From Armatimonadota bacterium (GTDB lineage Bacteria; Armatimonadota; Zipacnadia; Zipacnadales; UBA11051): a DNA stretch of 39,114 bases. Positions within the stretch are counted from its first letter, which is position 1. Each line of letters begins with the position of its first letter. Below the pieces are notes generated by a model that was given only the letters and a program-made list of their open reading frames with translations, had not been told where the DNA came from and made no database searches. The stretch spans positions 1 through 39,114 of the forward strand of contig JABLXH010000044.1 of NCBI GenBank assembly GCA_013178155.1. Reading direction: 5' to 3'. The position numbers were made by a program, and so were the translations under genes. Shown here piece after piece: positions 1 to 39,114 of this stretch.

Positions 1-2
1 TT

Positions 3-1205
3 GGCGGGTTCTGTGTCGACTCGCGTGAGGCCTACCACGGCGTCACAGAGCGCTATGAGCGCACGATGGCACTGATGCAGGTTGGTGACGGCAACGCCTC
101 CTATGCGCTGGATGTCTTCCGTGTGGCCGGTGGCAGGGATCACCTGCTAAGCTTCCACGCCCTGCCCGGACCGGTTGCCGCGACGGGACTGAACCTGCAA
201 CCGCAGGCGACGGGGAGCTACGACGGTCCGGATATCCCCTTTGCGACGTCCAAGCGTGGCCCTCGCATGGGGTATAGCTGGCTTGACCACGTAGAGCGCG
301 ACAGCGCTCCGCCGCCGGCCTTCGTTTTGGACTACCGCGGCATGCCCCCGTACTGGAACCTTACGGAGCAGGACAACCTCCATGTGCGGTACCACTGCTT
401 CACCCGCTACAGCGACGTGGCGCTTGCTGATGGGTATCCCCCCAAAGGCGGAGGCAGCGGCCAACCCAAGGTGCTCCGCTACTTGCTGGCACACTCCGCG
501 GGTGGCGACAACCTCCATACCACCAATGTGGCCCTGATCGAGCCGTATAAGGGGCAGCCGCTGATCGCGAAGGCGCGACGCCTGCCGATAGAGAACCAGC
601 CCCCGGGGCTGGAGGCGGTTGCACTGGAAGTGGTGCTGGCTGACGGCGCCACCGACTACCTGCTGAGCGGCCCCGATGACGACACAGTCTTTGAGGTCGA
701 AGGCGGCCTGCGCTTCAGCGGCAGGCTGGCGGCGCTCCGCGTACGCGAGGGGCGCGTGGAGCGGGCCTGGCTCTGCCGCGCGGCACGCGTCGGCTGGGAT
801 GGGTTTGAGATGGCCCTCCCGGCAGCGACCTACCGGGGCACCGTGGCCCGGATGGATCGCGAGCTGAAGACCCACGCCTGTCTTTGGACCACTACGCCCC
901 TGCCCACCGACGGAACGCTGGTGGGTTCGGAGATCATCGTCGCCAATGACCGCAAGCTCAATGCCTGCTACACGATTGCCGGGGTCGAGAGAGACGGCGA
1001 TTTGTACAAGGTGGACTGTGGCGAGGTCTGCTTCGTCCGCGGCTTCGTGGATGACCGGGACTACAGCAAGGGTTACACCTACAACTTTGAAGAGGGTGCC
1101 GAGTGGGCAATACCTCAGCACGCGCGACTCTCGCGCCAACCCTCTGGCGCTCTACAGGTGTCCATGACTGGACCGCTGGAGGTGGCCTGGCCCGACAGCC
1201 GTTGA
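3..1205 (+). CDS. Heparinase II/III-like protein, C-terminal part (5' end outside window)
   Basis: The reading frame is open from base 3, so the gene begins upstream and only about 400 C-terminal residues are seen; the first ATG at 66 is probably internal. The stretch YALDVFRVAGG-HLLSFHA, followed by a Gly/Asp-rich GPDIPFA segment and a beta-rich tail, resembles the C-terminal beta-sandwich of heparinase II/III-family polysaccharide lyases, which eliminate uronic-acid-containing polysaccharides. The catalytic toroid and any signal peptide would lie outside the window, so activity cannot be judged. The stop is 39 bp before the KDPG-aldolase-like gene on the same strand, consistent with one transcript. 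The family call is from pattern memory and is moderate; another beta-sandwich carbohydrate-active protein is possible. Confidence 0.6.
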   Translation, partial: GGFCVDSREAYHGVTERYERTMALMQVGDGNASYALDVFRVAGGRDHLLSFHALPGPVAATGLNLQPQATGSYDGPDIPFATSKRGPRMGYSWLDHVERDSAPPPAFVLDYRGMPPYWNLTEQDNLHVRYHCFTRYSDVALADGYPPKGGGSGQPKVLRYLLAHSAGGDNLHTTNVALIEPYKGQPLIAKARRLPIENQPPGLEAVALEVVLADGATDYLLSGPDDDTVFEVEGGLRFSGRLAALRVREGRVERAWLCRAARVGWDGFEMALPAATYRGTVARMDRELKTHACLWTTTPLPTDGTLVGSEIIVANDRKLNACYTIAGVERDGDLYKVDCGEVCFVRGFVDDRDYSKGYTYNFEEGAEWAIPQHARLSRQPSGALQVSMTGPLEVAWPDSR

Positions 1206-1244
1206 CGGGTTGTGGTCTGACTTTGCGGCGAACGGAGGGACGAA

Positions 1245-2021
1245 GTGGACAAGCACACGACGCTCGCCCGGATTCTGCGCCACGGCGTTGTGCCTGTGCT
1301 GGTGCATGACAAGCTGCCGCCGCTGCAGTGCCTCGAGCAGATGCTTGAGGTCGGACTGGAGGCCGTCGAGATCTCCTGCCGCCATCCCGAGGCCCTGCAA
1401 CTTATCGCGTTGGCCAAGCGGCAGTTTCCGGACCTGGCAGTGGGTGCGGCCACCCTGATGGAGGAGGGACGTCTGCGCCAATGGATTGTAGCTCGCGGAC
1501 ACCCCTTGCCCTCGATCCAGCAGGTCGTTGAGGTCGGCGCAGATTTCCTCGTGTCTCTTCTGCCCTTCCGTGAGACGACATACGCGAACTTTGCACCAAC
1601 ACGCATCATCATCTCGGGGGTCAGCACGCCCGGAGAGGCACATCAGGCGCTGGACTGGGGGGCTAACCTGCTGAAGTTCGCTAATCCGCATCTCCTCGGG
1701 GGGCCGGACTTCTTCAGGGGCCTTGACCCCGCCACCTACGGGACGTTCCCCTACCTGGTGAGCGGCGGGATGAAGGCCAATGTGGCTGCAGGCTACATCG
1801 AGGCGGGAGTGCTGGCTGTGGCGGCGGGCATGGACCAGATCCTGGGTGCCGACTACAGCGCGCTGCAGGCGGCTTATGACGAGTACACCATGCGCGAGAA
1901 GCTGACCGAGTACGTCGCAACTATCGCCCGTGCCCGAACTCGCGCCCAGCCCGATGTTCCCTACGAAAGCGGCGATCTGGCGAGGATCCAGCAAGCCACA
2001 GGTCGGTGCCTTAACATCTGA
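1245..2021 (+). CDS. KDPG/KHG aldolase-family protein
   Basis: This 258-residue protein resembles class I 2-keto-3-deoxy-6-phosphogluconate aldolases, which split KDPG to pyruvate and glyceraldehyde 3-phosphate through a lysine Schiff base. The N-terminal VVPVLV strand, Glu42 in VEISCR, the VGAAT strand, ISGVSTPGE and LLKFANPH with candidate Schiff-base Lys144 follow the Eda order. It is longer than typical Eda (about 210 residues) because of a C-terminal extension after residue 215. It differs at usually conserved places: the KFFPA motif reads KFANP and the phosphate-binding TGGI reads SGGM, so the substrate may not be KDPG itself. The start is GTG at 1245, with GGAGGGA at 1234-1240. The next gene follows after 26 bp. 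Confidence 0.75.
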   Translation: MDKHTTLARILRHGVVPVLVHDKLPPLQCLEQMLEVGLEAVEISCRHPEALQLIALAKRQFPDLAVGAATLMEEGRLRQWIVARGHPLPSIQQVVEVGADFLVSLLPFRETTYANFAPTRIIISGVSTPGEAHQALDWGANLLKFANPHLLGGPDFFRGLDPATYGTFPYLVSGGMKANVAAGYIEAGVLAVAAGMDQILGADYSALQAAYDEYTMREKLTEYVATIARARTRAQPDVPYESGDLARIQQATGRCLNI

Positions 2022-2047
2022 AACGGACACCAAGAGGGATGGCCTGC

Positions 2048-3238
2048 ATGGCAGATGTTGCCGCCCTGAGAGACCAGGTGAAGCGTCTCTTGCCGGAGAT
2101 CATTGAGTTCCGGCGGGAGTTGCACGCGCACCCCGAGCTCAGTGGCCATGAGGCGGGGACGGCCGCACGGGTAGCGGAGCGCCTCGACCTGCCCGACCTG
2201 CGTGTGCAAACGGGTGTCGGCGGCCACGGGGTTGTGGTCACCATTGGCGACGGCTCCCCGTGCGTCGCGCTCCGGGCCGACATGGACGCACTACCCATAC
2301 AGGAGACCACGGGTCTGCCGTGGGCATCGCAGGAGTGCGGAGTGATGCACGCCTGTGGTCACGACTTCCATACCGCCTGGCTGCTGGGCACCGGCCTGGT
2401 GCTGCGCGAAATGGGTCTTTCGCGCGGCAGCGTGAAACTGATCTTTCAGCCAGCGGAGGAAGCGCTGGGGGGCGCGCTGGAGATGATCGCCGCCGGCGTC
2501 CTGGTGGATCCTCCCGTGGAGGCCATCTGCGGCGCCCATGTCTGGCCCGACTACCCTGCCGGTGTCATTGGGTTGCGTGCGGGCCCCAATCTCGCTGCTG
2601 CGGGTCGCTTCACGGTGACGATCACCGGCAACGGCACCCATGGCGCCCTCCCCCACCTCGGGCGCGACCCCATCGTTCCAGCCGCGGAGCTGGTGCTGGC
2701 CCTGCAGGCACTGGTGACCCGTCGCCTGGACCCGCTGTTCCCGGCCGTGCTCAGTGTCTGCCAGTTCCATGCCGGCAGCGCCTTCAACATCATCCCGGCC
2801 CAGGCCGAGATTGGCGGCACGGTCCGCACTGTCCGGGAGGAAGACCGCGAGGCCGTGCAGTCACTGCTAACGGAGTATGCCTGCGGTATCGCGCAAGCCC
2901 ACGACTGCAAAGCCCAAGTGACCTACGAGCGGGGCGTGCCACCCACCTGCACCGACCCGGAGATGACGGCGCTGGCCCGCGAGTGCATCGCCGGCGTCGC
3001 AGGTGACGACATCGAGCTGGTTGAGGCGAAGCCCTCCATGGGCGGCGAGGATTTCTCCTATTACCTGGAGCATTGCCCCGGCGCCCTGCTGTGGGTCGGC
3101 TGCGGGGGAAGCAGAGATTGCCCGACCCGTACCGCACTGCACGATGCGGGGTTCATCGGCGCCGAGGAATGTCTGCTTCCCGCCATGCTCAGCCTGGCGG
3201 CGATTGCACTGGGCTACCTGGAGCGTCAGGCCGACTGA
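2048..3238 (+). CDS. M20-family amidohydrolase/peptidase
   Basis: About 396 residues, the usual length for M20D amidohydrolases (hippurate hydrolase, N-acyl-amino-acid or N-acetyl-diaminopimelate deacetylase group), which hydrolyse N-acyl amides with a dinuclear metal centre. Visible motifs are RRELHAHPELS (22-32), RADMDALP (76-83), HACGHD (101-106, with likely ligands Cys103 and His105), FQPAEE (133-138, with the catalytic Glu pair), GAHVWP, a dimerisation region with THGALPHLGRDP, and MGGEDFSYY near the C-terminus. I prefer ATG 2048 to the in-frame ATG 2039, because GAGGG at 2034-2038 abuts 2039 but is 9 bp from 2048. No signal peptide, so cytoplasmic. Co-directional with the aldolase gene; its stop lies 14 bp from that of the convergent enolase-family gene. 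The acyl substrate is not predictable. Confidence 0.9.
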   Translation: MADVAALRDQVKRLLPEIIEFRRELHAHPELSGHEAGTAARVAERLDLPDLRVQTGVGGHGVVVTIGDGSPCVALRADMDALPIQETTGLPWASQECGVMHACGHDFHTAWLLGTGLVLREMGLSRGSVKLIFQPAEEALGGALEMIAAGVLVDPPVEAICGAHVWPDYPAGVIGLRAGPNLAAAGRFTVTITGNGTHGALPHLGRDPIVPAAELVLALQALVTRRLDPLFPAVLSVCQFHAGSAFNIIPAQAEIGGTVRTVREEDREAVQSLLTEYACGIAQAHDCKAQVTYERGVPPTCTDPEMTALARECIAGVAGDDIELVEAKPSMGGEDFSYYLEHCPGALLWVGCGGSRDCPTRTALHDAGFIGAEECLLPAMLSLAAIALGYLERQAD

Positions 3239-3252
3239 TCACTCCGGGACTG

Positions 3253-4617
3253 TCAGAGCAGCCGGTCCATCTGGTAGCCCAGGCCGGTGCCTCGCAGGCT
3301 GGAAGTGTCCGCCTCGCCATTGGTCAGCGAGAAGATCCCGCGGTGCACCTCTTTCTCGGCGGGACTCGTTGAGGCAGGGAAGAACTGGCGGCTGTTGGCC
3401 TCCACTCCCAGCATCGTGTAGCTGCGCGCACCGAGTCCCACGGAGTGGATCAGCGCGATCCCCGGGTTGGTCAGGTCCTGGACGGTGTAGGGGATGCCCA
3501 GCTCCCTGGCTTTCGCCAGGTAGATCATGTCCGCGGAATGCCCCTTGCAGGTCTTGAGCGCAATTCCGGACCAGCCCAACTCCATGGCCTGGTCGAAGGT
3601 CGCCAGGTCCGTGAGGCTCTCATCCACGATGACCGGTTTCAGTGCCGCGATGGGGCGCATGTCGTGACGGTTGGCGTCCAGGTCGCGCTCAGTGGGCTGC
3701 TCGATGTAGAGGATGCGATCAAAGCAGTCGCCGGAGCGCTCGCGCACGCGATTGAGGTACTCGACAATATACTCCGGGCTTTCACACTGCTCGTTCGTAT
3801 CGGCAGTGAGGTGTAGCTCGTCCTGCCCAAGCTTGCCCAGCTCCTCCCGCCCGATGTCGTAGACCGCGAGGGTGCGCTCGACGTCCCAATCAAGGTCGGA
3901 GCCGCGCAGCTTGACCTTCAGGCAGTACATGCCCTCGTAGGCTATCCAGTCGGCCAGGCAGTTGGGCAGGCCATCATCCGGGTCGTCGTCGGTCAGCTCC
4001 CCACGCGTAAGCTTGTCAAGACCGCCAACCAGGTGGAAGATCGGCACCCGTGGCAGGTAAGCCGGGCGCAGGTAATCAGCCACGAACTTCCCCCGGAAAT
4101 CCGGCCCCAGGTAGCGGGAGAGGTCGGACATGAACTCAGGACCGTAGCCGCAGTAGCTGTCAATGCCGTTGACATTCCCGAAGGCGTCGTGGAGGGCAGC
4201 GTCCAGCGGCGAGGCGCAGACCAGGGCGCCCAGGAACGGCTGGGCAGGAGCCAGTCCGCGCTCCGCGCAGAGAGCCTGATTGAGGTCCCGCAGTCCCTCT
4301 TCCAGCTCGAAGAAGATGTCGATCGGGTGAGCGAAGGCGCGATGGCCCCTCGCCAGCTCCACGTAGCGCTCCGTGAGTTCGTGCATGGCCTCCGCTTTGG
4401 CGCGGTGCTCCAGGTTGGGGTCGGGCCACCCCCAGAAGTCCATCAGGAAGATACCGCCCCAGCCGTCGGCCGTGTCACCCCGGCGGTTTTCCACTTTCGC
4501 GCGGACCCGGCAGAACTCGACCGCATCAACCACCACCGCCCCGAACTTGAGGGGTGTCCGAGCGACCTCGTGGGAATAGTGGGTCTCTATCTCGAGGATC
4601 CGGATGTCGGACTGCAT
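3253..4617 (-). CDS. Mandelate racemase/muconate lactonizing (enolase superfamily) protein
   Basis: A 454-residue enolase-superfamily protein. These enzymes abstract the proton alpha to a carboxylate, with Mg2+ held by three acidic residues; many are sugar-acid dehydratases. Seen in order are an N-terminal capping domain, LKVKL with the KxK pair Lys234/Lys236, LTADTNEQ (Asp273), YIEQPTE (Glu306) and IVDES (Asp332/Glu333) as metal-ligand positions, and LKTCKGHS (Lys355/Lys358) as a possible second acid-base. It is longer than the common 370-400 residues. The start ATG has AGGAGG 6 bp upstream (plus-strand 4624-4629). Its leader carries an inverted repeat at 4656-4672. A sugar-acid dehydratase next to a KDPG-aldolase-like gene would make pathway sense, but that is inference. 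Confidence 0.85.
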   Translation of the reverse strand: MQSDIRILEIETHYSHEVARTPLKFGAVVVDAVEFCRVRAKVENRRGDTADGWGGIFLMDFWGWPDPNLEHRAKAEAMHELTERYVELARGHRAFAHPIDIFFELEEGLRDLNQALCAERGLAPAQPFLGALVCASPLDAALHDAFGNVNGIDSYCGYGPEFMSDLSRYLGPDFRGKFVADYLRPAYLPRVPIFHLVGGLDKLTRGELTDDDPDDGLPNCLADWIAYEGMYCLKVKLRGSDLDWDVERTLAVYDIGREELGKLGQDELHLTADTNEQCESPEYIVEYLNRVRERSGDCFDRILYIEQPTERDLDANRHDMRPIAALKPVIVDESLTDLATFDQAMELGWSGIALKTCKGHSADMIYLAKARELGIPYTVQDLTNPGIALIHSVGLGARSYTMLGVEANSRQFFPASTSPAEKEVHRGIFSLTNGEADTSSLRGTGLGYQMDRLL

Positions 4618-4655
4618 GGTATACCTCCTGTGGGCGACAGGGCCGATTTCCCTGT

Positions 4656-4672
4656 CAGGTAGCGGTTACCTG
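4656..4672. promoter_or_regulatory. Putative operator palindrome upstream of the enolase-family gene
   Basis: CAGGTA-GCGGT-TACCTG: perfect 6-bp arms around a 5-bp spacer, or 8 bp each side of a single centre with one mismatch. It lies about 40 bp before the ATG of the minus-strand enolase-family gene. The shape (GTAACCG/CTAC with a central CG) resembles LacI/GntR-type sugar-acid repressor operators. No regulator gene is present in the window, so the binding protein is unknown. Confidence 0.45.
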
Positions 4673-4714
4673 CTGTTGTTCCTGCACATCGCGGCATCAC
4701 CCTCGCAGAACCCT

Positions 4715-4743
4715 TTGACACGGCGGTTCGCTTTCGCTATGAT
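4715..4743 (+). promoter_or_regulatory. Sigma70-type promoter of tRNA-Leu
   Basis: TTGACA at 4715-4720 and TATGAT at 4738-4743 with a 17-bp spacer. Transcription would start near 4750, about 12 bp before the mature tRNA 5' end. Confidence 0.8.
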
Positions 4744-4761
4744 ATGGGTCCACGGAGCTTT

Positions 4762-4847
4762 GCCGAAGTGGTGGAATTGGTAGACACGCAGTCCTCAGGA
4801 GGCTGTGGGCCCCGCCCGTGCCGGTTCGAGTCCGGCCTTCGGCACCA
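4762..4847 (+). tRNA. tRNA-Leu (anticodon CAG)
   Basis: Class II tRNA. The acceptor stem GCCGAAG/CTTCGGC pairs fully. The anticodon stem CAGTC/GGCTG encloses the loop CTCAGGA with anticodon CAG, which reads CTG, a leading Leu codon in this GC-rich DNA. A long variable arm (GGGC-CCC-GCCC) is typical of Leu. The T arm is GCCGG-TTCGAGT-CCGGC and CCA is encoded at 4845-4847. It has its own promoter and a terminator just downstream. No integrase or att duplication is seen. Confidence 0.97.
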
Positions 4848-4858
4848 GAAGACCAAAG

Positions 4859-4890
4859 CGGCGTCTCGCGCAGCAGCGAGGCGCCGTTTC
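4859..4890 (+). terminator. Intrinsic terminator after tRNA-Leu, possibly bidirectional
   Basis: A 10-bp stem, CGGCGTCTCG (4859-4868) with CGAGGCGCCG (4877-4886), has one G-T wobble, an 8-nt loop and TTT on the plus side. On the minus strand it is followed by CTTTGGTCTTC and lies about 15 bp after the stop of the DUF6785-like gene, so it may end both convergent transcripts. Confidence 0.65.
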
Positions 4891-4900
4891 CGATTCCCGG

Positions 4901-6868
4901 CTACGGATACAGGAAGTGGTCCTGGACGCCCGTGAACGCCTCGACGACCAGCCAAAAAGCGATGTTGAAGAAGTCACCCAGGATGAGACCGAGAAAGAAC
5001 GGGCGACTGCGCTCGTAGACTGGCACTCCCCCGTAGCGCAGCACCAGGCTCTTGGCGGCCCAGGCCACGAGCACCGAGAACCACATGTTGCGCATGGCGA
5101 AGGTGGAGGCCATCGGATACCCCAGTGGGTGCAGCGGCCACCACAGGAAGCGGCCGCGCAGGAGCTGGAGGATGGCCATGAGGCCGGCACCGACGAGGGT
5201 AAAGGCGATGCGCAGGACCACTGGACCCGTGCGGTCGAGTAGCGACTGGCCGGTGTCGCGGAAAGCCAACTGACAGACGTTCACATAGCGCCAGACGGAG
5301 AGCCCGATGCCGCCGCCTGGCGTACCGTAAGCCAGGGCGATAATGGTGGCAAAGGAGACGACGATCGAGACGGTGGCTCCAGCCATCATGGCCGGCACGA
5401 GGCCTCGCGGACGCAGTTCGCCGCTCTCGGCCAGCTTGAGGGCGCTCATGGCGTTGGGCATGAGCAGGCAGCGCCAGTCTCGGGTCAGCGGCATCGCGTA
5501 GCCCATGATCGTCCAGTCGCGGGGCGACAGCGCGGGTACGCCGACAGCGCACCGCAGTAGTTCACGCGGGTCCAGCGGAGTCCCGATCCAGACAGTGCCA
5601 CCCTCGCAGACGAGTCGGCTCAGGCCGATAGCCATCAGCAACCAGAGGCTGTAGTAGCCCGCCGTTGCTATCACTGACATCCCCGCCACCTGCCACCAGG
5701 CGGCGAGGAGCGCAAGGCCCGCCAGTAGACCCCAGACGGCCACACGGGGGCGGAGGGCCTCGTTGCCGTCAGCCTCGGCACTCCCCAGGGCCTGGCGCAG
5801 TAACAGCGCGAGGTGCTTGCGGGCGACCCACAGACTGCCCACGGCGAGCATCAGGAGGGCGCCCGTGCTCTGCTCCTCCAGGAAGGGGAAGTCGCTCCAG
5901 GCGCCCGTGTTTGAGCCACCCGTGAGCCCCACCGCCGCGCCCGCAACGGCCTCCAGCTTGCCAACGAAGTACCAGGCCCACAGGCCGAAGGAGATGTCTC
6001 GCGAGAGCAGGTAGGAAAGGCCCACAGCCATGGGGTAGAACCAGAGCTGCAACGGCCGCGCGGCGCTCCAGGGGCGGGTGGTTAGCCCGCCGTCCAGGGC
6101 TACCTCACGGATCTTGAGTTCGGGCAGGGCGGGCCAGTAGAAGTGCAGGCTGTTGAAGGCGTGCAGGATCGTTGGCACAGCAAATCCTGCCCACATCAGC
6201 CGGTTGCGAAAGAAGGGGTGCAGGGCCGTGGGCAGGGCCCCCTGAGCCGGTTCCGTCATGGCCAGGGGCACGTAGTTCAGCGGAAAGATCAGCTTTTCGT
6301 GCTCGACCCATTGCCGGCGAAGCAGTACGCAGATGCAGATACTGAGCCAGGCGAGGATGACCCCAAGGATTGTCCAGTACAGGAGTGGCACCACCCATGG
6401 CCGCCAAGGCACCGACCAGGTCGGCGGCATGCCCTCGAAGAGGTAACGCACGACCAGCTCGTCGCGCGGCGCGAACCAGGGGGAGGTCGGGATGTAGGGC
6501 TCGAGCAGCCCTGACCACGGCTGGTCCGGCGTTCCGTAGTAGACCGGCGCGGCGATGAGGGGCGGTATGAAGTGGGTGAAGCCGATGCCCGCGACGCCAC
6601 CGCTGACCACCAGCATGCTATAAATGAGCAATAGCTCGCCGCGGCGGAGGGCCCAGGCGCGGCGAATGGCAGCGAACACCGTGTTCAGCAGCACGACGAC
6701 GACAACCCATACGAAGAAGCTGTTGATGGGCGGTGTGGACTGAGAAACCTGCGTACCGTGTACCCACAGCTCAGCGAACTGGGTGCCCACCGCCACGACC
6801 ACGGTGGCCATCAGACCAATGGCCACCGCGCGCGGGGTAAAGCTTGATTGTGAGCTTGCCGGGTTCAT
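4901..6868 (-). CDS. Polytopic membrane protein, DUF6785/DUF6784-like
   Basis: I read 655 residues from ATG 6868 (MNPASSQSS). The open frame continues another 108 codons upstream, but that part is low-complexity and lies across the promoter of the divergent gene, so it is rejected. The protein has many hydrophobic segments spread over its length, with roughly 12 or more candidate helices. The first follows FTPRAVAIGL, and a conserved-looking cytoplasmic segment WVEHEKLIFPLNYVPLAM lies between helices. A Gly-rich GGSNTGAWSDFP loop and a C-terminal LGLILGDFFNIAFWL helix follow. I recall this EKL-FPL-PL-M pattern from the uncharacterised DUF6785 family of planctomycete and armatimonadete genomes, whose shape is transporter-like. 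Function unknown; a permease for a solute is only a guess. No clear Shine-Dalgarno site precedes the ATG. Confidence 0.7.
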   Translation of the reverse strand: MNPASSQSSFTPRAVAIGLMATVVVAVGTQFAELWVHGTQVSQSTPPINSFFVWVVVVVLLNTVFAAIRRAWALRRGELLLIYSMLVVSGGVAGIGFTHFIPPLIAAPVYYGTPDQPWSGLLEPYIPTSPWFAPRDELVVRYLFEGMPPTWSVPWRPWVVPLLYWTILGVILAWLSICICVLLRRQWVEHEKLIFPLNYVPLAMTEPAQGALPTALHPFFRNRLMWAGFAVPTILHAFNSLHFYWPALPELKIREVALDGGLTTRPWSAARPLQLWFYPMAVGLSYLLSRDISFGLWAWYFVGKLEAVAGAAVGLTGGSNTGAWSDFPFLEEQSTGALLMLAVGSLWVARKHLALLLRQALGSAEADGNEALRPRVAVWGLLAGLALLAAWWQVAGMSVIATAGYYSLWLLMAIGLSRLVCEGGTVWIGTPLDPRELLRCAVGVPALSPRDWTIMGYAMPLTRDWRCLLMPNAMSALKLAESGELRPRGLVPAMMAGATVSIVVSFATIIALAYGTPGGGIGLSVWRYVNVCQLAFRDTGQSLLDRTGPVVLRIAFTLVGAGLMAILQLLRGRFLWWPLHPLGYPMASTFAMRNMWFSVLVAWAAKSLVLRYGGVPVYERSRPFFLGLILGDFFNIAFWLVVEAFTGVQDHFLYP

Positions 6869-6951
6869 GCGTTGGCGTTGCCGAGGGCCGTTGGTCTCGC
6901 CCGCACCTGTTCGCCGCCCAAGGCAGCCGACCTGCGGGGGCCACAGGGCTA

Positions 6952-6960
6952 TGCTATAAT
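6952..6960 (+). promoter_or_regulatory. Extended -10 promoter of the inositol-monophosphatase-family gene
   Basis: TGC followed by a perfect TATAAT (6955-6960) forms an extended -10 element. No good -35 box is visible at 16-18 bp, which fits an extended -10 promoter. The expected start near 6967 leaves a leader of about 40 nt with AAGGAG at 6996-7001. Confidence 0.65.
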
Positions 6961-7006
6961 GCCGTCGGCGTGGCGCCCGACCGCCACGAGGAGACAAGGA
7001 GACACC

Positions 7007-7783
7007 ATGACTGACCTGCAGCGTGCCACCGAGGTCGCTCTGGAGATCGCCCACGAGGCTGGCCAACTGGCCCTTGCCTGCTACGGCCGGGCGCAGGTGG
7101 AGGAGAAGCACGATGGCAGCCTGGTGACGCAGGCTGACCGCGGAGCGGAGGAGCTCATCCGCAGCCGCCTGGCCGCGGCCTTCCCTGACCATGCCGTCTT
7201 CGGCGAGGAGTTCGGTATCGGCGGGAACCAGGCCTCACCCTACGTCTGGTACATTGACCCAGTGGACGGGACCAGCAACTTCGTGCATGGCCTGCCGTTG
7301 TGGGGGGTGTCCGTGGGGCTCACTTACGCCGAGCGGTCTGTTGCCGGCGCCTTTGTGATGCCGGTGATGCAGGAGACGTACTGGGGCTGGGAGGGGGGAG
7401 GCGCCTGGCAGGACGGGCGGCGGGTGGCCGTTGCGGATCGAACGGAGATGCGAACCAACGACTTCGTCAGCATCGCCAGCACCATCCTGAACGGCTACCA
7501 GGTGGACTTGCCACAGAAACTGCGGTGCCTTGGCAGCGCCAGTCACGCCCTGGCGGCAGTTGCCGCCGGGCACTTCGTCGCTGCGATCCAGGACAACTGG
7601 AAGCCTTATGATTTCGCCGCAGTGCTGGTGATGTGCCAGGAGGCCGGCGTGGTGGTGACGTACGAAGACGGCAGGGCTTTCGAGAGCTTCGCTGGCCTCG
7701 ACAGGAGCACTCCCGGCCCCACGCTCGTGGCCGCCGGGCCAGGGATACACAGCCGGGTTCTGTCAGGACTCCGCCGACGATGA
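7007..7783 (+). CDS. Inositol monophosphatase family phosphatase
   Basis: A 258-residue cytoplasmic Mg2+-dependent phosphatase of the IMPase/FBPase fold. Motif A GEEFG (66-70, metal ligand Glu67), motif B IDPVDGTSNF (83-92, with Asp84 and Asp87) and motif C KPYDFAA (199-205, Asp202) are all present. Motif C normally reads W-D-AA, so Tyr replaces Trp before the metal-binding Asp. Members hydrolyse inositol-1-phosphate, histidinol phosphate, 3'-phosphoadenosine phosphate or fructose bisphosphate, and sequence alone does not choose between them. The start is ATG 7007 with AAGGAG 5 bp upstream; the in-frame extension back to 6872 crosses the promoter. It is transcribed divergently from the membrane-protein gene and converges on the thioredoxin-fold gene. 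Confidence 0.9.
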   Translation: MTDLQRATEVALEIAHEAGQLALACYGRAQVEEKHDGSLVTQADRGAEELIRSRLAAAFPDHAVFGEEFGIGGNQASPYVWYIDPVDGTSNFVHGLPLWGVSVGLTYAERSVAGAFVMPVMQETYWGWEGGGAWQDGRRVAVADRTEMRTNDFVSIASTILNGYQVDLPQKLRCLGSASHALAAVAAGHFVAAIQDNWKPYDFAAVLVMCQEAGVVVTYEDGRAFESFAGLDRSTPGPTLVAAGPGIHSRVLSGLRRR

Positions 7784-7802
7784 CAAGCAGGGCGCGGGAC
7801 TG

Positions 7803-8690
7803 CTAACCCCCATTGCTCCGTCGTTGCATGGCCTCACGGACGAACTGCGTGTAGTAGGCCGCCAGGACGCCGCAGGTGGACTCCGGGGTCGCAGCGATCA
7901 CCTTGGCCCACAAGGCCAGCGCTGTCTGCCCTTCTCCCTTCAGCGCCAGCGCGTACCCCGCATAGTACTGGGCCTCGACCACACGAGCGTGCTGTGCGTT
8001 TGTCTCCAGCCAGTTCACGAGCTCGGGCGCCAACTCCCCGTCCTGGGCCGGCAGACGGGCAATCAGCAGGTCAAGGCGGGCTCCGGCTGCTGTGGCATTG
8101 TCAAGCTGGCTGGCCTGTTCGAGCGCCTGCTCCAGTACTGGCTCCGCTTTCTGCTCCTGCCCTGTGGCCACGTAGAGCCGCCCCAGGCGTGCGAGTTCCT
8201 GCGCGTCCAGGGGGCGACTCTCCCGGGTCGCCTCAAAGTTCGCTATCTCAGCCGGCAGGTCGCGCGCGGCCCAGGCATCCCTCATCCTGGCCGCGAATAT
8301 GGTGGCCGGCACAAACCCTTCCACCTTCCCCACCTGCCGGCCCTCGCCGGTCAGGAAGACGCTCTGCGGGACGCCGCGGCGGGCGTATCTGGTTCCCAGT
8401 TCCGGTTGATCGGCAACGCTGACCTTCACCGCCACAAAGCGCTCGCGGTGGGTGGTGACGGCTTCGGCGGTGAGGGTCTCCTCTGTCAGCTTGACGCACC
8501 ACGGGCATAGCTCGCTCTCGAGCACCAGCAGGACAAGCTTCCCCTCTGCCTGCGCCCGGCTCAGGGCCTCGTCAAGGTCATCGGCCCAGTCCAGAGAGTC
8601 AGCCGCTGCTGCCCCGATCGCGAGCAGCAGTACCAGGGGATATACCGCAAATGCGCCTCGCTGCACGAGTTCGACCTGCTTCCTACCCAT
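7803..8690 (-). CDS. Exported thioredoxin-fold protein with helical-repeat C-terminus
   Basis: I read 295 residues from ATG 8690. Residues 1-31 form a Sec signal peptide (KQ.. then AVYPLVLLLAIGAAAA, with an Ala-rich cleavage region). Residues 35-150 are a thioredoxin fold with the redox motif CPWC at 62-65, preceded by GKLVLLVLE and followed by a cis-Pro motif RRGVPQSVF. The remainder is Ala/Leu-rich helical sequence with TPR-like spacing (LARLGRLYVATGQEQKAEPVLEQ). It resembles thioredoxin_7/DUF255-type periplasmic oxidoreductases. Likely role: disulfide reduction or protein folding in the envelope. It is the third gene of a minus-strand cluster, 50 bp after the GspF-like gene. The ATG has no strong Shine-Dalgarno site, and the frame continues upstream into the neighbour, so the start is moderately certain. 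Confidence 0.75.
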   Translation of the reverse strand: MGRKQVELVQRGAFAVYPLVLLLAIGAAAADSLDWADDLDEALSRAQAEGKLVLLVLESELCPWCVKLTEETLTAEAVTTHRERFVAVKVSVADQPELGTRYARRGVPQSVFLTGEGRQVGKVEGFVPATIFAARMRDAWAARDLPAEIANFEATRESRPLDAQELARLGRLYVATGQEQKAEPVLEQALEQASQLDNATAAGARLDLLIARLPAQDGELAPELVNWLETNAQHARVVEAQYYAGYALALKGEGQTALALWAKVIAATPESTCGVLAAYYTQFVREAMQRRSNGG

Positions 8691-8740
8691 GTTCGGACAC
8701 GGCGAGCGCTGGTGCCCAACCATCACGGGTGGCGATGTGT

Positions 8741-9310
8741 CTAGCGCCGGCGGCGGCCCCGCGAGAAGAGTATGACGGCCAGGAACATGATCACTGACAC
8801 GAAAATGGCGACGTTGGGCCCCACGTCGCCGGGGATGCCACCGAGCGTCGTGCCATACCAGATCAGCCCCCCGCCCAGCAGGCAGAAGGCGCCCAGCAGG
8901 GTCAGCCAGATGAAGATCCACTGAAAGGACCGGGCGGCCGCCTCCCAGTCGTAGACCGGCCCTTCCATGCGCTTACTGTCAGGTGTCTCCTCGAGCCGCG
9001 TCTCGTAGTACTCTGCCAGGTCAGAGAAGGTGCGGTCCAACTCGCCCTCGAGTTCGCCCTGGCGCACCATGCTGATGAAGAAGGGCGAGAAAACCTTGGG
9101 ATAGCGGCTGAAGGCGGTGGCCAGACTGCGCCCGTTCTCCACGTCGGTGCGAACCGAATCGATGACCTCGCGCACGAGAGGATTGGAGCTCTGTTCGCGC
9201 AGGGCTTCAAAGATGTCAAGAATGTTGACCTTGGCGTGCATGAGGCTGGCAAACTGGCGGCACATCATCGCCAACTCTGAATTGGTGACATCCTGCTCTT
9301 CAGCCGGCAT
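8741..9310 (-). CDS. Half-size type II secretion F (GspF/PilC)-like membrane protein
   Basis: 189 residues. Residues about 8-102 match a single T2SF domain (LAMMCRQFASLMHAKVNI, then the region with GRSLATAFSRYP and FFISMVRQGELEGELD). This is the cytoplasmic helical bundle that in GspF/PilC binds the assembly ATPase and the inner-membrane platform. Two transmembrane segments follow (about 131-153 and 165-182) and an Arg-rich end. Normal GspF/PilC has about 400 residues and two T2SF copies, so this is a one-domain form. No pilin, GspE/PilB ATPase, prepilin peptidase or secretin gene is in the window. ATG 9310 is preferred, with GAAGG about 5 bp upstream; an in-frame GTG at 9322 has GGAG directly against it. 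It lies between the TPR and thioredoxin-fold genes. Confidence 0.8.
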   Translation of the reverse strand: MPAEEQDVTNSELAMMCRQFASLMHAKVNILDIFEALREQSSNPLVREVIDSVRTDVENGRSLATAFSRYPKVFSPFFISMVRQGELEGELDRTFSDLAEYYETRLEETPDSKRMEGPVYDWEAAARSFQWIFIWLTLLGAFCLLGGGLIWYGTTLGGIPGDVGPNVAIFVSVIMFLAVILFSRGRRRR

Positions 9311-9411
9311 GAGCACCTTCACCTCCGTGGTGACCGACGAAGCTAAGAGGCCTGATCGGCCATGTGCTTTCTGCGGCCAGCTCTGACCTTCCCCCGCCGT
9401 CCGACGCCCGC

Positions 9412-9909
9412 TTAACGCGTCCCGAACTGCTGGCGGCGCAGTTCGGCGACCGCTTTCTGCGCCGGGACGTGGTCTGGATGGATGGCCAACTCGAGCTCGA
9501 GCTCGGCCATGGCACGGACGACCTCCCCCTTGCGCAAGTAGAGAGTAGCCAGGTTGTAATGGATGTCACGTTTCATGGGCGCCAGGTCAAGAGCCTTCAG
9601 CAGGGCCTTCATGGCGCGGTCGAGATGGCCCAGGGAACCATGCGCGGCTCCCAGGTTGACATAGGCTGTGGCGTTTGCGGGATCGCGTTGCAGGGCCTGC
9701 TCGAAACACTCGATGGCTGCCGTGTGCTGCCCAGAGAGATGGAGGGCCGTGCCGAGGTTCATCAGCGCACTGAGGTTCTCCGGATCGGCGGCCAATACCT
9801 CGCGGTAGGCGGTGATGGCCGTGGGCAGGTCACGCTTCCGCAGGGCTTCGTTGGCGGCCTGGAGCTGGCGGCGCAGGTCACGGTCAGGCCGACGCCGAAA
9901 GGGCCACAT
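9412..9909 (-). CDS. TPR-repeat protein
   Basis: 165 residues from ATG 9909 (MWPFRRRPDRD), with AAGGAGA 6 bp upstream. About four tetratricopeptide repeats can be read: AITAYREVLAADPENLSAL, then ALHLSGQHTAAIECFEQAL, then AYVNLGAAHGSLGHLDRAM and IHYNLATLYLRKGEVVRAM, each with the W/L-G-A-P spacing. TPRs are protein-interaction scaffolds. There is no signal peptide; the Arg-rich N-terminus WPFRRRP suggests a cytoplasmic or membrane-adjacent location. It is the first gene of the minus-strand cluster and has a good promoter at 9951-9980. A role with the downstream GspF-like protein is inferred only from position; TPR partners such as PilF/PilW accompany pilus systems. Confidence 0.85.
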   Translation of the reverse strand: MWPFRRRPDRDLRRQLQAANEALRKRDLPTAITAYREVLAADPENLSALMNLGTALHLSGQHTAAIECFEQALQRDPANATAYVNLGAAHGSLGHLDRAMKALLKALDLAPMKRDIHYNLATLYLRKGEVVRAMAELELELAIHPDHVPAQKAVAELRRQQFGTR

Positions 9910-9950
9910 GCGCGCTCTCCTTGGCACTGAGCGATAGCGAAAGCACAACG

Positions 9951-9980
9951 AGTATAACCCACGGCCGGAAACCACGTCAA
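9951..9980 (-). promoter_or_regulatory. Sigma70-type promoter of the TPR/GspF-like/thioredoxin cluster
   Basis: On the minus strand, TTGACG (plus-strand 9975-9980) and TATACT (9951-9956) are separated by 18 bp. The predicted start is about 35 bp upstream of the TPR gene. No second promoter is evident before the next two genes, so the three may be one transcript. Confidence 0.65.
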
Positions 9981-10009
9981 ACCTGCAAGCGCAGGGTCGC
10001 AAGGGGTGC

Positions 10010-13000
10010 ATGGCGATGTCCCGATGGCTCCTGTCCCTGGGCCTTATCATCTCCACCGTCCCTGTGGTCCCCGCCTGGACCCAGGAGGCACCACGCCTTC
10101 AGGGCTGGACCTACCGTTTCCAGCAGCGGTACCTCTCCGATCAGTATGCCGACAAGACCGGCGTGATGTTGCGCGACGGCAAGACGGGCAGCGAGTGGGT
10201 CATCTTTCAGGGCGGACCTGTGACCATTGACCTCGACCTCGGGGGGCCCACTGAAATCCACGGGGTTACCGTTCACCTCAGTCGGCCCAATGACAACTAC
10301 AAGCTCCGGGACCTGACAGTGCTGGCCCGTGTGATGGGCCACTATCAGCCTGTCGGCGTTCTACCCGGTTTCTGGGGCCATACCGAGCAGCGGCAGTTCG
10401 CCCTGGTGCTTAAGGATGTCCAGGTGCACACGGATGCGCTGCGGCTGGTTTTCAACGCCCCTTCGGTCCTGGCGCTGTCGGAGATCGAGGTCTTCGGCCA
10501 GGCTCTCGCCCAGCAGACGGTGGACACCTACAGACTCCCCCTGCTCGCCGACGAGAAGCCCACGGCCCGAGAGGCAGACGCCGACGGTGATGGCAGACCG
10601 GAGGTTGTCCTGGAGAACTCGCTGCTGCGCCTGGTTTTCTGCCCCTTGGACGGCGGGGTCTGTCGCAGCTTCCTGTACAAGCCGGCGGGCGCGGAGTTCG
10701 TAGGACCACAGGCCGCGCAGTACGGCTTCCTGCGCGACCAGCTCTGGAGCCCGGCCTACCAGTTCGCAGACCGGCCATACACCTGGCGCACCGGTGGCGA
10801 CGATCGCGAAGCCTGGGTGGAGCTGTCAACAACCGGTCTCGGGGGTATGATGGGCTTCACGCATATCACGAAGCGCATCACCCTTGGGCGGGGCAGTCCC
10901 CAGGTACGGGTTGCCTATCGCCTCCAGAACGATCCGTCGTCACAGACCGACTACACCTACGGCTTCTGGTCTCACAACTTCCTGGGAGTGGTCGGTCAGA
11001 CGAACCGTTACTTCTACCCCACGTCGGCCGGCGTCGGCGAGTTCACCTTCGATCCCGCCAATCCGCCACGCAACGCCGACGCCTGGTTCAACGAGCCGGT
11101 CCGCGGCTGGGCGGCCTGCTGCGGGGCCAACGGGACAGGGCTGGCGGTCCAGCTCTCAGCGCCACACCTCTACTGCTTCTACAACTGGGGCGGGGTCGGG
11201 GTGCAGGTCCCAACTTTCGAGTGGCGGTACAGCCGGCTGCCACTGAAGAGCGGCGAGGCCTTTGAGACGCAGATGATCTTCACGCCCTTCCAGGGCCTGC
11301 AACGCGTGGACGGCGTTGTGGACGACGTGCTCGGAGCCATTGAACTCACGCCAGCGGAAGGTGACCCGGCCCAGGCAGTAGTGCGCCTGCAGGCGGCCCT
11401 GCCGAACAGCCGGCCCGTGACCGGTCAGGTGCGGCTTCGGAAGCTTGCGGCGGGTGATTGGGAGCCGCACGGTAGTGTCACTGCCCGCAGCGATGCGCCG
11501 GGAGAGTTGAGCGTGGCTCTGGAGGGCCTGGGACCCGGCGCCTATGTCCTGAACTGCCAGGTCGAGCGTGAGGGAAAGGCCTTAGACGACTTCGAGCGCC
11601 CCTTTACCATCGGCGGAGCGGCGCTGGCCTATAAGCGCGAGCCGCTGGAACCGCGAGTGGGCATGGGCCCGGAGGAAGAGCCGTCTCTGCCTCGCCACGA
11701 GCTGACGGACGAGATCGTAACGCCGCATGTGAAGTGGGCCACGCCGTTGCGCGGCGGACCGATCAGGGCGATCGTCCTCTGCGACGATCTTAACTCACGC
11801 GAGATTATCGAGTTGAAGCAACGGCTCGACCTGGACCTTACCTATGTGAAGTTTCGCACCCATCCATGGGAAGAGGAGATCTGGCAAGGGGATCGTTCGA
11901 TCTCCAATCCTGCCCAGGCTAACCAACGGTTGCTGGACTATCTCAACAGAAACCGCTATGAACTGCTGGTCATTGCCGGCTTTGACTGGCAGAACCACTT
12001 CACTGCCGAGGTCCGTGCCGCCATCACCGCGCAGGTCAAGGCGGGGGCGGGTCTGGTCTGCATCGAGCCCGACGGCTTCGCGGAAGGCGACGAGTTGGCC
12101 CCCATGATGGGCCTGAGCACCAAGCGTGACTACAACACTTACGGCCGCTGGCAGCGTACCGACGCCACGCTGAGCCTGACAGCGGGCCTCCCGTGGGAGC
12201 TTTTCCCCCAGACGCGCTACATGGGCTTCTCGCGCCCGCCCGAGGGGGAGGTTCTGGCCACCGTGGGAGAGACACCGCTGATTGTGACCAACCATTTCGG
12301 AGAGGGCCGGACGGTGGCCCTGACCTATGACGTGCTGACGCATGACTGGCCCTATCGGGGCTACTCGGCGTTGACGCCCATCCTGTCCTACCGCGGCGGC
12401 TGGCTGCGCCCGGAGTACGCGGAGATGACGTGGAACTACTGGGAGGGCTGGTATGCCCTGCTGTGCCGCATGGCTGTGTGGGCAGCCAGGCGTGACACGG
12501 GGGCTGAACTGGTGTCGCTGGAACCACTGGAGGCTCACGTCTTCGGGCAGCCCGGGAGCCTGCCGCTGCAGCTACGCGCGTCCGAGGGCAACTACCGGGT
12601 TACAGCCACCTTCGAGAACCGCTTCCGCCAGCCCGTGGGCGATGTGACACTGGACTGGACAGCGGGCGAAGTCCAGCCCGCCATCCCCCTGCCCAGCACA
12701 CTGGGCGCGGGCGTCAACCTCGCCAGCGTGGTGGTGCGCGACGCCGCCGGAAACAGTGTGGCGTGGGGCCAGACTTACGTCAAAGTCGCGGCCCCGGCGG
12801 CTATCAAGAGCCTCGCGCCGGAGAAGAGCATCGTGCTGGCTCAGGCGCTGGAACCGACCGGACAGCCCTACGAACGGGTCTTCCGACCTGGTGAGCCCCT
12901 GCGGGTGACCGCCACCCTGGACTTGCAGCAGCCTGCGGTCCCGGGGCTGCGCGCGCGGGCACGGCTCTCTGACACCTTCGGCCGCCTGCTGTGGGAGCAA

Positions 13001-15430
13001 AGTCAGCCGCTGGACGGCAGCACTAGCGAGGTCAGCTTCGCCGCTGAACCCTTGGAGCTGCGGGCCAACGGACTGGAATGGGAGCTCGCCGTGCTGTCGG
13101 ACGCGGGGCAGATGGATGTGGCGAAGACGCGCGTCCTTTGTCCTGCGCCCCGCGACTGGAATCACTTCCGCCTGATCAGTTGGAGCGGTATCTATCCCTG
13201 GCGTTCAGAGTATCTGTTTGACTATCTCGGTCCGCTGGTTGAGGAGCTGGTGGATGTTGCCTTCTACGGAGTAAGCGAGTTCAGCAACGGCCACGTGTGG
13301 CGCAACATGTGGCACGACATAGACTGGTCTTATCTCGGGCTGCTCAGCTATATGGGGCCGGGTGTCGCCGACTTCATGGATGCCGACTACGCCCGGAAGG
13401 TGGCCCAGTACAACCAGACCAAGGACAAGCAGTACCTGGTGCGAACCCCGTGCCTGGAAGACCGGGAGTGGCGGGCAAAGGTGGCAGAACACGCGCGAAA
13501 GGTGGCCCAGGAGGCGGCAGCTTACGGCGGGGTCCATGACTTCTGTATGGGCGATGAAATGAGTCTGACCCATTACACGGCCTACTTTGACTTCGACTGG
13601 GACCCGCGCAGCCTGGCTGCTTTTCGCGAATGGCTGAAGGGCCGATATGCCGACCTGAGTGCTCTGAACCAGGCCTGGGAGACGGACTTCGCAACCTGGG
13701 ACGAGGTGCTGCCGTTGACCCTGGAGGAAGCCAGACAGCGAGCCAATGCGGCGCCCTGGTGCGAGTTCCGTGATTTCATGAACGACAGCCTGGCGGGCAC
13801 GTACAGGATGATCAGCGAGGCACTGGAGAGCGTGGACCCGCAGGCCCGGGCCGGCCTGTCGGGCACTCAGGAGCCCCGGGCCGGTAACGGCATGGACTGG
13901 TGGAAGAACTCGCTGGCCTTCAACTTCTACCATTCCTACAATACAGGCTGGTCCAACGAGATGCGCCGCTCCTTCGCTCCGTATACCGGCGTGGCCCAGT
14001 CACCCTACTACGCCGGGTACTTCCAGCAGAGCCCGGCGGTTGACTATAACGTCCTTTGGTGCCTGCTGCACGACACCAACGCGCTCAGCGCCTGGATGAC
14101 CCCGATTTTCTTCTACGGTGACTTCTCCTACAGCGAATCGGGTCGTGACACCTTGAAGCTCTGTCGCGAGATGAAGGAGGGGCTCTGGGACGCCATTCGC
14201 AGCGCGAAGCGCTTGCATGACGGCATCGCTATCCACTACAGCCACGACAGCATCAACGCCGCTCAGCTCCTCGCCAAGGAAGAGGAGCAGAAGGACGTCC
14301 GGGACGCCTGGGTGAAGCTCATCGAGGACCTGGGCCTGCAGTACACATTCCTGGCGACCCCTCAGATCGAGGCCGGGCAGCTCACCAAGCCGGATGCCTG
14401 GGGTCTACGCTACAAGGTGCTGATCCTACCGGAGTCCATCGCGATCAGCGACGCCGAGAAAGCAGCCATCGAGGACTTCGTGCGTCAGGGCGGGACTGCC
14501 ATCGCGGACGCCTTCGCGGGCCTGATGGACGGTAAGTGTCGCCGGGGGCCGACAGGAGTCCTGGACGACCTGTTCGGCATCCGGCGCACCGACGCGGCCC
14601 CCGACACAACTGCAGACCTGCGCTGTGACTTGCCTGGCCTGGCTGACGCGGTTCTGAGGTTTCCGACCATGGAGAACCTCTCTCCCACCGGTGCGACGGT
14701 CGGTGCGGTGACGACTGGGGAGGCGCGAACCCCGGCCCTGCTGTCGCGCCGGGTCGGCCGGGGGCAGGCCTGGTACCTGAACATGGACCTGCGGCCCTAC
14801 GACAGCGAGCGCACCTTCCGCAGCCCGGTCGAGCAGGGCTTGCGGCGCGTCCTCCTGAGCATCCTGTCCAGCGGCGGGGTCAAGCCGGTCTTCCCCGTGG
14901 AGCTCGAATCCGGCCACGCTCCTCACCTGGAGACCGTCCGCTATGAGGCCGGTGACCTCATGTACCTGGGTCTTTTGCCCCAGGGCGGCGACCCGGAGGA
15001 GTTGGCGACCGTCAAGCTGGGACGGAAATGGCATGTCTACGACTGCCGACGGCATACCTACCTGGGCGAGCGAGACACGATTCGCGCCGCCTTCGGGCCG
15101 GGTGATGGGGCCGTGTACTGCCTGTCGCCCAGGCCCCTGGCAGTGCCGAAGCTGAACTGCCTGACGCCCTCGGTGCCGGTGGGCGGTGAAGTGAAGTATC
15201 AGGCCTTTGTGGGAGGAGGCTCTGACACCGCCCGCCAGTGCCTGCACCTGGAGGTGACCGATCCGACTGGCAAGCGCCATCGGGAGTACGCTCGCAACTT
15301 CATCTTTGGGGTGCGGGGGCAAAACGCCGGTTTCCGGCTCGCTCTCAACGACCCCAGAGGGGAGTGGCGTCTGCTCTTGCGTGACCTCGCCAGCGGGAAA
15401 ACTGCTGAGGCCGTGTTCACAGTTCGATGA
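10010..15430 (+). CDS. Giant secreted multidomain GH42-like glycosidase
   Basis: 1806 residues with a Sec signal peptide (SRWLLSLGLIISTVPVVPAWTQ). Domains read in order: a discoidin/F5-8C-like beta-sandwich (about 70-165, with VTIDLDLGGPTEIHGVTVHL); a long beta-rich module (183-560); a first GATase-like Rossmann domain (about 583-825, starting PIRAIVLCDDLNSREIIELK); further beta-sandwiches; a GH42-like TIM barrel (about 1049-1400) with candidate acid/base in FCMGDEMS near 1175 (GDE where GH42 usually has NE); a trimerisation GATase-like domain (about 1403-1560, VLILPESIAISDAEK); and a C-terminal beta-sandwich. Probable role: beta-galactosidase-like hydrolysis of an external polysaccharide. 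The nucleophile cannot be assigned by eye. ATG 10016 is an alternative start, 9 bp from AAGGGG. The next gene starts 11 bp downstream. Confidence 0.7.
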   Translation: MAMSRWLLSLGLIISTVPVVPAWTQEAPRLQGWTYRFQQRYLSDQYADKTGVMLRDGKTGSEWVIFQGGPVTIDLDLGGPTEIHGVTVHLSRPNDNYKLRDLTVLARVMGHYQPVGVLPGFWGHTEQRQFALVLKDVQVHTDALRLVFNAPSVLALSEIEVFGQALAQQTVDTYRLPLLADEKPTAREADADGDGRPEVVLENSLLRLVFCPLDGGVCRSFLYKPAGAEFVGPQAAQYGFLRDQLWSPAYQFADRPYTWRTGGDDREAWVELSTTGLGGMMGFTHITKRITLGRGSPQVRVAYRLQNDPSSQTDYTYGFWSHNFLGVVGQTNRYFYPTSAGVGEFTFDPANPPRNADAWFNEPVRGWAACCGANGTGLAVQLSAPHLYCFYNWGGVGVQVPTFEWRYSRLPLKSGEAFETQMIFTPFQGLQRVDGVVDDVLGAIELTPAEGDPAQAVVRLQAALPNSRPVTGQVRLRKLAAGDWEPHGSVTARSDAPGELSVALEGLGPGAYVLNCQVEREGKALDDFERPFTIGGAALAYKREPLEPRVGMGPEEEPSLPRHELTDEIVTPHVKWATPLRGGPIRAIVLCDDLNSREIIELKQRLDLDLTYVKFRTHPWEEEIWQGDRSISNPAQANQRLLDYLNRNRYELLVIAGFDWQNHFTAEVRAAITAQVKAGAGLVCIEPDGFAEGDELAPMMGLSTKRDYNTYGRWQRTDATLSLTAGLPWELFPQTRYMGFSRPPEGEVLATVGETPLIVTNHFGEGRTVALTYDVLTHDWPYRGYSALTPILSYRGGWLRPEYAEMTWNYWEGWYALLCRMAVWAARRDTGAELVSLEPLEAHVFGQPGSLPLQLRASEGNYRVTATFENRFRQPVGDVTLDWTAGEVQPAIPLPSTLGAGVNLASVVVRDAAGNSVAWGQTYVKVAAPAAIKSLAPEKSIVLAQALEPTGQPYERVFRPGEPLRVTATLDLQQPAVPGLRARARLSDTFGRLLWEQSQPLDGSTSEVSFAAEPLELRANGLEWELAVLSDAGQMDVAKTRVLCPAPRDWNHFRLISWSGIYPWRSEYLFDYLGPLVEELVDVAFYGVSEFSNGHVWRNMWHDIDWSYLGLLSYMGPGVADFMDADYARKVAQYNQTKDKQYLVRTPCLEDREWRAKVAEHARKVAQEAAAYGGVHDFCMGDEMSLTHYTAYFDFDWDPRSLAAFREWLKGRYADLSALNQAWETDFATWDEVLPLTLEEARQRANAAPWCEFRDFMNDSLAGTYRMISEALESVDPQARAGLSGTQEPRAGNGMDWWKNSLAFNFYHSYNTGWSNEMRRSFAPYTGVAQSPYYAGYFQQSPAVDYNVLWCLLHDTNALSAWMTPIFFYGDFSYSESGRDTLKLCREMKEGLWDAIRSAKRLHDGIAIHYSHDSINAAQLLAKEEEQKDVRDAWVKLIEDLGLQYTFLATPQIEAGQLTKPDAWGLRYKVLILPESIAISDAEKAAIEDFVRQGGTAIADAFAGLMDGKCRRGPTGVLDDLFGIRRTDAAPDTTADLRCDLPGLADAVLRFPTMENLSPTGATVGAVTTGEARTPALLSRRVGRGQAWYLNMDLRPYDSERTFRSPVEQGLRRVLLSILSSGGVKPVFPVELESGHAPHLETVRYEAGDLMYLGLLPQGGDPEELATVKLGRKWHVYDCRRHTYLGERDTIRAAFGPGDGAVYCLSPRPLAVPKLNCLTPSVPVGGEVKYQAFVGGGSDTARQCLHLEVTDPTGKRHREYARNFIFGVRGQNAGFRLALNDPRGEWRLLLRDLASGKTAEAVFTVR

Positions 15431-15441
15431 GGGAGTGACCC

Positions 15442-15867
15442 ATGGCAGCACCTGATTTCTACTTCGCCATCAACGCGACATTTCGCTGGATACACGCCAA
15501 CTGGGGCGAGGAAGGCCTCCGTGCCTACTGGGAGGCCATGGGCCGGGAGCACTATGCCGAGGTGACGGAGCGATTCCGCGCGGGTGGTTTGGACGCGGTG
15601 TACCACTACTGGCGTGACTTCTTTGCGACCGAGCCAGGCGGCGACGTCTGTGTCCAGCAGGGAGCGAAGGCCGTGACAATCGAGGTGCGGAAATGTCCGG
15701 CAATCAGGCATCTTCGGGAGCATGGCCGCGAGATCATGCCTCTGTACTGTGACCACTGTCGGGTGGTCAGCCAGGCCATGTGCGAGGGAGCGGGCATTGT
15801 GGTGGAGGTCGAAGGCGGCATGGGGTGCTGTCGGCAGACCTTTGCGCTCAAGGGGGACCAGCCATGA
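15442..15867 (+). CDS. Small cysteine-containing protein A, ATC-hydrolase-like (uncertain)
   Basis: 141 residues, no signal peptide or membrane segment. Features are aromatic W/YW positions in the N-terminal half (FRWIHANWGEEGLRAYW, YHYWRDFF), KCPAI with Cys85, YCDHC (Cys103 and Cys106), Cys114 and a GCC pair (129-130). The layout CP...YC-HC...C reminds me of the L-2-amino-thiazoline-4-carboxylate hydrolase-like family, in which most members have no known function. Cysteine spacing could bind a metal or act in redox, but neither is shown. It has GAGGGAGTG before ATG 15442, follows the giant glycosidase by 11 bp, and overlaps the next gene by 4 bp. That gene encodes a homologue with the same cysteine layout. 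Confidence 0.75.
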   Translation: MAAPDFYFAINATFRWIHANWGEEGLRAYWEAMGREHYAEVTERFRAGGLDAVYHYWRDFFATEPGGDVCVQQGAKAVTIEVRKCPAIRHLREHGREIMPLYCDHCRVVSQAMCEGAGIVVEVEGGMGCCRQTFALKGDQP

Positions 15868-16397
15868 TTGGATGTGCCGAGTTCATCTTGGCGTACGACT
15901 GGACCTTCGCCTACCTCCTGCGCGAGTATGGACCGGAGGCGGTGGAGCGTTACTGGACGGAGTGCATCTCCCGTGACTCGCAACTCCACGCTCGCGAGCT
16001 GATCATCGGCAAGGGTTTCGAGGGCATGGAGGAATACTGGGGGCATACGCTGGCGGAGGAGGAGGCGGGGTACACGTCGGTCCGCGCGGGCAACGTCTTC
16101 CGTATTGACATGTATGCCTGTCCATCGCAGGGTCTCCTTAAGCAACGCGGACAGCAGGACTACGCGGACTACTGCGAGCACTGCATGGGCTGGATCAAGC
16201 CCCTGATGGACGATGCTGGCTTCGTGATCCACCACGAACACGACCACGACTGCAAGTGCTGGTGGGAGATCGTGCCGGCCGAAGCGTCTCCGCCCCCGTC
16301 CGAACCGGGTGAACTGGCGGGCACAGATGACATACGGAAGCATCCGTGCTGGCGGCGAGAATGCGTTCATCGCTACGTGGGCAGCCGGCGCTGCTGA
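15864..16397 (+). CDS. Small cysteine-containing protein B, paralogue of A
   Basis: 177 residues from ATG 15864. Its start overlaps the previous stop as ATGA, implying translational coupling; AAGGGGG precedes it. It aligns end to end with protein A: F-YLLREYGPEAVERYW with FRWIHANWGEEGLRAYW, ACPSQ (Cys86) with KCPAI, YCEHC (Cys104, Cys107) with YCDHC, and CKCWWEI (Cys130, Cys132) with GCCRQTF. It adds a His-rich HHEHDHDCKC segment (123-132) and a Pro-rich tail with three more cysteines. The His/Cys clustering suggests metal binding, which is inference. Identity with A is low but the motif order is the same, so an old tandem duplication is likely. Function unknown. Confidence 0.75.
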   Translation: MIGCAEFILAYDWTFAYLLREYGPEAVERYWTECISRDSQLHARELIIGKGFEGMEEYWGHTLAEEEAGYTSVRAGNVFRIDMYACPSQGLLKQRGQQDYADYCEHCMGWIKPLMDDAGFVIHHEHDHDCKCWWEIVPAEASPPPSEPGELAGTDDIRKHPCWRRECVHRYVGSRRC

Positions 16398-16451
16398 CCG
16401 GTCCGGTAGGTCAAGAATGGCGCAATGGGGCTTGCGAGAGGCCAAATCATG

Positions 16452-16480
16452 TTGACAGCCGCCGGCCGGGCTGTCACAAT
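16452..16480 (+). promoter_or_regulatory. Promoter with an inverted repeat, upstream of the HlyD-like fusion gene
   Basis: TTGACA (16452-16457) and CACAAT (16475-16480) with a 17-bp spacer form a plausible promoter. TGACAGCC (16453-16460) and GGCTGTCA (16469-16476) form perfect 8-bp inverted arms over the -35 box and reach the -10, with GC palindrome sequence between. This may be an operator. The rest of 16398-16673 holds no gene I can support. Confidence 0.5.
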
Positions 16481-16673
16481 AATGGGTGACCTTCGCTCGC
16501 CATACGGGGCGAAGTCGCCCAGCGTGACCTGCAGCAACTTGCGTCGACGCTCCGCGAACTGGGCACTCAACCGCGCCTGGCCAGGACGATGATGTCCTAC
16601 AGCCCAGCCTCCCTTGGGTGCGGCCAGAACTTTTGCCCCTCGCGGACTGTCTAACGCACCGGTTCACTATCCT

Positions 16674-19094
16674 ATGGACAGACCTGTCAACGGACGCCGG
16701 CGCTGTCGCGTGCTGGCGGCAATCTGTGTTCTCTGTGGCGCTGTGGGCAGCTTGGCTCTCGCAGCTCCTCCCATCACGCCTGCCGCTCTCAAGGACGCCA
16801 GCCCACTGCCCCAGGCCTGGGGTTCGGGCGTGAGGGCGAGCAGACCCGCCGTTGCTCGGCCGGCCAGGAAGGCCTCGCGCTTTGACCAACTCCTGCCCCT
16901 GCCCCCGCCGGACCGCCTGTCTCGGATGCCGGTGGCCCGCATCGAGGTCGGCGAGGGACGCGTGGACCCTGTCTGTACAGTAACGGGTTCTGGCAGTGCC
17001 TATCTCTATGTGGTCAAGGCCAGCGCCCCGGGAGTGGTCGAGTACCTGTACCCCGAACAGGGCGCCTTCCAGGCGGGTGAGGCACTGGTTCGGCTTTATG
17101 ACCTGGCCATCTTGCAGGACCTGCGCATTGGCGAGAGCGCGATGGCACGTTTCGCCAGCAGTCCCTTCGTGATCGCGCCGGCCGACAGCACACTGCCGCC
17201 CCTGCCGCCAGGCGTGGATTTCCCCCAACCGACGGCTGACCCCCGCGCCCTGGGCATCAGGCTCGCCGGGCCGCTACCGGCGCTGACGAAGATCCAGCCC
17301 ACTGCCGGACTGCAGCCCCAGCAGGAGAAGAAGCAGACAGGGCTCGCGCGGGCTCCGGGGCTGGCTTCGGCGCAGGCCTCCCGTCCGAGTCAGTTGCCAT
17401 CCCTGGCGCCGACAGACAACACTCCTCTGCCTGATGTCTCATCGCTCAGCAGCCAGTTGGCCGACGCTCACCAGCGTGCCTCCCAGCTTGGCGAGCTTAT
17501 TGCCCGGCTCGACGAGCGGCTGTCGGCAGCAAGGTCGCGGCTGGAGCAGTCGAGAGTGGATGAGGCTGCCAGCCAGCGCCTTTACGACCAGGGCATCCTG
17601 GCCCGCAAAGTCTATGAGGGCGCGAAGGCCAAGTCAGAAGCGGCTGAAAGTGATCTACGTGAGCTACAGGCCAAGCGTGCTGAGGCCGTGGAGGCCCGCG
17701 AGGCGGCTCTGGCCAGGACGAGGTCTACTCAGCAGCGCATAGACGCGGCGATGGCCGAGCGCAGCCGAAGAGCCAGCGAGGAGAACCGGCGCGACGACGC
17801 CCTGCGCCAACTGTCAGCGGCCGAGGCACCGCCGGCTATTAACGGCTCCAGCCGCCGAATGGGCCAGCCGGCGTCCCAGCGCCAGGCGTCGCCGAAAGCC
17901 GCCGTCTCGCGGTCGGAGACGTTCCCCTCACCCACCCGTGCCCGCCGCCCGGAGCTGTCCTCCGTGCCGCGCGTGCCGGCGTCCAGCCGTCTGCGCCCCT
18001 CAGTCGAGGTGCCCGGCGTACCCGAGGAGGTCAAGCGCCTGGCCGCGCCACGCTGGCGCGACGAGGCGGCGGTTTCGGATGGGGTTGTTGTCCGTCAACT
18101 GGTTCCGGAGGGGTCTCAGGTCAAAGCGGGCACGCCGGTGCTGGAGGTGGCGAACCGCGAATGGGCGCGGGTCTACGCCGATGTGCCCCGCGACGCTGTA
18201 GGCAACTTCCCCAAGGGCGCGCCGGTGCGGATGACCTTCGATGAGTACCCAGGGGTTGTTCTGGAAGGCTGGGTGAACGGCGTCAGCCCGGTGCCACACC
18301 GCGAGTTGGCTCAGGTGGAGATGGTCGTCTTGTGCCGCCAGGGCTATTACGCCAGCGACACTTACGCCTCGTTGCAGTGGATGACCCTGGCTGCACCTGT
18401 GGTGGAGCGAGATGTGCGCGAGCCGCTGCGGCCCGGCGTGCATGTCGAGCCAACGGCGGAGACCCCGCGGGGCGAGATCTACACTCTCTTCCCGCTCGTT
18501 CCGCCGCAGGTCGGTCCCGGGCAGGAGCCGGTGGTGGAGATCAAGGACCGCGAGTATGTGGGGGTCGTGCGACTGGGTGAGATGGACCTCATCAATGCAC
18601 GGAAGCTCAAGCAGCAGCCGGCTCAGGCCAAGCGCATTGCCGCTCTGAAGAAGTGGCGGGATTCGTTCATTGCCGGCATGACGACCACCTTGTTTGGTGA
18701 CCTCGCGCTGACCTACCCGCGAGAGGGCGAGATTGCGCGTGCGGTGGAGCGCATGGCCATCGGCGATGTCTCGCACGACTACAACCGCTGCGCCCGCACC
18801 ATGCGGGAGGCCCTCGGCTGGGGATTGGGAGACGCGGCCGTGTGGCTGAAGAAACTGCCCGAGCGCGGCTATCTGCCCCGCAAGGACGGCCTGGCCCGAC
18901 CTGGTGACATCCTCGTCTGGCCTTTCACCTACGGTCCGCGCCGGTCTCAGCATATCGGCATCGCCGTCAACCAGGGCGGGCGCCTGATGCTGCTGTCCAA
19001 CCTTGCGGGTACACTTGGCACCACTGAGCTTCTGGGTGGCTATGTGGCATTCTACCACCCGAGTTCATCCCCCGGCCAGACTGCCAAACGCTAG
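16674..19094 (+). CDS. HlyD-like adaptor fused to a C-terminal NlpC/P60-like peptidase domain
   Basis: I read 806 residues from ATG 16674; a 20-codon upstream extension begins only at a TTG. Residues 1-30 are an Arg-rich signal peptide or anchor (RRRCRVLAAICVLCGAVGSLALA). A first half-lipoyl/barrel-sandwich strand set lies near 102-145, then a Pro/Gln-rich linker. A coiled coil (about 256-381, LIARLDERLSAARSRLEQ) follows, then a second half-lipoyl (466-500, SDGVVVRQLVPEGSQVKAG) and beta-barrel (to 552), the order of HlyD/RND membrane-fusion proteins. The end carries RCARTMREALG with Cys706, ARPGDILVWPF and SQHIGIAV with His760, the layout of NlpC/P60 or CHAP cysteine peptidases acting on peptidoglycan. 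No transporter gene adjoins it. No Shine-Dalgarno site is visible, so the start is uncertain. Confidence 0.7.
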   Translation: MDRPVNGRRRCRVLAAICVLCGAVGSLALAAPPITPAALKDASPLPQAWGSGVRASRPAVARPARKASRFDQLLPLPPPDRLSRMPVARIEVGEGRVDPVCTVTGSGSAYLYVVKASAPGVVEYLYPEQGAFQAGEALVRLYDLAILQDLRIGESAMARFASSPFVIAPADSTLPPLPPGVDFPQPTADPRALGIRLAGPLPALTKIQPTAGLQPQQEKKQTGLARAPGLASAQASRPSQLPSLAPTDNTPLPDVSSLSSQLADAHQRASQLGELIARLDERLSAARSRLEQSRVDEAASQRLYDQGILARKVYEGAKAKSEAAESDLRELQAKRAEAVEAREAALARTRSTQQRIDAAMAERSRRASEENRRDDALRQLSAAEAPPAINGSSRRMGQPASQRQASPKAAVSRSETFPSPTRARRPELSSVPRVPASSRLRPSVEVPGVPEEVKRLAAPRWRDEAAVSDGVVVRQLVPEGSQVKAGTPVLEVANREWARVYADVPRDAVGNFPKGAPVRMTFDEYPGVVLEGWVNGVSPVPHRELAQVEMVVLCRQGYYASDTYASLQWMTLAAPVVERDVREPLRPGVHVEPTAETPRGEIYTLFPLVPPQVGPGQEPVVEIKDREYVGVVRLGEMDLINARKLKQQPAQAKRIAALKKWRDSFIAGMTTTLFGDLALTYPREGEIARAVERMAIGDVSHDYNRCARTMREALGWGLGDAAVWLKKLPERGYLPRKDGLARPGDILVWPFTYGPRRSQHIGIAVNQGGRLMLLSNLAGTLGTTELLGGYVAFYHPSSSPGQTAKR

Positions 19095-19174
19095 CCTGTC
19101 CAGAGCCGCCCGAGGCCTCGCCCCTGGAGTCGGACCATCCGGGCTGGGGCCGGTAAGGGGTGTGCCGAACTCCA

Positions 19175-19203
19175 TTGACTCCTCTTGGGGCATGTACTAA
19201 CAT
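19175..19203 (+). promoter_or_regulatory. Sigma70-type promoter of the class II aldolase gene
   Basis: TTGACT (19175-19180) and TAACAT (19198-19203) are 17 bp apart. The expected start near 19210 leaves a leader of about 60 nt with AAGGAG at 19253-19258. Confidence 0.5.
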
Positions 19204-19268
19204 GGCTTCGCTGTGCCAGTCTACGAACAGACCCCAGGCAGAAACGTGAGATAAGGAGAAGGTCATAG

Positions 19269-20249
19269 ATGCCACTTGTCACCGGGTATGAACTGCTGCA
19301 ACCCGCTTTGGAGGGCGGGTACGCGGTTGGCGCGTTCAATGCCAACAATCTCGAGTCGGTAAAGGCCGTCATAGATGCCTGCCAGGAGAAGGAAGCACCT
19401 GTGTTCCTGCAGGTGAGCCAGGGCGCGATCAAGTACGCCGGGCTCGAAGAAGCCGCCGCCCTCGTCATTGCCGCGGCCAACAAGGCAAGTATCCCGGTGG
19501 CTTTGCACCTCGACCATGGCACCAGCTATGAGCAGAACGTCCAGTGCCTGCGCGCCGGCTTCACATCCCTGATGTACGACGGGTCCAAGGATAGCTTTGA
19601 GGACAACGTCGCCGTCTCCTCGGAGATCGCGCGCATGACCCATGCCTGCGGCATCCCCCTGGAGTGCGAGCTGGGACTGATCCCCAAGATCGAGGATTAC
19701 CTGACCGAGGAGGAGATGGCCCCCTGCAAGAGCGGGGATGTGGAGTGCGTGCTGGACCTGATGACCGAGGAGCAGGTGGCGAAGCTCTACGAGCACAGCA
19801 CGAAGCCCGAGCAGGCCAAGGAGTTCGTTGAGCGCACCAAGTGCGACTCCCTGGCCATCGCGATCGGCGCCATCCACGGCATGACCGGCCGTGGCTCGCG
19901 GCTGGACTTCGACCTCCTGCAGAAGCTGATGGACGAGGTGGGCCTGCCGTTTGTCCTGCACGCAGCCAGCGGCATCCCACTGGACCAGATGCAGAAGGCC
20001 TGCGCCATGGGTGTCTGCAAGGTCAACGTGGCCACGCGCATCTCGATGGCTCTGATCCAGGGCACCGCCGAGCGACTGGCGGAGCGGCCGGACGAGAAGG
20101 ACTTCCGGAAGATCTTCGACCAGGGCATGAAGCGCATCAAGGAAGTCGTGCACGAGTACGTTGACCTGTTCGGCTGTGCCGGTAAGGCTGGCAGCGGATG
20201 GTATGTGGGCCCCAAGGCGGCCAAGATCACGAAGGAGTCGCCCGAGTAG
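19269..20249 (+). CDS. Class II (zinc) fructose/tagatose-bisphosphate aldolase family
   Basis: A 326-residue cytoplasmic zinc-dependent aldolase that would cleave a ketose 1,6-bisphosphate into dihydroxyacetone phosphate and glyceraldehyde 3-phosphate. Conserved parts are VGAFNANN (20-27), LHLDHG (79-84, catalytic Asp82 and zinc ligand His83), MYDGS, LECELG (131-136), AIHG (zinc His203), LHAASG (zinc His231) and CKVNVAT (250-256). The phosphate-binding loop is usually LHGGSG or LHGASG; here the Gly pair is Ala-Ala. The NVAT form is closer to the KbaY/GatY (tagatose) branch than to E. coli FbaA, so no symbol is given. A segment between 138 and 190 is longer than usual. It has its own promoter and a terminator-like hairpin. 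Confidence 0.9.
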   Translation: MPLVTGYELLQPALEGGYAVGAFNANNLESVKAVIDACQEKEAPVFLQVSQGAIKYAGLEEAAALVIAAANKASIPVALHLDHGTSYEQNVQCLRAGFTSLMYDGSKDSFEDNVAVSSEIARMTHACGIPLECELGLIPKIEDYLTEEEMAPCKSGDVECVLDLMTEEQVAKLYEHSTKPEQAKEFVERTKCDSLAIAIGAIHGMTGRGSRLDFDLLQKLMDEVGLPFVLHAASGIPLDQMQKACAMGVCKVNVATRISMALIQGTAERLAERPDEKDFRKIFDQGMKRIKEVVHEYVDLFGCAGKAGSGWYVGPKAAKITKESPE

Positions 20250-20271
20250 GTCGACGCCTCAGCAGAGTCAT

Positions 20272-20306
20272 GAAGAGCCCGGCCGTCTGGTCGGGCTCTT
20301 CTGTTC
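20272..20306 (+). terminator. Terminator-like hairpin after the aldolase gene
   Basis: GAAGAGCCCG (20272-20281) pairs perfectly with CGGGCTCTTC (20292-20301). Inner GCC/GGT pairs can lengthen the stem to 13 bp with a 4-nt loop. The T-tract is short (TGTT). It lies 22 bp after the aldolase stop and before the convergent gene. Confidence 0.65.
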
Positions 20307-20366
20307 CACGCGGGGGCGTGCGGGCGATGCCAGGAACGGTGGGTTAACCGTGGCGAGGAAAGAGGT

Positions 20367-22172
20367 TCACTTCCCCGCTGCCATCGTCTGGCCCGGGGAG
20401 ATTCTGACTTCGTGCGTTCCCTGGGGCACAGACACGTAGAGCCAGCAGGCCCCGTGCTCCTCCCGAACCACCATGGGGCGCGGCTGGCCGTCTACGGTGG
20501 CCTGGGCCTGCGGACTGTCCACGAGAGCCTGTACCACCATCCCCTCCGGCCATTCCGAGTGCACGGTCATGCGGCGCCCGTCGGCGTCCAGCGCGGCGTC
20601 AAGGATCCTGGACTCGCTGCGAGCCAGCCACCAGCGCGTCAGCCGGTCATTGCCCATGTGCAATGGCCTGAGGCCCAGCTGGCGCATGTAGTTGAGGCCC
20701 GCCTTGATAGCCTCCCGACACTGGGGGAACTGGTAGATCAGCACCGGATGGTAGAACATGTTCATTGTGAGGTGCCAGTAGCAGGCCAGGTCAATGGCCC
20801 GGTGGAGCGGCTTCAGGTCGAGTTCCTCGGTGTGCTGCCAGTAACCGCACTCGTAGGCCGTGATAGGGAGTTCCAGGAAGCGAATGCGGTCATTTTCCTT
20901 GCGCCAGTCGTGGTAGTAATGGTAGGGGTAGCTGGTACCGAAGCCGAAGCCCACGATGTTGATGGGGTTTGATGGCGGGCACGGCTGGTGAATGTGGCTA
21001 TTGTCCCCCAGAAGGCCGCAGGAAGCCATCCACTCCGCCGGCTCTGACCACAGGTTCCACACGGTCCAGTGGAACACGGTGCAGACCGGCAGTTCCCCAA
21101 AGCTGGCAACGTATTCGTCCACCTGCTTCTGGATGTCCTGCCGGGTGAAGGAGTAGGGGTGCTCCACACCATCAATGAAGTTGAAGTGTAATGACGGCTC
21201 GTGCCCATTGGCTTTCAGTTGCTCATACTCAGCCTTCGTCAGGGAGAAGCCTTCGCCTGGACGCGCCATGATGTTGATATGGTACGGCAGCCCGAGTTCG
21301 CGCATGAACTCGGAGGCCGGGAGCTGTTGGCCGGCAAGCGCCTCATCATCGCCGCCCCAATGGAACAGCGCGTCAGGGACCTCGCCGGTCTCGGGCAGCG
21401 GCGGCAGGGCATGGATGAAGGGCAGACCACAGTGGCCGATAGCATTGCGCAGGAGCATTACGAGTAGGTCGGCATACGGCAGTGAGGTCGGAAACGGACG
21501 CAGGATCATGGCGTCGGACGACCGTAGCTTGCCGTCGCCGTCGTAGTCGTCCAGTATTGGCCTTCCATGGTGCATGACCCAGATGGACTGGGCTAGGTTG
21601 AACGCGAAGTACAGGGCCTGACCCTTGCCGACGGAGCGCAGGGTAACCGCCGGACGACGCAAGTCGCGGCCGGCGAGCGAAACGAGGCGGGCCAGCTCCC
21701 GGCAGTCAGCGCTCGGTCTGAGCAGCCGCGCCGGAGCGGCGATGGGGATCGGCGCATCCTCCTCGCCAGGGGGCAGGAGGGGGCGGGCGAGGTTGGGGTC
21801 GGTGAAGCGCAGGGCGGCTGACAGGCTGTAGCAATCATCGGACTGCGGGATCTCGCCATCCACGGCTATTCCAAAGAGGTCGCCGAGGCCCTCAGTCGCA
21901 AGACCAATGAGCAGGCCACCAGCGTGGACCCACTGCCGGAGAGCGGACTTTTCGCCCACACTGAGGTACTTCCCGCTCAGGTCTGGAAGGATCAGGACCT
22001 TGAGTTCGCCCAGCCCCTCGGAGTTAAGGTCGCGCCGCGGGAGCTGGACTGGGCACAGGCCCATCTGTTCACAGATCTCGCGGGTGTAGACATGCCAGTA
22101 GTTGGCCCCAGCCGCATTGGCCAGGGCCCGGAGGTCGTCGTCCCAGTAGATCGCGGCCTTCATCGTAGCCAT
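20367..22172 (-). CDS. GATase-like/NodB-like polysaccharide-deacetylase-related protein
   Basis: 601 residues with no signal peptide. The N-terminal 200 residues look like a GATase1/beta-galactosidase-trimerisation Rossmann fold (ELKVLILPDLSGKYLSVGEKSALRQWVHAGGLLIGLA). From about 265, ALFHWGGDDEA followed by GHEPSLHFNF and the region around VFHWTVWNLW is a plausible NodB-type active site: an Asp pair and His-x4-His could hold a metal as in carbohydrate esterase family 4 deacetylases. The C-terminal 90 residues are a small beta-sandwich. The domain pairing recurs in glycan-degrading bacteria but I know of no assayed example. The start is ATG 22172; a second ATG is three codons later. Divergent from the transaldolase-like gene. 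Activity on a glycan or glycoside is inferred. Confidence 0.6.
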   Translation of the reverse strand: MATMKAAIYWDDDLRALANAAGANYWHVYTREICEQMGLCPVQLPRRDLNSEGLGELKVLILPDLSGKYLSVGEKSALRQWVHAGGLLIGLATEGLGDLFGIAVDGEIPQSDDCYSLSAALRFTDPNLARPLLPPGEEDAPIPIAAPARLLRPSADCRELARLVSLAGRDLRRPAVTLRSVGKGQALYFAFNLAQSIWVMHHGRPILDDYDGDGKLRSSDAMILRPFPTSLPYADLLVMLLRNAIGHCGLPFIHALPPLPETGEVPDALFHWGGDDEALAGQQLPASEFMRELGLPYHINIMARPGEGFSLTKAEYEQLKANGHEPSLHFNFIDGVEHPYSFTRQDIQKQVDEYVASFGELPVCTVFHWTVWNLWSEPAEWMASCGLLGDNSHIHQPCPPSNPINIVGFGFGTSYPYHYYHDWRKENDRIRFLELPITAYECGYWQHTEELDLKPLHRAIDLACYWHLTMNMFYHPVLIYQFPQCREAIKAGLNYMRQLGLRPLHMGNDRLTRWWLARSESRILDAALDADGRRMTVHSEWPEGMVVQALVDSPQAQATVDGQPRPMVVREEHGACWLYVSVPQGTHEVRISPGQTMAAGK

Positions 22173-22284
22173 CTGAGGTGTGCTCTCCAGGTTGCGAGGG
22201 TGAGTGCCTCATCCTCTTCGACGCACAAACCGTGGCACCTCCGCGCGATGTACCGGGGCTGGGCTCGGGTGCCGTTTTGAGGGC

Positions 22285-22312
22285 TTTACAGGCTGCTTAT
22301 CTGTGCTATACT
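22285..22312 (+). promoter_or_regulatory. Sigma70-type promoter of the transaldolase-like gene
   Basis: TTTACA (22285-22290), 16-bp spacer, TATACT (22307-22312). A second TATACT lies at 22359-22364 in the similar context TATACTGCC but lacks a clear -35 box. Transcription from the first gives a leader of about 78 nt. Confidence 0.6.
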
Positions 22313-22396
22313 GCCCCCCGTGCTCGGCCTGCCTCTGAAGCGGGTCGCGTGACGATTGTATACTGCCGCGCTTCGGCAAAACGGAGTTGTCTGCTC

Positions 22397-23815
22397 ATGA
22401 CCGATCGAACGCTGCGTGTGCTGCAACGTCTCGTCTTCCATACTGAACCACAGGTTCTGTCCGAGGAACTCAAGGCCCTCCGCGCCGAACAGAAGGCGCT
22501 CTACGAGCGCGCAACCGAGCCAGAGGTGCGCCGCGAGGCAGCGGAGCTGTTGACCGAGAATGCCGTGGACCTCTGTTCAGTGCTGGCTGATTGGCACCTC
22601 AAGGACACCTGCCGCCATGGGGAACTGGCGCTTGACCAGGCTGCTTTGAAGGCCGAGGCGGAAGAGAGTCTGGCGCTGGTGAACCAGCTTGGCGAAAGTG
22701 ATCTCGTGGCCGCCGCGCGTGAGAGAATCGAGAGCATCGAGCGCAGCAACCTGGCCAAGATCACGCGCATGAGCCTGTGCGGACAACTCAACACGTGGTG
22801 GGGCAATGACTATGCCGCCCATTTGCGCAATGCCATGCGACTGGGCGCCGCCATGTGCACGACAAACCCCCAGTTGGTGAATATCGCCCGTGAGGAGGAC
22901 CCGTCCTACTGGACGCCCGTCCGCGATGCGCTGCAGGCCCGGTATCCCAGTTACACGCCGACGCAACTGGCCTACGCGATGACGATTGAGGTGGTGCTGT
23001 ACAACGCGCGCCTGCTGCGCCCCATCTGGGAGCTGACCGGGGCCAAGATGGGCTACGTCTCCCTGCAGCTTTCGCCGAAGGCCGCGGACAACGCCGAGGC
23101 CATGATCAGCGAGGGACGGTGGGTCTGGGAGCAGCTCGCGTGCGGGCTGGACGGGATCCCCAACTGCGTTTTCAAGTTGCCGGGAACCAAAGCGGGCATC
23201 GAGGCGGCCCAGGCACTGACCGGCGAGGGCATGGGCGTGAACATCACCGTCAACTTCTCGTTGCCCCAGCAGATCGCGTTCGCGGGCGTGATCGAAAGGT
23301 ACAGCACAGCGCCAGTGTCTTACCGAACGCAGATGGATGGGCGACTGGACGACCCCATTGGTGAGGAGCTTCGGGACCTGGGCGTCGAGGACTGGGAAGA
23401 GGTCAAGACGTGGGCTACAACGGCCATCCGCCAGCGGGAATACCGGTTGCTGTGCCTGCCCTCCGAGGGCGGCCTGGGCTTCCGCAAATCAATCCCGCTG
23501 CCCGCCTCGGGCCGCGGCCCCTGGAACATTGACCGGTCTCTCGCCAACGGCCCCATGCCGATCTTCCTGACTGTCTTTCCGCCCCGCCAGGCGGAGTACG
23601 ACGCGGAGCCGCGCGAGATCAACCCCAACGGCATGTGGACACCTGTTCCCGATGACATCATGGCCAAGCTGATGCAAAGCAAGCTCTTCCGGATGGCCTA
23701 CGAACCGGATGGAATGACAGTGGATGAGTTTGACACCTACCTGCCCGTGGTGCGGACCCTGAAGGGCTTCTGTGAGCAGTATGACATCTTCGTGGAGTGG
23801 GTAGCCAGCAGGTAA
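22397..23815 (+). CDS. Transaldolase-like protein with long N-terminal helical region
   Basis: I read 472 residues from ATG 22397 (MTDRTLRVLQRL); the extension to 22178 runs through the promoter. The key segment is FKLPGTKAGIEAAQALTGEGMGVNITVNFS cut after position 287, where Lys260 fits the Schiff-base lysine of transaldolases (K-[LI]-x-x-T-x-x-G-I-x-A, then G-[IV]-N-T). Transaldolase moves dihydroxyacetone units between sugar phosphates in the pentose phosphate pathway. E. coli TalB has 317 residues and FSA about 220, so this protein carries about 150 extra residues, mostly an N-terminal helical region with LSEELKALRAEQKALYERA. It may be a divergent paralogue with another substrate. It is followed by a strong hairpin. 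Confidence 0.7.
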   Translation: MTDRTLRVLQRLVFHTEPQVLSEELKALRAEQKALYERATEPEVRREAAELLTENAVDLCSVLADWHLKDTCRHGELALDQAALKAEAEESLALVNQLGESDLVAAARERIESIERSNLAKITRMSLCGQLNTWWGNDYAAHLRNAMRLGAAMCTTNPQLVNIAREEDPSYWTPVRDALQARYPSYTPTQLAYAMTIEVVLYNARLLRPIWELTGAKMGYVSLQLSPKAADNAEAMISEGRWVWEQLACGLDGIPNCVFKLPGTKAGIEAAQALTGEGMGVNITVNFSLPQQIAFAGVIERYSTAPVSYRTQMDGRLDDPIGEELRDLGVEDWEEVKTWATTAIRQREYRLLCLPSEGGLGFRKSIPLPASGRGPWNIDRSLANGPMPIFLTVFPPRQAEYDAEPREINPNGMWTPVPDDIMAKLMQSKLFRMAYEPDGMTVDEFDTYLPVVRTLKGFCEQYDIFVEWVASR

Positions 23816-23841
23816 GCTCGCGACGGGTTGGTTTCTTAAGC

Positions 23842-23877
23842 AGCGGGGCGCGGGCCGGTGGTGGCCTGCGCCCCGCT
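23842..23877. terminator. Strong hairpin between convergent genes
   Basis: AGCGGGGCGC (23842-23851) pairs with GCGCCCCGCT (23868-23877); inner GGCC/GGCC pairs make the stem nearly continuous. A weak T-rich stretch, CATTGTTG, follows on the plus strand. It sits between the stops of the transaldolase-like gene and the convergent oxidoreductase gene and may serve both. Confidence 0.65.
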
Positions 23878-23898
23878 CATTGTTGCCCGGAACGCTCG

Positions 23899-24951
23899 CT
23901 AGTAGCTGACGGCTGTACCAGCCTGAGCGGACCTGTAAATGGCGTCACTCAGACGCTGGACAACCAGCGCCTTTTCGAGACTGGTCATGGGCTCACGGTC
24001 CTCGACGATCGCTGCTGCGAGGTCGGTCAGAGGGCCCGTCATGATCAGGTCCGTGTTTTCGTCGCCCTCCCAGAGAACCTCGGAGCGATGCCCCTCCTGG
24101 GTCGTGGCGCTCTCGTAGATGATGCGTTTGGGGTTTGAGACCGTCATGGTCAGGGTCAGTGAGCCCCGATCACCCACGATCTGCCACCCACTCTCCGCGC
24201 TGGCGGCCATGTACTCGCCTCGCTCAATGGACAGCATTGTGCCGTCGGCGCAGCGGACAAGGGCGACGTAGTGCGTCTCGGCGTCGGACCCTGGTGGCAA
24301 GTGTGGGGCGAGCTGTTCAGGGACGGGCCAGCACTGGGCGAAGACCTCCTGGGGCTGCAGCCGCCAGCCGGTGATACCGAGCAAGTAGTCCAGGTCGTAG
24401 CAGCCCCAGTTCATCAGGAACCCGCCGCCGTTGAGGCAACGCTTGAGGCGCCACTCGGGCCGCGGTTCGCTGGGCGGCGGAGCGGCAGGGAAGAGCGACC
24501 GCATCCAGACGGTACGCAGTTGGCCCAGCGCGCCACTGGCAACAAACTCGGCGGCGACGCTCGCGCCCTCAAGAAACCGGTAGCGGGATGAACAACATGC
24601 CGCCTTGAGCGAACCGCGCGCGGCGATGAGCGCCTCGACCTCGGTTGCGTCCATAGCGACCGGCTTCTCCGTCAGGACATGCTTGCCGGCAGCGAATGCC
24701 TGCAGGGCGAGAGCAGTACGGGCGTGGGCCGGCATCGCCAGCACGACCAGGTCCACGTCCGGGTCCGCGATGAGGTCACTGCCCGGCCCGTAGACGCGAG
24801 CCACGTCGAAACGAGCCGCCGTCTCCCGGGCTCGCTCCGGGATCAGATCAGCCACTGCAACCAGCTCGGTGAGTTCGCACCCCGCAGCGGCTTCGGCATG
24901 CCGGGGCCCCATGACACCGCAGCCGATGACACCTACCCTGATTCTGCTCAC
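23899..24951 (-). CDS. Gfo/Idh/MocA-family oxidoreductase
   Basis: 350 residues, the usual family size. Residues 1-125 form an NAD(P)-binding Rossmann fold (VGVIGCGVMGPRH, matching GxGxxG) ending in the hallmark TEKPVAM. The rest is the C-terminal alpha/beta domain with WGCYDLDYLLGITGW, where the family's D-x-x-x-D/H catalytic region lies. Members oxidise or reduce sugars, sugar acids, inositols or nucleotide sugars; the substrate cannot be assigned. The start is GTG 24951 with GAGGTG about 10 bp upstream, in an intergenic region shared with divergent uvrA. Cytoplasmic. Likely part of the sugar-converting gene set, although transcribed alone. Confidence 0.9.
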   Translation of the reverse strand: MSRIRVGVIGCGVMGPRHAEAAAGCELTELVAVADLIPERARETAARFDVARVYGPGSDLIADPDVDLVVLAMPAHARTALALQAFAAGKHVLTEKPVAMDATEVEALIAARGSLKAACCSSRYRFLEGASVAAEFVASGALGQLRTVWMRSLFPAAPPPSEPRPEWRLKRCLNGGGFLMNWGCYDLDYLLGITGWRLQPQEVFAQCWPVPEQLAPHLPPGSDAETHYVALVRCADGTMLSIERGEYMAASAESGWQIVGDRGSLTLTMTVSNPKRIIYESATTQEGHRSEVLWEGDENTDLIMTGPLTDLAAAIVEDREPMTSLEKALVVQRLSDAIYRSAQAGTAVSY

Positions 24952-24976
24952 TGTAGCTACACCTCACGTCGCGATT

Positions 24977-25009
24977 CCTCGGCGCAGTTTCGGCGAACTG
25001 CGGCCGAGG
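24977..25009. repeat. Imperfect 13-14 bp inverted repeat between gfo-like gene and uvrA
   Basis: CCTCGGCGCAGTT (24977-24989) and AACTGCGGCCGAGG (24996-25009) pair over 13 bp with a single bulged base, around a 6-nt loop. It lies 26-58 bp upstream of the oxidoreductase GTG, so it could be in its leader or be an operator. It is distinct from the uvrA promoter downstream. Confidence 0.6.
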
Positions 25010-25049
25010 GGCAGTGGTCTATGCTAGGCAGGGCCGATCGGGCGCGCGA

Positions 25050-25078
25050 TTGACTTAGAACGTACGTTCTATTACAAT
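25050..25078 (+). promoter_or_regulatory. uvrA promoter
   Basis: TTGACT (25050-25055), exactly 17 bp spacer, TACAAT (25073-25078): a strong sigma70-type promoter. The start near 25085 leaves a leader of about 30 nt with AGGAG at 25103-25107. The whole spacer is occupied by the SOS palindrome. Confidence 0.85.
25056..25071. promoter_or_regulatory. LexA-type SOS box in the uvrA promoter
   Basis: TAGAACGTACGTTCTA is a perfect 16-bp palindrome containing GAAC-N4-GTTC, the core recognised by LexA in Firmicutes and Actinobacteria (consensus CGAAC-N4-GTTCG). It fills the space between -35 and -10, so bound repressor would block RNA polymerase. uvrA is a classical SOS gene, which supports the assignment. 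lexA itself is not in the window. Confidence 0.85.
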
Positions 25079-25114
25079 CTTGCTGCGTGGCCCCTCGCCT
25101 ACAGGAGTGCCCAA

Positions 25115-28100
25115 GTGTCCTCGACCCAAGACGTGCTCCGTATCCATCACGCACGCGAACATAACCTGCGAGACATTAACCTCGACCTGCCGAAGAACGC
25201 ACTGATTGTCTTCACTGGCGTCAGTGGCTCCGGAAAGTCGTCGCTGGCCTTCGATACCCTGTTTGCGGAGGGACAGCGGCGGTACGTCGAGTCGCTTTCC
25301 ACGTATGCCCGGCAATTCCTTCAGCAGCTCGGGCGTCCGGCGGTGGGTGCGATCGAGGGCCTGGCCCCGGCCATCGCCATCGACCAGGGCGCCCGTAGCC
25401 ACAATCCGCGTTCTACGGTTGCGACCGTTACCGGGATCTACGACCACCTGCGGGTCCTCTACGCGGCCATCGGCCATCGGCACTGCCCCCATTGCGGCCA
25501 GGAGGTCGGCAGCCAGACCCGCGAGACGATCATCGGGCGCATTGCGGGTCTGCCGGAAGGAACACCGGTGCAGATCCTGGCCCCTCTGGTGCGCGGCAGG
25601 AAGGGTGAGTTCCGTGACCTGATGGAGGATATGGCCAAGCGGGGCTACCTGCGGGCGCGGGTGGACGGCCAAGCGGTGCGACTGGACAATCCGCCGCGCC
25701 TGAGTCGCTACCGCCGCCATGACGTGTTCATCATCATGGACCGGCTGAGGATCAGACCAGGTATCCGTGGCCGGGTGGCGGAGGCGGTGGACGCGGCCCT
25801 GCGACTGGCCGAGGGCACAGTCGTTGTCGCTGTGCCGGGACAGCCTGACGTGCTTCTCTCGACCCGGTACGCGTGCGCCCGGTGTGACCTGAGTTTCGAT
25901 GAGCCGACGCACGCCAGTTTCTCCTTCAATAGCCCCAGGGGGATGTGCCCAGCCTGCCACGGTCTCGGGACCGAACGCGTCCTGGACCCGGAACTGCTGG
26001 TTCCCGACCCCAGCAAGTCGCTGCTGGACGGCGCTATTCCCGCGATGCAGTCGCTGCGGAGCGCCTTTCGGCGCCATTGGTTTCAGGGAGTGGCGGACCG
26101 CTACGGGTTCACCCTGGACACCCCCTGGCGTGACCTGACCGAGGAGCAGCGACGGGTCCTGCTGTACGGCACCGGGACGGAGAAGCTGGACTTTGTCTTT
26201 CGCAACCCAAACAACGGCTGGGAGTGGCGACATCGCCACACCTGGGGGGGCATCATCGCTGAACTGCAGTACCGTTACCAGCACCTGAAGGCCCCCACGC
26301 TGCTGCGGCGGATCGAGGAGGCGATGCGGGCGGGGCCGTGCCCGGCCTGTGGAGGCCGGCGCTTGCGTCCCGAGAGCCTCGCGGTCACCGTCGGCGGCAA
26401 GTCCATTGCCGATGTCGTGGCTATGGATGTCGCGGCGGCGGACCGGTTCTTTGCCGACCTGGAGCTCAGCGATACGGAGGCTGCCATCGCCGAGGATGCG
26501 CTCAAGGAGATCAGGGACCGGCTCTCGTTCCTTAACCACGTCGGCCTCCATTACCTGACGCTCGACCGCCTCGCACCCTCGCTGTCAGGGGGGGAGGCGC
26601 AGCGCATCCGCCTGGCCAGCCAGGTCGGCAGCGGCCTGGTGGATTGTCTGTACGTCCTGGATGAGCCCAGCATCGGTCTGCACCACCAGGACCAGGGGAA
26701 GCTGCTGGAGGCCCTGGCTCGCCTGCGAGACCAGGGCAATACGGTCATCGTGGTAGAGCATGACGAACAGACCATGCTCGCGGCCGATACCGTGGTGGAC
26801 TTCGGTCCCGGAGCGGGAGAGCATGGTGGTCGCATCGTCGCCGTGGGGACCCCCTGGCAGATCAGTCGTGCGCCCGGATCGCTCACGGGCCGGTACCTCA
26901 AGGGCGAGCTGAGCATCCCGATCCCGACGGAGCGCCGGAGGGGTAATGGCGCATGGCTGCGCCTCAGGGGGGCACGGCACCACAACCTGCGGAACGTGGA
27001 CGTGGATCTGCCGCTGGGCAGTATGATCTGCGTGACGGGCGTCTCAGGGTCCGGAAAGAGCTCGCTGATCACAGACACCCTCTACCCCATCCTGGCGCGC
27101 GAACTGCACGGCGCTGAGCTCACCCCCGGGGACTTTAGCGCCATTGATGGCCTGGAGCACCTGGACAAGGTCGTACTGATCGATCAGGACCCCATCGGGC
27201 GCACACCGCGCAGCAATCCCGCCACCTATACCGGCGTCTTCACTCCCATCCGCGACCTCTATGCCAGCCTGCCCGAGGCCCGCATGCGGGGCTACCGCCC
27301 GGGCCGGTTCTCCTTCAACGTAGCGGAGGGACGCTGCTCGGCCTGCGCGGGGCATGGAGCCGTGCGCCTGGAGTCTGACTTCCTGGCGGACATCTGGGTG
27401 CCGTGTGAGGCCTGCGAAGGCCGGCGCTTTGATCGCGAGACGCTGGAGGTCGTCTACCGGGGGCGGACGATCGCCGATGTCCTGGCGCTCTCCGTAGCCG
27501 AAGCTTTGGAGCATTTCGCCCCTATTCCACGCATACGGCGCCACCTGCAGACACTCGCCGATGTGGGTCTGGGCTACATCAGGCTGGGCCAGCCGGCTAC
27601 CACGCTGTCCGGGGGCGAGGCGCAGCGGGTCAAACTGGCCAAGGAGCTGGCGCGGCCGGCAACGGGCCGCACCATCTACATCCTGGACGAGCCTACTACA
27701 GGCCTGCACCTGCACGATGTCCAGCAGCTTCTGGAGGTGCTGCAGCGGTTTGTGCGCGAGGGCAACACCGTCATTGTTGTCGAGCACCATCCGGATGTCA
27801 TCAAGTGCGCGGACTATGTGGTGGACCTGGGGCCGGGAGGGGGCCATGAGGGGGGGCTGATCGTGGCCCAGGGGTCTCCTGAGGCTCTGGCTCAGCAGGG
27901 CCAGTCGGCCACGGCTGTGATGTTGCGCGAGGTGCTGGGCAGGAGCCGACGCCATCTGGGACGTCGTAGCCGGCCGCGTCCACGGCGTCGCCAGGACCAC
28001 ATCGTGGTCAAGGGGGCCCGCGAGCACAACCTCGCCGATGTAGAAGCGCGTATACCGCTGCATCAGCTAACCGTGGTGTCGGGCGTGAGCGGCTCTGGCA

Positions 28101-30802
28101 AGACCTCCTTCGCGCTGGACACGCTCTATGCCGAAGGGCAGAGACGCTTCGTGGAGTCCCTGTCGCCGTACGCGCGGCAGTTCGTCAGCCAGATGCCCAA
28201 GCCGAAGGTGGACCGTGTCACAGGCCTGCCGCCGGCCATCGCCATTGACCAGACAGGACGGTCCTACTCACCGCGCTCCACGGTGGGCACCTCCACGGAA
28301 GTCTATGACTATCTGCGCCTGCTGTTCGCTCGCCTGGCACAGCCACACTGCCCGCAATGCGGCGCGGCTGTGGGAACACAGACCCGGGACCAGGTGGTGG
28401 ACGCCATCCTGGCTACCGCAACGGGTGAGATGGTACTCGTCCTGGCGCCACTGGCGCCCCGGGGCAACGAGGCCTATGAGACGATGCTGCAGCGCGTCCA
28501 ACGTGACGGCTGGCAGCGTGTGCGTGTGGACGGACAGATGCATACGTTGCCGTACGATGGTGTCCTGGACCGGCGCAGCCGCCACCTGATCGAGGTCGTG
28601 GTTGACCGCCTGCGGCCCGAGACCCGGAACCGGTCGAGGCTGGCACAGGCCGTAGAGGCCGCGTTCCGGCTCTCGGGTGGACAGGTGACCCTCGCGGGCA
28701 CCAGCGAGCTTCGTTTCTCAAGCCAGCACGCGTGCGCCGACTGCGGCGCTGCCTTTGAGCCGCTGACGCCAAAGAGCTTCTCGTTCAATCATCCTGATGG
28801 CTGGTGCCCACGCTGTTACGGCCTGGGGACGATACGGGGAGTGGAGCTCGCCGACCTGGTGACGGACGCGACCAGGTCTCTGCGCGAGGGGGCCTTGCGC
28901 CCCTGGCCGAACCTGCGCCGCCTGCCCCGCCTGTCGGCCATGCTCGAACAGGCGGCCCGACATGCGGAGTTCAGTCTTGATAGCCCCCTGGACCGCTTGG
29001 ACGAGTCCCAGCGCAGCTATCTACTGCGGCTCCTGGCCGGGAACCGGGCGGCGGCACCAGAGGATGGCGCCTGGGTCCAGGAGCGACTGGCCGGCGCACC
29101 ATATCGAGCGGAACTGGCGCAGCATGGGGCGCAGAGCATCGAGCGGTACCTGCGGGACGTGCCTTGCCCAGCCTGCCGCGGTGCCAGGGTGCGACCCGAG
29201 GCAGCCATGGCCCGGTTGCGGGGACGAACCATTGGCGAAGTGTGCAGCATGTCGCTGGTAGACTGCCACCAATGGTTTGCAGAGCTGGAGCTTGACCGAC
29301 GAGAGCAGGCGCGGGCGCAGGATGTGGTCACCGAGATCCGTTCCCGTCTGCGCTTCCTGGTGGAGGTGGGACTGGGCTATCTGACCCTCGGACGCTCATC
29401 GCCGACGCTGTCCGGCGGAGAGGCGCAACGAGTGAAGCTGGCCGGTCAGATGGGATCGGGATTGACAGGCTTATTGTATGTTTTGGATGAGCCCACGGTG
29501 GGGGTCCATCCCCGGGACAATGCCAGGGTCCTGCAGGCCCTGCGCCGGCTGCGCGACGACGGGAACACGGTGGTGGTCGTGGAGCACGACCCACAGACAC
29601 TGGCGCAGGCCGATCACATCGTGGACCTCGGCCCGGGTGCCGGTCCGGATGGCGGTCGTATCGTCGCCAGCGGCCCCCGCGGCCGAGTGGCACGCAACAC
29701 TGCGTCTGCTACCGGTCAGCTCCTCTCTGGCAGACTGACGGTGCCGGTGCCGCGGGAGCGCCGACCGGTACCAGCGCCGCCGGAGCAGAGCCCCGGTCAG
29801 TGGCTGGTGGTGGAGGGGGCCCGGGAGCATAACCTGAAGGGCATCACGGTGGCCTTTCCGCTCAACAGGCTGGTTGTCGTTACCGGGCCGTCGGGCTCGG
29901 GGAAAAGCACTCTGGTTGACGACATCCTGAGCCGCGAGCTGGCGATCCGGCTGAATGGGGCCCGCACAGACCGTGCCCCCGGACGCCATGCAGGCATACG
30001 GGGTATAGGCAACCTTGACCAGTTGATCGTTATTGACCAGACTCCGATCGGCCAGACCCCTCGCTCCAACCCCGGCACCTACGTCGGTGTCTTTGACCTG
30101 GTGCGCGAGTTCTACGCCGCTTTGCCTGAGGCGAGAGTGCGGGGTTTCAAGGCACGGCGCTTCAGCTTCAATGTCTCCGGCGGGCGCTGCGAGACGTGCC
30201 AGGGCATGGGCAGCCGCTGCGTGCAGATGCATTTCCTCCCTGACGTGTGGGTGACATGCGAGGAGTGCAACGGTCACCGGTATAACCCGGAGACCCTGCA
30301 GGTCACCTATCGCGGACACACGATCTCCGATGTCCTGGCCATGCCCATTGCCAGAGTACGCGAATTGTTTGCCGCCTTCCCTCGGGTCGCCCGGCGGCTG
30401 CAGGTCCTCTGCGACGTTGGCCTGGGTTATGTTACCCTGGGACAGGCGGCGCCCACCCTCAGCGGCGGTGAAGCTCAGCGGGTGAAACTGGCCCGTGAGC
30501 TGTCGTCACCCGCCCGAGCGCGAACGCTCTATGTGCTTGATGAGCCCACGACCGGCCTGCACACCGCCGATGTGCGGCAACTGCTTGCGGTGCTCAATCG
30601 CCTGGTGGACCGTGGGTATAGCGTGGTCGTCATCGAGCACAATCTCGATGTGATCAAGTCGGCGGACTATGTGATTGACCTAGGGCCAGAGGGCGGTGAC
30701 CGGGGGGGCTATCTCGTTGCCGCCGGGAGTCCTGAAGAGGTGGCGAAGGCTGAAAACTCGCCCACCGCCCCTTATCTCGCGCGCGCTCTGCAAGGAGGCT
30801 AG
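25115..30802 (+). CDS. uvrA: Double-length excinuclease ABC subunit A (tandem UvrA fusion)
   Basis: 1895 residues, about twice the usual 940. UvrA is the DNA-damage sensor of nucleotide excision repair, loading UvrB onto lesions. Residues 1 to about 955 and 960-1895 each form a UvrA-like unit beginning with AREHNL. Four Walker A motifs are intact: GVSGSGKS near 35 and 642, GVSGSGKT near 990, GPSGSGKS near 1591. Each is matched by an LSGGEAQR signature and a Walker B LDEP segment. Zinc-module cysteine pairs occur in both halves (CPHCG near 124, CSACAGHG, CADCGAAF, CETCQGMG). The joint near 935-960 is an Arg-rich linker (GRSRRHLGRRSRPRPRRRQD). Double UvrAs are known, for example in Chlamydia. 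Start GTG 25115, AGGAG 7 bp upstream; SOS-regulated promoter. Confidence 0.97.
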   Translation: MSSTQDVLRIHHAREHNLRDINLDLPKNALIVFTGVSGSGKSSLAFDTLFAEGQRRYVESLSTYARQFLQQLGRPAVGAIEGLAPAIAIDQGARSHNPRSTVATVTGIYDHLRVLYAAIGHRHCPHCGQEVGSQTRETIIGRIAGLPEGTPVQILAPLVRGRKGEFRDLMEDMAKRGYLRARVDGQAVRLDNPPRLSRYRRHDVFIIMDRLRIRPGIRGRVAEAVDAALRLAEGTVVVAVPGQPDVLLSTRYACARCDLSFDEPTHASFSFNSPRGMCPACHGLGTERVLDPELLVPDPSKSLLDGAIPAMQSLRSAFRRHWFQGVADRYGFTLDTPWRDLTEEQRRVLLYGTGTEKLDFVFRNPNNGWEWRHRHTWGGIIAELQYRYQHLKAPTLLRRIEEAMRAGPCPACGGRRLRPESLAVTVGGKSIADVVAMDVAAADRFFADLELSDTEAAIAEDALKEIRDRLSFLNHVGLHYLTLDRLAPSLSGGEAQRIRLASQVGSGLVDCLYVLDEPSIGLHHQDQGKLLEALARLRDQGNTVIVVEHDEQTMLAADTVVDFGPGAGEHGGRIVAVGTPWQISRAPGSLTGRYLKGELSIPIPTERRRGNGAWLRLRGARHHNLRNVDVDLPLGSMICVTGVSGSGKSSLITDTLYPILARELHGAELTPGDFSAIDGLEHLDKVVLIDQDPIGRTPRSNPATYTGVFTPIRDLYASLPEARMRGYRPGRFSFNVAEGRCSACAGHGAVRLESDFLADIWVPCEACEGRRFDRETLEVVYRGRTIADVLALSVAEALEHFAPIPRIRRHLQTLADVGLGYIRLGQPATTLSGGEAQRVKLAKELARPATGRTIYILDEPTTGLHLHDVQQLLEVLQRFVREGNTVIVVEHHPDVIKCADYVVDLGPGGGHEGGLIVAQGSPEALAQQGQSATAVMLREVLGRSRRHLGRRSRPRPRRRQDHIVVKGAREHNLADVEARIPLHQLTVVSGVSGSGKTSFALDTLYAEGQRRFVESLSPYARQFVSQMPKPKVDRVTGLPPAIAIDQTGRSYSPRSTVGTSTEVYDYLRLLFARLAQPHCPQCGAAVGTQTRDQVVDAILATATGEMVLVLAPLAPRGNEAYETMLQRVQRDGWQRVRVDGQMHTLPYDGVLDRRSRHLIEVVVDRLRPETRNRSRLAQAVEAAFRLSGGQVTLAGTSELRFSSQHACADCGAAFEPLTPKSFSFNHPDGWCPRCYGLGTIRGVELADLVTDATRSLREGALRPWPNLRRLPRLSAMLEQAARHAEFSLDSPLDRLDESQRSYLLRLLAGNRAAAPEDGAWVQERLAGAPYRAELAQHGAQSIERYLRDVPCPACRGARVRPEAAMARLRGRTIGEVCSMSLVDCHQWFAELELDRREQARAQDVVTEIRSRLRFLVEVGLGYLTLGRSSPTLSGGEAQRVKLAGQMGSGLTGLLYVLDEPTVGVHPRDNARVLQALRRLRDDGNTVVVVEHDPQTLAQADHIVDLGPGAGPDGGRIVASGPRGRVARNTASATGQLLSGRLTVPVPRERRPVPAPPEQSPGQWLVVEGAREHNLKGITVAFPLNRLVVVTGPSGSGKSTLVDDILSRELAIRLNGARTDRAPGRHAGIRGIGNLDQLIVIDQTPIGQTPRSNPGTYVGVFDLVREFYAALPEARVRGFKARRFSFNVSGGRCETCQGMGSRCVQMHFLPDVWVTCEECNGHRYNPETLQVTYRGHTISDVLAMPIARVRELFAAFPRVARRLQVLCDVGLGYVTLGQAAPTLSGGEAQRVKLARELSSPARARTLYVLDEPTTGLHTADVRQLLAVLNRLVDRGYSVVVIEHNLDVIKSADYVIDLGPEGGDRGGYLVAAGSPEEVAKAENSPTAPYLARALQGG

Positions 30803-30903
30803 CCGCGGGACGACGTGTCCAGTGCTGTGTCGAAGAAGGATTTGCTCGGAGGCGCGGGAATCTGCAGCGGCAGGGAAAGCGTTGTAGACGCAGGCACGAC
30901 CGG

Positions 30904-30989
30904 TGGCGGAGAGGGAGGGATTCGAACCCCCGGAGCTTGCGCTCAGCGGTTTTCAAGACCGCCGCCATAGACCACTCGGCCACCTCTCC
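30904..30989 (-). tRNA. tRNA-Ser (anticodon TGA)
   Basis: Minus-strand class II tRNA. The acceptor stem GGAGAGG/CCTCTCC pairs, the D arm is GCCGAGTGGTCTATGGC, and the anticodon stem GCGGT/ACCGC has loop CTTGAAA with anticodon TGA. The variable arm GAGC-GCAA-GCTC is typical of Ser and CCA is encoded at plus-strand 30904-30906. It lies tail to tail with uvrA, about 100 bp from its stop, and has its own promoter. Confidence 0.96.
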
Positions 30990-31001
30990 GCGTGAGCAAA
31001 G

Positions 31002-31030
31002 AGTATAGCGGGCTGCGCGGACCGTGTCAA
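31002..31030 (-). promoter_or_regulatory. Sigma70-type promoter of tRNA-Ser
   Basis: On the minus strand, consensus TTGACA (plus-strand 31025-31030), 17-bp spacer, TATACT (31002-31007). Transcription would begin a few bases before the tRNA 5' end. Confidence 0.85.
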
Positions 31031-31155
31031 ACGAGTAGCAGCGAGCCGCCCAGCAAGAGCGGCGATGGTCTGCAGGTCTGAACAGTGCTCTGGCCGCGAC
31101 CGTCGGCAAGAGTCCACAGATGCCGTCTGAGCTCCGGACCCGAGGAGGTAAGAGA

Positions 31156-31926
31156 ATGGGCCACCCTCGAGGGCTGTCAGGTGGTCTCCTAGCCGTCGTC
31201 GCTCTGGTCATGGGCATGCTAGTGGGTGGCTGTGGTGGGGCGCGGCTCATTGGCACAGAGCAGGAAATCGAACTGGGCCGCCAGGCTGGTGAGAAGTTTG
31301 AGCGCACCAACGGAGGGCTGGACCGGGATCCCAGGCGCGTGAGCTTGGCCGATGAGATCGGGCGTCGGGTGGGAGCAGTGGCGGGCGCGCCGCCCTACGT
31401 CGCCTACCCTTACGAGTTCCGGGTCCTGGCCAACGACCAGGTAAACGCCAACGCCTTCCCTGGCGGGCTCATCTACCTGTGGCGTGGGCTCTATGATCAG
31501 TTGGGCTACGATCGCGACCAACTGGCGTGGGTCGCCGGCCACGAAGCCGCTCACGTCGCGCGACAGCACGGTGTGCGCCGCATTGAGCGAGCTCTCGGGT
31601 ACGAGCTCATCATCGAGTTGCTGCTGGGGAAGGACAGCCAACGCGAGATTGCCGGCGCCGTGGCCGGGCTCACGCTGCAGTCCTACAGCCGCGACCAGGA
31701 GTACGAAGCGGATCGGATAGGGCTGGAGTTCAGCCATGCCGCGGGTTACGACCCGACGGCTGCGTTGGCCGTCTTGCAGGCGTTTCGCAAGATCCAGGGC
31801 AAGGACCCAAGCCAACTCGAGCTGCTCTTTGAGACCCACCCCGGGAATACGGCCCGGGAGAATGCCCTGAAGGCGCACCTGCAGCGCAAGGGCTGGAGCG
31901 GGCGCTACTACAGACCGTCCGGTTAG
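31156..31926 (+). CDS. M48-family metalloprotease, putative lipoprotein
   Basis: 256 residues from ATG 31156, with AGGAGG 7 bp upstream. A signal peptide ends in LVGGC, so Cys26 is a likely lipid-attachment site that places the protein on the membrane outside the cytoplasm. The zinc-protease motif HEAAH (129-133) and the downstream EYEADRIG (182-189, third ligand probably Glu182) define the M48/BepA-LoiP-like group, which degrades misfolded envelope proteins. NANAFPGGLIYLWRGL (98-113) is the usual conserved stretch before the active site. The family often has TPRs after the protease domain; here only the protease is present. Upstream sequence to 31031 has no clear promoter. Confidence 0.92.
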   Translation: MGHPRGLSGGLLAVVALVMGMLVGGCGGARLIGTEQEIELGRQAGEKFERTNGGLDRDPRRVSLADEIGRRVGAVAGAPPYVAYPYEFRVLANDQVNANAFPGGLIYLWRGLYDQLGYDRDQLAWVAGHEAAHVARQHGVRRIERALGYELIIELLLGKDSQREIAGAVAGLTLQSYSRDQEYEADRIGLEFSHAAGYDPTAALAVLQAFRKIQGKDPSQLELLFETHPGNTARENALKAHLQRKGWSGRYYRPSG

Positions 31927-31989
31927 GTCCAGTGGCCCCGCCACGGGAGTGAAGCCGCGGTGTTCGGGGGAACGCGATAGAGAGACCGG

Positions 31990-33282
31990 GTGCAGTACCT
32001 GATGTCAGTGCCGTCGGTCGTTGTACATGTAATAGCGCCCGACCAGGACGCCTCTCTGAGCGATGTCATGATCGTGTCACGCAACCTGGCACGCCGGGGG
32101 AGCCAGGTCCTGGTGGCGGGCTCCCTCTCGCGTCCCACGCGGAAGCGGCTGTCCGAGGCCAAGTGCCGCTGGGTCAACCTGCCGATGCCCCAGGGGACCG
32201 CACTCTCCTCGTGGCTGCAGGTTGCTCGCCAGCTCCGACGGCTCGTGGATTCTTTGCGACCTGATGTCCTGCATTGCCACGGACTCCTGGTGGGGACGGC
32301 CGCCGCTCTGGCGCTGCGGGGCTATCGGTCATCACCGCGTCTGATCGTCTCCTTGCCCGACCTCAGTTCACACAGTGTCTCCCGCCTCATGGGTCTGCTG
32401 GCGCGATGGAGCCTCGGACGCGCGCATCTGCTGACCGTCACGACCGCTACCGACCTGGCGCTGCTGCAGCGCAACTACCCCAGAGCCGCGGCCCGCGCAC
32501 GTCTGGTGCACCACGCCGTCGAAGTCCGCCCGACACGCGGCGACTTCGACGTGGGCGCGAAACGCCGCGCGCTCGGGGTCAGCCCCCACACCGCTGTGGT
32601 CGGCGTGATCAGCCCGGCTGTCGCCGATCTGGGGATCGCCACGTTCCTGGAAGCGGCGGCGACCGTGAGCCACCGGTTCCCCAATGTTGAGTTCCTCTTA
32701 GTGGGAGATGGCGCCGACCAGGATGCTTTGCGCTTGGCCGCGCACGACCTCGGCATCGGCGGCGCGGTCGTGTTCCGCGGGAGCCGCACCGATATTCCGG
32801 AGATCATCGGGTCGCTCAATGTACTGGTTATCCCGGGCGAGGTACCGGGTGCGGTACGCAACGCGCTGCAGGCGGTGGCACAGGAGATCCCGGTAATCGC
32901 CGTGCAGACGGGGGCGCTGGCCGAGGTGATGGCTGAGATCTACCCCGACGGCCTGGTCCCATCCGGAGACGTGGATGCCCTGGCCACGGCCATCTCGCAG
33001 AACCTCGAAATGCCTCCCCCACCCGAGGCCGATGCCGGCGTCTTCGTTGACGGCGGCATCACCCTGCGCTACTCGGACTTGCTCGTGGCCCGCGAGGCCT
33101 ACGACCTGGACACGGCGGGGCTGGAGGCGGAGCGTGAAGACGACTCGCCTGTACGCCGAGCCGCGTTGCGAGCCCAGCGACGCTTCAGTGCAGAGGCCCT
33201 GGTGGGGACCATGGACGAGCTGTATGCCGAGGTGCTGGCGGCTGCAAGCCAACCTGCGGGACGGTGGGTGTTTCTCCGGTGA
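31990..33282 (+). CDS. Glycosyltransferase family 4-like protein
   Basis: 430 residues with a GT-B layout: an N-terminal Rossmann domain (SVPSVVVHVIAP, DVLHCHGLL) and a C-terminal one (FLLVGDGADQDALRLA, VVFRGSRTDIPEIIGSLNVLVIPG). GT4 enzymes transfer sugars from nucleotide donors to build glycans. The donor-binding E-x7-E motif is degraded: the second Glu position reads Gln in LQAVAQEIPVI, so catalysis may be altered. About 80 extra C-terminal residues (SDLLVAREAYDLDTAGLEAE) are unlike the usual fold. Start GTG 31990 has only GAGAG upstream; ATG 32002 is an alternative. Its stop overlaps the next gene's start as GTGA, suggesting coupled translation. Confidence 0.8.
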   Translation: MQYLMSVPSVVVHVIAPDQDASLSDVMIVSRNLARRGSQVLVAGSLSRPTRKRLSEAKCRWVNLPMPQGTALSSWLQVARQLRRLVDSLRPDVLHCHGLLVGTAAALALRGYRSSPRLIVSLPDLSSHSVSRLMGLLARWSLGRAHLLTVTTATDLALLQRNYPRAAARARLVHHAVEVRPTRGDFDVGAKRRALGVSPHTAVVGVISPAVADLGIATFLEAAATVSHRFPNVEFLLVGDGADQDALRLAAHDLGIGGAVVFRGSRTDIPEIIGSLNVLVIPGEVPGAVRNALQAVAQEIPVIAVQTGALAEVMAEIYPDGLVPSGDVDALATAISQNLEMPPPPEADAGVFVDGGITLRYSDLLVAREAYDLDTAGLEAEREDDSPVRRAALRAQRRFSAEALVGTMDELYAEVLAAASQPAGRWVFLR

Positions 33283-34760
33283 ATGCTTATCTGGGTCTGG
33301 ACGTGGGAACCACTGCTGTGAAGGCTGTGGTTGTGGACGAGACCGGTCGGGTCCGGGGCTCTGCCGCCGCCACCTACGGATACCAGCAGCCTCGCCCGGG
33401 CTGGGTCGAACAGGATCCGGCCGAATGGATCCGTCTGGTGGCAGACACAGCGCGGCGTGCTGCCGGCGATGCCCCGGGCGACATCAAGGCCCTTGCTGTC
33501 TCTACTCAGGGAGACACCGCGCTGCCCGTGGACGCGGCAGGCAGGCCCCTGGCCGCGGCTCGCACCTGGATGGATACGCGCACCCAGGCGCAAGTGGGCA
33601 GGATGCTGGAGGTCCCGCAGACGCGGTGGTACGAGATCACGGGCGCAACGCCTCTGCCCCATGCCGCGGCCGCCTCGATTCTGTGGTGGCAGGAGCACCT
33701 GGAGGGGGCGCGCCAGAGGATCCACGGGGTATGCCTGGTTCAGGATTTCCTGACGCAGTGGCTTACTGGTCAACGCCTTCTCGATGCCCCCAACGCTTCG
33801 CGCACGCTTCTTTATGACATTCATCGGCGAGAGTGGTCCGAGGAACTCCTTTCTGCCCTGGACATCCCGCGTGCCTATCTTGCCGACGTCGCCGAGGCAG
33901 GGACACCGATCGGACCGCTACTACCAACGGCGGCGGCTGAGTTGGGACTGAGTAGGGGCACCACGGTCGTGCTGGGGGGCCACGACCAGACCTGCGCCGC
34001 GGTCGGTTGCGGTGTCACCCGCCCGGGCAGCCTGATGCTGTCCTGTGGCACGGCCTGGGTGGTACTCGCTGCCACGTCCGGGCCCCTGGATGACCCCCGC
34101 CGCGCTCTGCACAGCTACTGTCACGCCGTTCCTCGAGGCTATGCGGCCCTGGGCGCCTTCGCGGGCGGCAATCTCCTGCGTTGGTTCCGCGACGAGCTGG
34201 TCGGCGATGCCGACGGGGGTGAGGCGGCCTACGAGTCCATCGTCCGGGAGGCTGAGACCGCCTTGGCGGGAGGGAGAGCCCCCCTGCTTTTCCTGCCGCA
34301 CTTCTATGGGAGCGTTCTACCCGTGGGCTGTCCGTCTGCCCGGGGCGGCTGGGTAGGCCTGACCCTCGCACACACGCGGGGTGACATGGCCCTGGCCCTC
34401 TTGCAGGGGGTGGCGTTGCAGGCGGCGGCAGTCGTCAAGTACATGGTGCAGCTTGGCGCTCCCGCCGACGATGTTCGCATGATTGGCGGAGGCTCGCGAA
34501 GTCGCTTCTGGGCGCAACTGGTGGCCGATGCGCTGCACCGCTCGGTGAAGCTGCCGGCGGTGTCGGAAGCTGCCGCCTACGGAGCAGCGCTAATCGCGGG
34601 GCGAGCAATGGGGGCCTTCGGGAACGACAATGGCGACGCGCCAAATGTAAGCCTGCGGGAGACGGTGACGCCAGGGTCGTCAGTGTGGCCGGCGGCAGCC
34701 CGGATCTTCGAGGAGCTATCCACCAACACCGCCAACTGGTGGCAGGAGGCGACACAGTAG
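33279..34760 (+). CDS. FGGY-family carbohydrate kinase (xylulokinase-like)
   Basis: I read 493 residues from GTG 33279, which overlaps the upstream stop by 4 bp (GTGA); an in-frame GTG at 33264 is possible. FGGY kinases phosphorylate sugars or polyols with ATP through an actin-like two-domain fold. Seen are YLGLDVGTTAVKAVVVD (phosphate-1), WVEQDPAEW, AVSTQGDTALPVD (usual acceptor-binding region), GGHDQTCAAVGCG (central) and IGGGSRSRFWAQLVADAL (adenosine motif). The order and spacing are like xylulokinase, gluconokinase or related kinases; the substrate is not predictable. Coupling to a glycosyltransferase gene is unusual. The kinase could feed sugar phosphates to the aldolase and transaldolase-like proteins encoded nearby. 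Confidence 0.9.
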   Translation: MNAYLGLDVGTTAVKAVVVDETGRVRGSAAATYGYQQPRPGWVEQDPAEWIRLVADTARRAAGDAPGDIKALAVSTQGDTALPVDAAGRPLAAARTWMDTRTQAQVGRMLEVPQTRWYEITGATPLPHAAAASILWWQEHLEGARQRIHGVCLVQDFLTQWLTGQRLLDAPNASRTLLYDIHRREWSEELLSALDIPRAYLADVAEAGTPIGPLLPTAAAELGLSRGTTVVLGGHDQTCAAVGCGVTRPGSLMLSCGTAWVVLAATSGPLDDPRRALHSYCHAVPRGYAALGAFAGGNLLRWFRDELVGDADGGEAAYESIVREAETALAGGRAPLLFLPHFYGSVLPVGCPSARGGWVGLTLAHTRGDMALALLQGVALQAAAVVKYMVQLGAPADDVRMIGGGSRSRFWAQLVADALHRSVKLPAVSEAAAYGAALIAGRAMGAFGNDNGDAPNVSLRETVTPGSSVWPAAARIFEELSTNTANWWQEATQ

Positions 34761-34833
34761 CCGTCCGTCTCGCCTTAGGACCGGAGGAACCGTCTGGCCG
34801 GCCCTACGCGGCGGATTGGGGCTGCGTTGCATG

Positions 34834-34862
34834 TTGACAACCGCGGGGTCGTCTTCTATACT
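34834..34862 (+). promoter_or_regulatory. Near-consensus promoter of the ffh-rpsP-rplS operon
   Basis: TTGACA (34834-34839), 17-bp spacer, TATACT (34857-34862). No second comparable promoter is visible up to ffh, so this likely drives the whole operon. The start near 34869 gives a leader of about 200 nt. In the 34761-35067 gap the only other feature I see is the leader hairpin. Confidence 0.85.
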
Positions 34863-34916
34863 GACTCCGCCTGTCAGTACGGAGAGGCTGCGGAGGCTCT
34901 GTCGCGAATAGCCCCT

Positions 34917-34947
34917 CGGCCGGATCGCGCGGCACTTGATCCGGCCG
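34917..34947 (+). promoter_or_regulatory. Strong hairpin in the ffh operon leader
   Basis: CGGCCGGATC (34917-34926) pairs perfectly with GATCCGGCCG (34938-34947) around an 11-nt loop. It falls about 50 nt after the predicted transcription start and 120 nt before the ffh ATG. No T-tract follows (CGTTCGTTAG), so it is not a standard terminator. It does not match any riboswitch or 4.5S RNA motif I know. Confidence 0.55.
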
Positions 34948-35067
34948 CGTTCGTTAGGGTCTACCCCTGGCCATCCCATCCGGCGTGCAGCATTTTCGCA
35001 GGATGCCGGAGCGGGCAGAGGCGTCTTTCGCCCTGTGGGAGCGAGTACCTATCTGGCGGCGCCTGCC

Positions 35068-36399
35068 ATGTTTGAGTCGTTAACGGACAAGCTCCAGAAG
35101 GCCTTCCGGCATCTGAGTAGCCGAGGCAAGATCGGCCCCAAAGACGTGCGCGATGGTCTGAAAGAGGTCCGTCTGGCGCTGCTGGAGGCCGACGTCAGCT
35201 ACCAGGTCGTGAAGGACTTCATCCGGGAAGTTCAGGATGAAGCTCTCGGCGAGAAGGTCTTGTCGGGGCTGAACCCGACGCAACAGATTGTCGGCATCGT
35301 CCATCGCAAGCTGGTGCACCTGCTGGGCGACGCTGCTGTGCCCATCAAGCTCGCCGCCAAGCCGCCGACCATCATCATCATGGCCGGCCTGCAGGGCAGC
35401 GGCAAAACGACAACTGCCGGAAAGCTGGCCAGGTACCTGACACGCCAGGGGCACCGGGTCCTCCTGGTTGCAGCCGACGTGTATCGTCCGGCGGCTATCG
35501 AGCAGTTGCGCCAGGTCGGGGCCCAGGTGGAGGTCGAGGTCTTCACGGTTCCCGACCAGAGCCCGGTGGAGATCGCGCGAGCCAGCGTCAAGCACGCCCA
35601 GGCCAAGGGCTATGATGTGGTGATCATTGACACAGCCGGACGCCTGCAGATCGACCAGCAGATGATGCAGGAAGTCCAGGAGATCGAGCGTTCCTTCGAC
35701 CACACCGAGACGCTGCTGGTCATTGATGCCATGACCGGCCAGGACGCCGTAAATGTCGCCGAGGAGTTTGGACGCAAGCTCAAGCTCGACGGATTGATAC
35801 TGACCAAGCTGGACGGCGACGCCCGCGGCGGTGCAGCGCTATCGGCCCGGGCGGTCACGGGCGTACCGATCAAGTTCATGGGTGTGGGAGAGAAACTGGA
35901 CGGGTTGGAGGTCTTCCACCCCGACCGCCTGGCCCAGCGCATTCTCGGCATGGGCGACGTGCTGACCCTGATCGAGAAGGCCCAACAGGCCATGGACGCC
36001 GAGCAGGCCGTGAAGCTGCAGAAGAAGCTGCTATCGGCGAAGTTCGACCTTGAGGACTTCCGCGAGCACCTCAACAACATGCGCAAGATGGGGCCCCTAG
36101 ACCAGGTCATGAAGCTGATTCCGGGGGCCAGCAAGCTGCCGGGGCTGATCCCCGACGACTTTGATGAGCGCGAACTGGACCAGGTGGACGCCATCATCTG
36201 CTCCATGACGCCCTATGAGCGCCGCAACCCGGATGTACTCAACGCCAGCCGCAAGCGGCGCATTGCGGCGGGCAGCGGCACCAGCGTGCAAGACGTGAAC
36301 ATTGTGCTGAAGAACTTCCGCGAGCTCGAGAAGATGATGAAGGCCATGTCCGCCGGTAAGGGCGTAAACATTGGCGGCCTTCGCATTGGCCGTATGTGA
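35068..36399 (+). CDS. ffh: Signal recognition particle GTPase Ffh
   Basis: 443 residues, normal length. Ffh binds signal peptides on ribosomes with 4.5S RNA and docks at FtsY for co-translational membrane targeting. It has an N domain (MFESLTDKLQKAFRHL), then the G domain with P-loop GLQGSGKTT (107-115), ADVYRPAA, DTAGRLQ (188-194), TKLDGDARGG (246-255) and MGVGEKLD. A Met-rich M domain (about 300-443) has NNMRKMGP, CSMTPYERRNPDVLNASRKRRIAAGSG split by family spacing, and a GLRIGRM end. ATG 35068 is chosen by homology although no Shine-Dalgarno site precedes it; the in-frame upstream stretch is not family-like. It is the first gene of the operon. Confidence 0.97.
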   Translation: MFESLTDKLQKAFRHLSSRGKIGPKDVRDGLKEVRLALLEADVSYQVVKDFIREVQDEALGEKVLSGLNPTQQIVGIVHRKLVHLLGDAAVPIKLAAKPPTIIIMAGLQGSGKTTTAGKLARYLTRQGHRVLLVAADVYRPAAIEQLRQVGAQVEVEVFTVPDQSPVEIARASVKHAQAKGYDVVIIDTAGRLQIDQQMMQEVQEIERSFDHTETLLVIDAMTGQDAVNVAEEFGRKLKLDGLILTKLDGDARGGAALSARAVTGVPIKFMGVGEKLDGLEVFHPDRLAQRILGMGDVLTLIEKAQQAMDAEQAVKLQKKLLSAKFDLEDFREHLNNMRKMGPLDQVMKLIPGASKLPGLIPDDFDERELDQVDAIICSMTPYERRNPDVLNASRKRRIAAGSGTSVQDVNIVLKNFRELEKMMKAMSAGKGVNIGGLRIGRM

Positions 36400-36494
36400 C
36401 CGCGGAACTGCAACTGACGCCCCGTAGGGGTCAACGATGTGCCGGGCCGCTGCTGGCGCGCCCGTGGCCGGAGTGAGTGAAGGGAGAACAGTCC

Positions 36495-36788
36495 GTGGCG
36501 ACAAGGATCAGGCTGAAGCGCACCGGAGCGAAGAAGCAACCGTACTACCGCATGGTCGTGGCAGATTCGCGCACACCGCGTGATGGCCGCACCATCGAGG
36601 AACTGGGCGTGTACGGTCCCACCCAGGACCCGCCGCTGCTGCAGATCAACCGGGAACGGGCTTTGCACTGGCTGCTCGAGGGTGCTCAGCCCTCTGACAC
36701 GGCCCGCTCGTTGCTCTCGCGGCTGGGCGTGATGGCGCAGGTCCAGCAGGCCCGCAAGGCGGCGAAGCAAAGCACGGCGCAGGGTTGA
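36495..36788 (+). CDS. rpsP: 30S ribosomal protein S16
   Basis: 97 residues. S16 helps fold the 5' and central domains of 16S rRNA. The N-terminus [31 protein letters not shown] and [12 protein letters not shown], then [21 protein letters not shown], are the family signature. The start is GTG 36495 with AGGGAGA 7-8 bp upstream; an in-frame GTG at 36477 would add KGEQS before the conserved start and is rejected. The 95 bp after ffh contain only weak hairpins. Confidence 0.96.
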
Positions 36789-36852
36789 GATCCCAGCCGA
36801 CCTGCAGCCATAGTTGGCCGGGAACGCTGCTCCAGGGGGTCGGGGTCCAGAT

Positions 36853-37083
36853 ATGAAGGAACTCGTCGAGTATATGGTCAGGGCTCTCGTGGACGACCCC
36901 GCATCCGTTCGCGTGAACGTTGTTGAGAGCGGTAACCTGACCGTTTATGAAGTCAGCGTTGCTGAGGGTGATCTGGGCAAGATCATCGGACGTCACGGAC
37001 GCATAGCCAACGCCCTGCGCGGCGTCGTGAAGGCGGCGGCGATGAGAACGAACGATAGGGCGACCGTGGAGATTGTCTCATAA
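36853..37083 (+). CDS. khpA: KH-domain RNA-binding protein KhpA (YlqC family)
   Basis: 76 residues, the normal KhpA length. A single KH domain with the GxxG loop as GRHG (46-49) in LGKIIGRHGRIANALR. In Gram-positive bacteria KhpA pairs with KhpB/Jag, binds many RNAs and affects cell division and envelope gene expression. ATG 36853 is chosen by homology (MKELVEYMVRALVDDP). Position between rpsP and ylqD is the classical one. No unusual residues. Confidence 0.95.
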   Translation: MKELVEYMVRALVDDPASVRVNVVESGNLTVYEVSVAEGDLGKIIGRHGRIANALRGVVKAAAMRTNDRATVEIVS

Positions 37084-37128
37084 GAGGCGCCGCACCCCAT
37101 CATCCGGCCCCCAGTGGAGGCGAGGCGA

Positions 37129-37614
37129 ATGCCCGGAGTGATCGTCAAGCGCAATGTCATCCTGCGCGCCGTAGTCACCGACAAGCTCAAGGAGCAGGTG
37201 AGCCGTGAGCTGGAACAGGCGGCGGCGGAGGTGGATGAGCGCTTGCGGCAGTTGGACACATCTACGCGCGGCTATATAACGGACCTGCAGCGCACGGACC
37301 TGCAGCGAGCCATGGCGGTACGAAAGCAGATCGAGGCGGAGAAGCAGAAGCAGACCGAACTGCGCGATGCGCTGCTGGAACGCAAGGCTCAGGTCCTGGA
37401 GTTGCAGAACGGGACCGAGGTCATCCGGGGTACGCTGGAAAGCTACGTCGAAGTCAACGTCGGCGATGACCTGGCGGCGGTCATGGGAGGCCTGGAGATT
37501 CTGACCAAGGATGACGTGGTTGTTGACATCCGCCAGCGAGCCGCTGGCGAAGAGGTGGAGGAGACCGCCGCACCATCTATCATCCTGCCAAGTGACATAG
37601 GCACTGGTGAATGA
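37129..37614 (+). CDS. YlqD-family coiled-coil protein
   Basis: 161 residues from ATG 37129, with GGAGG 8 bp upstream (37116-37120); the GTG at 37114 overlaps that site and is rejected. The N-terminal strand PGVIVKRNVILRAVVTDKLK, a coiled-coil middle rich in Gln/Glu/Arg (EQVSRELEQAAAEVDERLRQL, about 25-100, cited in parts), and a beta-rich end (GTEVIRGTLESYVEVNVGDDL) match the YlqD layout and its place between khpA and rimM in Bacillus. Function unknown; a ribosome-linked role is suggested by context. The coiled coil contains a duplicated TDLQR (15-bp tandem repeat at 37279-37308). Overlaps rimM by 8 bp. Confidence 0.8.
   Translation: MPGVIVKRNVILRAVVTDKLKEQVSRELEQAAAEVDERLRQLDTSTRGYITDLQRTDLQRAMAVRKQIEAEKQKQTELRDALLERKAQVLELQNGTEVIRGTLESYVEVNVGDDLAAVMGGLEILTKDDVVVDIRQRAAGEEVEETAAPSIILPSDIGTGE
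37279..37308 (+). repeat. 15-bp tandem duplication inside the ylqD-like gene
   Basis: ACGGACCTGCAGCGC (37279-37293) is repeated as ACGGACCTGCAGCGA (37294-37308), 14 of 15 identical and in frame, giving TDLQR-TDLQR in the coiled coil. Confidence 0.9.
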
Positions 37615-38113
37615 GTACGACGTCCAGATAGGCCAGATACTCGGCGCCCACGGCCTGCGGGGAGAGGTCAAGGTGGCGTCGCTGAGTGACATCCCGGGCC
37701 GTTTCGCCATGCTGTCAGAGGTTGCGGTCCGGACCGCCAGGACAATGACCGTGTGTCGCGTGCTCGGAGCCCGGGAGACGGCGCCGGGCACTTGGCTGGT
37801 TCGGCTGGAGGGCATCGGTGACCGCACCGCTGCTGAAGCACTACGCGGCGCTGCTTTACTGGTGCGTGAAGTGGACTCCCCCTCCCTGCCGCCCGATGTG
37901 TACTATGTCCATCAACTCATCGGCCTGCGAGTGGTCACTACGGACGGGCGGGAGGTCGGCACGATCAGCGAGGTCATCGAGACCGGGGCCAACGACGTCT
38001 ACGTGACCGAGAACGCGCTGATCCCCGCGATTCCGCAGGTTGTCCAGGCCGTGGACCTGGAAGCCGGCACAATGCTGATCGAGCCTCTGCCAGGGCTGTT
38101 GGCGGACGAGTGA
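37607..38113 (+). CDS. rimM: Ribosome maturation factor RimM
   Basis: 168 residues. RimM binds S19 and assists maturation of the 30S head. The N-terminal RimM domain starts IGQILGAHGLRGEVKV, and the C-terminal PRC barrel carries YYVHQLIGLRVVTTDGREVG followed by GANDVYVT and IEPLPGLL. The start is GTG 37607, overlapping the ylqD-like stop by 8 bp, so translation is probably coupled; only a weak Shine-Dalgarno site is seen. trmD starts 6 bp after the stop. The order rimM-trmD-rplS is widespread. Confidence 0.95.
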   Translation: MNEYDVQIGQILGAHGLRGEVKVASLSDIPGRFAMLSEVAVRTARTMTVCRVLGARETAPGTWLVRLEGIGDRTAAEALRGAALLVREVDSPSLPPDVYYVHQLIGLRVVTTDGREVGTISEVIETGANDVYVTENALIPAIPQVVQAVDLEAGTMLIEPLPGLLADE

Positions 38114-38119
38114 GCGGGT

Positions 38120-38866
38120 ATGCGGATTGACATCGTCACGATTTTCCCGGGCGATGTCGAGCGAGCGCTAGGCTACAGCATCCTCGGCAGGGCCCAGAGC
38201 GCGGGATTGCTGACGGTCAAGGCCCACGACCTGCGTGACTGGACCGACGATGCTCATCGGACAGTAGATGACAGCCCCTATGGGGGCGGTCCCGGCATGG
38301 TCATGAAGCCGGAGCCCTTTGGAGCGGCCATTGGGGCCCTGAGTCAGCCGGCGACGCACGTGGTGCTGCTGACACCGCAAGGCGTGACCTTCACGCAGGA
38401 AGTGGCGCAGCGTCTGGCGCGTGAGACGCATCTCCTGCTGCTTTGCGGGCACTATGAGGGAATTGACGAGCGCGTATCGCGGCTCGTAGATGAAGAGGTC
38501 TCGCTTGGGGACTTCGTCCTGACCGGAGCCGAGCATGCGGCTGTCGTCGTGGTTGACGCAGTGGGCAGGCTGCTACCGGGTGTTCTCGGCAACAGCGCTT
38601 CGGCCGAGGATGAGAGCTTTGCTGGTCTGCTCGAGTACCCACAGTATACACGGCCGCCCGTCTACCGCGGCTGGGCAGTGCCAGAGGTGCTGTTGAGCGG
38701 TCAGCATGAGCAAGTGCGGCGCTGGCGCCGCCAGCAGTCGCTGCTGCGGACAGCGCGGCGGCGACCGGACTTATTGGCGAGAGCTGAGCTATCAGAGGAA
38801 GACTGGCGGCTCCTGGGTGAGGCAGACCTGGGGTCTGAACCTTTCAGGAGGAGCCCAGAGAGCTGA
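38120..38866 (+). CDS. trmD: tRNA (guanine37-N1)-methyltransferase TrmD
   Basis: 248 residues. TrmD uses S-adenosylmethionine to make m1G37 in tRNAs reading CNN and some GNN codons, preventing +1 frameshifts. The SPOUT trefoil-knot fold shows [41 protein letters not shown] and [11 protein letters not shown] (128-138), ending with [17 protein letters not shown]. The knot motif is normally VL(S/T)GGE; here the second Gly is Ala137. The start ATG 38120 is 6 bp after rimM with GAGCGGG upstream. The otherwise intact motifs suggest an active enzyme. Confidence 0.96.
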
Positions 38867-38876
38867 GGTGACCACG

Positions 38877-39114
38877 GTGACTAACCCCATCGTCCAGCAG
38901 ATTACGGGTACCCAACTGAGGACAGATGTCCCTGAGTTCAGCCCCGGTGACACGGTGCGCGTGAACGTCAAGGTGACCGAACGGGTGCGCAATGACGTTC
39001 GCACGCGCATCCAGGCCTTTGAGGGCGTCGTTATCGCGCGGCGCGGAGCTGGCATCAACGAGGAGTTCACCGTCCGGCGCGTGGCTCACGGCATCGGGGT
39101 AGAGCGGACTTTCC
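38877..39114 (+). CDS. rplS: 50S ribosomal protein L19 (3' end outside window)
   Basis: 79 residues seen; the frame runs off the window. L19 sits at the 30S-50S interface. [35 protein letters not shown] and [16 protein letters not shown] follow the family exactly. GTG 38877 has GAGG about 8 bp upstream; an in-frame GTG at 38868 would add three residues. It follows trmD by 10 bp. Confidence 0.95.

Follow-up and report, generated by a model that had tools for sequence, protein, structure and literature searches.

In adaptor proteins such as EmrA, MacA and HlyD, two lipoyl halves flank a coiled-coil hairpin and are followed by a beta-barrel and a membrane-proximal region, and in known adaptors this membrane-proximal domain sits at the inner-membrane end. 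The protein described here follows the same order of parts. It differs from these adaptors in having a signal peptide where they retain a membrane anchor, flexible linkers of considerable length at the hairpin, a tip from which the R and S of the RLS motif are lost, and an extra C-terminal enzyme, with no transporter gene alongside. In the case of MexA, the RLS motif consists of R96, L100 and S107, of which L100 is critical, for docking to OprM (PMC6447562).

A second group of related systems approaches the protein from its enzymatic side. PcsB of Streptococcus and RipC of Mycobacterium are single secreted chains in which a coiled coil precedes a CHAP domain (PcsB) or an NlpC/P60 domain (RipC); the coiled coil restrains the enzyme and an ABC protein, FtsEX, frees it (PMC11627006). 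Both are without the lipoyl and barrel domains that are present in the fusion. Regarding the enzyme itself, LysK, LysGH15 and a S. saprophyticus CHAP domain share with it a papain-like fold in which a helix begins with the Cys, and strands carry the His and another polar residue. These are endolysins or autolysins equipped with wall-binding domains, whereas the fusion carries an adaptor in their place. Both halves are of known kinds, and their combination on one chain appears to be new. An adaptor and a wall hydrolase on one chain were not found together in the open-licence literature searched, and a precedent in databases is possible. Such a natural fusion physically ties both activities and offers one protein in which their link can be tested.

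The fusion gene lies on the forward strand of the window, by which we mean the whole stretch of 39,114 nucleotides that was analysed. Translation gives an uninterrupted frame from the ATG at 16674 to the stop ending at 19094, and the gene is present in a single copy in the genome of the window. Its parts are as follows.

16674–19094, + strand: whole gene for the 806-residue adaptor-CHAP fusion; open frame without internal stops, one copy per genome
16674–16763, + strand: signal peptide, about residues 1–30, with a run of small residues (ALAA) at its end; from hydrophobicity
16995–17099, + strand: first half-lipoyl motif, residues 108–142; model strands 111–115, 120–124 and 137–142; 46% mean pairwise identity
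17100–17435, + strand: long low-confidence linker from half-lipoyl motif to hairpin, residues 143–254; mostly pLDDT <50 from residue 171
17436–17825, + strand: coiled-coil hairpin, residues 255–384; two helices, pLDDT mostly 90–98
within 17436–17825, + strand: hairpin tip, residues 303–310; L303 and G307 invariant (alignment columns counted)
17829–18014, + strand: second low-confidence linker, residues 386–447; pLDDT <50 at 389–447
18039–18158, + strand: second half-lipoyl motif, residues 456–495; HlyD_3 and HlyD_D23 matches begin at 466; 46% mean pairwise identity
18159–18341, + strand: adaptor beta-barrel, residues 496–556; HlyD_3 match runs to 552; model strands
18342–18617, + strand: putative membrane-proximal-like region, residues 557–648; strands 586–591 and 621–635; from adaptor topology
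18660–19064, + strand: CHAP-like peptidase domain, about residues 663–797; PF05257 profile, fold matches with Z 7–9
18789–18791, + strand: catalytic Cys706 (TGC), invariant in 24/24; opens helix 706–714
18951–18953, + strand: catalytic His760 (CAT), invariant in 24/24
18999–19001, + strand: Asn776, probable third catalytic residue, invariant in 24/24; always His+16

The initial annotation had described an exported chain with half-lipoyl motifs around a coiled coil, and this description was borne out by Pfam profiles, an AlphaFold2 model, Foldseek and the signal peptide. Hydrophobicity peaks at residue 13 (KD19 of 2.45) and exceeds 1.0 nowhere beyond residue 90. The same ending is seen in homologues whose N-terminus is complete, usually with a motif resembling A-x-A, and inspection by eye of the N-terminus of the fusion showed no lipobox. 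From the sequence, the signal peptide appears cleavable and not a retained anchor.

In the case of the adaptor half, the window protein matches HlyD_3 (PF13437; E 5.9e-11, 43.5 bits, curated cut-off 22.2) and HlyD_D23 (PF16576; E 3.6e-8, 33.4 bits, curated cut-off 30), and both profiles are matched by all 24 aligned members. A profile of the alignment retrieved EmrA and MexJ from the PDB (best 5.8e-13). In the AlphaFold2 model, which was built on 23 sequences, the hairpin helices span residues 255–305 and 311–384 at a pLDDT of about 95, and the first half-lipoyl motif and the barrel are also present. The best Foldseek matches were EmrA (E 1e-9), MacA, HlyD, ZneB and AcrA, and the profile and fold match to adaptors covers approximately residues 108–568. 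Full-chain TM-scores are low, as the domains are poorly placed relative to one another in the prediction (pTM 0.49). A VIA-align comparison of the full model was discarded, as it was swamped by unrelated long helices. Altogether, the model depicts the adaptor half as a complete module, with half-lipoyl motifs flanking an alpha-helical hairpin followed by a beta-barrel. The membrane-proximal-like region is probably completed in the model by a strand from the N-terminal part (residues 82–92, 16917–16949).

Two features of the hairpin depart from this picture. Flexible linkers of roughly 60–110 and 30–95 residues separate it from the lipoyl halves (the first varies from about 62 to 113 residues among homologues with a complete N-terminal half), and therefore the usual rigid tube may not form. 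At the tip, the Leu of the RLS counterpart is invariant, the Ser is replaced by Ala in 20 of 24 sequences, and an R at position L-4 occurs in none of the 24 homologues, which instead have a basic residue at L-3. For comparison, one pump adaptor of the window genome has a full RLS motif and another has Ala for Ser.

The C-terminal part had been read as an NlpC/P60-like peptidase. The papain-like fold of this reading stood, but the family proved to be nearer to CHAP. Modelled alone, the domain reached a pLDDT of 85.6, and its neighbours among solved structures were NlpC/P60 and CHAP peptidases (Z 7–9, about 3 angstrom). Structure prediction recovered both the adaptor parts and the papain-like fold. 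The CHAP profile (PF05257) is matched in 20 of 24 full-length sequences and in 23/23 domain copies scanned alone, with a best E of 1.4e-6, against 2/23 copies for NlpC/P60 (PF00877; best E 0.0054). The copy of the window itself falls under the gathering cut-off of 26 (E 0.0013, 19.7 bits) while other members score higher, and a Pfam scan of the whole window protein gave no match over the C-terminal part. NCBIfam and PHROGs gave weak matches only. Foldseek E-values are modest (best 0.015), and therefore the CHAP call rests on the agreement of profile, fold and residues. Searching PDB sequences with a profile of the domain matched nothing relevant, so it is the fold comparison that carries the structural assignment. 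Thus, profile searches led from the adaptor half to HlyD_3/HlyD_D23, EmrA and MexJ and from the C-terminal part to CHAP, and the peptidase is better named CHAP than NlpC/P60, the fold being common to both.

The Cys706 and His760 named beforehand were found at exactly these positions, and no homologue lacks either of them. To this pair a third invariant polar residue, N776, can be added. The spacing between Cys706 and His760 (54 residues) and between His760 and Asn776 (16 residues) is fixed in all 24 homologues. Judged from the sequences, the enzyme half is apparently an intact wall-cutting enzyme.

Conservation is uneven along the chain. Mean pairwise identity is 66% in the CHAP domain, 46% in each of the half-lipoyl motifs, 37% for the barrel and only 26% along the hairpin, which makes the enzyme half the most strictly conserved part of the fusion at the sequence level. 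Across the CHAP domain, dN/dS was 0.02–0.17 in four related pairs. Since 24 aligned homologues preserve both the arrangement of the parts and the residues of the active site, the fusion is not a product of chance. An assembly artefact or a dead enzyme accordingly deserves next to no credence: all that speaks for it is that the data are metagenomic and that some copies are truncated or split where contigs end, against 26 separate genomes with the same fusion, invariant catalytic residues and low dN/dS.

The distribution was determined by searching the 41 genomes of the order (Zipacnadales) with the protein and, for the phylum, 251 genomes with a profile built from the C-terminal domain. The same fusion was found in 26/41 genomes of the order with one copy each, some of the counted copies being split or cut by contig ends, and in 0/210 sampled genomes of other Armatimonadota. 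Within the order, the fusion is missing in one family from three genomes and in another from two genera, and also from two other genomes, one of them just 59% complete. A scan of 84,980 species detected the family nowhere else, as far as two short peptide patterns reach, and a single-sequence search of genome contigs returned no relatives. The alignment search yielded 23 loci, whose named hosts are Armatimonadota, Candidatus Zipacnadia and candidate division WS1. Zipacnadia is an uncultured class of Armatimonadota. Its described genomes are likely Gram-negative, with LPS genes reported (PMC10290634), and TolC-type proteins occur in 41/41 genomes of the order; on these two grounds the hosts look diderm. 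Stand-alone, secreted-looking CHAP-domain proteins accompany the fusion in two genomes (L027:3764-4402 in G019 and L028:3150-3587 in G015). These proteins (L027/L053 and L028/L052) have 50–52% identity to the window domain and the same catalytic residues, but unlike the fusion they are frames of 216 and 212 residues without an adaptor part.

In the window, a tandem pair of small proteins is encoded on one side of the fusion gene and a class II aldolase on the other. The two small proteins just upstream (15442–15867 and 15780–16397) are related to each other; the product of the former matches ATC_hydrolase (PF14196) below the threshold and that of the latter has no match. No ABC or RND transporter gene had been noted next to the fusion, and this held both for the window and for the other loci read. 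Over the 16 loci compared, each 39 kb long at most, the fusion is the sole family common to all, its neighbours are not conserved and differ between families, and no FtsEX gene was seen near it in the loci read. Six loci have in common an oxidoreductase family of the Gfo/Idh type, which looks unrelated.

The window genome has one complete RND operon and one complete MacB operon, each with its own adaptor, and its remaining pump genes are located where contigs end. Next to FtsEX, an EnvC-like protein combining a coiled coil with an M23 domain is encoded in 5/5 genomes checked. Since the intact RND and MacB systems own their adaptors and FtsEX has an EnvC-like partner, the fusion stands as an orphan adaptor-hydrolase. 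OEP, MacB_PCD and ACR_tran are found in nearly all genomes of the order and FtsX_ECD occurs in 36/41, so that the co-occurrence of TolC, MacB, RND and FtsX families is uninformative on the partner. FlgI was found in 17/26 genomes with the fusion and in 3/15 without it (Fisher p 0.009, kinship ignored). A flagellar role was rejected, as nine genomes carry the fusion without FlgI, which is therefore not required.

Taken together, we favor, at a probability of about 40%, a secreted periplasmic CHAP-type peptidoglycan hydrolase carried on a complete adaptor module and possibly opening the wall for a conduit. In such a mechanism, the signal peptide would be cleaved and leave the fusion soluble in the periplasm, where the adaptor half would assemble as a ring, as other adaptors do. 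The hairpin would contact a partner provided in trans, either an outer-membrane factor of the TolC type or some other envelope component. Since the chain ends beyond the membrane-proximal-like region, the CHAP domains would sit close to the inner-membrane end of the ring and would cut peptidoglycan locally so that the conduit is built or kept open. We count in favor of this explanation the profile and fold matches of both halves, the invariant catalytic residues and strong constraint of the enzyme, the stand-alone CHAP copies, the diderm look of the hosts and, at the hairpin tip, the conserved counterpart of the docking Leu of MexA; against it we count the shifted RLS tip, the flexible linkers, the changing neighbours and the lack of a nearby partner gene in the loci read. 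The cutting could serve either the opening of a conduit, in keeping with the anchoring at a trans-envelope conduit that the initial annotation suggested, or general remodelling. A dedicated wall-opening adaptor in the strict sense, i.e. a hydrolase-bearing ring in which one protein both assembles a TolC-type conduit and cuts the wall, strikes us as possible but less likely than not. The fusion also supplies an equivalent, in a diderm setting, of the FtsEX-driven coiled-coil hydrolases.

Much of the same evidence could be read in another way, namely as pointing to a periplasmic wall hydrolase whose adaptor fold is only an oligomerising or regulating scaffold, acting with neither a transporter nor an outer-membrane factor, for instance in general wall growth or turnover. 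This is a distinct possibility: an orphan gene with no conserved partner, a shifted tip on flexible linkers, an enzyme far more conserved than the hairpin, and intact RND and MacB operons that own their adaptors are all in keeping with it. A mere scaffold, however, does not sit well with the conservation of the partner-contacting lipoyl halves (46% and 46%) and barrel (37%), nor with that of L303 and G307 at the tip. The regulation of PcsB and RipC is a serious analogue, in which the hairpin would hold the enzyme inactive until a mechanotransmitting ABC partner of the FtsX or MacB kind moved it; here, no genetic link supports it. The coiled coil plus CHAP combination of PcsB (PMC11627006) and the presence of MacB and FtsX families across the order speak for such gating, yet it is unlikely given that FtsEX sits beside its own EnvC-like partner in the five genomes examined, that in the window genome the intact MacB operon already includes an adaptor and that PcsB and RipC possess no lipoyl or barrel domains. 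Improbable as well is a peptidase borne on an adaptor that processes exported cargo in place of peptidoglycan. The C39 domains of peptidase-containing ABC transporters do couple papain-like peptidases to exporters (PMC8277102), but the best fold matches of the C-terminal domain are mainly wall hydrolases, its Pfam match is CHAP and no cargo gene lies nearby.

Several further loci were observed in the course of this analysis. Two tandem EnvC-like coiled-coil plus M23 proteins are encoded at L088 (G013, 4944–7406) and at L087 (G010, 4874–7320), and those at L088 directly follow FtsX. The window also encodes a tandem double UvrA of 1895 residues (25115–30802), with two UvrA interaction and two UvrA DNA-binding domains, and a protein of 1806 residues (10010–15430) with ThuA-like and GH42 beta-galactosidase-like regions. 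Finally, six adjacent frames of one family are found at L063:14694-19000 (G031), at least five of them with a prepilin-like start GFTLIELLVVIAIIAILAAILFPVFARARE.
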